Assembly (NCBI RefSeq): GCF_030068615.1
Contig: NZ_JASJOC010000001.1
Span: 1 to 64,000, forward strand
Length of the DNA: 64,000 nucleotides
Direction of reading: 5' to 3'
Source of the DNA: Halostagnicola sp. A-GB9-2
Lineage (GTDB): Archaea; Halobacteriota; Halobacteria; Halobacteriales; Natrialbaceae
Positions 1 to 64,000 of the stretch are shown here, piece after piece. A program made the position numbers and the translations under genes. The notes below the pieces were generated by a model. The model made no database searches and had not been told where the DNA came from. It saw nothing but the letters and a program-made list of their open reading frames with translations. How positions within the stretch are numbered: position 1 is the stretch's first letter; each line of letters starts with the position of its first letter.

Positions 1-561
1 AGCAACGAACGCCGGGTGGACGTCGCCGGTCTCGGGACAGCGGACGTCGTCACCATCGACGTAGACGTACGGATCGCTCTCGGTCTGGAGGAACGCACGG
101 CCGTCGAGTCGGGGATCGATCTCGGCCATCGCGATGGTTTCACCGTCGCCGTAGTTCTCCTCGAGGCCCCACTTCCAGCGAGCGTCTTCGTCGACGTCGG
201 CCTCGGGGTGATCGCGGTCAGCCCACGGGGCGAACGGCTTCTTATCGACGTGCCCCATCCACTGCTCACGTTCGAGCAGTTCGTCGGGCCAACTGTTCGA
301 CTCGGGGTTCGCGAAGTCGGCATCGGCCCATTTCGAGAACCGTGTGCGAAGGTCCGTCCGTGACCGCGTTCGTGACCTTCTCAGGTGGTCTCTGGCCCTA
401 TTATTTGAGTCTTCGGCCGGTTCCGGCGTCTCGTCGGTGACGACCTCCGCGATCGCAGCGGGTGACTCTCCGAGCGCTCCTGCGACTTCCGGGACCGACG
501 CATCGGGGTTGGCCTCGAGGTACCGCTCGACCTGTTCCTCGAGGGACTGTCGGTCGCTCAC
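1..561 (-). CDS. Primase-type replication protein of an integrated element, N-terminal part (cut by window edge)
   Basis: The frame is open from a GTG at 561 to the window edge (187 codons), so the C-terminus is missing. After a variable N-terminal part rich in Glu and Ala (a short helical, perhaps HTH-like segment at residues 1-40), it contains the series WMGHVDKKPFAPW, RWKWGLEENY and VDGDDVRCPETG. This series is typical of the N-terminus of haloviral and plasmid primase/polymerase proteins that carry a helicase further on; that match is from memory of the family, not a search. The GTG overlaps the stop of the preceding small gene (GTGA) and a GAGGTGA Shine-Dalgarno stands just upstream. Its position beside a tRNA gene supports an integrated virus or plasmid. 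Confidence 0.7.
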   Translation of the reverse strand, partial: MSDRQSLEEQVERYLEANPDASVPEVAGALGESPAAIAEVVTDETPEPAEDSNNRARDHLRRSRTRSRTDLRTRFSKWADADFANPESNSWPDELLEREQWMGHVDKKPFAPWADRDHPEADVDEDARWKWGLEENYGDGETIAMAEIDPRLDGRAFLQTESDPYVYVDGDDVRCPETGDVHPAFVA

Positions 562-785
562 GCGATCTCACCTCGTACCGCACCGCGGACTCTACGTGAA
601 TTGGCTTTCGAGCAGTCGTAGCAGAGGTAGTTGTGTGGGTGATCCGCATCGCGACCGATCGAATAGAGTTCGCGATCTACGGCCTCGGGATCAAACGTGC
701 GTCCGCAGTAGGTGAAGCCAACGAGGCCCTCGACGCAGAACCCGTTGTGGCCGTTTCCGAGGTTGACCACGTAACCGGTCGTCAC
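558..785 (-). CDS. Small putative zinc-ribbon protein of the integrated element
   Basis: About 75 residues. Cysteines are arranged as FTYCGRTF early and YLCYDCS about 30 residues later, which suggests a small zinc-binding fold; only three of these Cys lie in typical spacing, and a further Cys (GFCVEG) precedes them. I prefer the GTG at 785, which overlaps the stop of the preceding gene as GTGA; an upstream GTG at 794 in the same frame is possible. The gene is coupled to its neighbours on both sides by 4-bp overlaps, as is usual in halovirus operons. The exact function is unknown; Cys-rich peptides of this size are common in haloarchaeal mobile elements. Confidence 0.55.
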   Translation of the reverse strand: MTTGYVVNLGNGHNGFCVEGLVGFTYCGRTFDPEAVDRELYSIGRDADHPHNYLCYDCSKANSRRVRGAVRGEIA

Positions 786-1015
786 GCCGACCACCCCCAG
801 TCCTCGAACGAGGTCTGACCGTCGACGTTCGGCCGGTCGATGTCCTGGTCGTCACCGATCTCTGGGACGCCCTCGGTCCGCTCTTCGCCGACGGGTTCGG
901 GATCGGTGGCGTACTCGACGCTTTCGGCCTGTTTGTCGAGCTCAGGGCGCTCGGTGATCGCCTGGTAGGTGGCGTCGATCGAGGTGCCGGAGTATGACCG
1001 ACGGCCAGCTACCAC
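782..1015 (-). CDS. Small acidic hypothetical protein of the integrated element
   Basis: A 77-residue acidic protein starting at a GTG, with no motif I recognise. It begins with a basic stretch (GRRSYSG), then a helical segment (ATYQAITERPELDKQAESVEY) and a Glu/Asp-rich tail. It is the first gene of the three-gene leftward set, and its stop overlaps the start of the next gene. It could be a small DNA-binding or regulatory protein of the element, but the sequence does not show this. Coding is supported by the coupled overlaps and by third-position GC preference similar to its neighbours. Confidence 0.45.
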   Translation of the reverse strand: MVAGRRSYSGTSIDATYQAITERPELDKQAESVEYATDPEPVGEERTEGVPEIGDDQDIDRPNVDGQTSFEDWGWSA

Positions 1016-1121
1016 GCTTTCTCACCGCCGTTAGACGAAGCTATCGCAGTATCAGATTTATGTTGTTTAGTGCCCGACGAAACCCATCCGTACTGGACGG
1101 GTGTAAACGGGGTATAAGTAG

Positions 1122-1138
1122 TGAGGCTTTGAACCTCA
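1122..1138. other. Short hairpin between element genes and tRNA
   Basis: TGAGG and CCTCA form a perfect 5-bp inverted repeat with a 7-nt loop, just downstream of the tRNA 3' end. It could end the tRNA transcript or be part of the element's attachment region. It is short enough to be chance. Confidence 0.25.
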
Positions 1139-1145
1139 GGATCCA

Positions 1146-1219
1146 AGCCGGTGGAGGGATTTGAACCCTCGACCTAATCCTTACGAAGGATTCGCTCTGC
1201 CAGTCTGAGCTACACCGGC
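1146..1219 (-). tRNA. tRNA-Thr (anticodon CGT)
   Basis: Read leftward the sequence folds as a cloverleaf. The acceptor stem is GCCGGTG paired with CACCGGC, and the D-arm region is TAGCTCAGACTGGCAGAGC. The anticodon stem is AATCC/GGATT around the loop TTCGTAA, giving anticodon CGT, which reads ACG (Thr). The T arm is GAGGG-TTCAAAT-CCCTC, and the discriminator base is U. CCA is not encoded. No intron is seen. The 3' end faces the virus-like genes at 1-1015, the usual side for integration into a tRNA gene. Confidence 0.93.
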
Positions 1220-1309
1220 ACTGACGTGTGCTATTCTTACGTAGGTCCGAAACAGGCCATAAGGGTTGCGAATCTCGACCGCCCCGCCGTGAGGTGGATT
1301 ATCACACGA

Positions 1310-2338
1310 TTACCCCTCGAGTCGCACGTCCAGACAGACGTTGAGTTCGTGTGGCGCGTAGGATCTGACCACTCGAGAAGTTTCGACGGTTACGTTGTAC
1401 TGCGGTTCGGCGGCGTCGCGAATCGCTCGCTCCCCGGGGTCGAACGGATCGTCTTCGTGCTGGATATCGTAATAGTGTAGCACGCATTCCTCGCCCGCAA
1501 TCTGGACAGCGGGCCCGAGGAATTCGTTGGCGCTGTGCGGGAGATTCATTACGACCCGGTCGGCCCACCCTTCGTACTCGGGTGCTACCGACCGAACGTC
1601 GTCACAGATCGCCGTGACGCGGTCCTCGACGCCGTTTCGACGGGCGTTTTCGCGCAGATAGTTGATTGCCGTTTCGTTGATATCGACGCCGACGCAGGTC
1701 GCGCCGCGTTTCGCGAACGGGACGACGAACGGGCCGACCCCCGCGAACATGTCGAACGCGTTTTCGCCGGATACCACCTGTTCGGCGACCCGATTGCGTT
1801 CGGTCGCCAACCGCGGAGAGAAGTAGACCTCGGCGAGGTCGAGTTCGAACGCGGCGCCGTACTCGCGATGGACCGTCTCGGTTCCGTCGCCCTCTATTAC
1901 CTCCCAGTCGCGAGTTCGCGTTTCGCCTTTGATCTTTGAGGCCTTGTTCAGGACGGTCTCGACCGGTAGGTCGGAATCGACGATCGCTCGAGCGATTTCG
2001 GCCGGTTGCCGTTCGTCTTCGTCGCGGTTGTCTTCGTCGGCCCCCACACTGTCGTCTCCTTCGTCGAGCAATGCGACATCGCCGATTCGTTCGTAGGAGG
2101 GATCAAACCCCAGAAGATCCGCCGGCGTCGTTTGCGTTTCGCGCTCGGGGAGGTCGTAGGAGACGATCTCGAGGTCCTCGAACGCTTCGGAAACGACATC
2201 CGGGTCCGTGACCGGAATGTAGAGCCAGCCGTCCTCGACGATGATCTCGTACCCGTCGGCGATGAAATCTCCGTCAGTGAGTTCCTGACGCGTCGCTTCT
2301 CCGTTCGCAGGCGGCACGCGGACGCACGGAACGTTCAT
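1310..2338 (-). CDS. trm5: tRNA (guanine(37)-N1)-methyltransferase Trm5
   Basis: This protein of 342 residues has the archaeal Trm5 layout. A small N-terminal domain lies at about residues 1-65, followed by an acidic haloarchaeal insert near 95-115 and an RNA-binding linker. The class I methyltransferase core carries the SAM motif DMFAGVGPFVVPF (196-208) and VGVDIN (217-221). The catalytic loop NLPHSA is at 265-270 and is characteristic of Trm5. The enzyme methylates G37 next to the anticodon and so prevents frameshifting; it is cytoplasmic. The ATG at 2338 is the start that keeps domain 1 whole. It is a single gene with no coupled neighbour, 90 bp from the tRNA-Thr gene. Confidence 0.92.
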   Translation of the reverse strand: MNVPCVRVPPANGEATRQELTDGDFIADGYEIIVEDGWLYIPVTDPDVVSEAFEDLEIVSYDLPERETQTTPADLLGFDPSYERIGDVALLDEGDDSVGADEDNRDEDERQPAEIARAIVDSDLPVETVLNKASKIKGETRTRDWEVIEGDGTETVHREYGAAFELDLAEVYFSPRLATERNRVAEQVVSGENAFDMFAGVGPFVVPFAKRGATCVGVDINETAINYLRENARRNGVEDRVTAICDDVRSVAPEYEGWADRVVMNLPHSANEFLGPAVQIAGEECVLHYYDIQHEDDPFDPGERAIRDAAEPQYNVTVETSRVVRSYAPHELNVCLDVRLEG

Positions 2339-2459
2339 GCACGAACTCGCCGGTGAGCCGCCGTAACGCTGACGTTTCCGTCTCGAACGATAACTCGTTT
2401 TCTGCGAACGAGCGGAGCTTTCACATCAATGACTCTCGAGAGACGACGCTGATCGGGAA

Positions 2460-2473
2460 TTAGCCCCGCCTAA
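2460..2473. promoter_or_regulatory. Operator-like TTAG-N6-CTAA site upstream of znuA
   Basis: TTAG and CTAA are separated by six bases (CCCCGC), about 25 bp upstream of the presumed TATA box of the metal-binding protein gene. The same TTAG-N6-CTAA arrangement recurs at 6657-6670, and a tighter TTAGCCTAA occurs at 3498-3506. DtxR/MntR-family regulators are known to bind TTAGG/CCTAA-like palindromes, and a gene for such a regulator lies at 5332. The link is inference. Confidence 0.45.
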
Positions 2474-2494
2474 ACTATTTCTTAGACCATAACA

Positions 2495-2504
2495 ACTATA
2501 TCTA
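2495..2504 (+). promoter_or_regulatory. TATA box of znuA (leaderless start)
   Basis: ACTATATCTA is centred about 25 nt before the ATG at 2524. This is the spacing expected if transcription starts at or next to the start codon, and it supports that ATG over the in-frame ATGs at 2530 and 2533. Confidence 0.5.
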
Positions 2505-2523
2505 TTGCTGGTGCTACCTTCTG

Positions 2524-3477
2524 ATGACGATGATGAAACACGCAAGCGACGAACCGAGCGGGTTGACACGACGCCAAACGATCACTGGCGCGGCCGGTCT
2601 CGGTTTCGCGGCGATGGCGGGCTGTCTCGGTGACGATCCGCAGGACGATACCAGTGATGCGGAGTACACCGTTTCGACCGGATTCCTTGCGCTCTGGGAC
2701 ATCACGCGGAACGTTGCCGGAGAGCAAATGGACGTGATCGATCTCGTTCCGACCGGAGAGCACGGACACGAATTCGATCCCGGAACGGGCGTCGTCTCGG
2801 AGATCGAAGACTCTGACGTATTCATCTACCTCCGCGACTTCGCGAGTTGGCAGGATGACGCGGCGGCCGAACTCGAGGGAGATGACGACGTGTACGTGAT
2901 CGAAGCGGCCGACGACATCGAGTTCTTCGATAGCCCGGCCGAGGACGACGACGAACACTTTTGGATGGATCCGGTCAGGTGCCAGTCCGCAGTCGATCAC
3001 ATCGCGGCGGAGCTATCGGAAGTCGATCCCGACAACGCCGACGAGTACGAAGCGAACGCGGATGCGTTCAACGACGAACTGCAGGAACTCCACGAGGAGT
3101 TCGAAGCCCTCGTCGAAGGCGCCGAGATCGATCAGTTGATCGTCGGAACGCACGATTCTTTCCAGTGGTGGCATCGTCAGTACGGCCTCGATATCCACTC
3201 GCCGATCGGAACGTCTCCCGATTCCGAACCCTCAGCTCAGGAGATCGAGGAGATCGAAGGGATCATGGACGAACACGGGATCGAACACGTCGTCTACGAC
3301 GTCGGCGAGCCCGACGACCTCGCGGAATCGATCGCCGACGAAATCGACGCCGAAGTGCTTCCGATCTCGCCCGTCGAAACGCAACTTCCCGAGTACGACG
3401 AGAACGACTGGGGCTACGTCGATCACTACCGGGAGATCAATTTTCCAACGCTCGAGGTGGCTCTGGGCGTACAGTAA
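2524..3477 (+). CDS. znuA: Metal (Zn/Mn) ABC transporter substrate-binding lipoprotein, ZnuA-like
   Basis: This 317-residue protein of cluster A-1 binding proteins is exported by Tat: RR at 16-17, a hydrophobic stretch, and a lipobox ending at Cys34 (AAMAGC). Likely metal ligands are His82 (GHEFDPG), His145 (EHFWMDP) and His210 (GTHDSFQWW). The third ligand is His, as in ZnuA and TroA, rather than the Glu of manganese-type PsaA/MntC, and the usual C-terminal Asp is not obvious, so zinc is slightly favoured. The His-rich loop of bacterial ZnuA is replaced by an acidic loop (DDDEH). The ATPase and permease genes follow, then a DtxR-type regulator, which would also fit manganese. Confidence 0.88.
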   Translation: MTMMKHASDEPSGLTRRQTITGAAGLGFAAMAGCLGDDPQDDTSDAEYTVSTGFLALWDITRNVAGEQMDVIDLVPTGEHGHEFDPGTGVVSEIEDSDVFIYLRDFASWQDDAAAELEGDDDVYVIEAADDIEFFDSPAEDDDEHFWMDPVRCQSAVDHIAAELSEVDPDNADEYEANADAFNDELQELHEEFEALVEGAEIDQLIVGTHDSFQWWHRQYGLDIHSPIGTSPDSEPSAQEIEEIEGIMDEHGIEHVVYDVGEPDDLAESIADEIDAEVLPISPVETQLPEYDENDWGYVDHYREINFPTLEVALGVQ

Positions 3478-3497
3478 CTGGCGGCAACTACAAATAA

Positions 3498-3506
3498 TTA
3501 GCCTAA
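3498..3506. promoter_or_regulatory. Palindromic TTAGCCTAA upstream of znuC, with TATA element at 3511-3518
   Basis: TTAG-C-CTAA is a near-perfect palindrome in the 89-bp gap between znuA and znuC, directly before a TATA-like ATATAATA. This suggests that znuCB has its own metal-controlled promoter as well as read-through from znuA. The half-sites match those at 2460 and 6657 but with a different spacer. Role inferred. Confidence 0.4.
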
Positions 3507-3566
3507 TCAAATATAATAGATTGCCATGACAAAGGATAAATTACATCGGCATCGTACTTACCGCAT

Positions 3567-4334
3567 ATGAGCTCCGTAGCCGCCGTCGAAAACGTCACGT
3601 TCGCGTACGACGACCGACCCGTGGTCGAAGACGTCTCGCTCTCCATCGAGAAGGGGGAGTTCCTCGGCTTGATTGGCCCGAACGGATCGGGCAAAACCAC
3701 CCTGTTGAAGATACTGCTCGGGTTGGAGCAGCCGGATTCGGGAGCGGTCGAACTCTTTGGCACTCCCGCCTCGAAGTTTACCGACGGAACCCGGCTCGGG
3801 TACGTTTCACAGCAATCCTCCGAAGCTGACTCGATGATGCCGGTCACCGTCCGCGAAGTCATCGAGATGGGTCGATACCCCCACGCCGGGTTACGACGAT
3901 TGAACGACGACGATCACCGGGTCGTCGACGACGCACTCGAGCAGGTCGGTATCGTCGACCTCGCAGACAGACGAATCAATCAGGTCTCCGGCGGACAGAA
4001 ACAGCGGGCGTACATCGCTCGAGCGCTCGCGTCCGAGGCGGACTTGCTTGCCCTCGACGAACCCACCGTCGGCGTCGATGCCGACTCGGTCGATCAGTTC
4101 TACGATCTACTCACCGAACTCAACGAAGGTGGAATGACGATCGTTCTGATCGAACACGACATCGGCGTCGTCGCGGAGTACGCGGACACGATGGCCTGTC
4201 TCGACTGCGAGCTGTACGAACACTGTGAAACGGATCGGTTCCTCGAGAGCGGTGCCCTCGAGAAAGCCTACAGTTCGGCACGCGTATTACGATCCGCCGA
4301 TCACTCGTCCGCCGAGTACGCGACGGGTGATTGA
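3567..4334 (+). CDS. znuC: Metal ABC transporter ATP-binding protein, ZnuC-like
   Basis: This 255-residue ABC ATPase powers uptake with the permease encoded next. Walker A is GPNGSGKTT (37-45), the Q-loop region is YVSQQ, the signature is VSGGQKQ (140-146), Walker B is LLALDEP (160-166), and the switch His is in LIEHD. Two cysteines near the C-terminus (LDCELYEHCE) are a frequent feature of metal-importer ATPases and may sense or bind metal. The stop is one base before the permease ATG, so the two genes are translated together. The ATG at 3567 starts the canonical beta-strand of the fold. Confidence 0.92.
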   Translation: MSSVAAVENVTFAYDDRPVVEDVSLSIEKGEFLGLIGPNGSGKTTLLKILLGLEQPDSGAVELFGTPASKFTDGTRLGYVSQQSSEADSMMPVTVREVIEMGRYPHAGLRRLNDDDHRVVDDALEQVGIVDLADRRINQVSGGQKQRAYIARALASEADLLALDEPTVGVDADSVDQFYDLLTELNEGGMTIVLIEHDIGVVAEYADTMACLDCELYEHCETDRFLESGALEKAYSSARVLRSADHSSAEYATGD

Positions 4335-4335
4335 A

Positions 4336-5289
4336 ATGTCGATCGAACGCCTCGAGTCGTGGAACCGGCCCATCGGCTTGCTCGCGGCGGTGCCGGTCGT
4401 CGTGGCCGCGTTTTACGTGCTTATCTACGTCCTGTTCCCGCCGCTGTTCGACGGGTTTTGGGGAGCAACGTGTGGCACCTTCGACACGTGGTTGGTTTGC
4501 AGCGGTTTTCTGCAGCGGGGGTTCACCGCGGGGATTCTTATCGGAATCACCGCGCCAATTGTCGGCGCGTATCTCGTGAACCGTCAGATGGCGCTGATCG
4601 GCGAAGCGCTCGCACACATGGCCTTCGGCGGGGTGGCGGTCGGACTGTTCGTCGGCGCTGCCGTCCCCAGCCTGGATTACCCGCTCCTGTTCGCGCTCGT
4701 CGCCGCGACCCTCGCCGCGCTTTGCATGCAGTACATCGCAATTCGGACGGACGGCTATGCGGATATCCCCATCGCGGTCATGCTTACGGGCGGATTCGCC
4801 CTCGGGATCGCCGTCATCTCCTACGGCGTGACGTTTCACGCGACCGTCGAGAGCTACCTGTTCGGGGACATCCTCTTCGTCCCCTTCGAGAACGTCCAGC
4901 TTATGGTCGGGCTCACGATGCTGGTTATCGGGACGGTCGCCCTGACGCACAAACAGCTCCTGTTCATCACTTTCGACCGGGAGGCGGCGCGGCTGGCCCG
5001 GATCAACGTCAGGTTCTACGATACGCTGTTGATCGTCCTCACCGCGCTCGTCGTCGTCGCCGCGATGCAGATACTCGGTGCGATCCTCGTCGCCGGTATG
5101 CTCGTAATCCCCGTCGCCGCGGCGATGCAGTTCACGAACAGCTTCAACCGAGGGCTCGTCCTCTCGGTCGTCTTCGGCCAGGTCGCCGTCTTCGGCGGGA
5201 TCTTTCTGTCCTACCAGTGGGATGTCGCCACGGGCGCGATGATCATCCTCGTCGCGATCGCGCTCTATCTCTGGTCGGTGATAGTATGA
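4336..5289 (+). CDS. znuB: Metal ABC transporter permease, ZnuB-like
   Basis: A 317-residue membrane protein of the ABC-3 family with about eight or nine hydrophobic helices, including GILIGITAPIVGAYLV and the paired C-terminal helices around AILVAGMLVIPVAAAMQ. It forms the metal channel together with ZnuC. I chose the ATG at 4336 because it follows the znuC stop directly and begins just before the first helix (LLAAVPVVVAAFYVLIYV). A longer frame reaching back to 4225 only re-reads the end of znuC. A segment near LLFITFDREAARLARIN matches the cytoplasmic coupling loop of this family. Confidence 0.9.
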   Translation: MSIERLESWNRPIGLLAAVPVVVAAFYVLIYVLFPPLFDGFWGATCGTFDTWLVCSGFLQRGFTAGILIGITAPIVGAYLVNRQMALIGEALAHMAFGGVAVGLFVGAAVPSLDYPLLFALVAATLAALCMQYIAIRTDGYADIPIAVMLTGGFALGIAVISYGVTFHATVESYLFGDILFVPFENVQLMVGLTMLVIGTVALTHKQLLFITFDREAARLARINVRFYDTLLIVLTALVVVAAMQILGAILVAGMLVIPVAAAMQFTNSFNRGLVLSVVFGQVAVFGGIFLSYQWDVATGAMIILVAIALYLWSVIV

Positions 5290-5331
5290 CTCGGATGAAC
5301 CGTCCACAGATGTCCCGGGGACCGCTCGACG

Positions 5332-6081
5332 ATGACGACTGAACCAAACACGCCCGACGCTGCGGAGTCGTCACGTTCGGAGCACGTTCCGGATTCGGAC
5401 ACCGTCACGCCGGTGATGGAAGATTACCTGAAAACGATTTACGAACTCCAGTACGACCGTGACGGAGCGGTCTGGACCTCGAGGATCGCCGACAGTCTCG
5501 AGGTGACTCCGCCGACGGTCTCGAGCATGCTCGAGAAACTCGAGCGCCGCGGGTTGATCCACCGGGAGAAACACCGCCCCGTGACGCTCACCGAAACGGG
5601 CGAGAACGTCGCGCTCGGTGTTATCAGAAATCACAGACTGCTCGAGACGTTTCTCGCCGACTATCTCGAGTACGAGTGGGACGAAGTCCACGCCGAGGCA
5701 GATCGCCTCGAACACTACGTCAGCGATCAGTTCGTCGATCGCCTGACGGCGATGCTCGAGCACCCTTCCAGCGATCCGCACGGAGATCCGATCCCGGACG
5801 AAGCACTGGCTGCGCCGACCCGGTCGTGGATTCGGTTGAGCGAGGCCGAGGCGGGCGTGTCCCATCGGGTTGAACGCGTCCGCGCCGACGGCGAACGGCT
5901 CCGGTATCTGGCCGACTGCGGAATCACGCCCGGCGTCCCCGTCGAAATCGTCGAGCGAACGCCGCTCGAGTCCGTCGAAATCGCCATCGAAAGCGACCCG
6001 GACCACGAACCGAACTCGCAGGTCCTTCCGAAACGGGCGTGTGAGCGGATTCTCGTCGGACCGCTACCCGGGAACAACTGA
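5332..6081 (+). CDS. DtxR/MntR-family metal-dependent transcriptional regulator
   Basis: This 249-residue repressor has three parts. A winged helix covers about residues 25-85 (EDYLKTIYELQ, then TPPTVSSMLEKLERRGLI as recognition helix). A dimerisation and metal-binding helical domain includes NHRLLETFL and the His/Glu residues HAEADRLEH. A C-terminal SH3-like FeoA domain covers about residues 165-245. The layout is that of iron- or manganese-sensing DtxR proteins; in Halobacterium the related SirR controls a manganese ABC importer. It starts 42 bp after znuB and is probably co-transcribed, giving feedback control. The likely targets are the TTAG/CTAA sites around this locus (inference). Confidence 0.88.
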   Translation: MTTEPNTPDAAESSRSEHVPDSDTVTPVMEDYLKTIYELQYDRDGAVWTSRIADSLEVTPPTVSSMLEKLERRGLIHREKHRPVTLTETGENVALGVIRNHRLLETFLADYLEYEWDEVHAEADRLEHYVSDQFVDRLTAMLEHPSSDPHGDPIPDEALAAPTRSWIRLSEAEAGVSHRVERVRADGERLRYLADCGITPGVPVEIVERTPLESVEIAIESDPDHEPNSQVLPKRACERILVGPLPGNN

Positions 6082-6108
6082 TATTTGGCTCACTGGCGAA
6101 CGGAGCGT

Positions 6109-6630
6109 ATGGCGACAGAGACTCGATTGACGACCGTCGAAACCGTCCACGACGAGGGTTCGTGGTTGTTTACCGCTCGAGACCTTCACGGCGAACCGGA
6201 GGAGATCATCCTCGTCCCGTGCGACGACGGCGTCGAAGCGTGGGTGAACCGATGCACGCACGAAGCCCAGCGGCTGGATCGGGGCTTCGGTGCGGCCATG
6301 CGAGATGGCGAACTCATCTGTCCGAAACACGGCTCGCTGTTCGACGCCTGTTCGGGCGACTGCGACAACGGAGAGGCCGCCGGAACGCGGCTCGTCTCCA
6401 TCGAGGTTGCCGTCGTCAACGATGCGGAGGCGACCGATGGCGACGGGCGCGAGCAAGGTGGTGCGGCTGACGAACGAACGGGCGACGAGAGTACGTCCAC
6501 AGGCGTCGAATTTGTCTCCCTTATCGACCGTCAGTACACGTTTGGCCATATCGGCGGGCTCGAGGATGGTGATGACACCCAAGACGACGATGACAGCGGT
6601 CCGTCGTCGACATCTCATATTTCACTGTAG
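6109..6630 (+). CDS. Rieske-type [2Fe-2S] ferredoxin-like protein
   Basis: About 173 residues. The Rieske cluster ligands are visible as Cys49-x-His51 (RCTHEA) and Cys71-x2-His74 (CPKHG), the arrangement of soluble Rieske ferredoxins. Residues from about 95 onward are an acidic, low-complexity tail ending in a short ordered patch (VSLIDRQYTFGHIGG). There is no signal or membrane segment, so it is a cytoplasmic electron carrier or a subunit for an unknown oxygenase. The ATG at 6109 is preferred over one at 6085, which would add eight residues unlike the family. It follows the metal regulator by 27 bp and probably shares its transcript. Confidence 0.82.
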   Translation: MATETRLTTVETVHDEGSWLFTARDLHGEPEEIILVPCDDGVEAWVNRCTHEAQRLDRGFGAAMRDGELICPKHGSLFDACSGDCDNGEAAGTRLVSIEVAVVNDAEATDGDGREQGGAADERTGDESTSTGVEFVSLIDRQYTFGHIGGLEDGDDTQDDDDSGPSSTSHISL

Positions 6631-6656
6631 CGACGCCGATTCTGACCGCGCCGATA

Positions 6657-6670
6657 TTAGACAAGGCTAA
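6657..6670. promoter_or_regulatory. Second TTAG-N6-CTAA operator-like site
   Basis: TTAG-ACAAGG-CTAA has exactly the same half-sites and spacing as the site before znuA. A third related sequence, TTAGCTAGG, follows at 6679-6687. It lies about 70 bp before the Shine-Dalgarno-led short ORF at 6738, so a metal-controlled promoter is plausible here although the gene behind it seems to be lost. Confidence 0.4.
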
Positions 6671-6737
6671 AAATAAGATTAGCTAGGTAAAATTTAAGGT
6701 GGGTGGCGTAGACGTGACTATTACATGGAGGTGATCA

Positions 6738-6797
6738 ATGACTCGAGATGAACCAATCAAAACGGAAGTGCTGACCGGCTACGGTCGTGCCAGGTGA
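6738..6797 (+). CDS. Short ORF (19 aa) with a perfect Shine-Dalgarno; possible gene remnant
   Basis: The ATG at 6738 is preceded by GGAGGTGATC at 6727-6736, an almost full complement of the 3' end of archaeal 16S rRNA, which is unusually strong for a haloarchaeon. Only 19 codons follow (MTRDEPIKTEV then LTGYGRAR) before a TGA. A different frame opens at 6787 and runs to 7032, so this may be the start of a frameshifted gene. I do not recognise the product. Confidence 0.3.
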   Translation: MTRDEPIKTEVLTGYGRAR

Positions 6798-7170
6798 CAC
6801 CCGGCCGGTAAGCGATATGGACTGTGACGTGTCTTTGCAGATGGCGTCACGGTACCTGAATCAGTCACCATTTGGTCGTTACTCTGACGACTCGAGCTTC
6901 TGTGTTGCCGATCGCTTCCCCAATCGATTGGCAGCGTACTCATGCCACACCGTACAGTACGCAAGGGAATTCGAACGTTTTGAACGGTATTTTTCGCCGA
7001 ACCACGAACTGTTCCACCGCGCTTCCCGGTAGTCCAACGTATCAGTCTTTCACGTTCGCTTTCAGTAGCCAAAGAACGCGTTCGAAACACTCGAGAGGCA
7101 GAGGCGGTGCCTTCGCGGGAGACGATTCCGACTCGAAACCTACTCCCCGTCGCCGTCACTACGGTAGTCC

Positions 7171-7983
7171 ATGCTCACCTTCATCGGTCTCGGTCTCTAC
7201 GACGAGCGCTCGATCACCGTCGAGGGCCAGGAGGCGCTCCGGGCCTCCGATCGCGCGTTCGCGGAGTTCTATACCAGCAAACTCGTCGGAACGACGATCG
7301 AGAGCCTCGAGTCACACCACGACGTCTCGATCGAGGTTCGCGACCGCGCAGGCGTCGAACAACATCCCGAAGAGATTCTCGAGGCCGCCGAGGCCGAGGA
7401 CGTCGCCTTCCTGACCGCCGGCGATACGATGATCTCGACGACCCACGTCGATCTCCGACTTCGCGCTCACGAGCGAGGGATCGAAACGCGGGTCATCCAC
7501 GGCGTCACGGCCCAAACTGCGACGAGCGCCCTGACGGGCCTCCAGAACTACCGCTTCGGAACGGCCACCACGCTTCCGTTTCCCTACGCACACGGCGCGG
7601 ACGGGCTCCCCTCGAGCGTGACGAACACGATCGACGACAACCGCGAGGAAGGGAGTCACACCGTCGTCTACCTGGATATCAAAGTCGACAACGAGGCCGC
7701 GATCGAGCGTGTCGACACCGACGAGGCCGTAGAGGAGTACATGACTGCCGACGTCGGCGCGGAACTACTCGCCGAGGAGTATCCTGACCTTGTGGGCGTT
7801 GTCGTCGCTCGAGCGGGCAGTCCGGATCCACTTGTCGAAGCGGGGACAATGACTGACCTCGCCTCGCGGGAGTTCGGCGATCCGCTCCACCTGCTCGTGG
7901 TCCCTGGAGACTGTCACCTGCTCGAGGCCGATGCACTGGTCGAACTCGCGGGTGCGAATCGCGAGGAACTGGATATCGTCTGA
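7171..7983 (+). CDS. dph5: Diphthine synthase (Dph5/DphB)
   Basis: This 270-residue SAM-dependent methyltransferase makes diphthine on the conserved histidine of elongation factor 2, the second step of diphthamide synthesis. The N-terminus LTFIGLGLYDERSITVEG is diagnostic of the family. The tetrapyrrole-methylase fold is seen in FLTAGDTMISTTH, VIHGVTAQTATSALTGLQ, the run around GTATTLPFPY, and LLVVPGDCHLLEADAL near the C-terminus. Length and start (ATG at 7171) are normal. It is a single gene; the flanking genes are unrelated. Confidence 0.95.
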   Translation: MLTFIGLGLYDERSITVEGQEALRASDRAFAEFYTSKLVGTTIESLESHHDVSIEVRDRAGVEQHPEEILEAAEAEDVAFLTAGDTMISTTHVDLRLRAHERGIETRVIHGVTAQTATSALTGLQNYRFGTATTLPFPYAHGADGLPSSVTNTIDDNREEGSHTVVYLDIKVDNEAAIERVDTDEAVEEYMTADVGAELLAEEYPDLVGVVVARAGSPDPLVEAGTMTDLASREFGDPLHLLVVPGDCHLLEADALVELAGANREELDIV

Positions 7984-8111
7984 AAGCGGTCTTACCGTTC
8001 GTCCAGTTCGCGTTCTCGAGTGCGATCGCCCGTCGATGGTTCCGTTCCTCGCCCCCCACCTTCATCTCCCTCTAGCAACGCATAAGTCGCCGTTCGAACT
8101 CCGATTCGTCG

Positions 8112-9176
8112 TTACCACTCGAGGGCCGACTCGAGGTGCGACCCGAATTCCGTCGGCGCTTCGACGTGGGGCGTGTGTCCAACGCCGGAGAGGACGACCT
8201 CTTCGAACTCGCCGCCTGCGTCCTCGTAGTCCTCGAGGACGGCGCGGGTCTGGTCGACCATCGGTTGCGGTGGGAACTCGTCCTCACCAGGCCAATCGGG
8301 AACCTGTCCGAGTCGACCGAGCGCTCCTAGGTCGAACACGGACTCGTTCGAGACGATCTGGTCGGTTTTGCCACGAAGCCACATGATCGGGAGTTTCGGA
8401 TCGATCTCTGCGATCGCCGAGAGGTCGCAATACTTCGGCGAGACGGCGTTGTTAACGCCGAGATCACCGGGTGCGACGCCCGGCCAGTTCGGTGACTCCA
8501 CCGCCGCTCCGGGATAGTTCTTCGCACCGGTTGCCGTATCCAACATGCTGGTCACGTACGATTCCTCGCGATCCGGATCGAAATCGTACGTCGGATCGAC
8601 GTAGAACGAGCGCAACACCGCCCGCGGAGAGCCGTCGCCAGCCGGTTCTCGGGTTCGGTTCTCGAGTCCCGCGACGAACTCGTCCGTCGAGAGGCCGCCG
8701 CCGGAGCCGGCGTGATCGTCGTAACAGGGCGTCCCCTCGAGGTCTTTGGTCCCGCCGAAGCCATACGGCGAGACCGGGTTGACCAATACGAGCGTTTCCA
8801 CGGCGTCCGGGTACGCCATCGTGTACTGCATGGCGACGCCGCCGCCGTTCGACCAGCCTACGAGCGTGGCGCTGTCTTCGAAGCCGAGATCCACACATAG
8901 CGCTCGGAGATCCGCAACGAAATCGCCGAGCCCGCGCGTCGCGTCGATGGCCTTCACCTCCGAATCGCCGTATCCGCGAAAGTCCGGTGCGATGGCTCGA
9001 TAGCCGTCCGGGAGTTCCCGCAATCGATCTTCGAAAAACCGAGACGATGAGACGTTGCCGTGAAGAAACACGACTGGATGTCCATCGGGGTCGCCAGCCT
9101 CGAGCACGTGCGTCTCGAGGCGTTTCGTTTCGACGAGTCGCGAATCGACGCCGGGGAGTGTATCCGCTCGAGTCAC
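8112..9176 (-). CDS. Alpha/beta-fold hydrolase
   Basis: A 354-residue hydrolase. The oxyanion-hole motif is HGNVSSS (39-45), the nucleophile elbow is GWSNGG with Ser109, and the catalytic His is His334 in VGHTPHVEAP. A long cap insertion (about 135-250) makes it larger than simple esterases; part of it (VDPTYDFDPDREESYVTSML) is likely helical. There is no signal peptide. The substrate cannot be read from the sequence; ester hydrolysis or C-C bond hydrolysis are both possible. It converges with dph5 and is separated from leuB by 54 bp on the same strand. Confidence 0.85.
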   Translation of the reverse strand: MTRADTLPGVDSRLVETKRLETHVLEAGDPDGHPVVFLHGNVSSSRFFEDRLRELPDGYRAIAPDFRGYGDSEVKAIDATRGLGDFVADLRALCVDLGFEDSATLVGWSNGGGVAMQYTMAYPDAVETLVLVNPVSPYGFGGTKDLEGTPCYDDHAGSGGGLSTDEFVAGLENRTREPAGDGSPRAVLRSFYVDPTYDFDPDREESYVTSMLDTATGAKNYPGAAVESPNWPGVAPGDLGVNNAVSPKYCDLSAIAEIDPKLPIMWLRGKTDQIVSNESVFDLGALGRLGQVPDWPGEDEFPPQPMVDQTRAVLEDYEDAGGEFEEVVLSGVGHTPHVEAPTEFGSHLESALEW

Positions 9177-9230
9177 GACCGGGCGCTACCACGCCGCCCC
9201 AAATAATTGTTCGCCGATCGGAACCCCCGC

Positions 9231-10211
9231 TTACAGTTCGTCGATGATCGCCGCCGTCACGTCCTCGGTCGAGGCGCTTCCGCCGAGATCGGCAGTCCGT
9301 GGCCCGTTCTCGAGGGTCGTTTCGACCGCATCCTGCACCGCGTCGGCCTCCTCGTCGTGGCCGAGGAACTCGAGCATCATCGCTGCGGAGACGATCGTCG
9401 CGGCCGGGTTCGCGACGCCTTCGCCGGCGATGTCGGGTGCGGTGCCGTGGACGGGCTCGAACAGACCTCGCTCGGAGCCGACGTTCGCCGAGGGAAGCAA
9501 GCCGAGGCCGCCGACGAGCCCCGCGGCGAGATCCGAGAGCACGTCGCCAGCCAGGTTCGGACAAACGACTACGTCGAACTGCTCGGGATCGAGACAAACC
9601 TTCGTCGCGAAGGCGTCCATCAGCACCTCGTCGGTTTCGACGCCCTGCTCGTCGGCGACTGACTTGATCGTGTCGCGAAAGACGCCGTCGGTCTCGCGCA
9701 TGACGTTCGCCTTGTGGGCGATCGTAAAGCCGTCATGATCGCCGTCCTCGACGTACTCGCAGGCGAACTCGCCGAGATCTCTCGAGGCCGACTGGGTGAC
9801 GACTCGCGTCAGCGTCGAGACGTCCTCGGAGAGGCGGTCCTCGTGACCGGCGTAGACGCCCTCGGTGTTTTCGCGGAGGAAGACCAGGTCCGTCTCCGGG
9901 CGCACGGCGTCGATTCCGGGATAGGCTTTCGCCGGACGAATGTTCACGAACGAATCGACCGCCTCTCGGAGCGGCAGAATAACGTCCGCCGCGGTCTCGC
10001 CCGCCGCACCGAACAGCGTCGCGTCCGCCGACGCCGCCAGCTCGTACGTTTCCTCGGGGAGCGCCTCGCCCGTGACTTCCTTTACGCGGTCGCCCGCGTC
10101 GGCCTCGCGAAACTCGAAGCCGATCTCGAGCGATTCGAGGACTTCGACCGCGGCCGGCGTTACTTCCTGTCCGATTCCGTCTCCGGGGATAACGGCGATT
10201 TCGTGAGTCAT
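9231..10211 (-). CDS. leuB: 3-isopropylmalate dehydrogenase
   Basis: A 326-residue NAD-dependent beta-decarboxylating dehydrogenase that oxidises 3-isopropylmalate in leucine synthesis. Visible motifs are [10 protein letters not shown] near the start, the substrate-binding segment [14 protein letters not shown], and the metal/NAD region [19 protein letters not shown] followed by [12 protein letters not shown]. The ATG at 10211 is chosen; a longer frame to 10277 adds 22 residues that do not fit the family. It is the last gene of the leftward branched-chain cluster, 180 bp after leuD, so it may have its own promoter. A homoisocitrate or isocitrate dehydrogenase role is less likely in this context. 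Confidence 0.93.
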
Positions 10212-10391
10212 GCTTGAACGTCTCGAGGGGACCGAAATGAGGGTGTCGATAGCGAGATTGGCGAGCACGCAACACATGACCGTTGCTGAACCTGTTGGTC
10301 GCCGCCCCGATGGTACGCTCGTAAAAACCGTGAAACCGCTCGGGCTGATCGGTTCAAAGAAGACGCATCGTCGAGCAACCGAGCGTGGCGG

Positions 10392-11021
10392 CTACGACGA
10401 AGCCGTCGAGTCGTCGACGTACGGCAACTCCTCGGCTTTCTTCTGGACTTCGCCGGCGTTGGACTTCATCAGCGCCGTCGTGTCCCAGATGCCATCAACC
10501 AGCGCCTTTCGCTGGGCGTCGTCGACGGTCACGTCAATCGTCTCTCCGCCGTAGGTAACCGTCTCCGCTTCGATGTCGACGTCGATCTCTTCGTTCGGGT
10601 TCTCGTCGACCCAGGCCTGCAGTTCCTGAATCGTCTCGCTGTCGGCGGTGACGGTCGGAATTCCTAGCGCCAGACAGTTGCCCGCGAAAATCTCGGCGAA
10701 GCTCTCGCCGATGATCGCGTCGATTCCCCAGCGCATCAGGGCCTGGGGCGCGTGCTCTCTCGAGGACCCACAGCCGAAGTTACTGTTAACGACCATCACC
10801 GAGGAGTCTTGGTAGCGCTCCTCGTTGAACGGGTGTTCCTTCTGGTTGTCGTCGTCGTCGAAGCGCAGGTCGAAGAAAGCGAACTCGCCGAGCCCGTCGA
10901 AGGTGACGACCTTCATGAACCGAGCCGGGATGATCTGGTCGGTGTCGATATCGTTGCCCTCGATCGGAACGCCGGATCCCGATTCGTGGGTTACTTCCGG
11001 AATGTCGACTTCGTCGCTCAC
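10392..11021 (-). CDS. leuD: 3-isopropylmalate dehydratase, small subunit
   Basis: This 209-residue swivel-domain subunit pairs with LeuC to isomerise 2-isopropylmalate to 3-isopropylmalate. Family motifs are [14 protein letters not shown] near the N-terminus and [15 protein letters not shown] in the middle, which contacts the substrate. It overlaps the leuC stop by 4 bp (ATGA), so the two subunits are translationally coupled. Length is a little above bacterial LeuD because of an acidic C-terminal stretch. The same enzyme family also handles citramalate, so it may serve isoleucine synthesis as well. Confidence 0.94.
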
Positions 11022-12439
11022 GCCAGATTCACCTCCTTGAGTTCGCGCACGTCAGTAACCTCTCCGGTGATTGCCGCGGCGGCGACCATCCGCGGATTCA
11101 TCAGGACGGTACGGCCGTCCTTGCTCCCCTGCCGGCCGACGAAGTTCCGGTTCGAGGAGGAGGCACACGCCTCGTCGCCCTCGAGTTGGTCTTCGTTCAT
11201 GCCGAGACACATCGAACAGCCGGCGTTTCGCCACTCGAAGCCGGCTTCCTCGTATATGTCCTTGAGGCCTTCTGCCTCTGCAGTCTCCTGAACGCGCTGA
11301 CTACCGGGGACGACCAGCGCTCGAACGTCGTCGTCGACCTGACGACCCTCGACGATTTCGGCACCGCGTCGGAGGTCGGGCAGTCGGGCGTTGGTACACG
11401 AGCCGAGGAAGGCGACGTCGATGTCGTACCCCTCCATCGTCTCGCCTGGCTCGACGCGCATGTGTTCCTGGGCGCGTTCTGCCGTGTCCGCCTTGTCCGC
11501 GGGGAGGTCTTCGGGTGCCGGAATCTCTTCGGAGATGCCGATTCCCTGGCCTGGGGTCGTCCCCCAGGTGACGACGGGCTCGAGCTCCGAGCCGTCGATG
11601 GTGACGACGTCGTCGTACTCGGCGTCGTCGTCGCTCGCGATCGACTCCCAGTACGGTTTGAGCTCCTCGAACTTCTCGGGGTTCTCCTGGAAGTGGTCAG
11701 TCTGCTCGAGCCACTCGTAGGTGGTCTCGTCGGGGTTGACGTAGCCCGCTCGAGCGCCGCCCTCGATGGACATGTTACAGATCGACATCCGGCCTTCCAT
11801 GCCGAGGCTCTCGATGGCCTCGCCGGCATACTCGTAGACGTAGCCGACGCCGCCTTCGGTTCCCAGGCGGCTGATGATCTCGAGGATGACGTCTTTCGCT
11901 TCGACGCCATCGCTGAGCTCGCCGGTGATCTCGATCTTTCGGACCTTCTGTTTCTCGAACGCGAGCGTCCCCGTCGCGAGGACGTCCCGGATTTGGGAGG
12001 TCCCGATACCGAACGCCAGCGCGCCGAACGCGCCGTGGGTGCTCGTGTGGGAGTCGCCACAGACGATCGTTTTACCGGGCTGGGTGAGTCCCTGCTCCGG
12101 TCCGATGACGTGGACGATTCCCTGGTCGCCCGAGTTCGGATCCGAAAAGTCGATGCCCGCGTCCCGAACGTTTTGCTCGAGTTCGGACATCATCTCCTCG
12201 GCCGAGTCCTCCTCGTACGGGCGGGACTGGTCCGACGTCGGGACGATGTGATCGACCGTCGCATGGGTCAGTTCGGGGTAGGCGACCTCGAGGTCTCGCT
12301 CCTCGAGCATGCCGAACGCCTGCGGACTGGTGACCTCGTGAATGAGGTGCAGTCCGACGAACAGTTGGTCCTGTCCGGTCGGTAGCGTCGTTACTTTGTG
12401 CCGATCCCACACCTTATCGTAGAGTGTTCCCTCGCTCAT
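11018..12439 (-). CDS. leuC: 3-isopropylmalate dehydratase, large subunit
   Basis: A 473-residue aconitase-family subunit that carries the [4Fe-4S] cluster. The cluster cysteines are seen in [10 protein letters not shown] and in GCSMCLGMN. Other family segments are [20 protein letters not shown] and the C-terminal [10 protein letters not shown]. It starts 4 bp inside the end of the small gene before it and ends 4 bp inside leuD, so it is translated in a tight operon. The length equals that of bacterial LeuC. Confidence 0.95.
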
Positions 12440-12867
12440 TTGTTATCCTCCACACTGTCAGCTCGTACCTTCCCCCGCTCGAAGACTCGGTTCGTACGAT
12501 TCGAATCCGCCTCTTCGGTCGGCGGCGTGTGACTGACGGTTTTCATGGTCCGCTCATCCGTCGTCGTTTGCTCGTCCGGCGTTTGCTCGTCCGGCGTTTG
12601 CTCGTCCGGCGCTGTTCGTTCGGATTGATCGTCGTCCGGTTCGACGGCTTCCGATCGGCCGCCGTCCGCCGCAACGATCGGGCCGCGACTGAACAGCTGT
12701 CCCGTCGATTCGTCGGTGTAGGGATTGGTGTGACTGATCTCTCCCATCGTGTCACCCGAGCCGGACGCTGTTTCCGTCGTCGTCGTTCCGGACGTGTTTG
12801 TCGACGATCCAGCAGCGCCGCTCGTCGTCCCGGAATCGGTGGTCGTCGTTTCGGTCTCTCGTGTCAT
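12436..12867 (-). CDS. Small haloarchaeal protein between ilvC and leuC, function unknown
   Basis: About 143 residues, mostly disordered. The first 45 residues are a Thr/Ser/Gly-rich run. Then comes an ordered block ([28 protein letters not shown]), a linker with a tandem TPDEQ repeat, and a second ordered block ([22 protein letters not shown]). From memory, the two HT-P-containing blocks occur in a family of short proteins found at this same place in other haloarchaeal leu/ilv clusters. The ATG at 12867 is the best start; an in-frame extension to 12981 runs into the ilvC end. It overlaps leuC by 4 bp. A scaffold or adaptor role for the pathway enzymes is only a guess. Confidence 0.72.
12566..12610 (-). 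repeat. Three tandem copies of a 15-bp in-frame repeat
   Basis: The unit GTTTGCTCGTCCGGC occurs three times without a gap and encodes TPDEQ repeated in the linker of the small gene above. The unit length keeps the frame, and a degenerate fourth unit follows on the coding strand's 3' side. This points to replication slippage in a disordered linker. Confidence 0.85.
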
Positions 12868-12886
12868 CTGTGTTCGGTCGCCTCGA

Positions 12887-13939
12887 TTAGTCCGCCTGAA
12901 CGCGCGTTTTCTCGTCCTCGTCTTCGCTCTCTTCGTTCGCTTCCTCCCACGCGAAGAGGGCGCGAAGTCGTTCGCCGACATCTTCGATTTCGTGGTTCTT
13001 CTCCGCCTGGTTCAACTGGGTGTAGACCGGCCGGTTGGCCTGGTTCTCCGCGACCCACTCGGTCGCGAACTCGCCTTCCTGAACCTGTCGGAGGACTTCT
13101 TCCATGTTCTCTCGAGCGTGGTCGTCGATGATCTCGTCGCCGCGAGTGAGGCCGCCGTACTCGGCGGTGTCGGAAACCGAATCCCACATCGCGCCGAGGC
13201 CGCCTTCGTACATCAGGTCGACGATGAGCTTCATCTCGTTCATGCACTCGAAGTAGGCCATCTCCTCGCTGTAGCCGGCGTCGACGAGCGTCTCGTAGCC
13301 GACCTTGATCAGCTGGGCGATGCCGCCACAGAGGACGGCCTGCTCGCCGAAGAGGTCCGTTTCCGTTTCCTCTTTGAACGTCGTCTCGACGACGCCCGCT
13401 CGAGTACAGCCGATTCCCTTCGCGTAGGCGAGCGCCCGGTCCTTCGCGTCTCCGGTCGTATCCTGGTAGACGGCGAGCAGTCCGGGGGTTCCCTCGTCGC
13501 GCTCGTAGTTTCGCCGAACCAGGTGGCCCGGCGACTTCGGCGCGATCATGGTCACGTCGACGTGTTCGGGCGGCTGGATCTGGTTGTAGTGGATGTTAAA
13601 GCCGTGGGCGAACTGGAGCGTGTCACCCTCCTCGAGGTGCGGTTCGATCTCCTCGTAGACGGCCGGCTGGACCGTATCCGGAACTAGAATGGACACCACG
13701 TCCGCCTGTTTCGCCGCTTCGGCCGCGGTCGCGACCTCGAGGCCCTCTTCGCGGGCGGGTTTGCGCGAGGACGAATCCTCGCGGAGGCCGACGATCACGT
13801 CGACGCCGCTTTCGTGGAGGTTCAACGCGTGGGCGTGGCCCTGACTTCCGTAGCCGAGGACGGCAACGGTCGAGTTTGCGAGGTGCGATTCGTCTACGTC
13901 TCCGTCGTAATAGATTTCGGTGGTAAAGTCTTCAGTCAT
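12887..13939 (-). CDS. ilvC: Ketol-acid reductoisomerase
   Basis: This 350-residue class I enzyme rearranges and reduces acetolactate or acetohydroxybutyrate, using NAD(P)H and Mg2+, in valine and isoleucine synthesis. The Rossmann motif is [13 protein letters not shown] (30-42), followed by substrate-domain motifs such as [12 protein letters not shown] and [12 protein letters not shown], and the metal-binding helix [19 protein letters not shown]. An acidic tail of about 20 residues is a halophile addition. Its start overlaps the end of ilvN by 8 bp. Confidence 0.96.
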
Positions 13940-14594
13940 CGTCTGCGTGTGGTTGTTGTGGTTGGGTTGGCTCGTTCTGGGCCGATTCTTCCGGCGGCGC
14001 TTCGCGGGCAGTGTCCGTCATTCCGCGCGCCAGCGCCGTCGTTCCGGTTCGGGAGATTTCGCGGATGCCGAACTGGCCGAACGCTTCGATCGCCGAATCG
14101 ATCTTCTGGTCGCTTCCCGTGATCTCGATGGTCGCCGTCTCGGGAGTGGCGTCGACGGTCTTTCCGTCGAACATATCCGCGACAGCCGCGACCCGATCGG
14201 GACGCATCGCGTTGACCTTTACGAGCGCGAGTTCGCGACGCATCGCGTCGGGCTCGAGCTCCTGGACCGAAACGACCGGAACGAGCTTTCGAAGTTGCTT
14301 TTTGATCTGTTCGATACCGGGGTCGGGTTCCTCGACGACGAGGGTGATCCGCGCTCGGTCCTCGTCTTCAGTCGGGCCGACCGTGAGACTCTCGATGTTG
14401 AACTGTCGCCTCGAGAACAGCCCCGAAACGTCCGAGAGGACGCCCGGTTCGTGCTCGACGAGCGCCGAAATGACGGTTCGGCGCGGATCGTGCTGAGCCT
14501 CGACCTCGGGATCGACGCGAATCCCCTGTGCGGTGCGTCGTCCCTTTGGCGTGGGGCGTTCTTCGGGGGCTGGTCCGTCGAGTCCACCGCTCAT
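13932..14594 (-). CDS. ilvN: Acetolactate synthase, small (regulatory) subunit
   Basis: About 220 residues. The N-terminal ACT domain is at about 40-110 ([21 protein letters not shown], shortened here: [14 protein letters not shown]; then [12 protein letters not shown]), where valine feedback is sensed in this family. A second ACT-like half follows ([27 protein letters not shown]). A 35-residue Glu/Gln/Pro-rich tail is extra compared with bacterial IlvH. The ATG at 14594 overlaps the ilvB stop by 4 bp; a longer frame to 14855 only re-reads ilvB. It activates and regulates IlvB in the cytoplasm. Confidence 0.94.
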
Positions 14595-16405
14595 AGCTGA
14601 TCCTCCGCCAGTGCGAACTGGCCGTTGTCGCCGCCGCTTGGAACCATCGGGTAGACGTTCGCCTGCGGATCGATATGCGCGTCGATCACCGACGGTCCGT
14701 CGTAGTCGATCGCCGCCTCGATGGTGTCTGCGACCTCGTCGTACTCGTCGATTCGGAAGCCCTGCGCGCCGAACGCTTCGGCGAGCTTGTCGAATTCGGG
14801 CATCCAGTTGTACTCCGAGGCGGCGTGACGACCCTCGAAGAAGGCGTCCTGCCACTGTCGGACCATCCCGATGTACTCGTTGTTAAGCACCACGACGGTG
14901 ATGTCGAGGTTTTCGCGAACTGCGACGGAGAGGCCCTGAAGCGTCATCAGGAACGAGCCGTCGCCGTCGATGCAGACGACCTCCTGATCGTCGTCGGCGG
15001 CGATCCGCGCGCCGATCGCCGACGGCAGGCCGTACCCCATCGTGCCCAAGCCGTGACTCGAGACCCACGTCCGCGGTTCGGTGTAGGTCCAGTACTGGCA
15101 GGCCCACATCTGGTGTTGGCCGACGCCGGTCGTCACGACCGCTCGGTCGCTGGTCGCTTCGTCCAAGGCTTCGACGACGAACTCCGGTTGGACCGGTCGG
15201 TCCTCCGGGGCGGCGTAGGCCATCGAGTAGTCGGATTTCCACTGCTGACACTGAGCTCGCCATTTGGTTGCCTGCGGCGAGGTTTCCATTTCCTCGGCCA
15301 GTTGGGTGACGACCGTTTCGGCGTCGCCGATCAGCGGATAATCCGCGTGGATGTTCTTCGAAATCTCCGCGGGGTCGATGTCGACGTGGATCAGTTCGGC
15401 GTCGGGCGCAAACGTCTCGATACCGCCGGTGAGGCGGTCGTCGAAGCGCGTTCCGATGCCGATCAGCGTGTCGCAGTGGGTGACCGCCATGTTGGCGTAG
15501 CCGGTGCCGTGCATGCCGGCCATTTCCATCGACAGCTCGTGATCTTCGGGGAACGAACCGATGCCGGGCATCGTCGTGATGACCGGAATCTCGTGTTCGA
15601 TGGCGAACTCGCGACAGGCCTCGCTGGCCTCGCCCTTGATGACGCCGCCGCCCAGGAGCAAGGCGGGCTTGCTCGAGTTCTCGATCCGTCGAGCCGCTTG
15701 CTCGACGATTTCGGGATCCGCCCGCTCTTGAACCTCGTAGGTGTCCGGCACCTTCGGGTCGTCGGGCTCGTGATCCGTATCGGCTTTCGTCACGTCCTTG
15801 GGCAGGTCGACCAGGGTCGGTCCCGGTCGCCCCTCGCGGGCGAGTGCGAACGCTTCGCTCACGTCCGAGCCGACGGTGTCGGGGTCGTCCGAGAACGTGT
15901 TGTCCTTCGTGATCGGCGTCGTGACGCCGGTAGTGTCGGTCTCCTGGAACGCGTCGTTACCGACGAACTCTCGTGGAACCTGCCCCGTCAGTGCGAGCAT
16001 CGGGTCTGAGTCCATATCGGCGTCAGCGATCCCGGTGACGAGGTTCGTCGCACCCGGTCCGGAGGTCGCCAGGCAGATTCCCGGCTCTCCCGAGACGATG
16101 CCATAGGCGTCCGCCGCGTGGGCGGCCCCCTGTTCGTGAGCCATCGTCACGTGATAGATGTCCGAATCGTAGAGCGCGTCGTAGACGGGCATGATCGCAC
16201 CGCCCTGAACGCCGAAGGCGTACTCGACGCCTGCGTTCTCGAGCGCCCGAATCACCGACTGGGCGCCCGTCGTGACGGGTTCCTGTTCGGTGTCGGATTC
16301 GGCTCTCGAATCCTGTGTGGTCGCGGATTCGTCTGCGTGCTGTTCCCCTGTCGGCGGATCGTCCGTTTCGGTTGGTGATGTGATCGAGGAAGCGCGTTCG
16401 CTCAT
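14591..16405 (-). CDS. ilvB: Acetolactate synthase, large (catalytic) subunit
   Basis: A 604-residue thiamine diphosphate enzyme that makes acetolactate or acetohydroxybutyrate, the first common step to valine, leucine and isoleucine. The catalytic Glu lies in TMAHEQGAAHAADAYG, the FAD/central domain in the middle, and the TPP motif starts at GDGSFLMTLQG and ends in VVLNN. About 45 acidic and Thr-rich residues precede the conserved start of the fold (QSVIRALENAGVEYAFG). A GGGAGGA Shine-Dalgarno (16411-16417) lies 5 nt before the ATG. Upstream are a TATA-like element, a palindrome and a valine-rich short ORF, suggesting regulated expression. Confidence 0.95.
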   Translation of the reverse strand: MSERASSITSPTETDDPPTGEQHADESATTQDSRAESDTEQEPVTTGAQSVIRALENAGVEYAFGVQGGAIMPVYDALYDSDIYHVTMAHEQGAAHAADAYGIVSGEPGICLATSGPGATNLVTGIADADMDSDPMLALTGQVPREFVGNDAFQETDTTGVTTPITKDNTFSDDPDTVGSDVSEAFALAREGRPGPTLVDLPKDVTKADTDHEPDDPKVPDTYEVQERADPEIVEQAARRIENSSKPALLLGGGVIKGEASEACREFAIEHEIPVITTMPGIGSFPEDHELSMEMAGMHGTGYANMAVTHCDTLIGIGTRFDDRLTGGIETFAPDAELIHVDIDPAEISKNIHADYPLIGDAETVVTQLAEEMETSPQATKWRAQCQQWKSDYSMAYAAPEDRPVQPEFVVEALDEATSDRAVVTTGVGQHQMWACQYWTYTEPRTWVSSHGLGTMGYGLPSAIGARIAADDDQEVVCIDGDGSFLMTLQGLSVAVRENLDITVVVLNNEYIGMVRQWQDAFFEGRHAASEYNWMPEFDKLAEAFGAQGFRIDEYDEVADTIEAAIDYDGPSVIDAHIDPQANVYPMVPSGGDNGQFALAEDQL

Positions 16406-16416
16406 GTGGGTCCTCC

Positions 16417-16431
16417 CGCCGTTTTGCGGCG
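16417..16431. promoter_or_regulatory. Palindrome CGCCG-N5-CGGCG at the ilvB promoter
   Basis: A perfect 5-bp inverted repeat with a 5-nt spacer ends at the Shine-Dalgarno of ilvB. A TATA-like CTATATGA lies at about 16440-16447, so transcription would be expected to start near 16417-16420, inside the palindrome. It could be a repressor operator or, in a longer mRNA, a hairpin controlling access to the ribosome site. Confidence 0.4.
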
Positions 16432-16515
16432 ATTAGTTGTCATATAGTGTGTCGACTGCTGTGTGACTTGTCGCTGTGGAATCGATGCGAGGCCGGAACG
16501 AGAAGGAGGTGTGTG

Positions 16516-16532
16516 AGGGGCTAGACGGCCCC
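16516..16532 (-). other. Hairpin AGGGGC-N6-GCCCCT containing the leader ORF stop codon
   Basis: On the leftward strand AGGGGC and GCCCCT pair perfectly over 6 bp with loop CGTCTA. The TAG stop of the valine-rich short ORF lies across the loop and the start of the second arm. A pyrimidine-rich stretch (CCTCCTTCTCGTT) follows, but there is no long T run, so plain termination is uncertain. Confidence 0.45.
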
Positions 16533-16631
16533 TACAATAGCGAACTGAGCGGACACGCCGGTGTCGACCGCACTGACCACCAACTGTGTGCGTGACCTCA
16601 TTACCTCGACTGTAGCCATCTCGAGCGTCAT
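16521..16631 (-). CDS. Candidate ilv leader peptide (36 aa, valine-rich)
   Basis: An ATG at 16631 opens 36 codons that end in the loop of a hairpin 116 nt before ilvB. The product has eight Val, two Leu and one Ile, about a third branched-chain residues, and starts MTLEMATVEVM and ends AQFAIVGAV. It has few acidic residues, unlike ordinary haloarchaeal proteins. Leader peptides rich in the end-product amino acids, followed by a hairpin, control ilv operons in bacteria by attenuation; such control is not established for archaea. No clear TATA box lies before it, so it would be transcribed from leuA or from an unseen promoter. Coding is not proven. Confidence 0.4.
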   Translation of the reverse strand: MTLEMATVEVMRSRTQLVVSAVDTGVSAQFAIVGAV

Positions 16632-16661
16632 AACTCTTCTGTGTCTTGTTCGGACGTGATG

Positions 16662-16686
16662 GTTCCCGTAGCCGATGCTCGGGAAC
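16662..16686 (-). terminator. Hairpin just after leuA
   Basis: GTTCCCG and CGGGAAC form a perfect 7-bp stem with an 11-nt loop, 24 nt past the leuA stop. No T run follows on the leftward strand, so it may protect the leuA mRNA end or form the first hairpin of the ilv leader region rather than terminate transcription. Confidence 0.35.
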
Positions 16687-16709
16687 GCTTGCAAACAGGG
16701 AGAACATCC

Positions 16710-17940
16710 CTAGGCGCGCACCTCCTCTTTGTCTGGTGTGCGCTCGACGTCCGCTTCCTCGGCGAAGCGCTCGAGGTCGCTGACGGTGACGCGGCGCTTT
16801 TCGGCGCCGTAATCTTTGACCCGTCGAGTGACCGCGCGAACCTGCTCGTCCGTGGGATCGAACCCGCGCTCGTGCAGGCGCTCGCGGACCGAGTGAGTGC
16901 CGGTGTGTTTGCCCATGACCAGTTTGCGTTCCGCGCCGACCATTTCGGGGGTCATGACGCCCGGTTCGAACGTATCGGAGTTCTCGATGACGCCTGCGGC
17001 GTGGATCCCGCTCTCGTGGGAGAAGGCGTTGTCGCCGACGACCGGCTTGTTGCCCGGGGTCTCCATCCCGCTTTTTTCCTCGACGATGTCGGAGAGTTCG
17101 GTGATTCGAGTCGTGTCGATACCGGTATCGACCTGATAGAGGGATTCGACGGACATGACGAACTCCTCGTAGGCCGCGTTACCCGCTCGCTCACCGATGG
17201 AGTTGACCGAAACCTGCGCCTGATCGGCTCCGGCTTCGATGCCGGCGATCGCGTTCGCGGTCGCCAGCCCGAAGTCGTCGTGGGCATGGACGTCGATCCG
17301 TGCGTCGGTGTGATCGCACACCTTCTCGATCATCGCCCGGAATCGGCCGGGCGTGGCGACGCCGCAGGTGTCGGGAATGTTGATCCAGTCGGTTCCTGCT
17401 TCGGTGACCGCTTCGATCACGTCGATCAGGAACTGTTCGTCGGTTCGCGTCGCGTCCATCGGGGAGAACATACACGTTGCTCCCGCGTCCGTGACGCGTT
17501 CGACCGACTCGACTGCGTTCTGTACGACTTGTTCTCGTGTGGCGTGCATCGAATCTTCGATCTGGACATCGCTCGTGCTCACGAAGACGTGAACCATTTC
17601 AACGCCGGAATCAAGTGCTGCTTCGATATCACCGTCGACGACGCGGGCTAACCCGCAGGTCGTCGCGTTGGTGGCCGAAGCAATATCCCGGACTGCCTCG
17701 AATTCGGCGTCGGAGTTGACGGGGAACCCAGCTTCGATCACATGGGTGCCCATCTCGTCCAGAATCGAGGCGATCTGGCGCTTGTCGTCGTAAGAAAACG
17801 ACGTTCCAGGGGACTGTTCGCCGTCCCTGAGCGTCGTATCAAAGACTCGTGCAGTTTCGATTTCTTCAGTGGAATCTAACGTGCCCTGGAAGAACTCGAC
17901 CGCCCTGACTGGTATCAGAGCCGTTGTCTGGTGAAGACAT
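16710..17940 (-). CDS. leuA: 2-isopropylmalate / citramalate synthase, start uncertain with apparent frameshift at the N-terminus
   Basis: A DRE-TIM metallolyase of about 400 residues that condenses acetyl-CoA with 2-oxoisovalerate or pyruvate. Catalytic motifs are TTLRDGEQSPG at the N-terminus, HAHDDFGLA (metal His), and NSIGERAGN. The length shows that the large C-terminal leucine-sensing domain is absent or reduced, as in several archaeal LeuA/CimA proteins. The first ATG in this frame (17753) would remove the RDGEQ motif. In the correct frame, upstream to the TAG near 17977, there is no ATG, GTG or TTG; the family-like sequence begins around VRAVEFFQG at 17909. An ATG at 17940, correctly spaced from a TATA box, opens the neighbouring frame (MSSPDNGSDT), so one extra base near 17905-17915 probably separates the two. 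The end at 17940 is therefore a judgement. Confidence 0.85.
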
Positions 17941-18315
17941 TGTATCAGTTTCGAGGTGCGACGATATATATAAAGCTAACGCTGTCAGTGCTTTTTCTCC
18001 GTCGGCTGTGAGCGTGTCACTCAGTCGAACGTCCAAAACCGCAAGACATCAACGTCCTAATACACCTTACTATTCCCCTATATGCTACCATACTGCCGGG
18101 CCGACTCGAGCAAGCTATCGCCCCGCGTGCGAATAATTCCGGGAATAATGTTGGGAATTGAACTGGGGCGACGCTCGCGCGCGATTCCGAGTGACCGTTC
18201 GACCAGTAAGGCTCGTGGCTGAAGACATAAATTGATCATACAGTCGCTTTTAATCCCCAAATTCCACAAATACATTACTCAGTATATTATTTCGATATCT
18301 ATTCGGGCTAAGAAA
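17941..18315. other. AT-rich intergenic region between leuA and the Lrp-type regulator
   Basis: The right-hand part of leuA's promoter (TATA box at 17964-17974) lies here. The rest is AT-rich with no gene-like frame; a 65-codon leftward frame (18078-18275) has a composition unlike haloarchaeal proteins. It probably holds the leuA upstream control region and the 3' end of the regulator transcript. Confidence 0.6.
17964..17974 (-). promoter_or_regulatory. TATA box of leuA
   Basis: TTTATATATAT on the leftward strand is centred about 28 nt before the ATG at 17940, the spacing of a leaderless haloarchaeal promoter. This supports 17940 as the biological start although that ATG is one base out of frame with the leuA body. 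Confidence 0.6.
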
Positions 18316-18909
18316 TTATTCGAGCGCGTTCTGGTGAGTTTCGTACCGCTCGACGTACCGTGACTCGCAGGACGAACAGCAGAACTGTTTGAGTTCTCCG
18401 TCGACCGTCGCAGTGACGCCGTTGCCCGTAATCGCTTTCCCGCAGACGACACACTCGAGAGAGAATCCGGTCGCGGAAACGCCGAGGGACCGACTCGAGC
18501 GATTGAGGACCGTCACGTCGTATCCGAGCAGTCGCGTCAGGTCGAGTCCGGACTCGAGCCAGGACCGCGCGTCCGTCTCGGGGAGCGTCGCGTAGACGAT
18601 CAGCGATCCGTCGAGTCCTTCGAACACGTGTTCGGCTTCCTCGAGTGCGGCGACGGACTCGTACACGTCAGTAACCGCCTCCGGTTTCGGTTGCAATTCG
18701 ATCAGGACGGGAAGCGTCCGCTCGAGCAACGATTGGTCGACGTCGACGGTAAAGCCCCGAATCACGCCCTGTTCCTCGAGTCGGTTGACTCGATCTGAGA
18801 CCGCGGGCGGCGTCAATCCGACGTGGTCCGCGATGTCGCTATAGGGTCGTCGAGCATCGTTCGAAAGGAGCTGGAGAATCTCGAGATCGGTATCGTCGAG
18901 CGATCGCAT
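18316..18909 (-). CDS. Lrp/AsnC-family regulator with C-terminal TRASH metal-binding domain
   Basis: About 197 residues. The N-terminal HTH (LDDTDLEILQLLSNDARRP, then TPPAVSDRVNRLEEQGVI) is of Lrp/AsnC type. The middle resembles the Lrp effector domain (TLPVLIELQPKPEAV, SLIVYATLPE). The C-terminus has CVVCGKAI and FCCSSCESRYVERYE, the Cys pattern of TRASH domains, which bind heavy metals. In Halobacterium, an Lrp-TRASH protein (VNG1179C) activates a copper-exporting ATPase, so copper or a similar metal is the likely signal. The ATG at 18909 is used; in-frame extension to 19059 crosses the inverted repeats below and looks non-coding. Confidence 0.88.
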   Translation of the reverse strand: MRSLDDTDLEILQLLSNDARRPYSDIADHVGLTPPAVSDRVNRLEEQGVIRGFTVDVDQSLLERTLPVLIELQPKPEAVTDVYESVAALEEAEHVFEGLDGSLIVYATLPETDARSWLESGLDLTRLLGYDVTVLNRSSRSLGVSATGFSLECVVCGKAITGNGVTATVDGELKQFCCSSCESRYVERYETHQNALE

Positions 18910-18976
18910 ACCGAAAGTAGTGGGCGGGATCATATCAGCGTTCCCCGAGCCGGTCGCAGTGGATCCGTCCTGGATC

Positions 18977-19056
18977 ATACTCTCGGCTGTCCCTCTGTGA
19001 AGATTCTCGCACCACGGAGGCGGCGAGAATCTCGAACGACTTACAGCCGAGAATAT
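18977..19056 (-). repeat. Nested inverted repeats between the HxlR and Lrp-TRASH genes
   Basis: The outer arms are TCTCGGCTGT (18981-18990) and ACAGCCGAGA (19043-19052), perfect over 10 bp and extendable to 14 bp (18977 and 19056) with one G-U pair on the leftward RNA. The inner arms are AGATTCTCGC (19001-19010) and GCGAGAATCT (19023-19032), perfect over 10 bp with a 12-nt loop. The structure starts at the HxlR stop codon and ends about 67 bp before the Lrp-TRASH ATG. It could be a transcript-end structure, a folded 5' leader, or paired operators. Confidence 0.7.
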
Positions 19057-19418
19057 CAATCCGCGAGCGCGCCTTCCTCGAGATCAAGCCACGAACTCGC
19101 CCAGCAATCGATCTCTTCGAAGACCGGCTCGAGCGATTCGCCCTTCTCCGTGAGGCTGTAGTAGGTCGCGATCGGCGCGTCTTCTTCGATGCGGCGATCG
19201 ACGAAGCCCGTTTCCCCGAGGTCGTCGAGAACTCGAGAGAGGGTTCGGGCGTTCGCGCCGGTCGAGCGCTTGAGTTCGTTGAAGCGACGCTCGCCCTCGA
19301 GGAGGTCGTGCAAGACGGCGAGTCGCCACTGGGAGCCGATCTGCTCGAGCGATTGGATGACTGGACAGGCTTCGGCGTTCACTTCCTCGGCCGTAGAGTG
19401 CTTTTGGGCGGGTGACAT
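19056..19418 (-). CDS. HxlR-family transcriptional regulator
   Basis: A 120-residue winged-helix protein. It carries the conserved Cys of the family near the N-terminus (EACPVIQSLEQIGSQW), the helix-turn-helix RRFNELKRSTGANARTLSRVLDDL and the wing FVDRRIEEDAPIATYYSLTEKG. Such proteins often sense electrophiles or redox change through that Cys. It lies divergently from the VOC gene (173 bp between the starts) and upstream of the Lrp-TRASH gene. The likely target is the VOC/flavin reductase pair (inference). The ATG at 19418 is used; the longer frame overlaps the VOC gene. Confidence 0.87.
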   Translation of the reverse strand: MSPAQKHSTAEEVNAEACPVIQSLEQIGSQWRLAVLHDLLEGERRFNELKRSTGANARTLSRVLDDLGETGFVDRRIEEDAPIATYYSLTEKGESLEPVFEEIDCWASSWLDLEEGALAD

Positions 19419-19591
19419 CGTGATTACCTGGTAACCCGTATGCCTCGAAAGCGTATAGGGGTTCGGGAACGAACCAGCTAACACGAGGTTAGTACTCTGA
19501 CGGCTGTAGACTTTGCATGCACAGGCCATCGGGACAACGGCTAGCGAACCGGGGATGAACCGACTACAGGCAGGGTACCGAGAGCACCACA

Positions 19592-20062
19592 ATGACCGAA
19601 ACACCACCCACGACGGGCTTGCACCACGTGACGAACATCTGTACCGACATGGACGAGACCAGGGAGTTCTACGAGGAGGTCCTCGGCTTCCACACGGTCA
19701 AGATGACCGAGAACTACGACGATCCGGGGACGCTCCACTACTACTTCTCGTCGACGCCGGAGGGCGAACCGGGGACGAACGTGACCTACTTCGAGTACCC
19801 GAACTCGCGAGGGCAGCCGGGACCCGGCGCGAGCCACCACTTCGCGATGGGCGTCGAAGACGAGGAGACGCTTCTGGAGTGGCGCGAACACCTGAAAGAC
19901 CACGGCGTCCGCGTCTCGCAGGTTCGGGACCGAACGTACTTCAAGAGTATCTACTTCAGCGATCCCGACGGCCTGGTGTTCGAACTGGCCACCGCGGGCC
20001 CGGGCTTTACCGTCGACGAGGACGAACCCGGGAACAAGTTCGTCGACCCACAGGAAAGCTAA
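19592..20062 (+). CDS. VOC (glyoxalase/extradiol dioxygenase-fold) family protein
   Basis: This 156-residue protein has the metal-binding fold of vicinal oxygen chelate enzymes. Likely ligands are His in GLHHVTN near the N-terminus, His in SHHFAMGV and Glu in VFELATAGPG. The segment between (EFYEEVLGFHTVKM) is the usual betaalphabetabeta motif. The reaction cannot be read off; ring-cleavage dioxygenase or thiol-transferase types are both possible. The ATG at 19592 follows an AG-rich stretch. Three bases separate its stop from the GTG of the next gene, so the two genes are co-transcribed, and the divergent HxlR gene suggests control by electrophile or redox stress. Confidence 0.85.
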   Translation: MTETPPTTGLHHVTNICTDMDETREFYEEVLGFHTVKMTENYDDPGTLHYYFSSTPEGEPGTNVTYFEYPNSRGQPGPGASHHFAMGVEDEETLLEWREHLKDHGVRVSQVRDRTYFKSIYFSDPDGLVFELATAGPGFTVDEDEPGNKFVDPQES

Positions 20063-20064
20063 CG

Positions 20065-20748
20065 GTGAGCGACGACAGAACACGTTCCATGAGCGACGAT
20101 AGAGCGCGATCCACGGACGACAATAGAGCGCGATCCACAGACGATGAAACGGCCGAGAATGAGTCCGTCGAAATCGACGTGGACACGCTCGAGGGATCGC
20201 TCTACCGGGTTCTCTCGAGCGTCGTTATTCCCCGTCCCATCGCGTGGGTGTCGACGACCGGCAGCGACGGCGTCGACAATCTCGCGCCATACAGCTTTTC
20301 GACGGTCGCCTCCGTCAGTCCGCCGATCTTGCTGTTCGCGCCGGTCGACGACCAGAAAGATTCACCCCAAAACGTGGAAGAAACGGGCGAGTTCGTGTTC
20401 AACCTCGTCACCGAGGACGTCGTCGAACCGATGAACGAGACGGCCGCGACGCTCCCCGCCGAGGAAAGCGAGTTCGACCACGTCGGCCTCGAGCGTGCGG
20501 CATCGACGACCGTCGAGCCGCCGAGGGTCGCGGACGCCAAAGCCGCCTTCGAGTGTACCCACCACGAAACGATCGAGGTCGGCGGTTCGGTTCTCGTCCT
20601 CGGCGAAGTCCAGTACGTTCACCTCGATCAGGACCTGCTGGGCGACGACGAGAAAGTCGACGTCGCGAACGTCGACGCGGTCGGACGACTCGCCGGGAGC
20701 ATGTACGCGACGACGCAGGATCGGTTCGGACTCGAGCGGCCGCCCTAA
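20065..20748 (+). CDS. Flavin reductase-like, FMN-binding split-barrel protein
   Basis: About 227 residues from a GTG; an ATG at 20089 would shorten it by eight. The first 40 residues are an acidic/arginine low-complexity stretch made of short repeats (DDRARST, DDNRARST). The core starts at YRVLSSVVIPRPIAWVST, the signature of the flavin reductase-like domain, followed by NLAPYSFSTVASVSPP, which contacts FMN. It may supply reduced flavin to, or bind flavin for, an oxygenase; coupling to the VOC gene suggests breakdown of an aromatic or reactive compound. It ends 46 bp before the convergent SRPBCC gene. Confidence 0.83.
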   Translation: MSDDRTRSMSDDRARSTDDNRARSTDDETAENESVEIDVDTLEGSLYRVLSSVVIPRPIAWVSTTGSDGVDNLAPYSFSTVASVSPPILLFAPVDDQKDSPQNVEETGEFVFNLVTEDVVEPMNETAATLPAEESEFDHVGLERAASTTVEPPRVADAKAAFECTHHETIEVGGSVLVLGEVQYVHLDQDLLGDDEKVDVANVDAVGRLAGSMYATTQDRFGLERPP

Positions 20749-20794
20749 TTTCACTTTTCGTTGCCGTCGGCGGCTTCTCGCTATCGTCCTCGAG

Positions 20795-21220
20795 TCAGTC
20801 GGGCGAATCGCTCGAGAGTAGCTCGTCGATTCGCTCGAGCGCGCGCAGGCATACCGGTGCCTGAACGGATGTGAGAGAATTCAGTTCGAACGTGATTCGA
20901 CAGCGTCCGGACTCGAGGTCGTCGACGCGATGACCTGTCGCGGGGAGTCGGGCCACGTTCCACGTCCACCGCCGTTCGACGGGGTCACAGGACGTGACGG
21001 TAAACGGAATCCAGACGCCCGGCGGAACTCGAACTCGCCCCGTCGTCCCCTCTTCGAGTCGCCGGTGGCTCGCTTCGACATCGGTCACCGTCGGTGCCCA
21101 CTCGAGCCACCGCCGGGTGTCGACCAGCAGATCCCAGGCGTCGTCGGGGTCGGCCTCGAGGACGTGGGACGCCTCGAGGCGGGGGCCACGCGACGTGCTG
21201 ACGGTTCGGAGTTGGGTCAT
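20795..21220 (-). CDS. SRPBCC-family protein (polyketide cyclase/START-like)
   Basis: A 141-residue single-domain protein. The helix-grip pattern is visible: EASHVLEADPDDAWDLLVDTRRWLEWAPTV (helix after strand 1, here shortened to DDAWDLLVDTRRWLEW), central strands VPPGVWIPFTVTSCDP and the C-terminal helix CLRALERIDELL. Such proteins bind small hydrophobic ligands. The ATG at 21220 is chosen because it begins just before strand 1; a frame to 21307 would run into the inverted-repeat element. The function is unknown. Confidence 0.75.
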   Translation of the reverse strand: MTQLRTVSTSRGPRLEASHVLEADPDDAWDLLVDTRRWLEWAPTVTDVEASHRRLEEGTTGRVRVPPGVWIPFTVTSCDPVERRWTWNVARLPATGHRVDDLESGRCRITFELNSLTSVQAPVCLRALERIDELLSSDSPD

Positions 21221-21539
21221 GGGTACCCCTACGACGGGAGGGAAGTTGGGTTTCGGTGTTCGTGAAGTAGATAATTCGGCTCTGTTGAAATCCTTTGTTG
21301 CGGACATTGAGTAGGACGGTCCTCAGATGGGTATTTGGCCAATCCGTTCGAAAAGTGACTCAAGACAAAATCGCCAGACGTGAGGAGGGTTTCAACAAAG
21401 CCGATCTATCCGTTTCTTGCCACGGTTGACGTGCGAGATACAGAGAAAGAGTTCAGCACTGCAGCTGTGTTTATTTCATGATGATGTTTGTAAACTATGA
21501 GCACGATACACGTCAATGTGTATCACGTAGTTGCCACAG
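21221..21539. other. Intergenic region carrying an IS-derived element
   Basis: It contains the 129-bp inverted-repeat element at 21276-21404, then an AT-rich stretch to the hydrolase stop. No gene-like frame is seen. Confidence 0.6.
21276..21404. mobile_element. MITE-like remnant with IS5-type terminal inverted repeats
   Basis: The ends TCGGCTCTGTTGAAATCC (21276-21293) and its inverted partner (21387-21404) match at 16 of 18 positions. GGCTTTGTTGAA-like ends are typical of IS5-family elements such as the IS903 group. The 93-bp interior is far too short for a transposase, so this is a MITE or internally deleted copy. I see no clear target-site duplication next to the ends. It marks the left edge of an AT-richer stretch of unusual genes. 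Confidence 0.65.
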
Positions 21540-22361
21540 TCACGTGATCGCGTCGCGATATGCTAACAGTGTTGTTAGGTGGTCCGTATCACGGACTGTC
21601 AGCTCAGTGTCGGGAATCTCAGCGCACAGTTCTTGGACACCATCAACCGGGACGTTCACGTCGTACTCACCGTGCCAGAATTGAATAGGGACCTCAACCT
21701 CACCCAGGTCGAATCCCCATGGTTCCGCTAACAGCTGGAACTCAACAACGGCACCACTCGCACCTTTGCCAACTGCCTCAACGAAATCGCGCGCTACCAA
21801 CCGTGCGTCTGCATCAGCCACCTCATTCGGGTTAGCAGTGAACTGCGAGACGATGAGTGACGGAGATCGTTCTGCGAACCACGCCTGCATGCGGAACAAC
21901 CCTCCAAGGAGTCGTGGCGTCCGCCGGGCCAACATGGCGATCCGCCGTTGGGTTGCGACCGGTTTTCCCATTCTGTGTGGTGTTGCGCCGGATATGATAT
22001 GGACCTCACGAATACGGTCTGGATGTGTCGCCGCAGCTGCAAGTGCGTGTGGGCCTCCACCAGAGAAGCCGATGATTCGCGTGTTCTTGATATCACGGGC
22101 ATCCAATAGATTAGCGACGATCGTTCCAGCATCGGTCAACGTACGCTCCGGCCACGAGGTCGATTGGCCGTATCCTGGTCGATCGGGCGTCAGTACTTCG
22201 AGTTCCGCTCGTTGCGCGGTACCGTCGAATATCCTGCCAAGAAGCCGCGAGCCAGGCGTCCCGTGAAGAAATACAACCGGCTCCCCTTCGGAATCGCCAA
22301 ACGTGTTAAAACTAACTGACTGATCGCGTACCATCACCTTCCCTGTTGACCCGTCTGTCAT
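21540..22361 (-). CDS. Alpha/beta hydrolase, probably horizontally acquired
   Basis: About 273 residues. It has the oxyanion motif HGTPGSR, the nucleophile elbow GFSGGG, an acid in the strand WHGEYDVNVP and a C-terminal His in VRDTDHLTTLL, the full triad of the family. Cap helices lie at about 130-200 (MARRTPRLLGGLF region). There is no signal peptide. Codon third positions and amino acid make-up are less GC-rich and less acidic than in its neighbours. It is divergent from the Bat-type HTH gene across 83 bp, so that protein probably regulates it. The substrate is unknown. Confidence 0.82.
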   Translation of the reverse strand: MTDGSTGKVMVRDQSVSFNTFGDSEGEPVVFLHGTPGSRLLGRIFDGTAQRAELEVLTPDRPGYGQSTSWPERTLTDAGTIVANLLDARDIKNTRIIGFSGGGPHALAAAATHPDRIREVHIISGATPHRMGKPVATQRRIAMLARRTPRLLGGLFRMQAWFAERSPSLIVSQFTANPNEVADADARLVARDFVEAVGKGASGAVVEFQLLAEPWGFDLGEVEVPIQFWHGEYDVNVPVDGVQELCAEIPDTELTVRDTDHLTTLLAYRDAIT

Positions 22362-22415
22362 TGGTAGTAATTTCCCCACAATCAGATTGAGACTATTCCC
22401 GGATCAATACGGTTA

Positions 22416-22424
22416 TTTATATAG
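22416..22424 (+). promoter_or_regulatory. TATA box of the Bat-type HTH gene
   Basis: TTTATATAG is centred about 26 nt before the GTG at 22445, fitting a leaderless transcript and supporting that start. Confidence 0.5.
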
Positions 22425-22444
22425 AAATTACGTTACTACCGGAT

Positions 22445-23083
22445 GTGAAGCGCGTCACGTTCCGTACGGAATACGCTGAACCGGTGCATCCGATACAGGC
22501 AGCCGTTAATGACGCTGTTGCGACCACCCGGGCGGACCTACTGTACTGGAGCCCGACAGCAGATGGGACCGCACTTGTATGGTTTGACGCTAACCCGGCA
22601 GCGGTCGCGGAGATACTAGACAGCGTCGACACGGTTACTGACGTGTCACTTCACGACGACACGACGGGGACGTACGCGCTCATTGAGCAACCTCACCTCA
22701 AACTTCGGCCGGCAGTGCTGGACGTTGTTTCAGACACGGTGGTTGCGTTCCCACCGCCAACCGTGTTCCATGGCGACGGAACGGTTCGGTTCGACGCAGT
22801 TGGTTCTTCACCAGCACTGAACGATCTCCATGACCGCCTCCAAGAACTCACATTAGTGTGTGTTGAGGCAGTCCGTGAGTATCGGCCGTGGTCATCGTCA
22901 TCAGTGCTTACCAACCGGCAAGAGGAGGCACTGGCGGCTGCAGTTGCTGTCGGATACTACGAGATACCACGGGAGGGGGCTGTTTCCGACGTGGCCGAAG
23001 CTATCGATTGCTCACATAGCACGGCAGGCGAACTGCTTCGGAAGGCCGAGCGGACAGTGTTGACCGCGGTCATGGACAAATAA
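22445..23083 (+). CDS. Bat-type helix-turn-helix (HTH_10) transcriptional regulator
   Basis: A 212-residue protein. The C-terminal segment (LTNRQEEALAAAVAVGYYEIP, then DVAEAIDCSHSTAGELLRKAE) is the HTH_10 domain named after the bacterioopsin activator Bat. The N-terminal 130 residues form the mixed fold that often precedes it in haloarchaea and probably receives a small-molecule signal. There is no PAS or GAF domain. The start is a GTG; an ATG two bases upstream is out of frame. The low-GC character matches the divergent hydrolase, suggesting the pair was transferred together. Confidence 0.87.
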   Translation: MKRVTFRTEYAEPVHPIQAAVNDAVATTRADLLYWSPTADGTALVWFDANPAAVAEILDSVDTVTDVSLHDDTTGTYALIEQPHLKLRPAVLDVVSDTVVAFPPPTVFHGDGTVRFDAVGSSPALNDLHDRLQELTLVCVEAVREYRPWSSSSVLTNRQEEALAAAVAVGYYEIPREGAVSDVAEAIDCSHSTAGELLRKAERTVLTAVMDK

Positions 23084-23436
23084 CGGGTAATTGGCGATCG
23101 GCGTATTACTTGTGCTACCTCCATCTTCAAATAACTACAATCGATCTCTGTACTGTACTGACCGATCACTACACTTCACAGATCGGCTCTCAGTTCGTGC
23201 CACATTCGCACTGTGTATCTTGCACGGCACCACGAACATCATCTGAAATTGGCAGAATGCCAGCGATCAGTTCGCACTCTCTATGTATCGTCTTACCTCA
23301 AAGGGCATAGTCTCTGTTTCTTCAGCCACCCATAGTGTTGCAACATCCCTTATATGACTAGTACGGCAAATGCAATATGTGACTAAGTCAGTACTCCATC
23401 TGTTTTAATAGTTAGTGGGTTGAAGTGCTGGATAAG
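23084..23436. other. AT-rich intergenic region
   Basis: No gene-like frame is present. A TATA-like TTATATGA occurs at about 23350, some 85 bp before the lipoprotein start. Base composition is much poorer in GC than in the surrounding core genes. Confidence 0.6.
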
Positions 23437-23958
23437 ATGGTAAATTTAGCATCATCTGGTGCGGAATTCGTGACACGTCGTGCCCTTCTTTTGGGAACTA
23501 GTGCTGTGCTAGTGGGGTCTGCTGGGTGTACAAATTTCATGAGCCTTTTTGGAGATCTGCCGCTCGAGGACGTTACAATTGTTAACGCTATAGACGGTCG
23601 TGGATCTGGATCGATTGAAGTGCTAGATCCAAACGATGAACAAGTCCTTGACGAGCGATTCGATGCCGAGGGTGGTGCTGTGCTTCCCCCGGACGGTGAC
23701 GTTGATGACGATCAAACCAGCCGATACGAGGCTGTTCTTACTACGTCCGGAACGTACACGATCTCGATCGAACTGGATGAGGAGAGTGAAATTGAAAGTA
23801 CCCCAGAGCTTGATACGGAGGTTGTTATTGACGATTCTGATGCCGAGCATATCATGATTGCAATTGGTGCTGAAGAGACGGCAGAGCCAATAGCTATCAC
23901 AGTCATCGAAAACCTCGAAGATATCACAGATTGGGACTCCTGTGTTGTGGGCTGTTGA
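23437..23958 (+). CDS. Secreted lipoprotein of unknown function
   Basis: About 173 residues from the ATG at 23437 (a GTG at 23425 is in frame). It has twin arginines (TRRALLLG), a hydrophobic stretch and a lipobox at GSAGC, so it is a Tat lipoprotein anchored outside the cell. The mature part is beta-rich and very acidic, with VTIVNAIDGRGSGSIEV and SGTYTISIELDE resembling small immunoglobulin-like domains. It ends in a Cys pair (CVVGC). I do not recognise a family with certainty. It is in the AT-rich island and has no operon partner. Confidence 0.7.
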   Translation: MVNLASSGAEFVTRRALLLGTSAVLVGSAGCTNFMSLFGDLPLEDVTIVNAIDGRGSGSIEVLDPNDEQVLDERFDAEGGAVLPPDGDVDDDQTSRYEAVLTTSGTYTISIELDEESEIESTPELDTEVVIDDSDAEHIMIAIGAEETAEPIAITVIENLEDITDWDSCVVGC

Positions 23959-24202
23959 GGGCCCGAATAGAGTTTCTCCGACGTGGCCAACTTGACGATA
24001 GAATGCCGGAGTGCCGAAACACATTTCATCAGTAGCACTCTCAGTACTTCACAAAGCTGTTAGTTGAGAGGTCTGCTTGTCTGAGTTGTGACCAAACAAA
24101 CAGAGCCGATAATTCATATCGATGATCGGTTTTCGCCTCGTGTGCGTCGGTCACCGCTCCGGGAACAGGAAAGTTATCACTCACCAATCAAAATAGACGA
24201 AC

Positions 24203-26599
24203 GTGACAGATTCGATTTCGAGACGACGCGTTCTCGCGGGAGCGCTCGCACTCGGCGTCGGCGGACTCTCGCTGTCGGCCGCGAACGACCTTCTGGAGGA
24301 CTTCGCGCCGCTGTCGGGGGACGCGTGGGAGGCGGCGGACCGAACTCTCTCGGAGTCGGTGACGAGCCCGTACGGCGAGGCAAACGTGACCACCGACAAC
24401 CACGGCGTCCCGCATATCGAGGCGGATGGCGAGGAGGCCGCCTATTTCGCCGTCGGCTACGTGCAGGGGTTCGACCGTCTCTTTCAACTCGACCTGCAGC
24501 GGCGGTCGATGCGCGGCCGACTTTCGGAAGTCGTCGGCGAAGACCTCCTCGAGGGCGACGAGTTTCACGTCTCCATGGACTTCCTCGGCGCGGCGGAGGC
24601 GACGTGGGACGAACTCGAGGACACGACGGCTGGAACGATGCTCTCGGCGTACGCCGACGGGGTTAACGCCGCGATGGAGCGCGAGGACCTTCCACTCGAG
24701 TTCCGGTTGTTGGATTATGCTCCCCGCGAGTGGACGCCCGTCGATTCGCTGTTGATGGACAAGCAGATCGCCTGGGATCTGACGGGCAATTTCGACGAAC
24801 TCCGGCGAGCAATCATCGCGGACCGTCTCGGCGAGGACGTCGTCGAGGAGCTGTTCCCTGACCGGATGGACCACGAAACGCCGATTATTCGAGGCGAAGA
24901 CGATGTCGGGATTGCATCGTCGAACGACACCACCTCCGGCGGCTTGCGTTCGGCTGGCGCGTCCGTCACGGAGTGGCTCTCCCGCTTCGAATCGCCGACG
25001 GGAGTCGGCTCGAACAGCTGGGTCGTCTCCGGCGAACACACCTCGAGCGGAACCCCAATCGTCGCGAACGATCCGCACCTCGCGTTGATGACCCCGGCGC
25101 TGTGGTACGAACAACACATCGAAACGCCCGAAGCGTCGATCCGCGGGGTGACGTTTCCCGGAATTCCGTTCGTCATTATCGGAGCCAACGCCACCGGCGC
25201 GTGGGGGTTCACCAACGTTGGTGCGGACGTCCTCGACTGTTACGAGTACGAAATAAACGAGGACGGCGACCGATACAGGTACGAGGGCGAGTGGCGCGAG
25301 TTCGAGACCCAACAACGAAATATTCCGGTTGCCGGCGGCGAGGATCGGGCGCGGACTATTCGGAAGACGATCCACGGACCCGTTATCGAGCGCGAGGGCG
25401 AGACGGTCGGCGTCGCCTGGACCGGCCTCTCGGCGACCCGGACGGCGGAGGCGATCTACGACCTCGGGCGAAGCGACGGCGTAGCGCAAGCGCTCGAGGC
25501 GTTCGAACTGTTCGACGCGCCGACTCAGAACGCGGTTTATGCGGACGCCGACGGACGAACGCTGTACGCGATGACCGGTCGGCTTCCGATCCGCAGAATC
25601 GACGCTGAGGTCGTGGACGGCAATCGGCTCTTCGACGGCTCCGCGGGCGAAGGCGAGTGGGACGGATACACGCCCTACGGGGAGTCCTCCTGGGACGGGT
25701 TCGTCCCGTTCGAGGAGAAACCGCACGTCGTCGATCCAGACGTGCTGGCGACGGCGAACCAGCGCGTCCTCGACGATCCCGACCACTACGTCGGTACCGC
25801 GTACGCGGACCCGTACCGCGGACGTCGCATCTACGACGTGCTGGACGAACGCGTCGACGACGGAGAGCCGATCGACCCGGAGGATCACCGCGATTTACAG
25901 CGGGATACCGTCGACGGCCGCGCCTCGCAACTCGTTCCCGAATTGAGCGCATCGGTCAATTCGGCTGATTCGGACGCTACTCTCTCCGATGAACTCGTTG
26001 AAGCCGCCGAACTCCTCGAGAACTGGGAATACCGAATGGACAGAGAATCGGAGGGAGCGCTCGTCTTCGCCCGCTGGCTCGATCACTTCGCGAGCGTTGT
26101 TTTCGAGCCCCAGTTCGGCGACGCCGATCTCGACGAGTCGTACTACCCGAGCGACTGGATCCTCGCGACGCTTCCCGAAGACAGCGAGTTCTTTGCGGAG
26201 ACCAGTCGGGGACGGGCGATGGTCGATGCACTCGAGGCGGCTCTCGAGGAGATCGATGACGCGGGGTGGGAGATCTACGGCGACTGGAACACGACGAGGG
26301 CGATCGAACATCCCCTCGGCGTCGAAGCCGGCTTCCTGAACTACGAGGAACTCGCCGCGGACGGCTCGAGCGCGACGGTGAAGAACTATCGCGTGGAGTC
26401 GGCGGTCGGAAGCGGGTGGCGAATGGTCGTCGAACCCGGCGGCGAAGCCACCGGAATCATCGCCGGCGGCAACTCCGGCGATTTCTTCTCGCCCCACTAC
26501 GACGACCAGTTCGAGCCCTGGGTGAACGGCGAGTACAAACCGATGGACCGAACGATCGAAGGTGACCGCGAACTCGAGTTCGTGGAGGGATCGACGTGA
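24203..26599 (+). CDS. Penicillin acylase-family (Ntn-hydrolase) enzyme, Tat-exported
   Basis: This 798-residue precursor starts at a GTG. Its twin-arginine signal (SRRRVLAGALALGVGG) has no lipobox Cys, so it is secreted. The family segments DNHGVPHIEADGEEAA and YFAVGYVQGFDRLFQLDL open the alpha chain. A spacer near 230-268 precedes the autocleavage site and the nucleophile Ser270 in VGSNSWVV. The beta chain continues with NDPHLALMTPALWYEQHI and GANATGAWGFTN. Known members hydrolyse beta-lactam or acyl-homoserine lactone amides; a halophile enzyme of this type could act on quorum signals or simple amides. Its last 4 bp overlap the next gene. Confidence 0.9.
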   Translation: MTDSISRRRVLAGALALGVGGLSLSAANDLLEDFAPLSGDAWEAADRTLSESVTSPYGEANVTTDNHGVPHIEADGEEAAYFAVGYVQGFDRLFQLDLQRRSMRGRLSEVVGEDLLEGDEFHVSMDFLGAAEATWDELEDTTAGTMLSAYADGVNAAMEREDLPLEFRLLDYAPREWTPVDSLLMDKQIAWDLTGNFDELRRAIIADRLGEDVVEELFPDRMDHETPIIRGEDDVGIASSNDTTSGGLRSAGASVTEWLSRFESPTGVGSNSWVVSGEHTSSGTPIVANDPHLALMTPALWYEQHIETPEASIRGVTFPGIPFVIIGANATGAWGFTNVGADVLDCYEYEINEDGDRYRYEGEWREFETQQRNIPVAGGEDRARTIRKTIHGPVIEREGETVGVAWTGLSATRTAEAIYDLGRSDGVAQALEAFELFDAPTQNAVYADADGRTLYAMTGRLPIRRIDAEVVDGNRLFDGSAGEGEWDGYTPYGESSWDGFVPFEEKPHVVDPDVLATANQRVLDDPDHYVGTAYADPYRGRRIYDVLDERVDDGEPIDPEDHRDLQRDTVDGRASQLVPELSASVNSADSDATLSDELVEAAELLENWEYRMDRESEGALVFARWLDHFASVVFEPQFGDADLDESYYPSDWILATLPEDSEFFAETSRGRAMVDALEAALEEIDDAGWEIYGDWNTTRAIEHPLGVEAGFLNYEELAADGSSATVKNYRVESAVGSGWRMVVEPGGEATGIIAGGNSGDFFSPHYDDQFEPWVNGEYKPMDRTIEGDRELEFVEGST

Positions 26600-26961
26600 G
26601 CGAAGCGAATCCAGCCCGAAATCGAACGAGACGGGCGCTTGAGGGACTCGAACGCGTTCGAAACGAACCCCGAATCCACGTTCTCGCGCTCGGTGTCGCC
26701 GCCATTATCGGGCTCGCCGTGGCTTCGGTACACTGGTTCGGACTCGTCCTCGGTGGGATACTCCTCGGGTTCGTTTCGCCGACGCTTCCGCGCGCGTTCG
26801 GCTACGCGATCGCGTTCGGAGCGGTCGTCTCGATCGCGTTCGTTCTCACGCTCGGGAGTTCGGCGTGGTTGCTCCTCGAGATGACCCCGATCGTGTACAT
26901 TACGGCCGGAAGCGCATTCGGCCTTCCGGCGTTCGGTTCGCTCGTCAGAGGACTCGCATAG
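26596..26961 (+). CDS. Small membrane protein coupled to the acylase gene
   Basis: 121 residues with three or four hydrophobic helices starting at about residue 33 (VLALGVAAIIGLAVASVHWF, FGYAIAFGAVVSIAFVLTL, WLLLEMTPIVYITAG). The N-terminal 30 residues are charged and face the cytoplasm. It starts at a GTG inside the end of the acylase gene (GTGA overlap), so the two are translated together. A role in acylase export, or uptake of its products, is a guess. I do not recognise the family. Confidence 0.7.
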   Translation: MSEANPARNRTRRALEGLERVRNEPRIHVLALGVAAIIGLAVASVHWFGLVLGGILLGFVSPTLPRAFGYAIAFGAVVSIAFVLTLGSSAWLLLEMTPIVYITAGSAFGLPAFGSLVRGLA

Positions 26962-27019
26962 CCGGTTGTTCGGTTCGGACGGAAAATGGGCTGTTGAACG
27001 AAACGGCTGATACCGCGCG

Positions 27020-27109
27020 TTAGTCGCGGTTGAATACGCTTTTGATTCGCGAGACGATTCCACTGTCGTCGTCACGGTCCGCGTTTCGGCCGTTTTGTTC
27101 TTTCGGCAT
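27020..27109 (-). CDS. Candidate 29-aa basic/acidic peptide
   Basis: An ATG at 27109 gives a 29-residue peptide: a charged first half (MPKEQNGRNADRDDD) and an amphipathic second half ending SRIKSVFNRD. The composition is typical of haloarchaeal proteins, and the frame ends in TAA. Short peptides with a charged start and a (S)RIKS-F tail occur in haloarchaea as far as I recall, but no search was run. It stands alone between a membrane protein gene and an aldo/keto reductase gene. Confidence 0.45.
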   Translation of the reverse strand: MPKEQNGRNADRDDDSGIVSRIKSVFNRD

Positions 27110-27214
27110 GTATCGGCATAGAACCCTTTTCACAAAAAGCTGTGTCATCAAACAACACGCTGATTCTCTGTCAGAGGGAGTACTGTTTTTCCCTCGCCCG
27201 CCGTAGCCCGACTC

Positions 27215-28189
27215 ATGAAGTACACGACACTCGGCGAGACGGGAATGGAAGTCAGCCGGCTCTGTCTGGGCTGTATGAGTTTCGGCTCGAGCGACTGGCG
27301 AGAGTGGGTCCTCGAGGAGGAACAGAGCCACGAGATAATCGACCGTGCGATCGATCTGGGTATCAACTTCTTCGATACCGCGAACATGTACTCGTACGGC
27401 GAATCCGAACGAATTCTCGGCGACGCACTCGAGGGCCACCGCGAGGAGTCGGTTGTCGCGACGAAAGGGTACTTCCAGATGCGCGAGGACGACCCGTTCT
27501 CGGGCGGACTCTCGCGAAAGGCCATCGAACAGGAACTCAACGCCAGCCGGGAGCGCCTCGGCATGGAGACGATCGACCTCTACCAGATCCATCGCTGGGA
27601 CGACGAGACGCCGATCGAGACGACGATGAGGGCGCTCGACGACGCGGTTCGGCGCGAGAAGGTTCGGTACCTCGGCGCTTCGTCGATGTGGGCCCACCAG
27701 TTCGCCGAAACGTTGCACGCGAGCGACCGGCTGGGTCTCGATCGGTTCGTCACGATGCAGAATCACTACAATCTCGTCTACCGCGAGGAAGAGCGGGAGA
27801 TGCTTCCGCTCTGTGAGAACGAAAACGTCGGCGTCCTCCCGTGGTCCCCGCTCGCACGCGGGTACCTCACGCGACCCCACGAGGACGTCGACGCGACTAC
27901 TCGCGGCGAGACCGAGGAGCACCTCTACGATCACCCCTACCGCGACGGCGGTGGACCGACCATCAACGAGCGGGTCGCGGAACTCGCCGACGAAAAGGGC
28001 GTAACAATGGCTCAAATCTCGTTAGCCTGGTTGCTCCACAAAGACCGGGTCGACGCGCCGATCATCGGGACGACCAGCGTCGAACACCTGGAGCAAGCCG
28101 TCGAAGCGCTCGAGATCTCGCTTTCCTCGTCCGATCTCGAGTGGCTCGAAGAACCCTACGAGCCTGTGCCCGTCTCCGGCCACTCCTAA
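27215..28189 (+). CDS. Aldo/keto reductase
   Basis: A 324-residue (beta/alpha)8 oxidoreductase using NADPH. The catalytic tetrad is visible as Asp54 and Tyr59 (FFDTANMYSYGE), Lys84 (VATKGYF) and His126 (YQIHRWD). Cofactor-binding residues lie near the C-terminus (IIGTTSVEHLEQAVEAL). The length and motifs match the AKR11/12-like group of bacterial general-stress reductases. It probably reduces aldehydes or sugars; the substrate is unclear. It has its own promoter region and no coupled gene. Confidence 0.9.
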   Translation: MKYTTLGETGMEVSRLCLGCMSFGSSDWREWVLEEEQSHEIIDRAIDLGINFFDTANMYSYGESERILGDALEGHREESVVATKGYFQMREDDPFSGGLSRKAIEQELNASRERLGMETIDLYQIHRWDDETPIETTMRALDDAVRREKVRYLGASSMWAHQFAETLHASDRLGLDRFVTMQNHYNLVYREEEREMLPLCENENVGVLPWSPLARGYLTRPHEDVDATTRGETEEHLYDHPYRDGGGPTINERVAELADEKGVTMAQISLAWLLHKDRVDAPIIGTTSVEHLEQAVEALEISLSSSDLEWLEEPYEPVPVSGHS

Positions 28190-28263
28190 AATTGTTCCCA
28201 GAGCCGTCTAAATGCCGGATATCTGCAGAATCGGTACTTCGACGCCTCTCGCAGGGTGATACC

Positions 28264-28269
28264 AATATA
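28264..28269 (+). promoter_or_regulatory. TATA element of the 28293 gene
   Basis: AATATA is centred 27 nt before the ATG at 28293, consistent with a leaderless transcript and with that start. Confidence 0.45.
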
Positions 28270-28292
28270 CCGTTGGGCGACGTAGGAGTCCT

Positions 28293-28805
28293 ATGAGTAC
28301 TCCGGTAAAACGATTTCTCGTGATGCTCGGCGGTTCAGTCGTCGGTGCCGCGGTCCTCACCGTGTTTCTCGCACCGGAAAACGCCGTGATGGCGATCGCG
28401 ACCTTCGCAGTCATCATGATTGGCGGAGCGACCCTGTCGTATGTGATCGGATTCCTTGGAACGTCCTGGGACGACACCGCCTACACGGAATACGATGAAG
28501 CCGGCGAGGCACCGGAAGATCACACTGCGGCGGCCCAGACCGACGCCGAGGAGTTTCAATGGATGATCCGTGAGGGGATCGGTGTGGCGATCGCATCGCT
28601 GTTCGGGCTCCTCCTGTTAGCGGTGTTCATGCTCGAGGAGACACGGATCGCGTCCTCGCCCGGCTTCACGACCGGAAATATCGAAACGCTAACGCTCATC
28701 GCCGTGCTCGCGGTGGCCCTGGTGGTCGTCGGCCTCTGGAGCTGGCGCGGAACGCCAGACGATAGCGGATCGACGTCTCGAGACGCCGATGATACTCGCC
28801 GCTAG
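28293..28805 (+). CDS. Four-helix membrane protein of unknown function
   Basis: 170 residues. Hydrophobic helices lie at about 8-27, 30-54, 95-115 and 130-150, and an acidic loop of 40 residues (with YTEYDEAGEAPEDH) separates the pairs. The C-terminal tail is a Ser/Asp/Arg linker. I do not recognise the family; it looks like a haloarchaeal membrane protein of the type found in single species groups. It converges with ureF, overlapping its stop by 4 bp. Confidence 0.7.
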   Translation: MSTPVKRFLVMLGGSVVGAAVLTVFLAPENAVMAIATFAVIMIGGATLSYVIGFLGTSWDDTAYTEYDEAGEAPEDHTAAAQTDAEEFQWMIREGIGVAIASLFGLLLLAVFMLEETRIASSPGFTTGNIETLTLIAVLAVALVVVGLWSWRGTPDDSGSTSRDADDTRR

Positions 28806-29539
28806 CTCATGAACAAGCGCCGCCCGGCGCGCTCGTGGCGCATCCCCATTATCTCGGTGAGCGGCGCGAACGAAGCCATCGCAGAGATTTCGTCGTCAAC
28901 GTGTCGCTCGCAGATTTCCGAGACGATCGGAAGGAGGTCGGCCAGTATCGCCTGAATATCGGTGTGACTGAACCGGCCCAGACGCTGTGTCGCACCGAGG
29001 ACGCCGGTGACGAACGAGTACGCTTGTGCGAGACAACCCTCGAGCCTCGACAATCCGCTTTGTTGGGCGACGACGCCGAACACGACCGGATAGTGACCGG
29101 GCGTCTCGCCGAGGTCGATCGCCTCGGCGTAGACCCGCTCGAACGACCGCTCACCGCTCCCTGAATCAGTCGACTCATCCGTTCGAATTCGATCCCCGTC
29201 GACGAGCACGAGCTCGGACAGCTGTCTGCCCGCTTTGGTCGAACTCTCGCGGAACTCTTCGGCCATCGTCACGGCGTGGAGGCGCTCGTCGACGGAGACG
29301 AGCGCGTCGAAATCTTCGTCGTCGCACGCTTCGTGTGCCCTCGCTACCGCAACGGTTTCACAGGGACCGACGATCCGCTCGAGATAACCCCTGATGATCG
29401 CCTGTAGCTCGTCGGCGTCTTCGATGCGGTCTTCGTTGAGATACTGTTCGAGACCGTAGGACGCGGTATAGCCCCCGATCGGCAGGAACGAGTCCGAGAG
29501 ACGGAGCGCGGTCAGGAAGGGGGCTGGCTCAGTCGCCAT
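28802..29539 (-). CDS. ureF: Urease accessory protein UreF
   Basis: A 245-residue helical protein. The N-terminus LTALRLSDSFLPIGGYTASYGLEQYL is the UreF signature (shortened: SDSFLPIGGYTASYG). Other family segments are GHYPVVFGVVAQQSGL and a C-terminal helix ending in a conserved region. It forms the UreD-UreF-UreG complex that inserts nickel into apo-urease. It is the last gene of the leftward ure operon. The ATG at 29539 lies inside the end of ureE (11-bp overlap), coupling the two. Confidence 0.93.
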   Translation of the reverse strand: MATEPAPFLTALRLSDSFLPIGGYTASYGLEQYLNEDRIEDADELQAIIRGYLERIVGPCETVAVARAHEACDDEDFDALVSVDERLHAVTMAEEFRESSTKAGRQLSELVLVDGDRIRTDESTDSGSGERSFERVYAEAIDLGETPGHYPVVFGVVAQQSGLSRLEGCLAQAYSFVTGVLGATQRLGRFSHTDIQAILADLLPIVSEICERHVDDEISAMASFAPLTEIMGMRHERAGRRLFMS

Positions 29540-30143
29540 GGTGGTCGTGGCCGTGATCGTGTCCGTCGCCCTCGTGAGAATGGTGATGAGTGTGACCCGA
29601 ATCGTCCTCGTGAGTATGCTCGTGGTCGAAACTCCCGCCACCGGCAGGCTCCGCGTCGAGATCGGTCACGAACAGCTCCGCGTCGACGGTTACCTCCCGA
29701 ACGGTCGACCCGGGAACGACGTCGACGACGACCCGTTCGACGATATGGCGGTCGGCCTCGAGCGGGACGTAGACGGCTCCGTCGTCGATTGCGAGATCCC
29801 AGTGTTGATTCCCGACGCGGTGGCCGAGTTCGACGGCCGCCTCGAGCGATTCCGCCGTCGGTTCCGGTAGTTCGACCGCGAGCGCCTCGAGCGGTTCGAA
29901 CGCGACGACGATCATTCGCTCGTCCTCGAGGACCAACACGTCGCCGATCGACAACGCCGGCGTATCGAGAACGATGCCCACGTCGGTTCCGGCGTCGGTC
30001 GTCGTTCGGAACCGTGATCGCTGTCGCCGGTCCGCATCGATCACGACTCGCTCGAGCGTCCCGTTTTTCGCGTGGCGTTCTCGCTCGCGGTCGAGCTCGT
30101 CGTCGGCGTGGACGTTTCCGAGGACGCCGTCGATTTGCTTCAT
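29529..30143 (-). CDS. ureE: Urease accessory protein UreE (nickel metallochaperone)
   Basis: A 204-residue protein. The peptide-binding domain comes first, then the metal-binding domain with the conserved GHRVGNQHWDL. The C-terminus is very rich in His with Asp/Gly (HDHGHDHH and HTHHHSHEG), which stores or hands over Ni2+. UreE delivers nickel to the UreG-UreF-UreD complex. The ATG at 30143 shares its first base with the last base of the ureD stop (1-bp overlap), a tight coupling. Confidence 0.94.
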   Translation of the reverse strand: MKQIDGVLGNVHADDELDRERERHAKNGTLERVVIDADRRQRSRFRTTTDAGTDVGIVLDTPALSIGDVLVLEDERMIVVAFEPLEALAVELPEPTAESLEAAVELGHRVGNQHWDLAIDDGAVYVPLEADRHIVERVVVDVVPGSTVREVTVDAELFVTDLDAEPAGGGSFDHEHTHEDDSGHTHHHSHEGDGHDHGHDHHGD

Positions 30144-31156
30144 TAGTACCTCCGGTCGGCTGGAATGCCGACCTCGAAGAACGCCAGTCTCGTCTCGTCC
30201 CACGCGTCTCGGATTGCGTTCGTCACGTCGAGTTGGCGGTAGCCGAGAACTCGGACGACGACGCCGACCTCGTGTGGGAGCGTCGAAACCCCGACGAGCG
30301 TGGAATCGAGCGCGTCTCCCCGCCCTTCGGTCTCGTCCGCCCTCATCGATTTTTCGCGGCGCGGTTGGGCTTCGCCTCGAGGTGTTTCCTCGAGTCGATC
30401 GTGAATCCGATCGGTCAACGCCTCCGAATCGCGGTCGGGAGCGAACACGTACAAGGAGCCGATCACGTCGTACTCGCCGACGCTAGTCGAATCCCGCGGG
30501 TCGCGTTCGTCCGGCCGAATGTCGACCGTGTCGGCACAGACTAATTTGCCGTCGTGTTCGGCTTCGACTCGAGCGTGGTAGTGATCGAAGTCGAACGACT
30601 CGTGCTCGCTCAGGCCGTCGGGAACGAGGACGTCGCCGACGAGCACGATCGCGTCGTCCTCGAGATCCACGCGAACCGTCTGCAGACATCGTGCATCCTC
30701 GTTGACGATCGTTGGGCCCGGGACGTACTCGAGGTAACTCCCGGACTTGGCCTCGAGCGTCGCGTCCAGGTGGGCGTAGTTCGCTCGCATACTGTGGACC
30801 TTCGTCGCGCTCTGGGTGGTAACGTTCGCCCGCGCACCCGATCGGGCATCTATCTCCATCCGATGACGATCTCCCTGCGCGACGCCGCCCGTCGGTTCCT
30901 GTGCGATGAGCGTCGTGAGCCCCGGTACCGGGTCGGTTTCTAGCGTTCCCGTCAGGTGGTACGGAACGATGACGTGATCCCGGACGAGGCGAGTTTGATT
31001 ATTGGTTCCCGCGCGTGCGAGGGTCGCCTCGAGCAGGCCGTTCTTTCCCGGTCCGCCAGCAGGGGCTTGCTCGAGCGACTCTTCGGCGTAGGACTCGAAG
31101 GCGGGCGGGAGCGCCGGAAATCGGCCTCGACGCGACTCCTTCGCACCCGTACTCAC
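30143..31156 (-). CDS. ureD: Urease accessory protein UreD/UreH
   Basis: A 337-residue beta-rich scaffold protein. Family segments are [16 protein letters not shown] (near residues 90-105), [11 protein letters not shown], and [15 protein letters not shown]. It binds apo-urease and carries UreF and UreG. It overlaps ureG by 4 bp and ureE by 1 bp. The 40-residue Pro/Glu-rich N-terminal extension before LEATLARAG is longer than in bacterial UreD. Confidence 0.92.
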
Positions 31157-31773
31157 GCGAACAGCACCTCGCGTTCGACGTGCTCGAGCACGTCGTCGAT
31201 CCCCTCTCCGGCTTTGCAGTTGGTGAAGACGAAGGGGTCGTCCCCGCGGACGGCTCCCGCGTCGCGTTCGATCACGTCGAGGTCTGCGTCGACGTGAGGG
31301 GCCAGGTCCGTCTTGTTGACGATTAGCAGGTCGGCCTGGGTGACGCCCGGACCGCGCTTTCGGGGGATGTCCTCGCCCTCCGCGACGCTGATCACGAAGA
31401 CGAAGTAATCCGCCAGTTCGGGGTTAAACGTTGCGGCGAGATTGTCGCCGCCGCTCTCGACGATCACTACGTCCAGTTCCGGATGGGACTCGGTGAACTC
31501 GTCGATCGCCGCGAGGTTCATCGACGGATCCTCGCGAATCCCCGTGTGCGGACAGGCACCGGTTTCGACGCCGTCAACGAGGTCCTCGGGGATCATGTCC
31601 GCGAACGACTCCCTGAACACGTCCGCGTCCTCCTGGGTCATAATGTCGTTCGCGATGACGCCGACCTCGTAGTCGCGCTCGACGAGCGCCGGGACGAGAT
31701 GTCTCACGAGTGCGGTCTTTCCGGAGCCGACGGGCCCGCCGATACCGATCTTCGCGACGTCTCGGTACCCCAT
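31153..31773 (-). CDS. ureG: Urease accessory GTPase UreG
   Basis: This 206-residue SIMIBI GTPase powers nickel insertion. The P-loop is [15 protein letters not shown] near the N-terminus, the CPH metal motif is [13 protein letters not shown], the Walker B region follows ([15 protein letters not shown]), and the base-specificity motif is [11 protein letters not shown]. The start overlaps the ureA stop by 1 bp. All motifs are intact. Confidence 0.96.
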
Positions 31774-32159
31774 TATTCGACCTCCGTTCGTTCGGTTGCC
31801 TCGAGGTCGTCCGGGTCCTCAAGGTCGTCCAACTCTTCGAGCTGCTCGCGCGTATCCGCCCGAATCGGGTCGTGGATCGTGACGAGTTTCGTCCCGTCCG
31901 GGAAGACGGGTTCGATCTGGACCATGTCGACCATCTCCGGAACGCCGTCCATCACGTCCTCGCGGGTGAGTAACTGCGTCGCTTCGGCGCGGATCTGAGA
32001 GACCGATTTTCCGTCTCGAGCGCGTTCACAGACCCAATCTGAGACGTACGCGACCGTTTCGGGATGGTTTAGCTTCACGCCCCGATTTTTTCGTCGGCGG
32101 GCGAGTTCTGCGGCCATGAAGACGGTGAGTCGTTCCATCTCCTTGGGCGAGAGCATCAT
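31773..32159 (-). CDS. ureA: Urease gamma subunit UreA
   Basis: A 128-residue structural subunit. Its N-terminal segment [21 protein letters not shown] and the following [16 protein letters not shown] (shortened) are diagnostic of the gamma subunit, and the core ends near [16 protein letters not shown]. The C-terminal 35 residues are a Glu/Asp-rich extension not found in bacterial UreA, as often in halophiles. Genes are ordered ureB-ureC-ureA rather than the common bacterial ureA-B-C. A 118-bp gap separates it from ureC. Confidence 0.95.
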
Positions 32160-32277
32160 CTGTCGGTCACCTCGAGAGCGGTCGCCGTTCGTCCGTGTGA
32201 GACGATCTCTCCGACGGCGTTGATAGATCGCGTTCGTCGGCTCCTCCGTGTCGTTGTAGTATCGTTCATAAATCGTC

Positions 32278-33984
32278 TTAGAGCATGTATCGCTGTGCGA
32301 GCGGGACTTCTTCTGCGGGTTCGCAGGTGACGTGTTCGCCGTCGATAGACACTTCGAACGTCTGTGCGTCGATGTCGATATCGTCGGGACAGCGGTCGTT
32401 TCGAACCATATCGGCTTTGCGAACCGAGCGCGTTCCGCTGACCGGCCGAACCGGCGTTTTCAGGTCGTAAGCTTCCCCGACGCCGTTTTCGGCGGCGGCC
32501 TCGCTGACGAACGAGATCGACAACGCCTGCTTCGCTCGTCCCTGTGCGCCGGCGCGTTCGCGGCCGATAATCGGCTCGCAGGTCATCAGCGAGCCGTTCG
32601 CTTCGCCCATTTGCGACCAGACGGGGAACCCGCCCTTGATGACCGCCTTCGGTTTGATCCCGAAGAACGCGGGGTCCCAGAGGGCGATGTCGGCCAGCTT
32701 TCCGGGCTCGAGCGAGCCGACGTAGTCGTCGATGCCGGCCGTGATCGCTGAATTGATCGTGTACTTGGCGACGTAGCGTTTGATCCGTGCGTTATCGGCA
32801 TCGGTTCCCTCGTCCGCAGGAAGCGGACCGCGCTGGTTTTTCATCTTGTGGGCCGTTTGCCAGGTTCGGCTGATGAGCTCCGCCATCCGCCCCATCGCCT
32901 GGGAGTCGGTCGTCATCATGCTGATCGCACCCGTATCGTGGAGGACGTCCTCCGCGCCGAGGGTTTCGGCGCGAATCCGCGACTCGGCGAAGGCGACGTC
33001 CTCGGGAACGTCGGGATTGAGATGATGGCAGACCATCACCATGTCGAGGTGCTCGTCGAACGTGTTCTCCGTGTACGGCATCGACGGGTTGGTTGAGGAG
33101 GGGAGCATGTGCTCGTGGCCGACCAACTCGAGCACGTCGGGGGCGTGGCCGCCGCCAGCGCCCTCGATGTGGAACGTGTGGATCGCGCGCCCGTCGATGG
33201 CGTCGAACGTCTCCTCGACGAATCCAGATTCGTTGAGCGTGTCCGTGTGGATACAGACCTGGACGTCTTCGTCGTCGGCAACCTCGAGGCAGGTGTCGAT
33301 CGCGGCGGGCGTCGAGCCCCAGTCCTCGTGGAGTTTGAGCCCGCAGGCACCGGCCTCGACTTGCTCGTAAAGCGCTTCCGGACGACTGCTGTTGCCCTTG
33401 CCGTAGAAGCCGACGTTCATCGGCCACTCCTCCGCGGCCTGCAGGAACCGCTGGATGTTCCGCGGTCCGGGCGTACAGGTCGTCGCTCCGCCGCCGAAAC
33501 CGCCCCCGAGCATCGTGGTGACGCCCGATCCGAGCCCGTGTTCGACGAGTTGCGGGCTGTTGAAGTGAACGTGAATGTCGAGCGCACCGGCAGTCGCGAT
33601 CAGCCCGTCGGCCGGAATCGTGTCGGTACTCGGGCCGATGACCATGTCGACCCCGTCCATCGTATCGGGGTTGCCTGCCTTCCCGACGCCGACGATTTCG
33701 CCGTCGCGAACGCCGATGTCTCCCTTGCAGATTCCCAAAATCGGGTCGATGATGACGACGTTCGTGAACGCCCAATCGAGCGTTCCGTCGGCCTGGGTCG
33801 TTCCCGACTGCATTCCCATGCCGTCACGCATCGTCTTTCCGCCGCCGAAGACCGCCTCCTCGCCGGGAACGCCGTAGTCGGTCTCGATCTCCGCGAGCAG
33901 ATTCGTATCGCCGAGTCTGACCCGGTCGCCTTCCGTCGCTCCGAACAAGTCGGTGTACTCCCGGCGGGGCATCTCTCGAGTCAT
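32278..33984 (-). CDS. ureC: Urease alpha (catalytic) subunit UreC
   Basis: This 568-residue amidohydrolase hydrolyses urea to ammonia and carbamate at a binuclear nickel site. All ligands are visible: His138 and His140 (HVH), Lys217 to be carbamylated (LKLHEDW), His246 (IHTDT), His272 ([10 protein letters not shown]) and Asp361 (TTDSQAM). The active-site flap has Cys319-His320 (VCHHLNP). The start overlaps the ureB stop by 4 bp (ATGA). The length matches that of bacterial UreC, and nothing essential is missing, so the enzyme should be active if nickel is supplied. Confidence 0.97.
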
Positions 33985-34463
33985 TGCGATCCCTCCGACG
34001 CTCCGCCGTCGTCATCCGCCTTCGCGGCAGTTTCGGTTTCGTTCGTTTCCGTCTCAGACCCGTCTGCGTTCGATTCCGCGGGAAGCTCCACGCCCAGATA
34101 CCCGTTCGCTTCGGCGCGCTCGAGCGCACGTCTACGGATCTCCGCATCGTCGAGCGGTCCGTTCACGAGGCCGCCCATTCCGTGGACGATCCGGTCGCCG
34201 CCGATAGCCACGAGGTCGACCGCTCGCTCGCAGCCCGGTTCGAACCTGATGGCGGTTCCGGCGGGGATGTTCAACCGATAGCCGTAGGCCTCGTTTCGGT
34301 CGAACAACAGCCCGGGGTTGGCTTCGAAGAAATGAAAGTGAGAGCCGACCTGAACCGGTCTGTCGCCCGTGTTCTCGACCGTCACCGACGTCGTTGCTCT
34401 GTCGGCGTTGATCGGGACCGGTTCCGACGCCGGGAGGAGCTCTCCGGGAACCATCGATGTCAT
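33981..34463 (-). CDS. ureB: Urease beta subunit UreB
   Basis: A 160-residue beta-barrel subunit. Family segments are MVPGELLP at the start, [19 protein letters not shown], the [17 protein letters not shown] stretch and GNGYLG-like (ANGYLGVEL) near the end of the fold. An acidic Thr/Glu-rich tail of about 40 residues is additional. It is the first gene of the ure operon, with a GAGGAGG Shine-Dalgarno 8 nt before the ATG and the divergent AT-rich region upstream. Confidence 0.95.
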
Positions 34464-35095
34464 CGAAGGGGCCTCCTCGAGTGTTCGGTTCGCTCGTTCC
34501 AGATATCGTTCATCACGCTCCCGTCTTACCAGACAAAGACCGTAAGTCTACGCTAGAATAACAATATTTGCCCATCATATCTTGGCAGAACAGTAACTAC
34601 TCACTAAAAATAGATGTACGGCTGATATTCGTCCATATATTGGGAGAATACGACTGTACGTGTGATTTGGTCCCCAAATATATCAAAATCAACTATTGGA
34701 ATTGAATCGAGGCCGGTCTGCGAAAGGTCATCGAGGCCAATCATGCGGAACCGAACAGGCAAGTCTAAAAGTCCAAAAATGGAGACGCACTGTCTCACCA
34801 CGGTCTATCCCCTATCTGCCCTCTTACCGGGGATAAATAGCCGTTCACGTCCGTGAGTACCAACCTCGGAAGGATGGTAATATCCAAAAGCACTGATCGA
34901 GCGGATTTGACATTTTGTTATTTCAGACCGGTCTTCTTTTAGTATCGATATATAGCGGTACAAACGAAACATATGCACACATTATAAGGGAAGACAATCT
35001 GTTTATTGTTACTTTACGGCTACTGCTGATGGCTTAGGATATAGTATTATCTTGAGGGAATCCTTTTATACCTCCTCTAACTCGTCAGGGTGTAG
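34464..35095. other. AT-rich divergent control region between ureB and urtA
   Basis: This 630-bp region is the most AT-rich stretch in the locus and separates the two halves of the urea system. It must hold both promoters. A short stem (ATCCCC with GGGGAT) lies near 34807-34834. A 65-codon leftward frame (34604-34801) has a composition unlike haloarchaeal proteins and no start signals, so I do not call it a gene. No clear palindrome that I could assign to NikR or a nitrogen regulator was found by eye. Confidence 0.6.
35064..35070 (+). promoter_or_regulatory. TATA box of the urt operon
   Basis: TTTTATA is centred about 28-29 nt before an ATG at 35096. Transcription should begin at that ATG, which belongs to the short ORF rather than to urtA. 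Confidence 0.5.
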
Positions 35096-35194
35096 ATGAC
35101 TACTGGACAAACGTGGGCCTATTCAGGGAATAAGGTGTACAATAATTGTATTTGTGTGTCTGTCGACAACTCTTCGGGTGAGGCCGATGAGTGA
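35096..35194 (+). CDS. Candidate 32-aa leader ORF coupled to urtA
   Basis: An ATG placed 28 nt from the TATA box opens 32 codons that end in TGA inside ATGAGTGA, the urtA start. A leaderless ribosome reading this ORF would end exactly on the urtA start codon. The product (MTTGQTWAYSGNK at the start, VSVDNSSGEADE at the end) has no known family. Its Cys, Tyr and Asn content is unusual for a haloarchaeal protein, so the act of translation may matter more than the peptide. Confidence 0.4.
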   Translation: MTTGQTWAYSGNKVYNNCICVSVDNSSGEADE

Positions 35195-36452
35195 ACAGCG
35201 CCTTTCCCGCAGATCGGTGATCGCTGGGAGCTCGGTTGGACTCGTCAGTGCAGCCGCCGGCTGTATCGAAGAAGGCGGACTTCTCGGCGGCGGTGGCGGC
35301 AGTGATGGACCGATTATCGGGGTACTCGAGGATCGTTCCGGCGAGTTCGCGTTGAACGGCGAATCGAAGTGGCAAGCAACGCTGATGGCGATCGAGGAGA
35401 TCAACGCGGACGGGGGCGTCCTCGGGGAAGAGGTCGAGGTGTACGATCCCGATCCGCAGTCGGATAACGAACGCTATCAGGAACTCACTCGAGAGGCGAT
35501 CAACAGCGAACAGGTCGATGCGCTCTGGGCGGCCTACTCGAGCGCCGACCGCGAGGCGATCCGACCGATCGTCAACGATCACGATCAGCTGTACTTCTAT
35601 ACGACTCAGTACGAGGGCGGCGTTTGTGACGAGACGGTCTTCCCGGTCGGTGCGACGGCCCGCCAACAGCTCGGAGCCGTGATTCCGTGGATGATCGAGG
35701 AGTTCGGCGACGAGATATACATCATCAACGCCGATTACAACTTCGGGAACATCTCCCAGGACTGGGTGCGACTGCTGGCGGACGAAGAAGGGGCGGAGAT
35801 CGTCGGAAGCGAGGAGATCCCGCTCGGCGAGACCGACTTCGCGTCGACCATCAACGACATTCAGGCCGAAGACCCGGACTTCATCGCGTCGATGTTAGTC
35901 GGCTCCGATCACGAGAACTTCTACGACCAGCGCGCGGACAACGAGCTCGATATTCCGATCGGCTCCTCGACCACGATGGCCCAGGGGTACGAACACGAGC
36001 GGCTCGATCCGCCGGGGCTGGCCGACATTTACGTCGGCGTCAACTACATGCCGGAACTCGAGACCGAGGCGAGCGAAGAGTTTACCGACAAGTTCTACGA
36101 CGAGTACCCGGACGCGGAGTACGTCAATCAGGAGGCCCAGAACAACTACTTCTCGGTCTACCTCTGGAAGGAAGCCGTCGAAGAAGCGGGGACGTTCGAC
36201 CAGGACGAGGTCATCGCCCAACTCGAGAGCGGGATGGAAGTCGACGCGCCGGAAGGGACGATCGAGCTCGATCCCGCAACGCATCACATGACCCATCACA
36301 TGCGTATCGGCCACTCCGACGAGGACCACAATATCACCTTCGACGAAGAGCAGTACATCGAACCGTCGTTCCTTCACGAGGTCGGCTGTGACCTGACCGA
36401 GGAATCGGAAACGACCCAGTACGAACCGTCCGACTTCTACGACGGAATATAG
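35187..36452 (+). CDS. urtA: Urea ABC transporter substrate-binding lipoprotein UrtA
   Basis: About 421 residues. It has twin arginines in LSRRSVIAGSS and a lipobox with Cys26 (AAAGC), so it is a Tat lipoprotein on the outer face. The mature protein is a type I periplasmic-binding fold of the branched-chain amino acid/amide group: VLEDRSGEFALNG, EVEVYDPDPQSDNERYQE and YEGGVCDETVFPVGA. The last is typical of urea-binding UrtA, and the neighbouring urease genes agree. I chose the ATG at 35187 because it directly precedes the signal peptide; a GTG at 35154 would add 11 residues. Confidence 0.93.
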   Translation: MSEQRLSRRSVIAGSSVGLVSAAAGCIEEGGLLGGGGGSDGPIIGVLEDRSGEFALNGESKWQATLMAIEEINADGGVLGEEVEVYDPDPQSDNERYQELTREAINSEQVDALWAAYSSADREAIRPIVNDHDQLYFYTTQYEGGVCDETVFPVGATARQQLGAVIPWMIEEFGDEIYIINADYNFGNISQDWVRLLADEEGAEIVGSEEIPLGETDFASTINDIQAEDPDFIASMLVGSDHENFYDQRADNELDIPIGSSTTMAQGYEHERLDPPGLADIYVGVNYMPELETEASEEFTDKFYDEYPDAEYVNQEAQNNYFSVYLWKEAVEEAGTFDQDEVIAQLESGMEVDAPEGTIELDPATHHMTHHMRIGHSDEDHNITFDEEQYIEPSFLHEVGCDLTEESETTQYEPSDFYDGI

Positions 36453-36453
36453 C

Positions 36454-37362
36454 ATGTCAACAGATACCATACCGGATGCGGTGTACGTTGTCCTACGAAT
36501 CTTCTTCGAGTTTACCCACAGCTTCGGGCTTCTCGTCCTCGCGACCGTCGGACTCGCGGTCATCTTCGGAATGATGGGAATCATCAATCTCGCTCACGGC
36601 GAGTTTATTCTCATCGGAGCCTACGGGACGACGCTCTCGTTTCACGCCGGATTGCCACTCCCCCTCGCGATGGTTACCGGAGTGGCCGTGACGACTGTCG
36701 TCGGATTGATTCTCGAGCGGACGGTCATCCGCCACCTGTACGACCGACTGCTCGACTCGATGGTTGCCACGTTCGGATTGAGTCTTGTGATCATCCAGCT
36801 AACCCGGATCCTCTTCGGAAATACGACGAACAACGTCAGCCTCTCGATGGGGAGTATTAGCTACGGTCCGTACTCGAGCGGAACGTACCGCATTCTCCTC
36901 GCGGTGATCGCGCTCGTCGTCCTGGCCGTGCTCTACTGGGTTTTCACCCGGACGAAGTTCGGTCTTCGCGCGCGAGCGACCATGCAAGATGCCGAGACGG
37001 CACGCGCGATGGGTGTTAACACCGACCGAATGTACATGCTGACGTTCGGACTCGGTGCGGCGTTGGCGGGCTTAACTGGCGCACTCTTCACGCCGGCATT
37101 CACGGTCGATCCGGAGATTGGAAGTGAGTTCCTCGTCGAATCGTTCGTCACTGTGGTTGTCGGCGGACCGTCGGTGCTCATCGGGACGTCACTCGGTGGC
37201 GCACTTCTCGGGACGATCGATGCGATGTTCACCTGGATCGGCGGCTCGTTCCTCGGTGAAATTATGATCTTGATCGCCGCGATCATCGCCATTCGAATTA
37301 TGCCTGAAGGAATTACCGGGCTCCTCGAGGACTGGCGACAGAAACGGAGGGAAGACGAATGA
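36454..37362 (+). CDS. urtB: Urea ABC transporter permease UrtB
   Basis: A 302-residue LivH-type permease with about eight membrane helices. The segment GMMGIINLAHGEFILIGAYG is the hallmark of the LivH/UrtB family, and the loop with EAA-like motif RARATMQDAETARAMGVNTD contacts the ATPases. It pairs with UrtC to form the channel. It starts 1 bp after the urtA stop and overlaps urtC by 4 bp. Confidence 0.94.
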   Translation: MSTDTIPDAVYVVLRIFFEFTHSFGLLVLATVGLAVIFGMMGIINLAHGEFILIGAYGTTLSFHAGLPLPLAMVTGVAVTTVVGLILERTVIRHLYDRLLDSMVATFGLSLVIIQLTRILFGNTTNNVSLSMGSISYGPYSSGTYRILLAVIALVVLAVLYWVFTRTKFGLRARATMQDAETARAMGVNTDRMYMLTFGLGAALAGLTGALFTPAFTVDPEIGSEFLVESFVTVVVGGPSVLIGTSLGGALLGTIDAMFTWIGGSFLGEIMILIAAIIAIRIMPEGITGLLEDWRQKRREDE

Positions 37363-38465
37363 GCGTCAAATCGTCCATCGGAGTGCTCGCGAACCGCCTT
37401 CGGGAGCCGTTCGAAGGGCCGAATACCATCGGGAACACGAACGGGTTCTGGATCGGCTTTCTGCTCACCGTGTTGCTGTTTGCCATCTACCCGATCCTGT
37501 TCGGGCCCTACGCCGCGTTGAATCCCGCGCAGTTTCTGGTCTTCGCGCTGCTGGCCGTCAGCCTCACGTTCATCTGGGGATTCTGTGGCATCCTGAGCTT
37601 CGGTCAGGTCGCGTTCTTCGGCGTGGCCGGCTACACGTTCGGTATCGTGACGATCAACATCCCAACATACACTGGCGCGACCCTGGGTATCATCATCGCC
37701 GTCGCGGTCGCTACGGCCTTCGCCGCGGTGATTGGGTACTTCATGTTCTACGGCGGTGTTCGCGACGTCTACGTGACGATACTCACGCTCGTCGTCGCGC
37801 TCGTCCTCCACACGTTCATGGAGCAGACGGCCGGTTCCCAGTGGACCATCGGCGAGGCACACCTCGGCGGATACAACGGAATGAACGTTCCCCAGGACCT
37901 CGCCGTCGGGTTCGGTGAGACCGGGGTCGCGTTCGACGGCGTGGCGCACTACTACGTCGTCTTGTTCACGTTGGTCGTCACCTACCTCCTATTGCGCGCG
38001 GTCGTCAACAGCCGCTTTGGCTACGCGATGGTCGCCACTCGAGAGGACGAAGCGAGAACGGAGATGTTCGGCTACAACACGACGTTCATCAAACTCGCCG
38101 CGTTCACGGTGGGCGGCGCGATCGCCGGTATCAGCGGCGTTCTCTTCGTCACCTGGGGGGCCTACATCAATCCGAGCCAGTTTGAACTCGTCGCCGCCAC
38201 GATGCCCGTCATCTACGCGAGCATCGGCGGTCGAAAATCGTTCGCGGGGACGATCCTGGCCGCCGTCGCGATTCAGTATCTCGAACTGCAACTGACCGGC
38301 GAGTGGGCGTTCGTTATCGTCGGCTCGTTGCTGGTGCTCATCATCCTCACGATGCCCGACGGAATCGCGCCACGGGTCAGAAACCTCGTCCTCGCCGTCG
38401 GCGAGTGGCGTTCGAACCGCGACCGATCCGGGCAATCACCACCAGCAGAGGAGGTATCCGATTAA
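37359..38465 (+). CDS. urtC: Urea ABC transporter permease UrtC
   Basis: A 368-residue LivM-type permease. The family segment is FIWGFCGILSFGQVAFFGVAGY, followed by helices and the coupling loop ATREDEARTEMFGYNTTFIK. A hydrophilic N-terminal stretch of about 28 residues and an acidic C-terminal tail are present. Its stop shares one base with the urtD start. It completes the membrane part of the importer. Confidence 0.94.
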   Translation: MSVKSSIGVLANRLREPFEGPNTIGNTNGFWIGFLLTVLLFAIYPILFGPYAALNPAQFLVFALLAVSLTFIWGFCGILSFGQVAFFGVAGYTFGIVTINIPTYTGATLGIIIAVAVATAFAAVIGYFMFYGGVRDVYVTILTLVVALVLHTFMEQTAGSQWTIGEAHLGGYNGMNVPQDLAVGFGETGVAFDGVAHYYVVLFTLVVTYLLLRAVVNSRFGYAMVATREDEARTEMFGYNTTFIKLAAFTVGGAIAGISGVLFVTWGAYINPSQFELVAATMPVIYASIGGRKSFAGTILAAVAIQYLELQLTGEWAFVIVGSLLVLIILTMPDGIAPRVRNLVLAVGEWRSNRDRSGQSPPAEEVSD

Positions 38466-39244
38466 TGGCTACTAGTGATCCAACTGTCAAGACGACCCAG
38501 GCCGTCGATGAAACGGGAAGCGGAACCGATCGTATACTGCAGACGCGAAACCTTCGAAAACAGTTCGGTGGACTCACGGCAACCGACGACGTGGATTTCG
38601 CTGTCGAAGCGGGCGAACTTCGCTGTCTCATCGGACCGAACGGGGCCGGCAAGAGCACGTTCCTCAACCTCATTACCGGAGTGCTCGAGCCGACCGCCGG
38701 ATCGATATACTACAACGGGAGCGATATCACCGACCTAGAATCCCACAAACGGGTCGACCGCGGGATCAGTATCAAGTTCCAGGTGCCGAGTCTCTACCAG
38801 GAGTTTACGGTCCGCCAGAACGTTCGAATCCCGCTCCAGCGGGTGGCCTCGAGTTCGGAGTACGAATCACGCACCAGGGAGATACTCCAGCGGTGCAACC
38901 TCGAAGGCGAGATCGATACCGTCGCGTCGTCTCTCTCGCACGGCCAACAGCAGCGACTCGAGATCGGGATGGCGATGGTTCTCGAGCCGGACCTCATGCT
39001 ACTGGACGAACCCGTGGCCGGTCTCTCGGTCGAGGAATCCGCAGACATCGCCGAGTTGCTGACGTCGATCAACGAGACCGACGGCGTCGCATTCATCGTG
39101 ATCGAACACGACATCGATTTCGTCGAATCCATCGCGGATCGCGTGACGGTGCTCCATCAGGGCGGCATCTTCACCGAGGGAACGATCGAGGACGTCAGGG
39201 CCGATCCCGACGTCAAGCGAATCTACCTGGGGGAGGAACACTGA
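38465..39244 (+). CDS. urtD: Urea ABC transporter ATP-binding protein UrtD
   Basis: A 259-residue LivG-type ATPase. Walker A is GPNGAGKSTF, the signature is LSHGQQQRLEIGMAM (SHGQQQ, as in UrtD), Walker B is LMLLDEPVAGLS and the switch His is in VIEHD. The first 28 residues are a Thr/Asp-rich tail not needed for the fold. The ATG at 38465 overlaps the urtC stop; a longer frame back to 38303 only re-reads urtC. Confidence 0.95.
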   Translation: MATSDPTVKTTQAVDETGSGTDRILQTRNLRKQFGGLTATDDVDFAVEAGELRCLIGPNGAGKSTFLNLITGVLEPTAGSIYYNGSDITDLESHKRVDRGISIKFQVPSLYQEFTVRQNVRIPLQRVASSSEYESRTREILQRCNLEGEIDTVASSLSHGQQQRLEIGMAMVLEPDLMLLDEPVAGLSVEESADIAELLTSINETDGVAFIVIEHDIDFVESIADRVTVLHQGGIFTEGTIEDVRADPDVKRIYLGEEH

Positions 39245-40083
39245 TGCTCGAGACCGAACACCTCGGCGTCTCGTACGGGAAAACGCCGATACTCAGGGAT
39301 GTGAACATCTCGATCGAGCAGGGAGAGATCGTCGGTATCATGGGCAAAAACGGCGTCGGGAAGACGACGCTTGTCAAGGCCCTGATCGGCCTGTTAGACA
39401 TTAACGAAGGTCGAGTGACGTTCGACGACACAGTGGTCGCTGACGCAACGGCCAATCGGGAATCGTTCTGGCGCGCGGAGTCATTCCCGCAAGAGGTCGC
39501 TTCGACGCTAGCAGGGACGCCGATCAGCAACGCACCCGGACGACTCGGCGAGTTCTTCCCGCTCGCGGCGGAGTTGACTCCCGACGCGACCGCGGACCAA
39601 CGCGCACGTGCGGGAATGGGCTACATTCCCCAGGGCCGAGATGTCTTCCCCGAACTGACCGTCGAGGAGAACCTCGAGATGGGCGAGACGATCAACGGCG
39701 ATGCCGGCGAGTTCCAGTACGACGCCGTCTACGAGTTCTTCCCGATTCTCGAGGAGCGCCGTACGCAAGATGCGGGGACCCTGAGCGGCGGTCAACAACA
39801 GATGCTCGCCATCGGGCGCGCGCTGATCGGCAATCCGGATCTCCTGTTGCTCGATGAGCCCTCCGAGGGAGTCCAGCCCTCGATCGTGCAGGATCTCACG
39901 AGGGATCTCGAGCAGGTCAACGAGGAGCTCGGAACGACGATCCTCTTCGTCGAGCAGAACCTCCACGTCGTCCAGAACCTCGCCGAACGCTGTTACGCGA
40001 TCGACAAAGGAACGATCGTCGACGAACTCGGGCCCGAACGGCTCGCGTCTCGAGATGCTGTGACGAAGTACCTCGCGGTCTGA
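39244..40083 (+). CDS. urtE: Urea ABC transporter ATP-binding protein UrtE
   Basis: A 279-residue LivF-type ATPase. Walker A is GKNGVGKTTLVK, the signature is LSGGQQQMLAIGRAL, Walker B is LLLLDEPSEGVQPS and the switch His is replaced as usual in LivF-like proteins (FVEQNL). An insert of about 45 residues lies between the first strands and the Q-loop (around ANRESFWRAESFPQEV), longer than in bacterial UrtE. It starts at the last base of urtD. It is the last gene of the operon. Confidence 0.94.
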   Translation: MLETEHLGVSYGKTPILRDVNISIEQGEIVGIMGKNGVGKTTLVKALIGLLDINEGRVTFDDTVVADATANRESFWRAESFPQEVASTLAGTPISNAPGRLGEFFPLAAELTPDATADQRARAGMGYIPQGRDVFPELTVEENLEMGETINGDAGEFQYDAVYEFFPILEERRTQDAGTLSGGQQQMLAIGRALIGNPDLLLLDEPSEGVQPSIVQDLTRDLEQVNEELGTTILFVEQNLHVVQNLAERCYAIDKGTIVDELGPERLASRDAVTKYLAV

Positions 40084-40152
40084 GCGAACCGGAACGCTCC
40101 CGACTTCGTTCCGACAACTATCGACTTCGTCCGCCGAAACCGGTTTTCTGGG

Positions 40153-40812
40153 CTACAGATCCCACTCTTCTCGAGTGTAGGCCATCTCCCAGAACTGGTG
40201 CTCGAGTCGCGCGCAGGTCAGGAACGCCTCCTCCATCGCCTCGTGCTCGCCGGGGTACCGTTCGCCGCACTGATCGACGAACGTTCGCATCCAGTCGACG
40301 GCCTCGCGAAAGTCGTCGCTGGTGTACTTTTCGATGAACGGCGTGTAGCGGTGTTCTTCCGGTGCGATCTCCGCCATGTGGTCCGCGATATCGAGATACC
40401 CCTGTCCGCAGGGGTAGATCGCCGCCGCGGTTTCCGCCAGCGATCCCTCGTGGGCGGTCCGGACGAGGTAATTCGTGTACGCGATACAGGTCGGCGATTT
40501 CTGTACCGACTCGAGTTCCGCCCGATCGATGCCGTAGTCGGCGGCAAACTCCCGGTGAAGATCCATCTCGTAATCGAGAACGGTGTGTGCGACCTCGAGC
40601 AAGTGTGTCATCGTCTCCTCGTCGCGGGCCTTCGTTCCGGCGATCGCAAACACGCGCGCGTAGTCAAGCAAATACCGGTAGTCCTGTCGAACCCAGGTAA
40701 GAAACGCTTCCTCGTCGAGTTCACCCGTCGCGAGTTCTCGCACGAACGGATGATCTTTCTGTGCCTCCCAGATGTGGTCGCCGGTCTCGAGTAGCTGATC
40801 GCTGAACGCCAT
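40153..40812 (-). CDS. tenA: TenA-family thiaminase II (aminopyrimidine hydrolase)
   Basis: A 219-residue helical protein that salvages the pyrimidine part of thiamine breakdown products. Cys135 in AAIYPCGQGY sits at the position of the catalytic Cys of Bacillus TenA. Supporting residues include Asp44 in VRQDYRYL and Glu in the C-terminal helix (ARLEHQFWEMAY). This is the TenA_C class. It stands alone; no other thiamine gene is in the window. Two copies of TATAATTGG lie in its promoter. Confidence 0.92.
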   Translation of the reverse strand: MAFSDQLLETGDHIWEAQKDHPFVRELATGELDEEAFLTWVRQDYRYLLDYARVFAIAGTKARDEETMTHLLEVAHTVLDYEMDLHREFAADYGIDRAELESVQKSPTCIAYTNYLVRTAHEGSLAETAAAIYPCGQGYLDIADHMAEIAPEEHRYTPFIEKYTSDDFREAVDWMRTFVDQCGERYPGEHEAMEEAFLTCARLEHQFWEMAYTREEWDL

Positions 40813-40840
40813 TAGCAGACAGCAAGCCCCTCCAGCGTAA

Positions 40841-40862
40841 TATAATTGGCTACTATAATTGG
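40841..40862 (-). promoter_or_regulatory. Two direct repeats of TATAATTGG in the tenA promoter
   Basis: TATAATTGG occurs at 40841-40849 and again at 40854-40862, a 13-bp period. One copy overlaps the expected TATA position (about 30 nt before the tenA ATG at 40812). The duplication could be a regulator-binding pair or a doubled TATA box. Confidence 0.35.
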
Positions 40863-40989
40863 ATTATATATCGCTGTCGATCGACCACGCCTCGATCGGT
40901 AACGGACAGTCGAAAACAGCGCTGGGGCGGTGAATTGCTCGCCCTCGAGGGGAGGGCTTCCCGTTTTGACGACACAAATTGGAAGAGAC

Positions 40990-41529
40990 TCAGGAAAGTC
41001 GCGCCGTGAGATCCGCCTCGGTAATGATTCCGATCGTTTCGCCCGCCTCTGTGATCATGACGGCCTTATAATGCTCGAGGAGGTTGCTGATTTCGTCGAG
41101 GGTGGCGTCCTTCGAGACCGTCGGGAAGCTCTCGCTCATGTGGTTGTCGATGGTTTCGTCCCGGGACTCCGAATCGAGGTGAACCAGATCGCTCTGGCTG
41201 ATCGATCCGACGGGAATGCCGTCCTGGATAACCGCGAGTTGCGAGTACGCTTCGGACTCCATCTTGCGCGCGGCCTCGCTGATCGAATCGTCGGGCGAAA
41301 CGCTGACGACGGCCTCGTTCATGAGGTCCTCAGCGCGGATCACGTCGCTTTCGGCCTCCTCGAGGGCGGTGACGATTCGACGCAGCGTCGAGAGCCGCGG
41401 GTCCACGTCCCCGCCTTCGATCCGGGCGATCAGCGGTTGGGAGACGCTTGCCTTCTCGGCGAGTTCACTTTGGGTCAGCCCGAGGTCGGTACGGCGCTGT
41501 CGGAGGTCCGCGGGCGTCGGTAGCTCCAT
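40990..41529 (-). CDS. XRE-type HTH protein with a CBS-domain pair
   Basis: 179 residues. The N-terminal HTH (LRQRRTDLGLTQSELAEKA, SQPLIARIEGG) is of XRE type. A pair of CBS domains fills residues 65-179 (AEDLMNEAVVSVSPDDSISEA, VIQDGIPVGSISQSDL; then MSESFPTVSKDATLDEI, AVMITEAGETIGIITEADL). CBS pairs bind adenosine nucleotides or SAM, so this is a probable energy- or ligand-sensing regulator of a kind common in archaea. The target is unknown; it is on the same strand as tenA but 177 bp away. Confidence 0.88.
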   Translation of the reverse strand: MELPTPADLRQRRTDLGLTQSELAEKASVSQPLIARIEGGDVDPRLSTLRRIVTALEEAESDVIRAEDLMNEAVVSVSPDDSISEAARKMESEAYSQLAVIQDGIPVGSISQSDLVHLDSESRDETIDNHMSESFPTVSKDATLDEISNLLEHYKAVMITEAGETIGIITEADLTARLS

Positions 41530-41589
41530 ACGGCTAAATAACCACGGGTTATAGAAAGTCTTTGGGTCGTGTCGACTTTTGGGCGGTAG

Positions 41590-41949
41590 TTATTCGTCGT
41601 CGTCGGCTTCGGTTTCGAAGACTTCGACGACCGACAGGGGGACGTCACGGAGTGCGCCGCCGATCTCGCTCTTGGCGATTCGAGAGGCGTGTTCCTCGCT
41701 GTCGGCGTTAAACACGTCCATCTCGAGGGCGAGACCGACGAGTGCGGTGTCCGCGGCGATAAACGCGGAGTCGAACGGTTCGCCACAGGCGGGACAGCCC
41801 GTCGCGCCGACTTCGACTTCGACGTACTCCATGTTCTCCTGATTGAGTCGCTTTCCGGCTTCGCTTACCGCGACACCGATTGCGTCGTCAACTTCGTTGA
41901 CATCACGAACGAGCCACGCGGCTTCCATCGCGACGAGATAATTGCTCAT
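41590..41949 (-). CDS. DUF555 (UPF0212) family protein
   Basis: A 119-residue archaeal protein. It has a CPACGEPFDSAFIAADTALV segment with a Cys-x2-Cys pair, and the N-terminal NYLVAMEAAWLVRDV and C-terminal EIGGALRDVPLSVVE blocks of the DUF555 family. The family is found across archaea and its function is not known. The ATG at 41949 matches the family start; three more codons to 41958 are possible. It stands alone, convergent with nothing coupled. Confidence 0.9.
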   Translation of the reverse strand: MSNYLVAMEAAWLVRDVNEVDDAIGVAVSEAGKRLNQENMEYVEVEVGATGCPACGEPFDSAFIAADTALVGLALEMDVFNADSEEHASRIAKSEIGGALRDVPLSVVEVFETEADDDE

Positions 41950-42207
41950 ACGAACCAAACGTGGTGGGGGGTTTCCTCTCTTGCGATTCGGTTTTTCGCC
42001 GATTTCGCCCCAATTTGAGGGTGCGGACGAGAGTTAGATGATGAGCATAACTTATGAGAATCACCCGGAGTGAATCCGGTCAGGATAGCCGTAGTTCGTT
42101 TCGAACGCTCATTTGGTTGTCCTCTCTACAACCTCAGTTGAATCGCAAGACAGCGCCGACCCGAACCGAAGCGAAACGATCGTCGCTACGGAGAAAGACA
42201 CAAAGAC

Positions 42208-42214
42208 TTATATA
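42208..42214 (+). promoter_or_regulatory. TATA box of the 42245 small gene
   Basis: TTATATA is centred about 34 nt before the ATG at 42245, leaving a very short 5' leader. It supports the 56-aa gene as real. Confidence 0.45.
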
Positions 42215-42244
42215 CTCCCTCGGACTGGGCGACGATGAACGCTG

Positions 42245-42415
42245 ATGAAATCCCGCGTACACAACGCCGCGCTGTTCGCAATGTATCAACTGTGCATTGT
42301 CGTCGGTATCGCCGCAATGCCGCTTGCAATCGTTGCTAACCAGATCGGTCTCAACTTCCCCCTCCACCGGGTCCTCGCAAATGTCGGAGAGGCCCTCGAG
42401 AAGGCCCAGAAATAG
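42245..42415 (+). CDS. 56-aa single-helix membrane peptide
   Basis: 56 codons from ATG to TAG. The first 11 residues are charged (MKSRVHNAALF). A hydrophobic helix follows (MYQLCIVVGIAAMPLAIVA), and then an amphipathic tail (NFPLHRVLANVGEALEKAQK, shortened). It is too short for routine ORF lists. Haloarchaea have a family of such short proteins with a Y-Q-L and MPLA pattern, as far as I recall. A TATA box at the right distance supports it. It lies between DUF555 and the proteasome beta subunit gene. Confidence 0.62.
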   Translation: MKSRVHNAALFAMYQLCIVVGIAAMPLAIVANQIGLNFPLHRVLANVGEALEKAQK

Positions 42416-42634
42416 GCAGAAGACGATACGGAAACACCAAATCGACTACCGAAACCGAACAACTGTACCGACCTCGGCACGACTAAGCCGCCACCGCGGA
42501 TATCACGTTTTTCCGAGCAATTACGTCTTTTCCGAGTACTTCGACCCGCGAAGCGACAGCGCTCCCGTCTGCTATCCGTTCGAGAACAGTCGATATCATC
42601 TCGGAAGCGGAAACGAGAGTGGTGACCGCCGATG

Positions 42635-42642
42635 TTTTATAT
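42635..42642 (+). promoter_or_regulatory. TATA box of psmB
   Basis: TTTTATAT is centred 28 nt before the ATG at 42667, consistent with a leaderless mRNA. Confidence 0.55.
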
Positions 42643-42666
42643 CGCCCCGGTCGTTAGACACCTATA

Positions 42667-43398
42667 ATGCGAACACCAACACGCGACTCGGAGTTCTCCC
42701 GGACGGTCGACCAGTTGGCAGACGACACGGACCCGTACGGGCCTGAGCTCGGTTCGATGCCCCAGAACGATCTCTCGCGCGCCGACCTCGACAACGTCAA
42801 CAAGACGGGGACGACGACGATCGGAATCACGACTGCCGACGGCGTGGTTATCGCGACGGACATGCGCGCCAGCCTCGGCGGCCGCTTCGTCTCGAACAAA
42901 AACGTCCAGAAGGTCGAGCAGATCCACCCGACCGCCGCACTGACGATGGTCGGCAGCGTCGGCGGCGCACAGTCGTTCATCTCGAGTCTCCGCGCGGAGG
43001 TCAACCTCTTCGGGACCCGCCGTGGCGAGGGGATGAGCATGAACGCGCTCGCGACGCTCGCCGGAAACTTCGCTCGAGGCGGTCCGTTCTTCGCGATCCA
43101 CCCGATTCTGGGCGGCGTCGACGAGGAAGGAAGTCACGTCTACAGCATCGATCCGGCCGGCGGTGTCATGGAAGACGACTACACCGTTACCGGGAGCGGA
43201 ATGCAACTCGCCTACGGGCACTTAGAACAGACCTACGAAGAGGGTCTCTCGAACGACGAGGCGACGACCATCGCGGCCCAGGGAATCAAGTCCGCGGCCG
43301 AGCGTGACACGGGCTCGGGTAACGGCGTCTTCCTCTGTGAAATCACCGAGGACGGCGTCGACATTCAGGGCCACAACGACTTCGAAGAAGTCATTTAG
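42667..43398 (+). CDS. psmB: Proteasome beta subunit
   Basis: A 243-residue precursor of the 20S proteasome catalytic subunit. The propeptide (residues 1-48) is removed at KTG|TTTIG to expose Thr49 as nucleophile; Asp and Lys partners follow in IATDMRAS and SNKNVQKVEQI. The C-terminal half keeps the family pattern (GGVDEEGSHVYSIDPAGG, YGHLEQTYEEGLS). Each beta ring sits between alpha rings encoded elsewhere. The 48-residue propeptide is of a length usual for haloarchaeal PsmB. Confidence 0.96.
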   Translation: MRTPTRDSEFSRTVDQLADDTDPYGPELGSMPQNDLSRADLDNVNKTGTTTIGITTADGVVIATDMRASLGGRFVSNKNVQKVEQIHPTAALTMVGSVGGAQSFISSLRAEVNLFGTRRGEGMSMNALATLAGNFARGGPFFAIHPILGGVDEEGSHVYSIDPAGGVMEDDYTVTGSGMQLAYGHLEQTYEEGLSNDEATTIAAQGIKSAAERDTGSGNGVFLCEITEDGVDIQGHNDFEEVI

Positions 43399-43458
43399 AG
43401 CAGACGGGCTTTGCGTTCGTTTCGAACATCACAGACAACAGACTAGCCTAGTTACCAC

Positions 43459-46149
43459 TCAGTCGCGATCCGACGCGTCCGGCAGGGTAAACGAAAACGT
43501 CGAGCCTTCGCCGGGTTCGGATTCGACCCAGATCTCGCCGCCGTGTCGTTCGATAACGCGCTCACAGAGTGCGAGCCCGATACCAGTCCCCGTGTGTTCG
43601 TCTTGATTGTGGAGTCGATGGAACACCTCGAAGATGTGTTCGGTTTTTTTGGGGTCGATACCGATCCCCTGATCGCGGACGGATATAATCCATTCCTCGT
43701 CCCGTTTTTCCGCCGAGACGTGGATCCGTGGGGTTCCGTCACTGTATTCGATCGCGTTATCCAGAAGATTCTGGAACACCTGTCGAAGCTGACTGGTGTC
43801 GCCGAGTACCTCCGGGAGTGAGTCTGCAGTAATCTTGGCGTTTTGTTCGTCGATCCGCACTTCGAGATCCGCGAGGGCGTCTTTGAGCACTTCGTCGAGA
43901 TCGATCGGTTCGAACGGCTTCCCCTGCGTCTCGACTCGAGAATACGCGAGCAATCCGTCGATCATCTCGCGCATTCGCTCAGCACCGTTGACCGCGAACT
44001 CGAGAAACTCCGTCCCCTCCTCGTCGAGGGACTCTCCGTACCGACGGTCGAGGAGTTGAAGGTAACTCGATATCATCCGCAACGGCTCCTGAAGATCGTG
44101 GCTCGCGGCGTAGGCGAACTGCTCGAGCCGTCTGGTCTCCGCCTGTAATTCGTCGATGTACTCTCCGCGTTCGAAGTAGAACTTCACGAGTGTCGCGAGC
44201 GTATCGATCAATACCTGTTCTTCGTCGAGAAACAACTCTTCGGCTTCGATATTCGAGTTCTCGAGTAAGACGATACTGATCGTTATCGGTGTCTCGTTGG
44301 CCGTCCTCGTATGGGCAGTAAGCTCCGGCATCTGGGATTCGTAGTCCTCGGTTGTTGTCTCGTGATCTCCGACCGAAATGCGGGCGGCGGTGTGCTCAGG
44401 ATATCGGAACGATTGTGGGAGCGTCGTTGCGAACTCGTCGAGCAACTCGTCGATCGGCTGGTCGCCGGTTTCGAACAGGTTCGTGGCGAGTTGTACAGCG
44501 GCAAGTTCTTTTTCTCGCTCCTCGAGTGCTTGCTTTCGCCGTTCGACCAACTCTTTCAGGTCGGTGATGTCCGTCGCGGTCGTGACGACTTGCTTGGGCT
44601 CGCCCCGTTCGTCGGTAATCGGTGTAGCATTGACGGACAGCCACGTCCGTTGATCATCCGATTGCTTCAGGAGGATTTCCTGGTCATAAAGTGGCTCACC
44701 CGTGTCGAAGACTCGGATTGCAGGCCGTTCGGTGACCGGGAGGAGCTCGCCGTCCGCATCGAACACATCCCGCTGGCCGGCGACGTATTCGGAAGCGCCG
44801 CCTGATGGAACCCCGAGAAGCGTTTCCATCCGTTCGTTGGCCCGACTGACCGATCCGTCCGGATTCGTGACTGCGATGCCGACCGGGCTCGTCTCCAGAA
44901 TCTGCTCGGTGAGGTCGCGTTCGCGCTGTAGTTGCTGTTCCCGTTCTCGCCGATCGGTCATATCACGGGTGATCTTCGCGTACCCCTGTAGCTCCCCCTC
45001 GTCTCGAATTGCCGTAATCGTCACGTTCGCCCAGAACGTCGATCCGTCGGCGTGGACGCGCCAGCCTTCGTCCTCGATAGTACCCGCTTCTCTGGCCTGT
45101 GTGAGATTTCGTTTCGGGATGTCGTTCGCGCGATCAGTATCGGTGTAGAACACCGAAAAGTGTTCGCCGAGTATGTGTTCTGCATCGTAGCCTTTGATTC
45201 GTTCGGCTCCTTCGTTCCAGCTGACGACACGGCCCTCGGTGTCGAGCATAAATATCGCGTACTCTTCGACCGCATCGACCAACGACTGAAACCGGTGCTC
45301 GCTTTGCTGGTGGGCTTGCTCCGACTCTTTCCGGTCAGTTATATCGTAGTACAGTTCAATGCGACCGCCGGCGTATCGGCCGGACTCGATCGGTTTGCTC
45401 CGGTGTTCGAGCCAACGTCCTTCACGGCCGGGACCGGGTGTAATTCGACACTCGAACTGTTCGACGTAGCTGTTATCGTCATAGGTAGTCGAGACGATCT
45501 CGACAAACGATTCGGGATCCGCGACACGATTCGAGATCGTCTCCTGGATAACCGCGGACTTGTCCCTACCGATGAGATCGGCGCGATTCACGCCGAAGTA
45601 CTCTTCGACGGATTCGTTGATCCAGGCGATGTCGAACTTCTCATCGAGGACGAACACACCGACGTCGGCTTCGTCGATGACCGAGGAGATCGACTCGTGC
45701 GTCTCCCAGATCGACGCGAGTGCGTCGTGGTCCCGCTCGCGCTCGTCGATAATCTGAACGGTCCCGACAGTTCCCTCGAACTCACCGTTGCTAACGAGGA
45801 GGCTGAACCGAAACTCACAGAGGACGCGGTCGCCATCCGCAGTTTCGATTTCGAACTCGACGTCCTCCTCGTCCACACCGGTCTCCCGCCGGGCGTCGAT
45901 TTCGCGTTCGAGAAACTCGACGTCCTCCTCGTCGAGGAGAATAGAAACGTGCTCGCCGAGGAGTTCTTCGCGAGCGTACCCCGTCTCCTCGACGATGCTA
46001 TCGTTGACCGCGACGAACTGACCCTCCGTATCGAGTTGATAGATTCCGTCGTTGACCGCATTCACGAGCGTCTGATAGCGCTGGATCGCTCTGGATCCAT
46101 CCACGTTGTCCGAAAACACATCATTAGCGGGCCGTCCCCGTTCGCACAT
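43459..46149 (-). CDS. Multi-PAS sensor histidine kinase
   Basis: 896 residues, no membrane helices. Four PAS domains are read in order at about 24-150, 160-290, 290-420 and 420-545 (each with an F/V-W-N core such as VVSWNEGAERI). A GAF-like region follows (about 560-670; TLPQSFRYPEHTAARI), then a HisKA dimerisation helix with the phospho-acceptor His in YAASHDLQEPLR, and the ATPase domain with NLLDNAIEYS (N box), VRDQGIGIDP (G1) and GTGIGLALCERVIERHGG (G2). It is an orphan kinase: no response regulator is adjacent. Soluble multi-PAS kinases of this kind are numerous in haloarchaea and sense redox, light or metabolites in the cytoplasm. Confidence 0.92.
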   Translation of the reverse strand: MCERGRPANDVFSDNVDGSRAIQRYQTLVNAVNDGIYQLDTEGQFVAVNDSIVEETGYAREELLGEHVSILLDEEDVEFLEREIDARRETGVDEEDVEFEIETADGDRVLCEFRFSLLVSNGEFEGTVGTVQIIDERERDHDALASIWETHESISSVIDEADVGVFVLDEKFDIAWINESVEEYFGVNRADLIGRDKSAVIQETISNRVADPESFVEIVSTTYDDNSYVEQFECRITPGPGREGRWLEHRSKPIESGRYAGGRIELYYDITDRKESEQAHQQSEHRFQSLVDAVEEYAIFMLDTEGRVVSWNEGAERIKGYDAEHILGEHFSVFYTDTDRANDIPKRNLTQAREAGTIEDEGWRVHADGSTFWANVTITAIRDEGELQGYAKITRDMTDRREREQQLQRERDLTEQILETSPVGIAVTNPDGSVSRANERMETLLGVPSGGASEYVAGQRDVFDADGELLPVTERPAIRVFDTGEPLYDQEILLKQSDDQRTWLSVNATPITDERGEPKQVVTTATDITDLKELVERRKQALEEREKELAAVQLATNLFETGDQPIDELLDEFATTLPQSFRYPEHTAARISVGDHETTTEDYESQMPELTAHTRTANETPITISIVLLENSNIEAEELFLDEEQVLIDTLATLVKFYFERGEYIDELQAETRRLEQFAYAASHDLQEPLRMISSYLQLLDRRYGESLDEEGTEFLEFAVNGAERMREMIDGLLAYSRVETQGKPFEPIDLDEVLKDALADLEVRIDEQNAKITADSLPEVLGDTSQLRQVFQNLLDNAIEYSDGTPRIHVSAEKRDEEWIISVRDQGIGIDPKKTEHIFEVFHRLHNQDEHTGTGIGLALCERVIERHGGEIWVESEPGEGSTFSFTLPDASDRD

Positions 46150-46246
46150 ATAATGGAGTGGCCGTTGCGTCCTAAAAGCCCTCTGCTGGATCTGCGATCG
46201 TTCTAATCGCGCTAATCACGTGTTCAGACCGCCTAATCACGACGAC

Positions 46247-46906
46247 CTACAGACGCATCGGGCGATCCGAGGAGACACAATCGACGCCGCGCAGCTCGAG
46301 CAGTTTTGCCGTGAACCGCCGTTCGATCGACCACGCGTGGACCTCGAGGTCGACCGCCTTCGCTCGGTCCACGAGCAGCGTGCTCAGACACCGCCAGTAG
46401 TTTGCTCCGATCACGTCACAATCGAGTTCGACCGCGGTCGTCACGGGCGTCTCGAGGTGTCGACTGGCCAGCAGTCCGGTGGGTTGGTTCGGATCGAGCG
46501 CTCGAATCGACCGAAGTTCGGGCTCGAGAAAAGAGGTCGTGACGACCCGATTTTCGACCCCGTCGATCGCCTCGAGCACGTCCGCCGCGATGTCGAGTTC
46601 CTTCATCTCGAGGTTGATCTCGATCGACGGCGGAACGACCTCGAGCATCTCCTCGAGCGTCGGAACGCGCTCGCCCGACTGGAGCACGGAGAGCGTCTGG
46701 AGTTCCTCGAGCGAACTGTCCGCCACCGCGCCGACGCCGCCGGTGACGCGGTCGACGGTTTCGTCGTGGATGACCACGAGTTCGCCGGAGCCACACCGTC
46801 GGACGTCGAACTCGACGGCGTCGGCGTATTCGGCGGCCGACTGGACGGCCGCGATCGTGTTTTCGGGTGCCGTCGCCGCGAAGCCGCGGTGAGCGATGAG
46901 CCGCAT
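46247..46906 (-). CDS. Glycerophosphodiester phosphodiesterase
   Basis: This 219-residue TIM-barrel enzyme (GDPD family) opens with the catalytic motif AHRGFAATAPENTIAAV and continues with VEFDVRRCGSGELVVIHDETVDR, where Glu, Asp and His bind the metal. The central strand IEINLEMKE and the C-terminal DCVSSDRPMRL region complete the barrel. It hydrolyses glycerophosphodiesters to glycerol phosphate and an alcohol. The ATG at 46906 starts the first beta-strand (MRLIAHRG). The gene stands alone. Confidence 0.9.
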   Translation of the reverse strand: MRLIAHRGFAATAPENTIAAVQSAAEYADAVEFDVRRCGSGELVVIHDETVDRVTGGVGAVADSSLEELQTLSVLQSGERVPTLEEMLEVVPPSIEINLEMKELDIAADVLEAIDGVENRVVTTSFLEPELRSIRALDPNQPTGLLASRHLETPVTTAVELDCDVIGANYWRCLSTLLVDRAKAVDLEVHAWSIERRFTAKLLELRGVDCVSSDRPMRL

Positions 46907-47069
46907 GAGAGTATTGTACCTAAACTGGCACACGAACTGCTATCAAGGTGGCGGAGCGGGTCGATACGCAACTCGGTTGGTTCACTCTGCTATCGCTTTC
47001 GAGACGCTAACCGCCCTCGTCAGAGTTCGATCACGTGATCCTATATCATTCGAGCCACAAGTATCTGGT

Positions 47070-48026
47070 ATGAAAGCCGTTCGATACCACGAACACGGCG
47101 GAACAGACGTACTGGAACTCGAGGAGGTCGACCGACCCGAGCCCGACGCGGGCGAGGTGCGCGTCGAGATCGCCGCTGCGGGAATCAACCCTGTCGACAC
47201 CTACTTCCGCGAAGGGTCGTACGCGCCCGAGTCACTCCCCTGGATTCCGGGATCAGATTTCGCCGGCACCGTCGAGGCGGTGGGGGACGACGTAACCGAG
47301 TTTCAACCGAGCGACCGCGTGTTCGGAACCGGACTCGGAAAGGACGTTCCCGGCACGTGCGCGGAGTACGCCGTGTCGCCGACCGACAGGATCGCGATCC
47401 TTCCGGAGGGGACCTCCTTCGAAGTCGGGGCGGCACTCGGTGTTCCCGCAGTAACCGCCTGGCGGTCGCTTATCGACCACGCCGACCTCGAACCGGCCGA
47501 ACGCTGTCTCGTCCACGGCGGAAGCGGCGGCGTCGGCCACGCCGCGGTCCAGATCGCGGCCGCGACCGGTGCCGACGTGACGACGACGGCCTCGCCGGAG
47601 TACCACGACCGACTCGAGTCACTGGGCGCGGACGCGACAGTTGACTACGCTCGAGACGACCTCGAGGACGCCGTCGTCGAGGCCGGCTCGCCGGACGTGA
47701 TCCTGGATCATCGACTCGACGACTACCTCCAGTTCGACGCCGACGTGGCGAAGCAGGGGACTCGAGTCGTCGGCATCGGCAACACGGTTCCGGAGGCTGG
47801 CTTCTCGAACGTGCCCGCGGCTCGCTCGAAGGAGCTGCGGATTCACCTGATCAGCATGTTCAACACCCCGGATATCTCCGCGGTGCTTCGTCGCGTCGCC
47901 AAACTGCTGTCGGCCGGGAAGCTGTCTGCCGAAATCGCTCGGACGTACGACCTCGAGGACGTCGACTCCGCCCACGAGGACGTGCTCTCGGAGAGCTTCT
48001 TCGGGAAGTTGGTCGTCACGCCGTAG
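47070..48026 (+). CDS. NADPH:quinone oxidoreductase-type MDR protein
   Basis: About 318 residues. The N-terminal GroES-like domain begins MKAVRYHEHGGTDVLELEEV, typical of zeta-crystallin-like quinone reductases. The Rossmann motif is VHGGSGGVGHAAVQIAAATG. The structural-zinc Cys set is missing, as usual for this subgroup. It reduces quinones or enones with NADPH. The ATG at 47070 is used; a frame open to 46896 adds 58 residues with no family resemblance. It is followed 100 bp later by an SDR gene on the same strand. Confidence 0.88.
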   Translation: MKAVRYHEHGGTDVLELEEVDRPEPDAGEVRVEIAAAGINPVDTYFREGSYAPESLPWIPGSDFAGTVEAVGDDVTEFQPSDRVFGTGLGKDVPGTCAEYAVSPTDRIAILPEGTSFEVGAALGVPAVTAWRSLIDHADLEPAERCLVHGGSGGVGHAAVQIAAATGADVTTTASPEYHDRLESLGADATVDYARDDLEDAVVEAGSPDVILDHRLDDYLQFDADVAKQGTRVVGIGNTVPEAGFSNVPAARSKELRIHLISMFNTPDISAVLRRVAKLLSAGKLSAEIARTYDLEDVDSAHEDVLSESFFGKLVVTP

Positions 48027-48126
48027 AACGGGCGCCGTCGAACAGCCACCGACGGTCGTCACACTCCGTTCTCGACGCCCGAACGCAGGGTATCCGTTTT
48101 TGCACCTTCGCATCGAATGGGTGTCT

Positions 48127-48837
48127 ATGTCTGTCACGCACGACTTTTCAGAGACCGTCGCGGTGATCACCGGCTCGAGCGGTGCGCTCGGCAGTGCGGC
48201 CGTCGAAGCGTTTCGAGACGCCGGTGCAACCGTCTGCGCCGTCGACGTCGTCGAGCCGGACGACGAAGACAGCCTCCTCGAGCCCGATGAGGGCGTCCGC
48301 TTCTACGAGGCGGATCTGACCGACGAGGACGACGTCTCAAGGCTCTTCGAGGAGATCAACGAGGACCACGGCCGGGTCGATCACCTGCTCAATATCGCCG
48401 GCACCTGGATGGGTGGGGATCACCTTGAGGAGACTGACACAGAGGAGTTCGACGCGCTGATGAACATCAACCTGAAGACGGCCTTCTTGACCTCGAAGCA
48501 CGCCCTCCCGCACTTACAAGACGCGGAGGGCTCGATCGTGAGCGTGAGCGCGCGCTCGGGACTCGAGGGCGGCGAGGGCGACGGCCCGTACCGGATCACC
48601 AAAGCCGGAATTCGGATCCTGACGGAGACGCTCGCAGAGGAGAACCTCGGAACGGTGCGGGCAAACTGCGTGATGCCGAGCGTGATCGACACGCCGATGA
48701 ATCGGGAGATGATGCCGGATTCGGATCACGAGAAGTGGGTCGATCCGGTCGACATCGCGGCGACGATGCTCACGTTGTGTAGCGAGGCGACGAGCGTCAC
48801 GAGCGGCGCTGCTGTTCCAGTCTACGGCGAAGCCTGA
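48127..48837 (+). CDS. Short-chain dehydrogenase/reductase
   Basis: About 236 residues of classical SDR. The cofactor motif is VITGSSGALGSAAVEAF, the NAG-type motif is LNIAGT, the catalytic Ser lies in IVSVSARSG and the Tyr-Lys pair in YRITKAG. The C-terminal half (VMPSVIDTPMNREMMPD) is the substrate lid. An acidic residue after the first strands (AVDVVEPDDED) suggests NAD rather than NADP. The substrate is unknown; sterol, sugar and acyl substrates are all possible. The ATG at 48127 is preferred. Confidence 0.9.
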   Translation: MSVTHDFSETVAVITGSSGALGSAAVEAFRDAGATVCAVDVVEPDDEDSLLEPDEGVRFYEADLTDEDDVSRLFEEINEDHGRVDHLLNIAGTWMGGDHLEETDTEEFDALMNINLKTAFLTSKHALPHLQDAEGSIVSVSARSGLEGGEGDGPYRITKAGIRILTETLAEENLGTVRANCVMPSVIDTPMNREMMPDSDHEKWVDPVDIAATMLTLCSEATSVTSGAAVPVYGEA

Positions 48838-48937
48838 GGCCACTGACAATAGAACGCGCAGTATGATTTTCCCACTCGGCTAGTTGGTCCGTCGAGGAGG
48901 CACGGACACAAGAGAACGGAATTAGTCGATCTGTTCG

Positions 48938-50353
48938 TTACAGATACCCCTGATCTTGTAACCAGCCGTACAACTGATCGGGATCGGTTCCTGTAAGGAA
49001 CTCGTAGTACCCGAGGACGCCCAACACGAGAGTAACGACCAGAACGAGGAGAAGAGGGACACGGACCGCCCAGATCCACGCCGTCCCCAGCCCGCCGAGG
49101 TCGCCAATTCCTTTTTCGAGTTCTTGGACGGCGAACTTCGGTGCGATCCACCCAACGAGGATCATCAACATCGTCGCACCGAATACGAGAAGAATCCCCT
49201 CGACTAGTCCATCGAGCATGTCGAGGAAGATTAGGTCGTAGGTAACAGGGACACCGAGAAGGTAGATGACGCCGCCCATGCCGAGTGCCGCCTTCCATCG
49301 TTCGACTCCCTTCTCGTCGATGACGTATGCAGTCACGACCTCGAGCAGTGAAATTGCACTCGAGAGCGCAGCAATAGCAACTGTCCCGAAGAACAGTACC
49401 CCGAGAATGTGACCGCCTGGAACGGTTGCAAACGCTTCAGTCATTGACACAAATATTGCGCCAGCGCCACCGTCTCCCGGTTCCTGAATACCGGCCGAGA
49501 AGAAGATTGGGAACACGACAAGTCCGGTCAGGAACGCGATTCCGGTGTCGAATCCGATGATTGTCGCACCGTCCTTTGAGAGGTTTCGGTCTTCACCGAG
49601 GTAGGATGCATACGTAATCATCACGCCCATCCCGAGTGACAGCGTAAAGAACGCCTGCCCGGCCGCTGCCGGGAGTAATTCCACCCAGTTATCCGCGATT
49701 ACAGCGAAGTCCGGTGACAGATAATACGAATATCCTGCACCGGATTCGGGCAGCGTAAATGCCCAGACGGCCATTCCGACGAGCAGGAGAATAATCGCAG
49801 GAACCATTACCTTCACTGCAAGTTCGATCCCGCGACGGATGCCCAACGCGACAATTCCGATCGTTAACGCCATGAAGAGCGTGTGGAAAAAGAACGCATC
49901 GAGGCCAGTCGACAGTTCGCCGAACATGATGGCCGCTGATGGTTCTCCAGCCTCAGCTGCAATATCTTCGTACCCTGCGAGTTGGCTTGCGTAGCTATCG
50001 CGAAAGCCTTCGACGAAATACCGGATGAACCAGCCTGCGACGACGCTATAGTACGATAATATAGCAAACCCGGTCATAATGAATATTGCCCCGATGAACT
50101 TCCAGGCTCCCCCGCCAAGTTCGATGAGCGCACCCACCGGATTGCGTTCAGTGTGTCGACCGACAACGAACTCAACGAGGATTGCCGGGAATCCGACGAC
50201 CAGAATAAATAGTAAGTATACCAGTAAGAAGGCCGCACCACCCCCTTCACCGGTAACGAACGGGAACCGCCATATATTCCCGAGGCCGACGGCGCTTCCC
50301 ACCGCGGCTAGTATGAACCCTGTTCTCGTGGCCCACGTTTCACGTTCTGCCAT
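48938..50353 (-). CDS. Sodium-dependent transporter, SNF/NSS family
   Basis: This 471-residue membrane protein has about eleven or twelve helices. The N-terminus WATRTGFILAAVGSAVGLGNIWRFPF is the NSS signature (first helix with the sodium site). The central part (AIAALSSAISLLEVVTAYV) carries the unwound helix 8 that forms the second sodium site. It imports an amino acid or similar solute with Na+, in the inner membrane. Its GC content is clearly lower than that of the genes on either side, which suggests transfer. It is convergent with the SDR gene and divergent from pccB. Confidence 0.9.
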   Translation of the reverse strand: MAERETWATRTGFILAAVGSAVGLGNIWRFPFVTGEGGGAAFLLVYLLFILVVGFPAILVEFVVGRHTERNPVGALIELGGGAWKFIGAIFIMTGFAILSYYSVVAGWFIRYFVEGFRDSYASQLAGYEDIAAEAGEPSAAIMFGELSTGLDAFFFHTLFMALTIGIVALGIRRGIELAVKVMVPAIILLLVGMAVWAFTLPESGAGYSYYLSPDFAVIADNWVELLPAAAGQAFFTLSLGMGVMITYASYLGEDRNLSKDGATIIGFDTGIAFLTGLVVFPIFFSAGIQEPGDGGAGAIFVSMTEAFATVPGGHILGVLFFGTVAIAALSSAISLLEVVTAYVIDEKGVERWKAALGMGGVIYLLGVPVTYDLIFLDMLDGLVEGILLVFGATMLMILVGWIAPKFAVQELEKGIGDLGGLGTAWIWAVRVPLLLVLVVTLVLGVLGYYEFLTGTDPDQLYGWLQDQGYL

Positions 50354-50506
50354 GGCCGGGATATCTTCCCCCCCACCACTAATAACTTACTAGATATGAC
50401 GGATTAATGGAAAATTGTCTCGAGAAATTTTGCCTGAAAAATGGACGGAAATCTTTTTCCCAGTGGTTACACGACTGTTCGCTATGACTCGGAGCAGGTG
50501 GTCGCC

Positions 50507-52057
50507 GTGACGATGGAGGATCGCATCGAAGAGCTGGAGGAGTTTCGGGCGGAGGCACTAAAAGGCGGCGGTGAGGACCGGATCGAGAAACAACACGAGA
50601 AGGGAAAGATGACCGCCCGCGAGCGGATCGATTACTTCCTCGACGAGGGGACGTTCACCGAGTTCGATCAGCTCCGCACTCACCAGACGAGCGAGTTCGG
50701 GATGGAGGAAAAGAAGATACCCGGCGACGGCGTCGTTACCGGGTACGGCGAGGTCGACGGCAGAACCGTCTTCGTCTTCGCTCACGACTTCACCGTCTTC
50801 GGCGGCTCGCTGGGCGAGGTGTTCGCCGAGAAGATCTGCAAGGTCATGGATATGGCCATGGAGGTCGGCGCACCGATCGTCGGGCTCAACGACTCCGCCG
50901 GTGCACGGATTCAGGAGGGCGTCAAGAGCCTCGCCGGCTTCACGGAGATCTTCCGCCGGAATCAGGAAGCAAGCGGCGTCGTTCCACAGATTTCGGGGAT
51001 CATGGGCCCCTGTGCGGGCGGTGCGGTCTACTCGCCCTCGATCACTGACTTCATTTTCATGGTCAAGGACACGAGTCACATGTACATCACCGGGCCGGGC
51101 GTCACCAAGACCGTCACCGGTGAAGACGTGACTCACGAGGAACTTGGCGGGGCGGTCACCCACGCGAACAAGACCGGCGTCGCGGAGTTCGCCTGCGAGA
51201 GCGAAGAGCAAGCACTGGACAAGATCAAGCGCTTGCTCTCGTATCTTCCACAGAACAACGTCGAGGACCCGCCGCGCGTCGAGCCGTGGGACGACCCGGA
51301 TCGACGAGATGAGGCGCTCGAGGATATCGTCCCCTCGAGTCCGCAGAAACCCTACGACATGACCAACGTGATCGATTCGGTGGTCGACGAAGGTTCGTTC
51401 TTCGAGGTTGCGGACAACTTCTCGAAGAATATCGTCGTCGGATTCGGCCGACTCGACGGCCGCTCGGTCGGCATCGTCGCCAACCAGCCGCGAGTCAACG
51501 CCGGCACGCTCACCGTCGACGCGTCAATGAAAGGCTCGCGTTTCGTGCGTTTTTGCGATTCGTTCAATATCCCGATCGTTACCTTCGTCGACGTTCCCGG
51601 CTATATGCCCGGGACCGATCAGGAACACCGCGGGATCATCCGTCATGGCGCGAAGCTTCTCTACGCGTACTCCGAAGCGACCGTGCCGCTGCTGACGGTT
51701 ATCACGCGCAAAGCCTACGGCGGAGCCTACTGCGTCATGGCCTCGAAGAACCTCGGCGCGGACGTCAACTACGCCTGGCCGACAGCAGAAATCGCGGTTA
51801 TGGGGCCCCAAGGTGCCGTCAACATCCTTTATCGCGAGGAACTCGCGGAGGCGGAGAACCCGGACGAGCTCCGCGACGAACTCATCGAGGAGTATCGCGA
51901 GGAGTTTGCAAATCCCTACACGGCGACGGACAAGGGCTTCCTCGACGACGTCATCCTCCCGACCGAAACCAGACCGCGCCTGATCGCCGACCTCGAGATG
52001 CTCGAGACCAAGCGCGAAGACAACCCGGACAAGAAACACGGCAACATCCCGCTCTGA
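50507..52057 (+). CDS. pccB: Propionyl/acetyl-CoA carboxylase, carboxyltransferase subunit
   Basis: 516 residues from a GTG (an ATG at 50513 would shorten it by two). It has the two crotonase-like halves of acyl-CoA carboxyltransferases: [18 protein letters not shown], then the oxyanion-hole segments [19 protein letters not shown] and [12 protein letters not shown] in the N half, and [21 protein letters not shown] and [16 protein letters not shown] in the C half. It transfers CO2 from carboxybiotin on PccA to propionyl- or acetyl-CoA. In haloarchaea this enzyme feeds the methylmalonyl or 3-hydroxypropionate steps and polyhydroxyalkanoate precursors. pccX starts 1 bp after its stop. Confidence 0.94.
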
Positions 52058-52058
52058 G

Positions 52059-52373
52059 ATGGCATCCAAGCAACGAGCCCGCGCCGACGAGCGAGACGCA
52101 GCAGAATCAGTCGAGGCACCGAACATCGAAATCGACATCCCGGACGACGCCGACGAGTCCGAGGCAGCGGCCATCGCGGCTGCAGTTAGTGCGCACGTCC
52201 GCGACCAGGAACTCGCCGCAGCCGCCGCGGCCGCCGATGAGGAAGATAGCTGGGACGGAAAACGGTGGAGCTACGCGGGCCGGGTTCGAGCCCAGCAACA
52301 ACGAACCATTCGAGTCCCCCGAGACGCACCCACGAACCCCTGGAGCGCCGCGGGCCGGACCGACCGGTTCTGA
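52059..52373 (+). CDS. pccX: Small subunit of the acyl-CoA carboxylase (PccX-like)
   Basis: A 104-residue protein. The first 75 residues are acidic and rich in Ala ([15 protein letters not shown]), and the end carries an ordered block [17 protein letters not shown]. In Haloferax mediterranei, a short third subunit called PccX, with this kind of C-terminus, is needed for propionyl-CoA carboxylase activity, and it resembles the epsilon subunits of actinobacterial carboxylases. Its place between pccB and pccA supports this. It starts one base after pccB. Confidence 0.8.
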
Positions 52374-52684
52374 TCGCCGGCCGAGTGTTGTCGACGATCG
52401 CGTCTGACCGACGGGCGCTTCGTGTTGATGGCCAACTGTCGCCGCCGACGGATCCTCGTCGACGAGCGGTCGTCCTCGAGACACCTCCGGACATCGCTTC
52501 CGATCGAACGAACGACGATATTTCGTTACCGTTCTCGAGCAAACTGCCCAGATCTCGAGTGATCTCGCTATCGAACCGACTGCAGATGACAGTGACCGGT
52601 TCCCAGACGGACTGACGAGAAATCGATACCGAGAGATCGGTTGCGAAAAAGTAAGGTAGGGCGCTTGCGACGGTTCTTGTAGGA
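52374..52684. other. Intergenic region between pccX and pccA
   Basis: No gene-like frame on either strand fits haloarchaeal composition. An AAAAAGTAAG element lies at about 52646-52655, roughly 30 nt before the pccA ATG, and may be its TATA box, so pccA probably has its own promoter. Confidence 0.55.
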
Positions 52685-54514
52685 ATGTTCAGGAAGGTTC
52701 TCGTGGCGAACCGCGGCGAAATTGCGGTACGGGTCATGCGAGCGTGTGAGGAGCTAAACGTCGGGACCGTGGCTGTTTACTCCGAGGCCGATACGGACTC
52801 GGGTCACGTCAGGTACGCCGACGAAGCCTACAACATCGGCCCGGCGCGCGCGGCCGACTCGTACCTCGACCACGAGGGCGTCATCGAGGCGGCCCGAAAA
52901 GCCGACGCCGACGCGATTCATCCCGGCTACGGCTTCCTCGCGGAGAACGCCGAGTTCGCCGGCAAAGTCGAAGCCGAAGACGGGCTCACCTGGATCGGCC
53001 CCTCGAGCGACTCGATGGAAACTCTCGGCGAAAAGACCAAAGCCCGCACCGTCATGAGCGAGGCGGAGGTCCCGATCGTTCCGGGGACCACCGAACCCGT
53101 CACCGACCCCGACGAAGTCAAAACCTTCGGCGAGGAGCACGGCTATCCGATCGCGATCAAGGCCGAGGGCGGCGGCGGCGGTCGCGGGATGAAGGTCGTC
53201 TGGGAGGAAAGCGAGGTCGAGGACCAACTCGAGAGCGCCCAGCGCGAGGGCGAAGCCTACTTCGACAACGATTCGGTTTACCTCGAGCGCTACCTCGAGA
53301 ATCCACGCCACATCGAAGTTCAGATTGTCGCCGACCAGCACGGTAACGTCCGCCATCTGGGCGAGCGCGACTGTTCGCTCCAGCGCCGCCACCAGAAGGT
53401 CATCGAGGAGGGGCCGTCTGCGGCGCTTTCGGACGAACTCCGCGAACAGATCGGCGACGCGGCCCGCCGCGGCGTCGCGGCCGCCGAGTACACGAACGCC
53501 GGCACCGTCGAGTTCCTCGTCGAGGAAAAGGAGGGACGCGACGGCCTCCTCGGACCGGAGACGAACTTCTACTTCCTCGAGGTGAACACGCGGATCCAGG
53601 TCGAACACTGCGTCACGGAACAGATCACCGGGATCGACATCGTCAAGCGCCAGATCAAGATCGCGGCCGGCCAGGAAATCGACTTCGGCCAGGGAGATGT
53701 CGATATCGACGGCCACGCGATCGAGTTCCGAATCAACGCCGAGAACGCGGCCAACGACTTCCAGCCGGCCTCGGGCGGCTCACTCACCACCTACGACCCA
53801 CCGGGCGGCGTCGGGGTTCGCGTCGACGACGCGCTTCGGCAGGACGACGAACTCGTCACCGACTACGACTCGATGATCGCGAAGCTGATCGTCTGGGGCG
53901 AGGATCGCGACGAGTGTCTCGAGCGATCCCTCCGCGCACTCAGAGAGTACGATATCGAGGGGATCCCGACGATCATCCCCTTCCACCGGCTGATGTTGAC
54001 CGACGAAACGTTCGTCCAGAGTCGCCACACGACGAAGTACCTCGACGAGGAACTGGAAGAAGACCGCATCGAGGAAGCCCAACAGCAGTGGGGAGCCGAC
54101 GAGTCGACGACCGACGCGGACGACGAGGAGGTCGTCGAACGCGAGTTCACCGTCGAGGTCAACGGCAAACGCTTCGAGGTCAACCTCGAGGAACACGGCG
54201 CGCCGCCGCTTCCGACTGGGGACAATCCAGGCGGCTCAGCGCCGAGCCCGCCGGACGTCGCAGGCGGTGACGACGGCGGAGACGACATCGAACTTGAGGA
54301 CGGCGAACTCGTCGACGCCGAGATGCAGGGGACGATTCTCTCGGTCGAAGTCGAGGAAGACGACGAGGTCGCCGCTGGCGACGTGCTGGTCGTCCTCGAG
54401 GCGATGAAGATGGAAAACGATATCGTGGCTTCCCGCGGCGGGACCGTCACACAGATCGCGGTCGACGAAGGCGACAGTGTCGACATGGGCGACAGTCTGG
54501 TCGTCCTCGAGTAA
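52685..54514 (+). CDS. pccA: Acyl-CoA carboxylase, biotin carboxylase plus biotin carrier subunit
   Basis: A 609-residue two-domain protein. Biotin carboxylase fills residues 1-455 ([20 protein letters not shown]-grasp glycine loop [35 protein letters not shown]). An acidic linker follows. The carrier domain ends with EAMKMEND, whose Lys575 is the biotin attachment site. The enzyme carboxylates biotin with bicarbonate and ATP and hands CO2 to PccB. No biotin ligase gene is in the window. Confidence 0.96.
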
Positions 54515-54583
54515 ATCGATCTCGAGACCCGGAACCAACTATTCGACTTGTTTTGTGCTGCTACCCGCGGTGGCACGCACGAT

Positions 54584-55825
54584 TCAGAGACGCTCGCGCA
54601 ACGCCCAGACGTCTTCGGCCGGCTCGAGGCGACTCGGTTCGGCTCCTCGCTCGGAGAGGACTCCGGCGTGATACAGCATCGCCTTCAGCTGGAAGACTGT
54701 CGGCGAGTGATAGATCGAGCCGTCCTCGAGCGCTTCGGGTCGTAAATTCCCGTCTTGCGTGAGCACTCGGCGTCGGATCGCCTCGTCGCCGCGGACGAAC
54801 AGTTCGACCGTGAACGTCGGATGGAGCACGTGAAGGTACTCGACCAGCGTCGGCAACGACGGCGCCGGGTTCCCGTCCGCGTGGAGATTCTCGAGTTCGG
54901 TCACTATCAACTGGGTAGCGGGGTACGCGAAGACGACTCGTCGCGCGAGCTGGCCCCATGCCGGCGCGGTGTCGATAAATCGCTGGGACGAGCGGTACCA
55001 GTCTTCGAACGCCTCGAGGGCGGCCTCGGCGGAGCCGTGACGGCGAACCCCAAATCGGACGACCTCCCGACCGAGCGCGGTCAGGGTTACGCGATCCGGT
55101 CGAACGCTGACGAGATCGAGAAATTCGGCTCCCTGTCGCGCGGCGTCGGTCGCGCTGACGACCCTGTGCGTCGAGAGGAGCGTCTCCGTCTCTCCGTCGG
55201 CGTAGTGTGCGAGGGGATAGCCGAGGTAGTTCTTCGGATGGTTGAGCGAAAACGACTGATCGGCGACGCCCTGCGCGCTCGCCTGAAACCGTATCGCGTT
55301 CGCTTCCGACGTCGTTCGGTTCCCGACGACTCGAGGGGTCTCAAGCGGGTCGACGGTTCCCGCCGAATCGACGCCGAGTACGCCGACGTTTAACTCTCGA
55401 GCGAGCGTTCGATCGGTCTCGGACACCGCGACTGCCGGCGCGGCGAGGTACGCCGCGTTCGCCTCGTGTAACCGATCGTGTGCCTGAACGATTCCGCGGC
55501 GCGTGTCGACGCTCCCGTCGGTCGTGTAACCCTTTGCTTCGACGGCGATCAACGGCGGCTCTTCGCCGAATCGTTCGACCGCAAGCAGTTCCGACTCGAG
55601 CGTTCGAACGCCGACGAGGTCGGGATAGCCGCCGCCGATCTCGACGTGATTGAACGGGGCGAGCGTCTCGCGAACGGAGCGATCGATAGGCTCGTCCGCC
55701 AGCCAGCGCTCGCTCGCGAACTGCGTGTCGACGACGGCGTAGGTTCCTTCCTCCTCGGGAAACAGCCGCCGCTTGGTGTGTGCGAGCACGGCCGGTTCGG
55801 AAAGCGATCCCCCGGAAACGGACAT
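54584..55825 (-). CDS. PD-(D/E)XK nuclease-like protein of unknown role
   Basis: 413 residues. In the N-terminal third, GYPDLVG (Asp69) and PLIAVEAKGY (Glu96 and Lys98), with a downstream GIVQAHDRL, make a PD-(D/E)XK-type active-site pattern, as in restriction and repair nucleases. The remainder is helical, with a winged-helix-like part (DRVTLTALGREVVRFGV) near 235 and a further helical domain (YLHVLHPTFTVELFVRGDE) in the last third. I do not recognise the family, and no methylase or other defence gene lies nearby. It could be a repair nuclease or a nuclease of a single-gene defence system; the sequence alone does not decide. Confidence 0.6.
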   Translation of the reverse strand: MSVSGGSLSEPAVLAHTKRRLFPEEEGTYAVVDTQFASERWLADEPIDRSVRETLAPFNHVEIGGGYPDLVGVRTLESELLAVERFGEEPPLIAVEAKGYTTDGSVDTRRGIVQAHDRLHEANAAYLAAPAVAVSETDRTLARELNVGVLGVDSAGTVDPLETPRVVGNRTTSEANAIRFQASAQGVADQSFSLNHPKNYLGYPLAHYADGETETLLSTHRVVSATDAARQGAEFLDLVSVRPDRVTLTALGREVVRFGVRRHGSAEAALEAFEDWYRSSQRFIDTAPAWGQLARRVVFAYPATQLIVTELENLHADGNPAPSLPTLVEYLHVLHPTFTVELFVRGDEAIRRRVLTQDGNLRPEALEDGSIYHSPTVFQLKAMLYHAGVLSERGAEPSRLEPAEDVWALRERL

Positions 55826-55940
55826 AGCGTGCTATTAGTGACCGGTGTGAAAACCGTTGTTGCTCGAGCGGGCGCGGTCGTCTGTAACGATGCTGTTGGT
55901 CTCGATAGGCCGATCGCGCTTCGATAGCTCGGTAGCGCTC

Positions 55941-56552
55941 TCACCGAGTCGATGTGCGACGAACGTCGCCCGTTGTCGCATCGACGTGGACATCGACGAC
56001 ACCGTCCGGCGTCTCGAGTGGGACGATCCATAGGCCGCTCGTTCGATGTGGGTCCTCGAGCAGCGTCGCTTGCTCGCTCCCGGCGCTCTCGAGTGATTGA
56101 CGGGCGATTCGAGTCGCTTCTTCGGGGTCGTCGACCTCGATGTCGTCGGTCATTCGAAGCGTGACGACCGGTGCATCCGCCATTCGCACGATGCGCTCGG
56201 TGACGCTCCCGACGAGGAAGCGGTCGAGACCGGTCCGGCCCTGGGTTCCCATCACAATCATGTCGATGTCGTTCTCACTCGCGTAGTCAAGAACGCACTC
56301 GTGTGGCACCCCGCGTTCGATCGTTGTCGTCACCGGGATATCGTCCCGACTTGCTTCGCTCTCGACATGGTTGACGGCACGTTCCGCCTCCGAAGCGGCC
56401 GCTCCGCTGCTCGTCGTGCCGAGCGGCCCTTCGGGAACGATCGAAAGTGCGTGAACCGTCCCGTCGAACCGATCCGCGATCGTGAGTCCGTGATCGATCG
56501 CTCGTCGGGTCCCGTCGCTCCCGTCCGTCGGAATCAGCACGTTCTGGTACAT
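55941..56552 (-). CDS. Universal stress protein with extra C-terminal domain
   Basis: 203 residues. The USP domain (1-145) begins NVLIPTDGSDGTRRAIDHGL and has the ATP-binding pattern G-x2-G-x9-G-S in MGTQGRTGLDRFLVGSVTER. After a 20-residue acidic linker there is a short alpha/beta segment (ATRIARQSLESAG, GLWIVPLETPDGVVDVHVD) that resembles a PepSY-like domain. That fusion is unusual for a USP. A stress or nucleotide-sensing role is likely; the target is unknown. Confidence 0.85.
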   Translation of the reverse strand: MYQNVLIPTDGSDGTRRAIDHGLTIADRFDGTVHALSIVPEGPLGTTSSGAAASEAERAVNHVESEASRDDIPVTTTIERGVPHECVLDYASENDIDMIVMGTQGRTGLDRFLVGSVTERIVRMADAPVVTLRMTDDIEVDDPEEATRIARQSLESAGSEQATLLEDPHRTSGLWIVPLETPDGVVDVHVDATTGDVRRTSTR

Positions 56553-56837
56553 CGATTCGATTGAATTTGGGGTGTCACGTATAAATATGCTGAGTAGCGA
56601 CGCCGGTCGGACTTCCCTCGGTCGCTGTATATTCGCGCAGGCAAATTGTCATCCTTTCCCGGAACGCCATTTATTCGTCTCGCTGGGGTTTGTGATACTA
56701 ATGGTGTTACGGGAATGATGGGTCGGACCGGTCGAGGCGCGTGGTTCATCCGGCGAGCCGACACAGAAGCAAGGGAGTTGCGCCACGGGGCGTCACCTGC
56801 ATCCAAATGAGCGGCGACGCATCCGATAGCACGACGT

Positions 56838-58097
56838 ATGTCCGTGGCTAACCCACGCCGGGAGTTTATCGCCGCCGTCGGCACGGGGGTCGTCGGGCTC
56901 ACCGTCGGCGGCTGTCTCGATACTGATACCGCCGACCACGACCTGCCAGCGCTGGTTCTGACGTGGCAGCGAGACCCAACGACCACGATGACTATCGACT
57001 GGCACGTCGACTCGAGCGGCGCTTTCGTAGACGATCCGGACACCCTCGAGTATCGGGCAGACGACGCCGAAAGCGACTGGAGGGAGCTTTCGAGTTCCTC
57101 CCACAGCTTCGACCAGTACGATCGACGAATCCACCGCGTCGAACTAACCGGTCTCGAGCCCGGAACCACCTACGAGTTTCAGGTCGAATCTGGGTCCGCG
57201 TATCGGTTTCGGACGATGCCGGTACGGTTGGACGATCCGCTCACGTTCGCGGCCGGTGGAGATACCGACGCGTCGGATTGGGATCGGATCGCGAGCGAGT
57301 TACTGGCGTACGATCCCGAGTTCCTGGTAATCGGCGGTGATTTCGCCTACGCAGACGGCGGGACGAGCCACGATTCCCTCGAGCGCTGGCACCGGTGGCT
57401 CGAGACCGCAAACCAGGAGTTGATCGACGAGGATGGTCGCGTGGTTCCGATCGTCTCGGCTATCGGAAACCACGAAACCAGAAACGGATACTATCACGAG
57501 GCAACTCGACAGCTAGCGGATACGGACGAGTGGCGGGAGTGGTACGCCCCGTACTTTTACAACGTCTTTGCGTTTCCCGGCCACCCGGGCTACGGCGTGT
57601 TGGATTTCGGCGAGTACCTGAGCATGCCGGTTCTCGACAGCAATCACACCAACACGATCGACGGAACCCAGACCGAATGGCTCGAGGACGTTCTCGAGGA
57701 GCGTTCGGAGACGACTCACGTCATCCCGGCCTATCACGTACCGGCGTGGCCCTCTCATCGGGAGATCGAACTGGATCTAGATCAGCGCTCCCAGTTTCAC
57801 TGGTGTCCGCTCTTTGAGCGCGCCGACGTCCGGTTTGCCCTCGAGAGTCACGACCACACGTTCAAGCGGACCCATCCGCTACTCGAGGGCGAGCGCGACG
57901 AGGACGGGATCGTCTACGTCGGTGACGGCTGTATGGGACGGCCGCCGCGAGAAGCGGATGCCGATCGCTGGTACATCGACGAGGCCAGCGGAACGTACAA
58001 CTGTCACATCGTTACGATCGACGAGACGAAAGCACACGTCGAAACGATCCGTGCGGATGGGGGGACACTCGACGAGGTGAGCCGAGACGTCGTTTGA
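56838..58097 (+). CDS. Exported metallophosphoesterase (purple acid phosphatase-like)
   Basis: A 419-residue Tat lipoprotein: twin arginines in NPRREFIAAVG and a lipobox GGCLD. A fibronectin-like domain follows (about 38-128; VELTGLEPGTTYEFQVESG, shortened: LTGLEPGTTYEFQ), as in purple acid phosphatases. Then comes the metallophosphoesterase core: AAGGDTDASDW, IGGDFAYADGG, AIGNHETR and SHDHTFKRTHP supply the dimetal ligands. It acts on phosphate esters outside the cell. The Asp and Tyr pattern of the iron-type enzymes is partly present. Neighbours are unrelated. Confidence 0.86.
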   Translation: MSVANPRREFIAAVGTGVVGLTVGGCLDTDTADHDLPALVLTWQRDPTTTMTIDWHVDSSGAFVDDPDTLEYRADDAESDWRELSSSSHSFDQYDRRIHRVELTGLEPGTTYEFQVESGSAYRFRTMPVRLDDPLTFAAGGDTDASDWDRIASELLAYDPEFLVIGGDFAYADGGTSHDSLERWHRWLETANQELIDEDGRVVPIVSAIGNHETRNGYYHEATRQLADTDEWREWYAPYFYNVFAFPGHPGYGVLDFGEYLSMPVLDSNHTNTIDGTQTEWLEDVLEERSETTHVIPAYHVPAWPSHREIELDLDQRSQFHWCPLFERADVRFALESHDHTFKRTHPLLEGERDEDGIVYVGDGCMGRPPREADADRWYIDEASGTYNCHIVTIDETKAHVETIRADGGTLDEVSRDVV

Positions 58098-58111
58098 ACG
58101 AGCGACGCGCG

Positions 58112-58597
58112 CTATCCGTCCGGCGAGCGGTCATCAAGCGTCCGTTCCGCCATCGCGTCCGACGCGTTCGGTGACAACAACGTCGACACCCGCGCGTTTT
58201 CCTTGATCTGAACGCCGCCTTCGGGAACGCTGAGCGGGAGCAACGGGAGGTGTGAGCTGACCCAAACCGTCGGATGGGAACAGCCTCGAGCAAGCAGTTC
58301 GTTGCGCGCCTGGAGAACGAGTTGGTCTTCGACGTCGGTGAGAAATTCGTTGTGCTGAAGGACGTACCGTCCGCCGTCTAGCTCCCACCAGCCGTAGTCG
58401 TCGTTCGGGGCCTGTTGGGCCGTCGGGACGGCCTCGAATTCGGCGTCCTCGAGTTCGTCGCCGCCGAAATCGAGCTTGCCGGGGGCGTCGACGGTGTAAA
58501 TCGCGCTCACCGTCAGATCGATTCCCTGATCATGAACCTGCGTCGGCTCGTAGACGAGGTTATCGACATGAGTCGCGAGCGGATGCTCTTCGGACAT
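58112..58597 (-). CDS. dCTP deaminase/dUTPase-family protein
   Basis: About 161 residues of trimeric beta-barrel. It carries the TVSAIYTVDAPGKLDF strand, the segment DGGRYVLQHNEFLTD and LSVPEGGVQIKENARVST, which resemble the catalytic and trimer-contact motifs of the Dcd/dUTPase superfamily; RGCSHPTVWVSS replaces the common RSS-LAR-G motif. The family makes dUMP or dUTP from dCTP, but some haloarchaeal members look divergent, so the exact reaction is not certain. The ATG at 58597 is used; a frame to 58756 overlaps the divergent methyltransferase gene. Confidence 0.75.
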   Translation of the reverse strand: MSEEHPLATHVDNLVYEPTQVHDQGIDLTVSAIYTVDAPGKLDFGGDELEDAEFEAVPTAQQAPNDDYGWWELDGGRYVLQHNEFLTDVEDQLVLQARNELLARGCSHPTVWVSSHLPLLPLSVPEGGVQIKENARVSTLLSPNASDAMAERTLDDRSPDG

Positions 58598-58730
58598 ATC
58601 GGTTGGAGTAACGCTCTGTATCGTAAAAAAACGGCCGCCCGGACGAGTCGAGATGATGGGAACGGCGAGCGAACTGGAACGTCGCGCTAACTCCCGGAAC
58701 TTGATGTGATCGGCCGCGTAGCTATACACC

Positions 58731-59402
58731 ATGGTTGACGTACTGAGGGACGACATTGCTCGCTTCGTTCGCGCCGCCGGACCGGAACCCGACGAAACGC
58801 TCCGCGAAATGGACGAGTACGCCGCCGCCGAGGGGTTCCCGAACGTCGGTCCCGAGGTCGGCGGCGTTCTGGAACTCCTTACGCGGATGATCGGTGCTCG
58901 CCGCGTCTTCGAGTTCGGGTCGGGGTACGGCTACTCCGCGTACTGGTTCGCGAAGGGACTCCCCGACGACGGCACCGTCGTCCTGACGGAAGTCGACGAG
59001 GACGAACTCGAGATGGCCAGAGAGTACATGAAAGCCGGCGGCTTCGACGACCTCGCGCGATACGAACTCGGAGACGCACTCGAGACCGTCGACCGCTACG
59101 ACGGCCCGTTCGACGTGGTGTTGATCGACCACCAGAAACATCGCTATCCCGAGGCCTTCGAGGCGGTCAAATCAAAGGTTCCAGTCGGCGGAATACTCGT
59201 CGCGGACAACGCGATGACGGCGGGGAGCATCCAGTTCGAAAAGTTACTCGAGGTGATCGATACCGGGCGGGAACCGTCGGGAGTGAACGAAGACACGCGA
59301 GGAATTGCCACGTATCTCGAGGCCGTCCGTTCTGACCCCGCGTTCGAGACGGTCATCCTCCCGCTCGGAGAAGGGATCGCGGTAAGTTACCGAACGGAGT
59401 GA
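58731..59402 (+). CDS. SAM-dependent O-methyltransferase (COMT-like)
   Basis: A 223-residue class I methyltransferase. The SAM motif is FEFGSGYGYSAYWFA, followed by an acidic motif II (EVDEDELEMA). The metal-binding LIDHQKH and DNAM residues of catechol/caffeoyl-CoA O-methyltransferases are present near residues 132 and 160. It probably methylates a diol or a small phenol-like substrate using Mg2+. The gene is divergent from the dCTP deaminase-family gene, whose start lies 133 bp away. Confidence 0.85.
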   Translation: MVDVLRDDIARFVRAAGPEPDETLREMDEYAAAEGFPNVGPEVGGVLELLTRMIGARRVFEFGSGYGYSAYWFAKGLPDDGTVVLTEVDEDELEMAREYMKAGGFDDLARYELGDALETVDRYDGPFDVVLIDHQKHRYPEAFEAVKSKVPVGGILVADNAMTAGSIQFEKLLEVIDTGREPSGVNEDTRGIATYLEAVRSDPAFETVILPLGEGIAVSYRTE

Positions 59403-59412
59403 TTGTGGTGCG

Positions 59413-59868
59413 TTACCGAACGGAGTAATCGGAATCGTTTTCGACGACACGGTCGTCGGCCGCTTCGGTCCCCGGCGTTGCGCCGTACTCGCGAAAGCCG
59501 AGGAAGACGCTCGTCGCACAGGCCAGTAGCAACGTTCCCCAGGTTAGCGCTCCGACCGTAATCGCCGCGAGCGTCGTCGAACCCGGAAGGACCGTAGAGA
59601 TCGTTCCCACGCCGACGATGTGGAGCGTGGCGACGCCGAGAAAGCTACTCCAGAACCCAAACGAGAGCGTCGCGAGCCGTCTCCGGCTGACGACGGTAGC
59701 GACTCGAGCGACGGCGTAGACGCCCCCAACGGCGAGCGCTGTGCCAGCGACCGTCGGAAGAATTTCGTCGCTGGTAGCGCCAATACCTCCGGCGGCTGCA
59801 AAAAGCGCGAACGATACTGCCAGAAGCGACCGATCCGATTGGAGTGGTGAGTGGATCACGTCGGACAC
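59413..59868 (-). CDS. Four-helix membrane protein of unknown function
   Basis: 151 residues with four hydrophobic helices (SLLAVSFALFAAAGGIGA, TVAGTALAVGGVYAVARVA, LSFGFWSSFLGVATLHIVGV and AITVGALTWGTLLLACATSVF), then an acidic tail with DDRVVEN. I do not recognise the family. It is convergent with the methyltransferase gene and alone in its transcript. Confidence 0.65.
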   Translation of the reverse strand: MSDVIHSPLQSDRSLLAVSFALFAAAGGIGATSDEILPTVAGTALAVGGVYAVARVATVVSRRRLATLSFGFWSSFLGVATLHIVGVGTISTVLPGSTTLAAITVGALTWGTLLLACATSVFLGFREYGATPGTEAADDRVVENDSDYSVR

Positions 59869-59970
59869 TGCGTTGGTGGCACCTACATGCGCCCGAATAT
59901 ATAGTTATTGGCTGGGCGAGATATTGTGAATCGACAGCAAGAATCATATCGAAAAGTCGGGTCGAACCGC

Positions 59971-60768
59971 TCAGGTTCCGGATAGATCCGGTTTGGGCGC
60001 GACGTGCGGTTCCGGAACGAGGTCCCTAAACGGTTGCTCGTCGAGCCACTCGAGGAGACAGACCAGTTGATCCGTCGCCGCCTCGAAGAGGTGGCCGCCG
60101 ATTTCCGGCGTCGCATCGGTCTGGTCCCCGAAGACGCCATTCTCCGAGATCTCCTTCGAATCGTAGGTGACTCGAGCGCCGTTGACGGCCATCGCGGCCG
60201 GTTCGAACGCCGTCATTCCACCGTCGCGCGCGTCCTCGAGACGGTCCTCGCGAACGAGGTCGTTCGCGATGTGCATGATCATCGCGGTCTCTTTCGGACC
60301 GCCATGGGGACCGGGCGTCGCGAAGACATCCTCGATCAGTTCCGGGATCGACTCGTCCCACATCCATTCGATTGCGTAGGCCGTTCCGTCGTCGCGCAAT
60401 CGTCGACCGACCTCCCGCAGGTGCGCGACGTTTCCCCCGTGGGCGTTGACGAAGACGATGCGATCGATTCCGTGATAGGTGAGGTTTCTCGAGAGGCTCT
60501 CGACGTAGTCTCGAAAGACGGGTGCGTCGACCCACATTGTTCCGTGGAACTGTCGGTGGTGGGGGCTGACGCCGATCGGGATCACCGGCGTACAGAGGTG
60601 GCCCGTCCGGTCGGTAGCCGCTCGAGCGAGCGCGTCCGCGATCATGGAGTCAGTGCCTTCGGGGAGGTGTGGTCCGTGTTGTTCCGTTGATCCGAGCGGA
60701 ACGACGGCTAGCGATTCGGTTTCGACGTACTCACCGAGTTCCGGCCACGCGCGGTGTGGAAGGTACAT
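59971..60768 (-). CDS. Creatininase-family amidohydrolase
   Basis: A 265-residue protein. The family motif is LGSTEQHGPHLPEGTD (Glu29, His31, Asp40 as metal ligands), and VNAHGGNVAHL plus a C-terminal Glu region (HGGPKETAMIMH) complete the site. The superfamily includes creatininase, the formamide hydrolase ArfB of archaeal riboflavin/F420 synthesis and the mycofactocin protease MftE. ArfB-like activity is possible here because haloarchaea make F420, but the sequence does not prove it. It is divergent from the RNA ligase gene. Confidence 0.86.
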   Translation of the reverse strand: MYLPHRAWPELGEYVETESLAVVPLGSTEQHGPHLPEGTDSMIADALARAATDRTGHLCTPVIPIGVSPHHRQFHGTMWVDAPVFRDYVESLSRNLTYHGIDRIVFVNAHGGNVAHLREVGRRLRDDGTAYAIEWMWDESIPELIEDVFATPGPHGGPKETAMIMHIANDLVREDRLEDARDGGMTAFEPAAMAVNGARVTYDSKEISENGVFGDQTDATPEIGGHLFEAATDQLVCLLEWLDEQPFRDLVPEPHVAPKPDLSGT

Positions 60769-61016
60769 ACACGGTAATCGACTTCGGCACGCAAAACGGT
60801 ACGTACGGGAGAGATCCCACAGGCTTCTCGGGATATATCACATATTGCGATATCAAATAGCGGATCGACCGCTCGCGTACTCGAGCGCTCGGAATAGGCC
60901 ACGGACAATCGGCCGGTACGCTGAGACAGCCCAATGCGAAGCATTGACGTGACACGGAGTTGAACGATTGTCGTAGCTTTCGGGCCGTCCACCGCCAGAC
61001 GTGATGACCAATCGTT

Positions 61017-61874
61017 ATGAAAAAATTCCCTTCGATTCCACGGGTCGCGAACGCGCCCGATGACCTCCTCAAGGAGGGCCATCTGTGGCTTCTCGAGAAG
61101 GTCGACGGAGCGAATTTTCGGTTCCAGCTCCGACAGTCGGGGCTCGTTCGGTTCGGCGACCGAAGCCGGGTCTACGACGACCCGGACGAGGTCCCCGTCC
61201 CGTATCGACACGCCGTCGACCACGTCCGGGAGAACATAGATCGCGAGGCGCTTCGAAACGCCGTCGATGACGTCGAGGATATTGTGTTCTTCGGCGAGGC
61301 GATGCACCGCCACGCGATCGAGTACGATTGGGGACGGACGCCGTCGTTTCTCGGCTTCGATGTCTGGTCGGCCGATGCGGGGAAATTCTACCCGCTCGAT
61401 ACCGCCGAACGGATTTTCGATCGGATCGGCCTTCGACCGGTGAACGTCTTCGAACGGGAACGACGAGCGCGGGACTTCGACCCCGACTCGTATGCGATCC
61501 CGGAATCGAAGTGGTACGACGGCCCCGCGGAGGGAGTGATCGTCCGAGACAAGCGGGGCCGGCGGGCAAAACTCCTCCATCCTGCGTTTCGAGAGGTCGA
61601 CGAAACGGTTCCGGTCGACGCACCCGTCGAGGCGTTGGCGGGACGGTACGTAACGGAACGCCGACTCGAGAAGGTCGCGGCCAAACTCGAGGACCGGAAT
61701 CGACCGGTGAACTTCGAGACGCTGTACGATCGGGTCGTGACGGATATCGTCCGCGAAGCCCACAAAGAGCTCTATCACGGGAGTGCTCCTGTGGATATGG
61801 AGTCGTTCAGATCGGAAGTCGGTGCGCTGACGCGGCGGTATCTCGAAGCCCGGAACGACGATAGTTGGAAGTAA
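61017..61874 (+). CDS. RNA ligase-family nucleotidyltransferase
   Basis: 285 residues. Nucleotidyltransferase motif I is [12 protein letters not shown] with Lys28 as the AMP acceptor. Motif III is VFFGEAMH, motif IV is AEGVIVRDK and motif V is AKLLHP. The overall length and the helical C-terminal domain (from [15 protein letters not shown]) fit the Rnl2-like/RNA ligase family with no separate DNA-ligase OB domain. It may seal nicks in RNA or RNA/DNA hybrids, for repair or in defence. It stands alone; an inverted repeat CAATGC-GAA-GCATTG is found 60 bp upstream. Confidence 0.8.
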
Positions 61875-61966
61875 AAGCACCGCATCTGCCATTTCCTGTG
61901 AAAGTTCGGCGAGCATCGACCCGTGGAATGATAAAGGTTAATAAATATGGCGGCATGAGTTGTTAT

Positions 61967-62395
61967 ATGGCAGTCGTAAGCGTCTCCATGCCGGACGAAC
62001 TTCTGGATCGACTCGATCAGTTTGCCGACGACCACGGCTATACCGGGCGGAGCGAAGTCGTCAGAGAGGCCTCCCGAAACCTTCTCGGCGAGTTCGAGGA
62101 CACGCGACTCGAGGGCCGGGAACTGATGGGGATCGTCACCGTTCTCTTCGACTACGAAACGACCAGCGTCGAAGAGCGGATGATGCACCTGCGTCACGAA
62201 CACGAGGATCTCGTCGCGTCGAACTTCCACAGCCACGTCGGCGACCACCACTGTATGGAACTGTTCGTTCTCGAGGGAGCCCTCGAGGATATCTCGACGT
62301 TCGTCGGCAAAATCCGTGCAACGCAGGACGCGCTCACCGTCGACTACTCGGTCATTCCGGTCGACAGTTTCGATCCGATTAGTCAAGAACACTGA
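61967..62395 (+). CDS. nikR: Nickel-responsive regulator NikR
   Basis: 142 residues. The N-terminal ribbon-helix-helix ([21 protein letters not shown], shortened: [14 protein letters not shown]; then [13 protein letters not shown]) binds DNA. The C-terminal ACT-like domain has all four high-affinity nickel ligands: His77, His88, His90 and Cys96 (in [17 protein letters not shown]). It represses nickel uptake genes when nickel is plentiful. A TTAATAAAT TATA-like element about 25 nt upstream supports the start at 61967. Because urease in this window is the obvious nickel enzyme, NikR may control nickel supply for it; no nickel transporter gene is in the window. Confidence 0.93.
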
Positions 62396-62506
62396 GACGA
62401 GGCGCGTTTTCTCCGATCAGCCTGCCTCCACTGGAAGTAACCAATAGTTGCGAGATTCGCTTGGAGCGCGTACTTTTACTATTTCCCACTCGTAGGACTA
62501 CTCGAA

Positions 62507-62884
62507 ATGTCTTACACGAAGGTCAACTACGAGGAGGTCGACCAGGTCTCGAGTGCGATGCACTTTCTGAGCGACCCGCTCGAAACCGAGCGGGTCGGCG
62601 TGACGGTTGCACGGTGTGACCCGCAGTGGAAGAGCCAGCCCCACGACCACGTCGATAACGACCACGAGGAGGTGTACGTGCTCATCGAAGGCGAGGCGGA
62701 AGTGATCGTCGACGACGAACCGGTGGAGATGGCGACGGGCGATGCGCTGTGGATCCCGCCCGAGTCGACGCGCCAGATTCGCAACGGCGACACCGAAAGC
62801 GCGTTCGTTCTCGTGAGCGCACCCTCGATCGCAGACGACGACGATACCGACGGCGAGTGGCTACTGAGCGGCTTTGCGGGATAG
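62507..62884 (+). CDS. Cupin-domain protein
   Basis: A 125-residue single cupin barrel. Motif 1 is HDHVDNDHEEVYVLIEGEAEV, with His residues and Glu as metal ligands, and motif 2 (GDALWIPPESTRQIRNGD) lacks the usual last His. There is no signal peptide. Similar small cupins in haloarchaea are often dioxygenase-like or sugar-binding; the role is not clear. It lies between NikR and the acyl-CoA dehydrogenase gene, with its own promoter. Confidence 0.8.
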   Translation: MSYTKVNYEEVDQVSSAMHFLSDPLETERVGVTVARCDPQWKSQPHDHVDNDHEEVYVLIEGEAEVIVDDEPVEMATGDALWIPPESTRQIRNGDTESAFVLVSAPSIADDDDTDGEWLLSGFAG

Positions 62885-62998
62885 ACTGGCGTCTGTTTTT
62901 GATATGACTCGAGAAGCGGTGTCGCCATCGGGGCCGGAATTCAAACGCCGGCGGCTTCTGCCCCGGAGTATATCCCGCTCGGTACTGACAAACGGCGT

Positions 62999-64000
62999 AT
63001 GAACCCGCTCGAGGACAGCATCGTTCCGGATCGCGCGCTCGACGTCAAGACCGAAGCAAGCGAGTTCGCTCGAGAACACATCGAGCCAAACGCGGCCGAA
63101 TACTACGAATCGGGTGACTATCCGTGGGATATCCTCGAGGCCGCACAGGAGGCGGGCCTCGCAGGGCAAGACATCCCGGAAACCTGGGGCGGGCGAGGGC
63201 TCGACCTTCCACAGCTCCTCGCGATCACGGAGGAGTTCTACCGGGCGGACGCCGGCATCGCGTTGACGATACAGTTGGCGAGTTTCGGCTGTGAAATCAC
63301 GTACGAATACGGGAGCGACGAACAGTGTGAGGAATACGTCCGACCCGTTGCCGAAGGCGATCAGCTATCCGGGCTTGCCGTCTCGGAGCCGGAAACGGGG
63401 AGCGATCTCGCGGGCATGCAAACCAGCGCGGAACAAGACGGGAACGAGTACGTCCTGAACGGGGAGAAGTACTGGATCGGAAACGGCGTCGAGGCCGATT
63501 GGGTGACCGTCTACGCCCGAACCGGTGATGACGGGAACAACCGGTACGGGAATCACTCGATGTTCATCGTGCCGACCGATACGGACGGCTACGAGGCCGA
63601 ACACATTCCCGAAAAGATGGCGATGCCCGCCTCGAAGCAGGCCCACATCACGTTCGACGACTGCACAATTCCCGAATCGAACCTGATCGGCCACGAGGGT
63701 GCCGGGTTCATGATGCTCGCGGACTTTTTCAACCACGGCCGGATCGTTGTTTCAGGGCACGGACTCGGACTCGCCGCGGCGGCTATCGAAGAGGCGTGGG
63801 AGTTTACCCACGAACGGGAGGAGTTTGGACGGACGATAAACGAGTTTCAGGCGGTCCAGCACGGACTGGCGGATATGCTCGTCGAGTTCGAAAGCGCTCG
63901 AGCGCTGGTCTGGCGAGCGTGTCGAAAGGTCGAAAGCGACGAAAACGCGGGTTACTGGGCCGCACTATCGAAGACGAAAGCGACGGAAACGGCGGTCGAC
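62999..64000 (+). CDS. Acyl-CoA dehydrogenase (3' end beyond the window)
   Basis: The ATG at 62999 opens a frame that is still open at the last base (334 codons seen, about 45-50 missing). The N-terminal helical domain (YPWDILEAAQEAGLAGQDIPETWGG) is followed by the middle beta domain with FAD/substrate residues LSGLAVSEPETGSDLAG and KYWIGNGVEADW, then the C-terminal helical domain with REEFGRTINEFQAVQHGLADML, which contains the family signature around the catalytic base position. It oxidises an acyl-CoA using FAD and electron transfer flavoprotein. The chain length cannot be told. Confidence 0.9.
   Translation, partial: MNPLEDSIVPDRALDVKTEASEFAREHIEPNAAEYYESGDYPWDILEAAQEAGLAGQDIPETWGGRGLDLPQLLAITEEFYRADAGIALTIQLASFGCEITYEYGSDEQCEEYVRPVAEGDQLSGLAVSEPETGSDLAGMQTSAEQDGNEYVLNGEKYWIGNGVEADWVTVYARTGDDGNNRYGNHSMFIVPTDTDGYEAEHIPEKMAMPASKQAHITFDDCTIPESNLIGHEGAGFMMLADFFNHGRIVVSGHGLGLAAAAIEEAWEFTHEREEFGRTINEFQAVQHGLADMLVEFESARALVWRACRKVESDENAGYWAALSKTKATETAVD

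Follow-up and report, generated by a model that had tools for sequence, protein, structure and literature searches.

The window, meaning the whole stretch of 64,000 nucleotides analysed here (G000:C1:1-64000), covers the opening 64 kb of contig C1 in a genome assembly of 38 contigs, and since it starts where the contig starts, its left edge is an assembly break and not the end of an element. A preliminary description of this end had a primase-type gene and two GTGA-coupled small genes running up to the 3' end of an intact tRNA gene, with trm5 beyond it, and the coordinates of this arrangement were confirmed, including a replication operon (gC, gB, and the primase gene) next to the tRNA. The features are the following:

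1-561, minus strand: 5' part (187 aa) of the primase gene (~1,190 aa in relatives), truncated where the contig starts; read as a DNA primase from PHROG matches of a full-length relative
558-785, minus strand: gB, small cysteine-containing protein, frame open to 794, GTGA-coupled to both neighbours
782-1015, minus strand: gC, 77-aa protein, the most tRNA-proximal gene of this window end
1125-1140: putative attachment-site arm GGCTTTGAACCTCAGG, inverted partner of the integrase-side arm on contig C35 with one mismatch
1146-1159: putative attachment-site core, 14 nt, equal to the 3' end of tRNA-Thr(CGT) and identical to C35:245,238-245,251
1146-1219, minus strand: tRNA-Thr(CGT), intact (ARAGORN call), the chromosomal target
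1310-2338, minus strand: trm5-like tRNA methyltransferase (TRM5-TYW2_MTfase, 3.9e-44), chromosomal flank outside the element

The three genes at 782-1015, 558-785, and 1-561 reach the 3' end of tRNA-Thr(CGT) and point away from it, with a GTGA overlap at both junctions among gC, gB, and the primase gene. The DNA of tRNA-Thr(CGT) and trm5 was matched in all five genus genomes searched, the own genome included.

In family searches, the 187-aa fragment of the window alone matched no primase family, and its identification relied on a full-length relative. In eight relatives the frame is open over 1159 to 1260 aa; at three more genome loci it is shorter or broken. The relative in G001 (1181 aa) matches three PHROG DNA-primase families over residues 133-293 (8.6e-11 to 8.2e-10) and a family of unknown function over residues 501-644 (4.3e-31); it also weakly matches two solved primases (E 0.011 and 0.068), but no primase model from Pfam or NCBIfam. 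When four full-length relatives are aligned, an invariant APTSLGKS is seen, followed later by DEE; we read these as putative helicase boxes. As had been proposed as a check, the primase frame was compared with haloviral primases, and it matches them: the window fragment matches a Halorubrum tailed virus gene annotated as primase in two of three records, and the nearest virus primase is that of Halorubrum tailed virus DL/DL1, 58.8% identical over residues 77-445, which cover 31% of the primase. The word "tRNA" does not occur in the main text of the DL1 paper.

Relatives of gB occur on C12, on C35, and in G013, and in several other genomes a gC relative is found between the tRNA gene and the primase gene. 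The two small genes do not always keep the same order: in G013 it is gB that is nearer to the tRNA.

Probable continuation of the element on contig C35

A search of the own genome with the full primase placed residues 786-1181 at the extreme ends of contigs C35 and C15; C1 and C12 both open with the part for residues 6-197, and the middle of the primase was not found in the assembly. The two primase ends are 91% identical over 1,228 nt and the two starts ~82 to 85% identical, from which we infer that two similar proviruses were probably collapsed by the assembly at the primase. The end of C35 bears a copy of the core (C35:245,238-245,251), 48 kb from the contig end and 53 nt before an integrase frame, then the integrase, and behind it a 48-kb stretch that includes the capsid, portal, and terminase genes and finishes with the 3' part of the primase gene. 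The assembly itself does not connect C35 with C1; the core, the arms, and synteny link them, and on these C35 would join C1. The core-to-core length is then ~51.1 kb (48,221 + ~1,764 + 1,145), where the gap of ~1,764 nt (~1.8 kb of primase) stands for 588 missing codons as judged from G001. The following genes, in frames chosen with the analysis' own script, were recognized on C35:

C35:245,305-246,573: tyrosine integrase (Phage_integrase, PF00589, 1.1e-17), at the opposite end from the tRNA, ~50 kb away
C35, minus strand: terminase large subunit (phrog_2, 4.5e-26)
C35, minus strand: terminase small subunit (4.2e-20)
C35, minus strand: portal (7.6e-28)
C35, minus strand: head morphogenesis protein (2.9e-31)
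C35, minus strand: major head (capsid) protein (weak family match, 1.9e-4; 40% identical to the ChaoS9 capsid protein, full length)
C35, minus strand: HK97-gp10 type connector (3.5e-9)
C35:251,478-254,602 (L007 16479-19603): AAA-ATPase and McrC-like pair inside the provirus

Outward from the primase, the order is terminase subunits, portal, head morphogenesis, capsid, connector, and a 1031-aa frame that we call tape-measure-sized by its length and place only. PADLOC gave weak matches for the ATPase of the McrBC-like pair and none for the McrC-like protein; the pair is possibly a carried restriction system. A polysaccharide-lyase-like protein is also carried, and many genes of the provirus have no known function.

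These findings support what had been proposed for the locus. Integration into the tRNA is borne out by the core repeat, the integrase, and the far end of the element on C35, and the direct repeat of part of 1146-1190 that was to be sought is there, as 1146-1159. The integrase, proposed to be farther left or absent, is not absent and lies ~50 kb away at the other end; ordinary core genes to the left would have spoken against the proposal, and the matching C35 end has virus head genes instead. The element had been termed virus/plasmid-like; with genes for capsid, portal, and terminase, it is a provirus rather than a plasmid. Altogether, we consider with a probability of about 95% that this end of the window is the tRNA-side end of a ~51-kb provirus of a haloarchaeal tailed virus in tRNA-Thr(CGT).

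Whether such a provirus is still whole bears on the most serious alternative, a defective remnant past excising or making particles. Directly adjoining the provirus at C35:244.2-245.1 kb is a degraded sister copy, which, together with the many genes without known function, speaks for such decay; nevertheless, the provirus has both attachment halves with their arms, and its frames for integrase, terminase, portal, and capsid are open, as is the 1031-aa tape-measure-sized one, so that we regard a remnant as unlikely, at odds of about one in four. The degraded copy itself consists of pieces of primase, gB, and gC (C35:244,188-245,102; L007 9189-10103) with most of the primase missing, and it sits between the chromosomal flank on C35 and the provirus, apparently left by an earlier insertion at the same tRNA.

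Putative attachment site and pairing of the contigs

The core of the window's provirus is flanked by inverted arms of ~16 nt, GGCTTTGAACCTCAGG before it on C1 and GGCTTTCAACCTCAGG after it on the C35 side. The genome also carries a second provirus of the same group, seen at C12:1-1141 (L006) and on C38 from 108,550 (L036), in an intron-bearing tRNA-Met(CAT) that ARAGORN misses by default and finds once introns are allowed. Its integrase is 53% identical to that of the window's provirus, and its arm GTGGGCATGTAAAG stands on either side of the core TGCCCGGGGAGGG, at the C12 tRNA-Met and the C38 integrase.

Both contig pairs break at the same places in the primase, which leaves room for a swapped pairing in which C35 belongs with C12 (tRNA-Met) and C38 with C1, the window's element being then the other provirus. 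The arms were scored against simple base shuffles in five proviruses only, a test that pairs contigs and describes the attachment site: the scores of the C1-C35 and C12-C38 pairings were each reached by 0 of 2000 shuffles, whereas those of the cross pairings C1-C38 and C12-C35 were reached by 1279 and 102 of 2000, respectively. The remaining three are tRNA-Cys proviruses, which have their own arm pair (0 of 2000 shuffles each). The core copies and arms thus fit C1-C35 and C12-C38 only. Synteny leads the same way: in G003 and G002, DNA matching C35:229-240 kb lies on the 3' side of tRNA-Thr(CGT), ~1.2 and ~1.6 kb away, which places the C35 flank beside tRNA-Thr and makes the swapped pairing very improbable. 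These two of the four genus relatives also provide the virus-free site, with the C35 flank near tRNA-Thr(CGT) and no virus between; in G001 and G004, comparison of 20 kb next to the tRNA gave no match to the C35 flank.

Repeats in tRNA trailers

In many tRNA genes, part of the gene's own 3' end is repeated in inverted orientation within 200 nt downstream, mostly ~40 to 75 nt away, followed by a direct copy from near the T-loop, inside a conserved two-hairpin repeat. The trailers examined are those of loci L100-L129 in the own genome, together with L130-L159 and L086. The own-genome sample covers 30 of 42 tRNA matches and 31 ARAGORN calls, near-identical Asp copies and a doubtful call among them; in it, a direct copy of at least 12 nt was found in 19/31 and an inverted copy of at least 10 nt in 18/31. 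The upstream control at 10 nt gave 0 inverted copies and 1 direct copy. When own ends were set against swapped ends, copies of at least 14 nt were found in 11/30 versus 7/866, and copies of 12 nt in 17/30 versus 56/866. Elsewhere, direct trailer copies of at least 12 nt follow 5 of 8 tRNAs in G039, 1 of 8 in G009, 3 of 7 in G014, and 5 of 8 in G057.

Fourteen trailers of our own choosing align to a shared consensus, and at four trailer loci the Rfam gathering score was passed by the tRNA only. In G003 (L095 19560-19718), an exact inverted copy of 20 nt of the tRNA-Thr 3' end follows at a distance of 37 nt, and the DNA fold of this tRNA with its trailer has a z-score of -9.9. No recognised description of such repeats was found in the literature searched. 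They are perhaps a small mobile repeat with tRNA-specific duplication, and possibly the newer finding compared with the provirus.

Relatives, known viruses, and a model of integration

The N-terminal part of the primase was found in 11 of the 61 genomes searched, the own genome included, and Cys, Met, and Thr tRNAs stand in the same place upstream of the primase at these loci, G015 and G045 having no tRNA there. A species collection gave 22 primase loci, four of them already seen (L064, L066, L068, and L071). With 3 kb examined, 11 of the 22 had a same-strand tRNA (Gln, Met, Thr, Ala, or Pro) 310 to 747 nt upstream of the primase match; the other 11, which include a plasmid and short contigs, had none within that distance. 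gC was detected at 7 of the 22 loci, 6 of which have the upstream tRNA. Among 14 IMG/VR records, five had a PF00589 match, in every case less than 1 kb from the record end that faces away from the primase, and one of these five carries the G001 integrase at 100% identity; in 3/14 the primase is preceded by a tRNA (Gln or Cys), and several others begin at a start codon, as if trimmed. A related primase was also found on a circular Actinarchaeum halophilum plasmid. A primase by itself is therefore no proof of a virus, and an integrative plasmid or satellite with a primase could be envisaged; with terminase, portal, capsid, and connector genes on the C35 part, we rejected this reading as very improbable.

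Copies of the core at the far end, beside the integrase, were found in G001 (13 nt), G016 (16 nt), and G029 (13 nt). In G013, no PF00589 gene was found near the element and no core copy in the ~33 kb searched; G055 had no core copy beside its integrase and is therefore not counted as confirmed. Across targets (Thr, Met, and Cys), the provirus integrases share ~36 to 53% identity; among the three Cys ones, identity is 73 to 87%.

Humcor1 and BJ1, Halorubrum viruses of the Graaviviridae, have an integrase of the same family (40 to 41% identity), and the annotated attP of Humcor1 is a tRNA-Met 3' end just upstream of int. Humcor1 is described in PMC7911831 as an induced provirus related to BJ1. 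Neither virus has a place among the 14 records matched by the primase, among the four capsid-protein records at E 1e-3, or in the organism tally of 19 terminase records, 12 of them listed, at E 1e-3. In these comparisons, structural genes related to those of BJ1, by which membership of the Graaviviridae was judged, were not found. The major capsid proteins of ChaoS9 and HHTV-1 are 40% and 33% identical to that of the provirus over nearly their full length, but these viruses are absent from the primase matches and from the terminase organism tally shown; the nearest terminase among the matches listed is that of HGTV-1 (27%). SNJ2-type integration has in common with this group a short core at the tRNA 3' end, 13 to 14 nt for the SNJ2 att sites according to PMC8371274 and 13 to 16 nt in the window's group; of the pleolipovirus integrases, that of HRPV-9 alone was compared, and the provirus integrase did not match it significantly.

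The way of life of a tailed provirus integrated in a tRNA gene is already known. According to PMC8651126, most haloarchaeal tailed proviruses found in that study sit in diverse tRNA genes with recognisable flanking repeats, and PMC11705971, PMC10544981, and PMC3119063 give further background. This virus group was not found named in the literature searched, and provirus tables in paper supplements may list it. The window's element looks like a new example of the known temperate tailed proviruses; its induction, excision, and particle production, as well as the roles of its genes, are predictions from sequence.

We propose the following model for the provirus at tRNA-Thr(CGT). In the circular virus genome, attP would consist of two inverted ~16-nt arms enclosing the 14-nt core, which equals the tRNA-Thr(CGT) 3' end, and the adjacent tyrosine integrase would recombine this attP with the tRNA gene, presumably by strand exchange. 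The tRNA gene would stay intact because the core restores its 3' end. After integration, the tRNA end would hold the replication operon (gC, gB, and primase) and the opposite end the integrase gene, and excision would bring the two side by side again. A broader hypothesis, which we hold doubtful, with about four chances in five against it, is that one tailed-virus lineage keeps its replication end at the tRNA and switches target via the 13- to 16-nt core, with arms that do not follow the tRNA. The arm of the window's provirus, although at tRNA-Thr(CGT), is similar to the flank seen in a relative at tRNA-Thr(TGT), whereas the flank of another relative integrated at tRNA-Thr(CGT) is like that of the tRNA-Cys group; under this hypothesis, the arms may follow the integrase. 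The window's arm is also similar to the tRNA T-loop (8 nt exact; 11 nt exact for the tRNA-Thr(TGT) relative), and within the same hypothesis the T-loop of the tRNA gene might serve the integrase as a binding site.

A haloarchaeal assembly can be broken by two similar proviruses in one genome, and a provirus may then pass for an element that lacks an integrase. Because many hosts display the integration sites of this virus group side by side, target switching by an archaeal integrase family becomes directly testable.

Follow-up and report, generated by a model that had tools for sequence, protein, structure and literature searches.

A conserved leader between leuA and ilvB of the Halobacteriales, built like a translation-sensing attenuator

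The closest described counterparts of the element analyzed here are the bacterial leader-peptide attenuators, i.e. those of ilvGMEDA and ilvBN in E. coli, of ilvBNC in Corynebacterium and others of the ilv, leu, trp and pheST type. In these systems a short leader ORF carrying codons for the amino acid of the pathway is associated with an RNA hairpin, just before a biosynthetic or synthetase gene. Such attenuation requires a ribosome close enough behind the RNA polymerase to affect the transcript, and in Haloferax physical links of the polymerase with translation factors have been described (PMC8576121). As far as its description goes, the ilvB-II motif of Corynebacterium (PMC10272879) is comparable, being a conserved short ORF before ilvB that is reported to affect expression of the ilvBNC operon; this motif is actinobacterial, and the archaeal leader has no meaningful match to any Rfam family, T-box and other described RNA regulators included. 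No archaeal leader-peptide attenuator was found in the open-access literature; priority is uncertain, closed-access work (e.g. the early studies of the Haloferax trp operon) being outside that scope. Among the uORFs that long 5'-UTRs of Haloferax volcanii contain, mapped transcription starts place one of 26 codons before pheS and one of 23 codons before a trpS, presumably the same Phe- and Trp-rich leaders as those described below; they were reported only as possible small proteins, with no attenuation reading, and ilvB was not listed (PMC4983044).

The leuA-ilvB gap was analyzed in a window of 64,000 nucleotides (the whole stretch of DNA under study) from a 4.68-Mb haloarchaeal genome (Halostagnicola, Natrialbaceae, order Halobacteriales). 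The genes follow each other on the minus strand in the order leuA, gap, ilvB, ilvN and ilvC, and all elements discussed lie on this strand. The IlvB protein is 96% identical to that of Halostagnicola sp. A56, and the two genes downstream of ilvB were identified by their Pfam domains (ACT/ALS_ss_C for ilvN, KARI for ilvC). The ilvB upstream regions of a first set of 111 genomes were compared, 71 from Natrialbaceae and 40 from other Halobacteriales of ten further families, together with a second sample of 80 ilvB loci from named species. The leader profile and codon counts were established on 57 representative genomes. Table 1 collects the features.

Table 1. Features of the leuA-ilvB region, with positions in the window
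Feature	Position	Strand	Basis
leuA, upstream of the leader	16710-17940	-	HMGL-like and HCS_D2 domains; 5' end from junction analysis
ORF-B, 101-codon bridging frame from 2 nt past the leuA stop to the ilvB ATG (ATGA)	16402-16707	-	stop depletion; start position in relatives
Putative leader promoter, BRE-like purines and TATA box TTATGA (16633-16628); distance to the leader ATG 32 nt	16628-16643	-	57-genome profile; predicted start site
uORF1, candidate leader peptide MRSRTQLVVSAVDTGVSAQFAIVGAV, 26 codons	16521-16601	-	frame and stop conserved wherever the element is found; ATG in nearly all; Ile/Leu/Val enrichment
Candidate control codons ATT GTA (Ile-Val)	16533-16538	-	ATT ATT GTA in many relatives
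Hairpin TGTAGGGGC-CGTCTA-GCCCCTCACA, leader stop in loop/3' arm	16512-16536	-	GGGG/CCCC in all 111 loci
Leader stop TAG	16521-16523	-	TAG, TAA or TGA in relatives despite variable loop
Pyrimidine-rich tract downstream of the hairpin, candidate region of termination	16497-16511	-	positions +8 to +17 past CCCC mostly C/T
uORF2 (MTTNRRKTAGGPT), starting at an ATG within the ORF-B frame, TGA overlapping the ilvB ATG	16402-16443	-	same position in relatives, e.g. MTHYRTPPDRRTPAGGNR
Stem-loop into the ilvB Shine-Dalgarno GGGAGG	16412-16431	-	fold; GC stem in relatives
ilvB, acetolactate synthase large subunit	14591-16405	-	Pfam TPP_enzyme N/M/C

An earlier note, made from the letters of the window, had pointed to a 36-codon ORF (16631-16521, minus strand, MTLEMATVEVMRSRTQLVVSAVDTGVSAQFAIVGAV) with eight Val, two Leu and one Ile, ending in a perfect hairpin shortly before ilvB. 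This ORF is present with the residues as counted, and its TAG falls in the loop and reaches one base into the 3' arm of an AGGGGC/GCCCCT stem of 6 bp; the gap to the ilvB ATG measures 115 nt. In all 111 genomes of the first set (eleven families) the leuA-ilvB gap contains a short ORF whose stop codon lies in the loop or 3' arm of a GGGG/CCCC hairpin. The ORF terminates with Ile-Val-Gly-x or a Val-Val variant, and ATTGTAGGGGC..GCCCC or a near form stands at the same position in every upstream region. The element is present at 76 of the 80 named-species loci; among the four misses, the sequence of L215 stops short upstream. In one more genome, L132, the search motif is absent, but S-I-R-V is kept together with a variant stem GGGCC/GGCCC, as read by eye. 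Of the Val/Leu/Ile codons and the hairpin, whose conservation the note had left to comparison with relatives, the terminal Ile-Val (or Val-Val) codons and the hairpin are kept, and so are the frame and its stop wherever the element was found. A strict automatic scan retrieved leaders terminating with (I/V)VG at 95 of the 111 ilvB loci and at none of the other genes scanned; the element was not detected in nine ilvB loci from other, non-halobacterial classes of the phylum. Single-sequence statistics are unconvincing: the folding energy of the hairpin in the window has a z of -0.6, and the own genome has 9 copies of the bare motif GTAGGGG-N4-9-CCCC against 22 of the reversed control. It is because of position-specific conservation, and not of such statistics, that the element stands out; on comparison of the genomes the observation is real and far beyond chance.

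The start and the length of the leader had to be revised. The start codon at 16631 falls within the conserved TATA box and is therefore probably untranscribed; conservation points to the ATG at 16601 as the start, which gives 26 amino acids with six Val, one Leu and one Ile in place of the 36 codons of the note. In the 57-genome profile the promoter-like region extends 27-42 nt before the leader ATG, with a purine-rich BRE at -37/-33 and TTATA at -32/-27. The ATG of the leader frame lies, in nearly all genomes, 32 nt past the first T of a TTATA-type box, itself preceded by a purine run. This fixed distance of about 32 nt suggests that the leader ORF is probably leaderless, with transcription beginning at its ATG; leaderless transcripts account for 72% of the protein-gene transcripts of Haloferax (PMC4983044). 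A second TATA-like element, between the hairpin and ilvB, had been taken to indicate that ilvB can also start separately. The string exists, but a TATA-like match is found there in 4 of 111 genomes and the argument fails.

The distribution of codons at the end of the leader was analyzed in the 57 genomes. The codon preceding an invariant GTA is ATT (41 genomes), ATC (15) or GTA (1), hence always Ile or Val. The share of Ile, Leu and Val in the last 12 leader codons is 44%, compared to 24.6 +/- 1.3% in dinucleotide shuffles; without the fixed Ile-Val it is 29% against 15.1 +/- 1.0%, and the other frames reach 3.5% (frame B, which lies one base upstream of that of the leader) and 24%. Clearer sensing ends are observed in the leaders of relatives, i.e. 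..GGAVLPILLAIIVGAH, ..DAVVRTLIIVGAA and ..SGAIAVGSIIIVGA before the stop; the terminal codons often read Leu-Ile-Ile-Val. Counted from the first base of GTA, the leader stop of every genome ends after 12, 15 or 27 nt, and it mostly lies in the loop or 3' arm. Measured against a substitution null, amino-acid similarity is -0.08 versus -0.34 in the leader frame (frame A) and -0.16 versus -0.40 in frame B, with no gain in frame C. Against leader coding counts the absence of a third-codon-position substitution bias over the body of the leader ORF (2488/2576/2070); GC by codon position gives a weak leader-frame signal in Natrialbaceae and none in other families. The 36-residue peptide has no Pfam match.

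The hairpin itself varies around a fixed core. In the window, folding lengthens the 6-bp stem by UGU/ACA past a one-base bulge. Among the genomes the pair next to GGGG/CCCC is C-G in 95, U-A in 5 and U-G in 4, with further extension by a variable number of pairs, and the GGGG and CCCC runs are spaced by 5, 6, 7 or 8 nt. The four central G-C pairs are invariant but belong to the search pattern, and are therefore neutral and uninformative on covariation. The 5' arm overlaps the Ile-Val codons. Downstream, T reaches 35-63% at +12 to +15 past the CCCC run and a second T-enriched patch is located at +35 to +38; unlike in a bacterial intrinsic terminator, no T-run directly follows the hairpin in the 57-genome profile. 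In Haloferax one tested hairpin terminated at 59% and a T-stretch at 95% (PMC7237163), and termination after the ilvB hairpin is plausible given the pyrimidine-rich tract. An antiterminator was not recognised for ilvB, a statement with no systematic search for alternative pairings behind it.

A second constrained frame, ORF-B, which the earlier reading had overlooked, crosses the hairpin and runs on to ilvB. Across 109 genomes frame B shows 4 stops where 98 are expected over the 100 nt upstream of the leader ATG, and 16 where 74 are expected from the hairpin to ilvB. In 101 of 104 genomes the leuA stop and the start of ORF-B are no more than a few nt apart; the frame ends at the ilvB ATGA in most genomes, at an internal ATGA in several others. 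Its product is basic (mean pI 11.2) and conserved little outside a core that overlaps the hairpin (YCRG-x-LAP), and its third-position GC is about 0.55 after the hairpin; by composition and conservation (pI, alignment, third-position GC) ORF-B does not behave as an ordinary small protein gene. As the product is basic and poorly conserved, we read the frame as a bridge: it probably carries ribosomes from leuA to ilvB, and would melt the hairpin on transcripts initiated at leuA. Since the frames overlap, the constraint on ORF-B may account for part of the conservation of the leader ORF. The leader frame has evidence of its own in the promoter spacing, the stops, the ATT/ATC exchange (silent in the leader frame, Cys/Arg in ORF-B), the branched-chain enrichment and the similarity above null. 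Within ORF-B, uORF2 is a probable element of translational coupling for ilvB; its counterparts in relatives often bear a Tyr-Arg motif. The second palindrome reported at the ilvB ribosome site was confirmed as a CGCCG..CGGCG stem reaching GGGAGG. In 61 of 66 Natrialbaceae the 35 nt preceding ilvB contain a GC stem of at least 4 bp (a count with no shuffle control), and outside this family a simple Shine-Dalgarno match precedes ilvB in 10 of 40 genomes. A -1 frameshift fusing the leader ORF to ORF-B was considered and set aside, no slippery site being recognisable by eye.

The gap thus holds an order-wide conserved leader which, in its sequence, has the anatomy of a translation-sensing attenuator. 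We consider it fairly probable that it is a cis-acting attenuator which senses branched-chain amino acid supply through translation, with ORF-B and uORF2 coupling ilvB. Three features of attenuators are found here: enrichment in codons of the amino acids concerned, a predicted upstream promoter and a hairpin overlapping the control codons. The architecture comes from the comparison of genomes, and from it we infer promoter activity, translation, termination and a response to amino acids. Transcription would start at the leader ATG. With ample charged Ile and Val tRNA, the ribosome would reach the stop and leave, the hairpin would form, and RNA polymerase would terminate or pause in the pyrimidine-rich tract that precedes ilvB. 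Under shortage of charged Ile or Val tRNA, the ribosome would wait with ATT, ATT or GTA in its A site. A stalled ribosome shields about 10-13 nt ahead. The front of the waiting ribosome would then cover the GGGGC arm, no hairpin would form and transcription would proceed into ilvBNC. ORF-B and uORF2, which end on the ilvB start codon, would couple translation of ilvB to upstream ribosomes, and on transcripts from the leuA promoter the ribosomes of ORF-B would melt the hairpin and so bypass it. The branched-chain leader-peptide attenuator of the earlier note finds strong support in the comparison, the frame, the Ile-Val codons, the stop within the hairpin and the promoter motif being all conserved, with parallels for Phe and Trp; its start, length and second TATA element do not hold, and its mechanism would be the one outlined above. 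Compared to the bacterial attenuators, the archaeal leader has a TATA/BRE-type promoter and apparently leaderless translation, its stop codon lies inside the hairpin, and its control codons overlap the 5' arm directly; moreover, ilvB has no recognised antiterminator and no U-run at the stem, and ORF-B runs through the whole. If this reading is true, ribosome-mediated attenuation would exist in the archaeal domain with a geometry of its own (codons on the hairpin arm, stop inside, bridging ORF), and the presence of the ilvB element across the order suggests a convergent or very old use of attenuation.

The main rival retains the leader peptide but lets it act on translation: the stall or termination site would set reinitiation at uORF2/ORF-B and then ilvB, or would free the ilvB ribosome site. 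It draws on the fact that in most genomes reading frames terminate at the ilvB ATG, on the stem at the ribosome site of Natrialbaceae and on the absence of a classical U-tract. This stem, however, was scored in Natrialbaceae only, and because a simple Shine-Dalgarno is mostly absent elsewhere it is not a shared device, whereas the stop-codon hairpin is; we hold translational control to be unlikely, while giving it more weight than any of the explanations that follow. A functional small protein as the product of the region (ORF-B, about 100 amino acids with the YCRG-x-LAP core), with the leader ORF and hairpin as by-products, appears quite improbable. The strong protection of frame B from stops, the beginning of ORF-B at the leuA stop in most genomes and the frame-B similarity above null would agree with a protein, but the pI is unlike that of acidic haloarchaeal proteins, little is conserved beyond the motif overlapping the hairpin, the third-position GC after the hairpin is low for such a reading, and the ATT/ATC exchange would turn Cys into Arg. 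A protein would also leave the internal promoter, the stop of the leader frame and the Ile/Leu/Val enrichment unexplained.

Hardly more credible, and if anything a little less so, is a GGGGC/GCCCC palindrome acting as DNA operator for a regulator, e.g. of the Lrp type, next to an incidental ORF. The palindrome is perfectly conserved downstream of the promoter and a nearby ORF (18316-19059) resembles an Lrp/AsnC regulator (putative), yet a GGGG-CCCC spacing varying by several nt suits a protein site poorly, every spacing variant retains the Ile-Val codons and the stop of the leader frame, and one genome has a stem of different sequence. Chance, which the earlier note had allowed for and which would amount to a random ORF and hairpin in GC-rich intergenic DNA, is in keeping with the unremarkable folding and motif counts of the single sequence; it is refuted by the order-wide comparison, in which promoter, frame, codons and stop are conserved in register, and its probability is practically nil. 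The attenuator sensing Ile and Val supply is the reading that we consider most likely.

Leaders of the same type were sought gene by gene at other loci, those of pheS, trpB and ilvD in 20 genomes of nine families. Upstream of pheS we observed leaderless-looking ORFs such as MASEPHAGRTGHKRVAAPGFGFFFA, in the own genome MATESHVRASVTRKPQRSVSGFGFAFFR (G000:C33, L239), with relatives at L232-L249; the leader ends with GFGFFFA before its stop, and in several genomes the stop lies within a GC hairpin (GCCCGG-TGA-GCCGGGC). The second trpS of the own genome (L252, G000:C33) is preceded by the leader MRVALAWRWDVPSRADSSVVSADAA, and the loci L250-L256 have similar ones. Its WRW is located in the loop of a long upstream stem GTCCGCTCTC/GAGAGCGGAC, after which come a further stem and a run of pyrimidines; two relatives have CCC/GGG in the stem instead, a compensatory change. 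From its sequence the second-trpS leader looks like a full attenuator. With the strict scan, Phe-rich leaders were found at 14 of 20 pheS loci and at none of the second trpS, trpB, ilvD or ilvB loci, and WxW leaders at 6 of 7 second-trpS loci and 1 of 20 trpB loci.

The 5' end of leuA shows another arrangement. The frame of LeuA contains no ATG, GTG or TTG before the DTTLRDGEQ active-site motif (window 17940-17888, minus strand), and a leaderless-looking ATG (17940-17938) opens MSSPDNGSDTSQGGRVLPGHVRFH out of frame. This out-of-frame ATG and a G(G/A)T-CGA-GTT-CTT junction are present at 75 of 79 leuA loci; a +1 ribosomal shift at the junction would yield LeuA. The start-codon problem of HVO_1510 is known, and ribosomal slippage has been mentioned for it, with speculation on leucine (PMC8305020). 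The arrangement fits the theme of an operon which reads amino-acid supply via translation. It seems on balance probable that haloarchaea use leaderless mini-ORF translation as a general amino-acid sensor, for Ile/Val at ilvB, Phe at pheS, Trp at the second trpS and possibly a leucine-linked +1 frameshifting at leuA. Unannotated haloarchaeal mini-ORFs can then be regulators, and the ilvB element with its Phe and Trp counterparts makes a system that can be tested in an archaeon amenable to genetics.

As negative controls, trpB and ilvD have essentially no leader by the same tests (0-1 of 20), and no His-rich leader was found at hisS or hisG. In the search for hisG, three matches of identical score were observed on contigs C3, C5 and C7 of one genome, G071 (L359, L372 and L373), which corresponds either to a duplication or to redundancy of the assembly.
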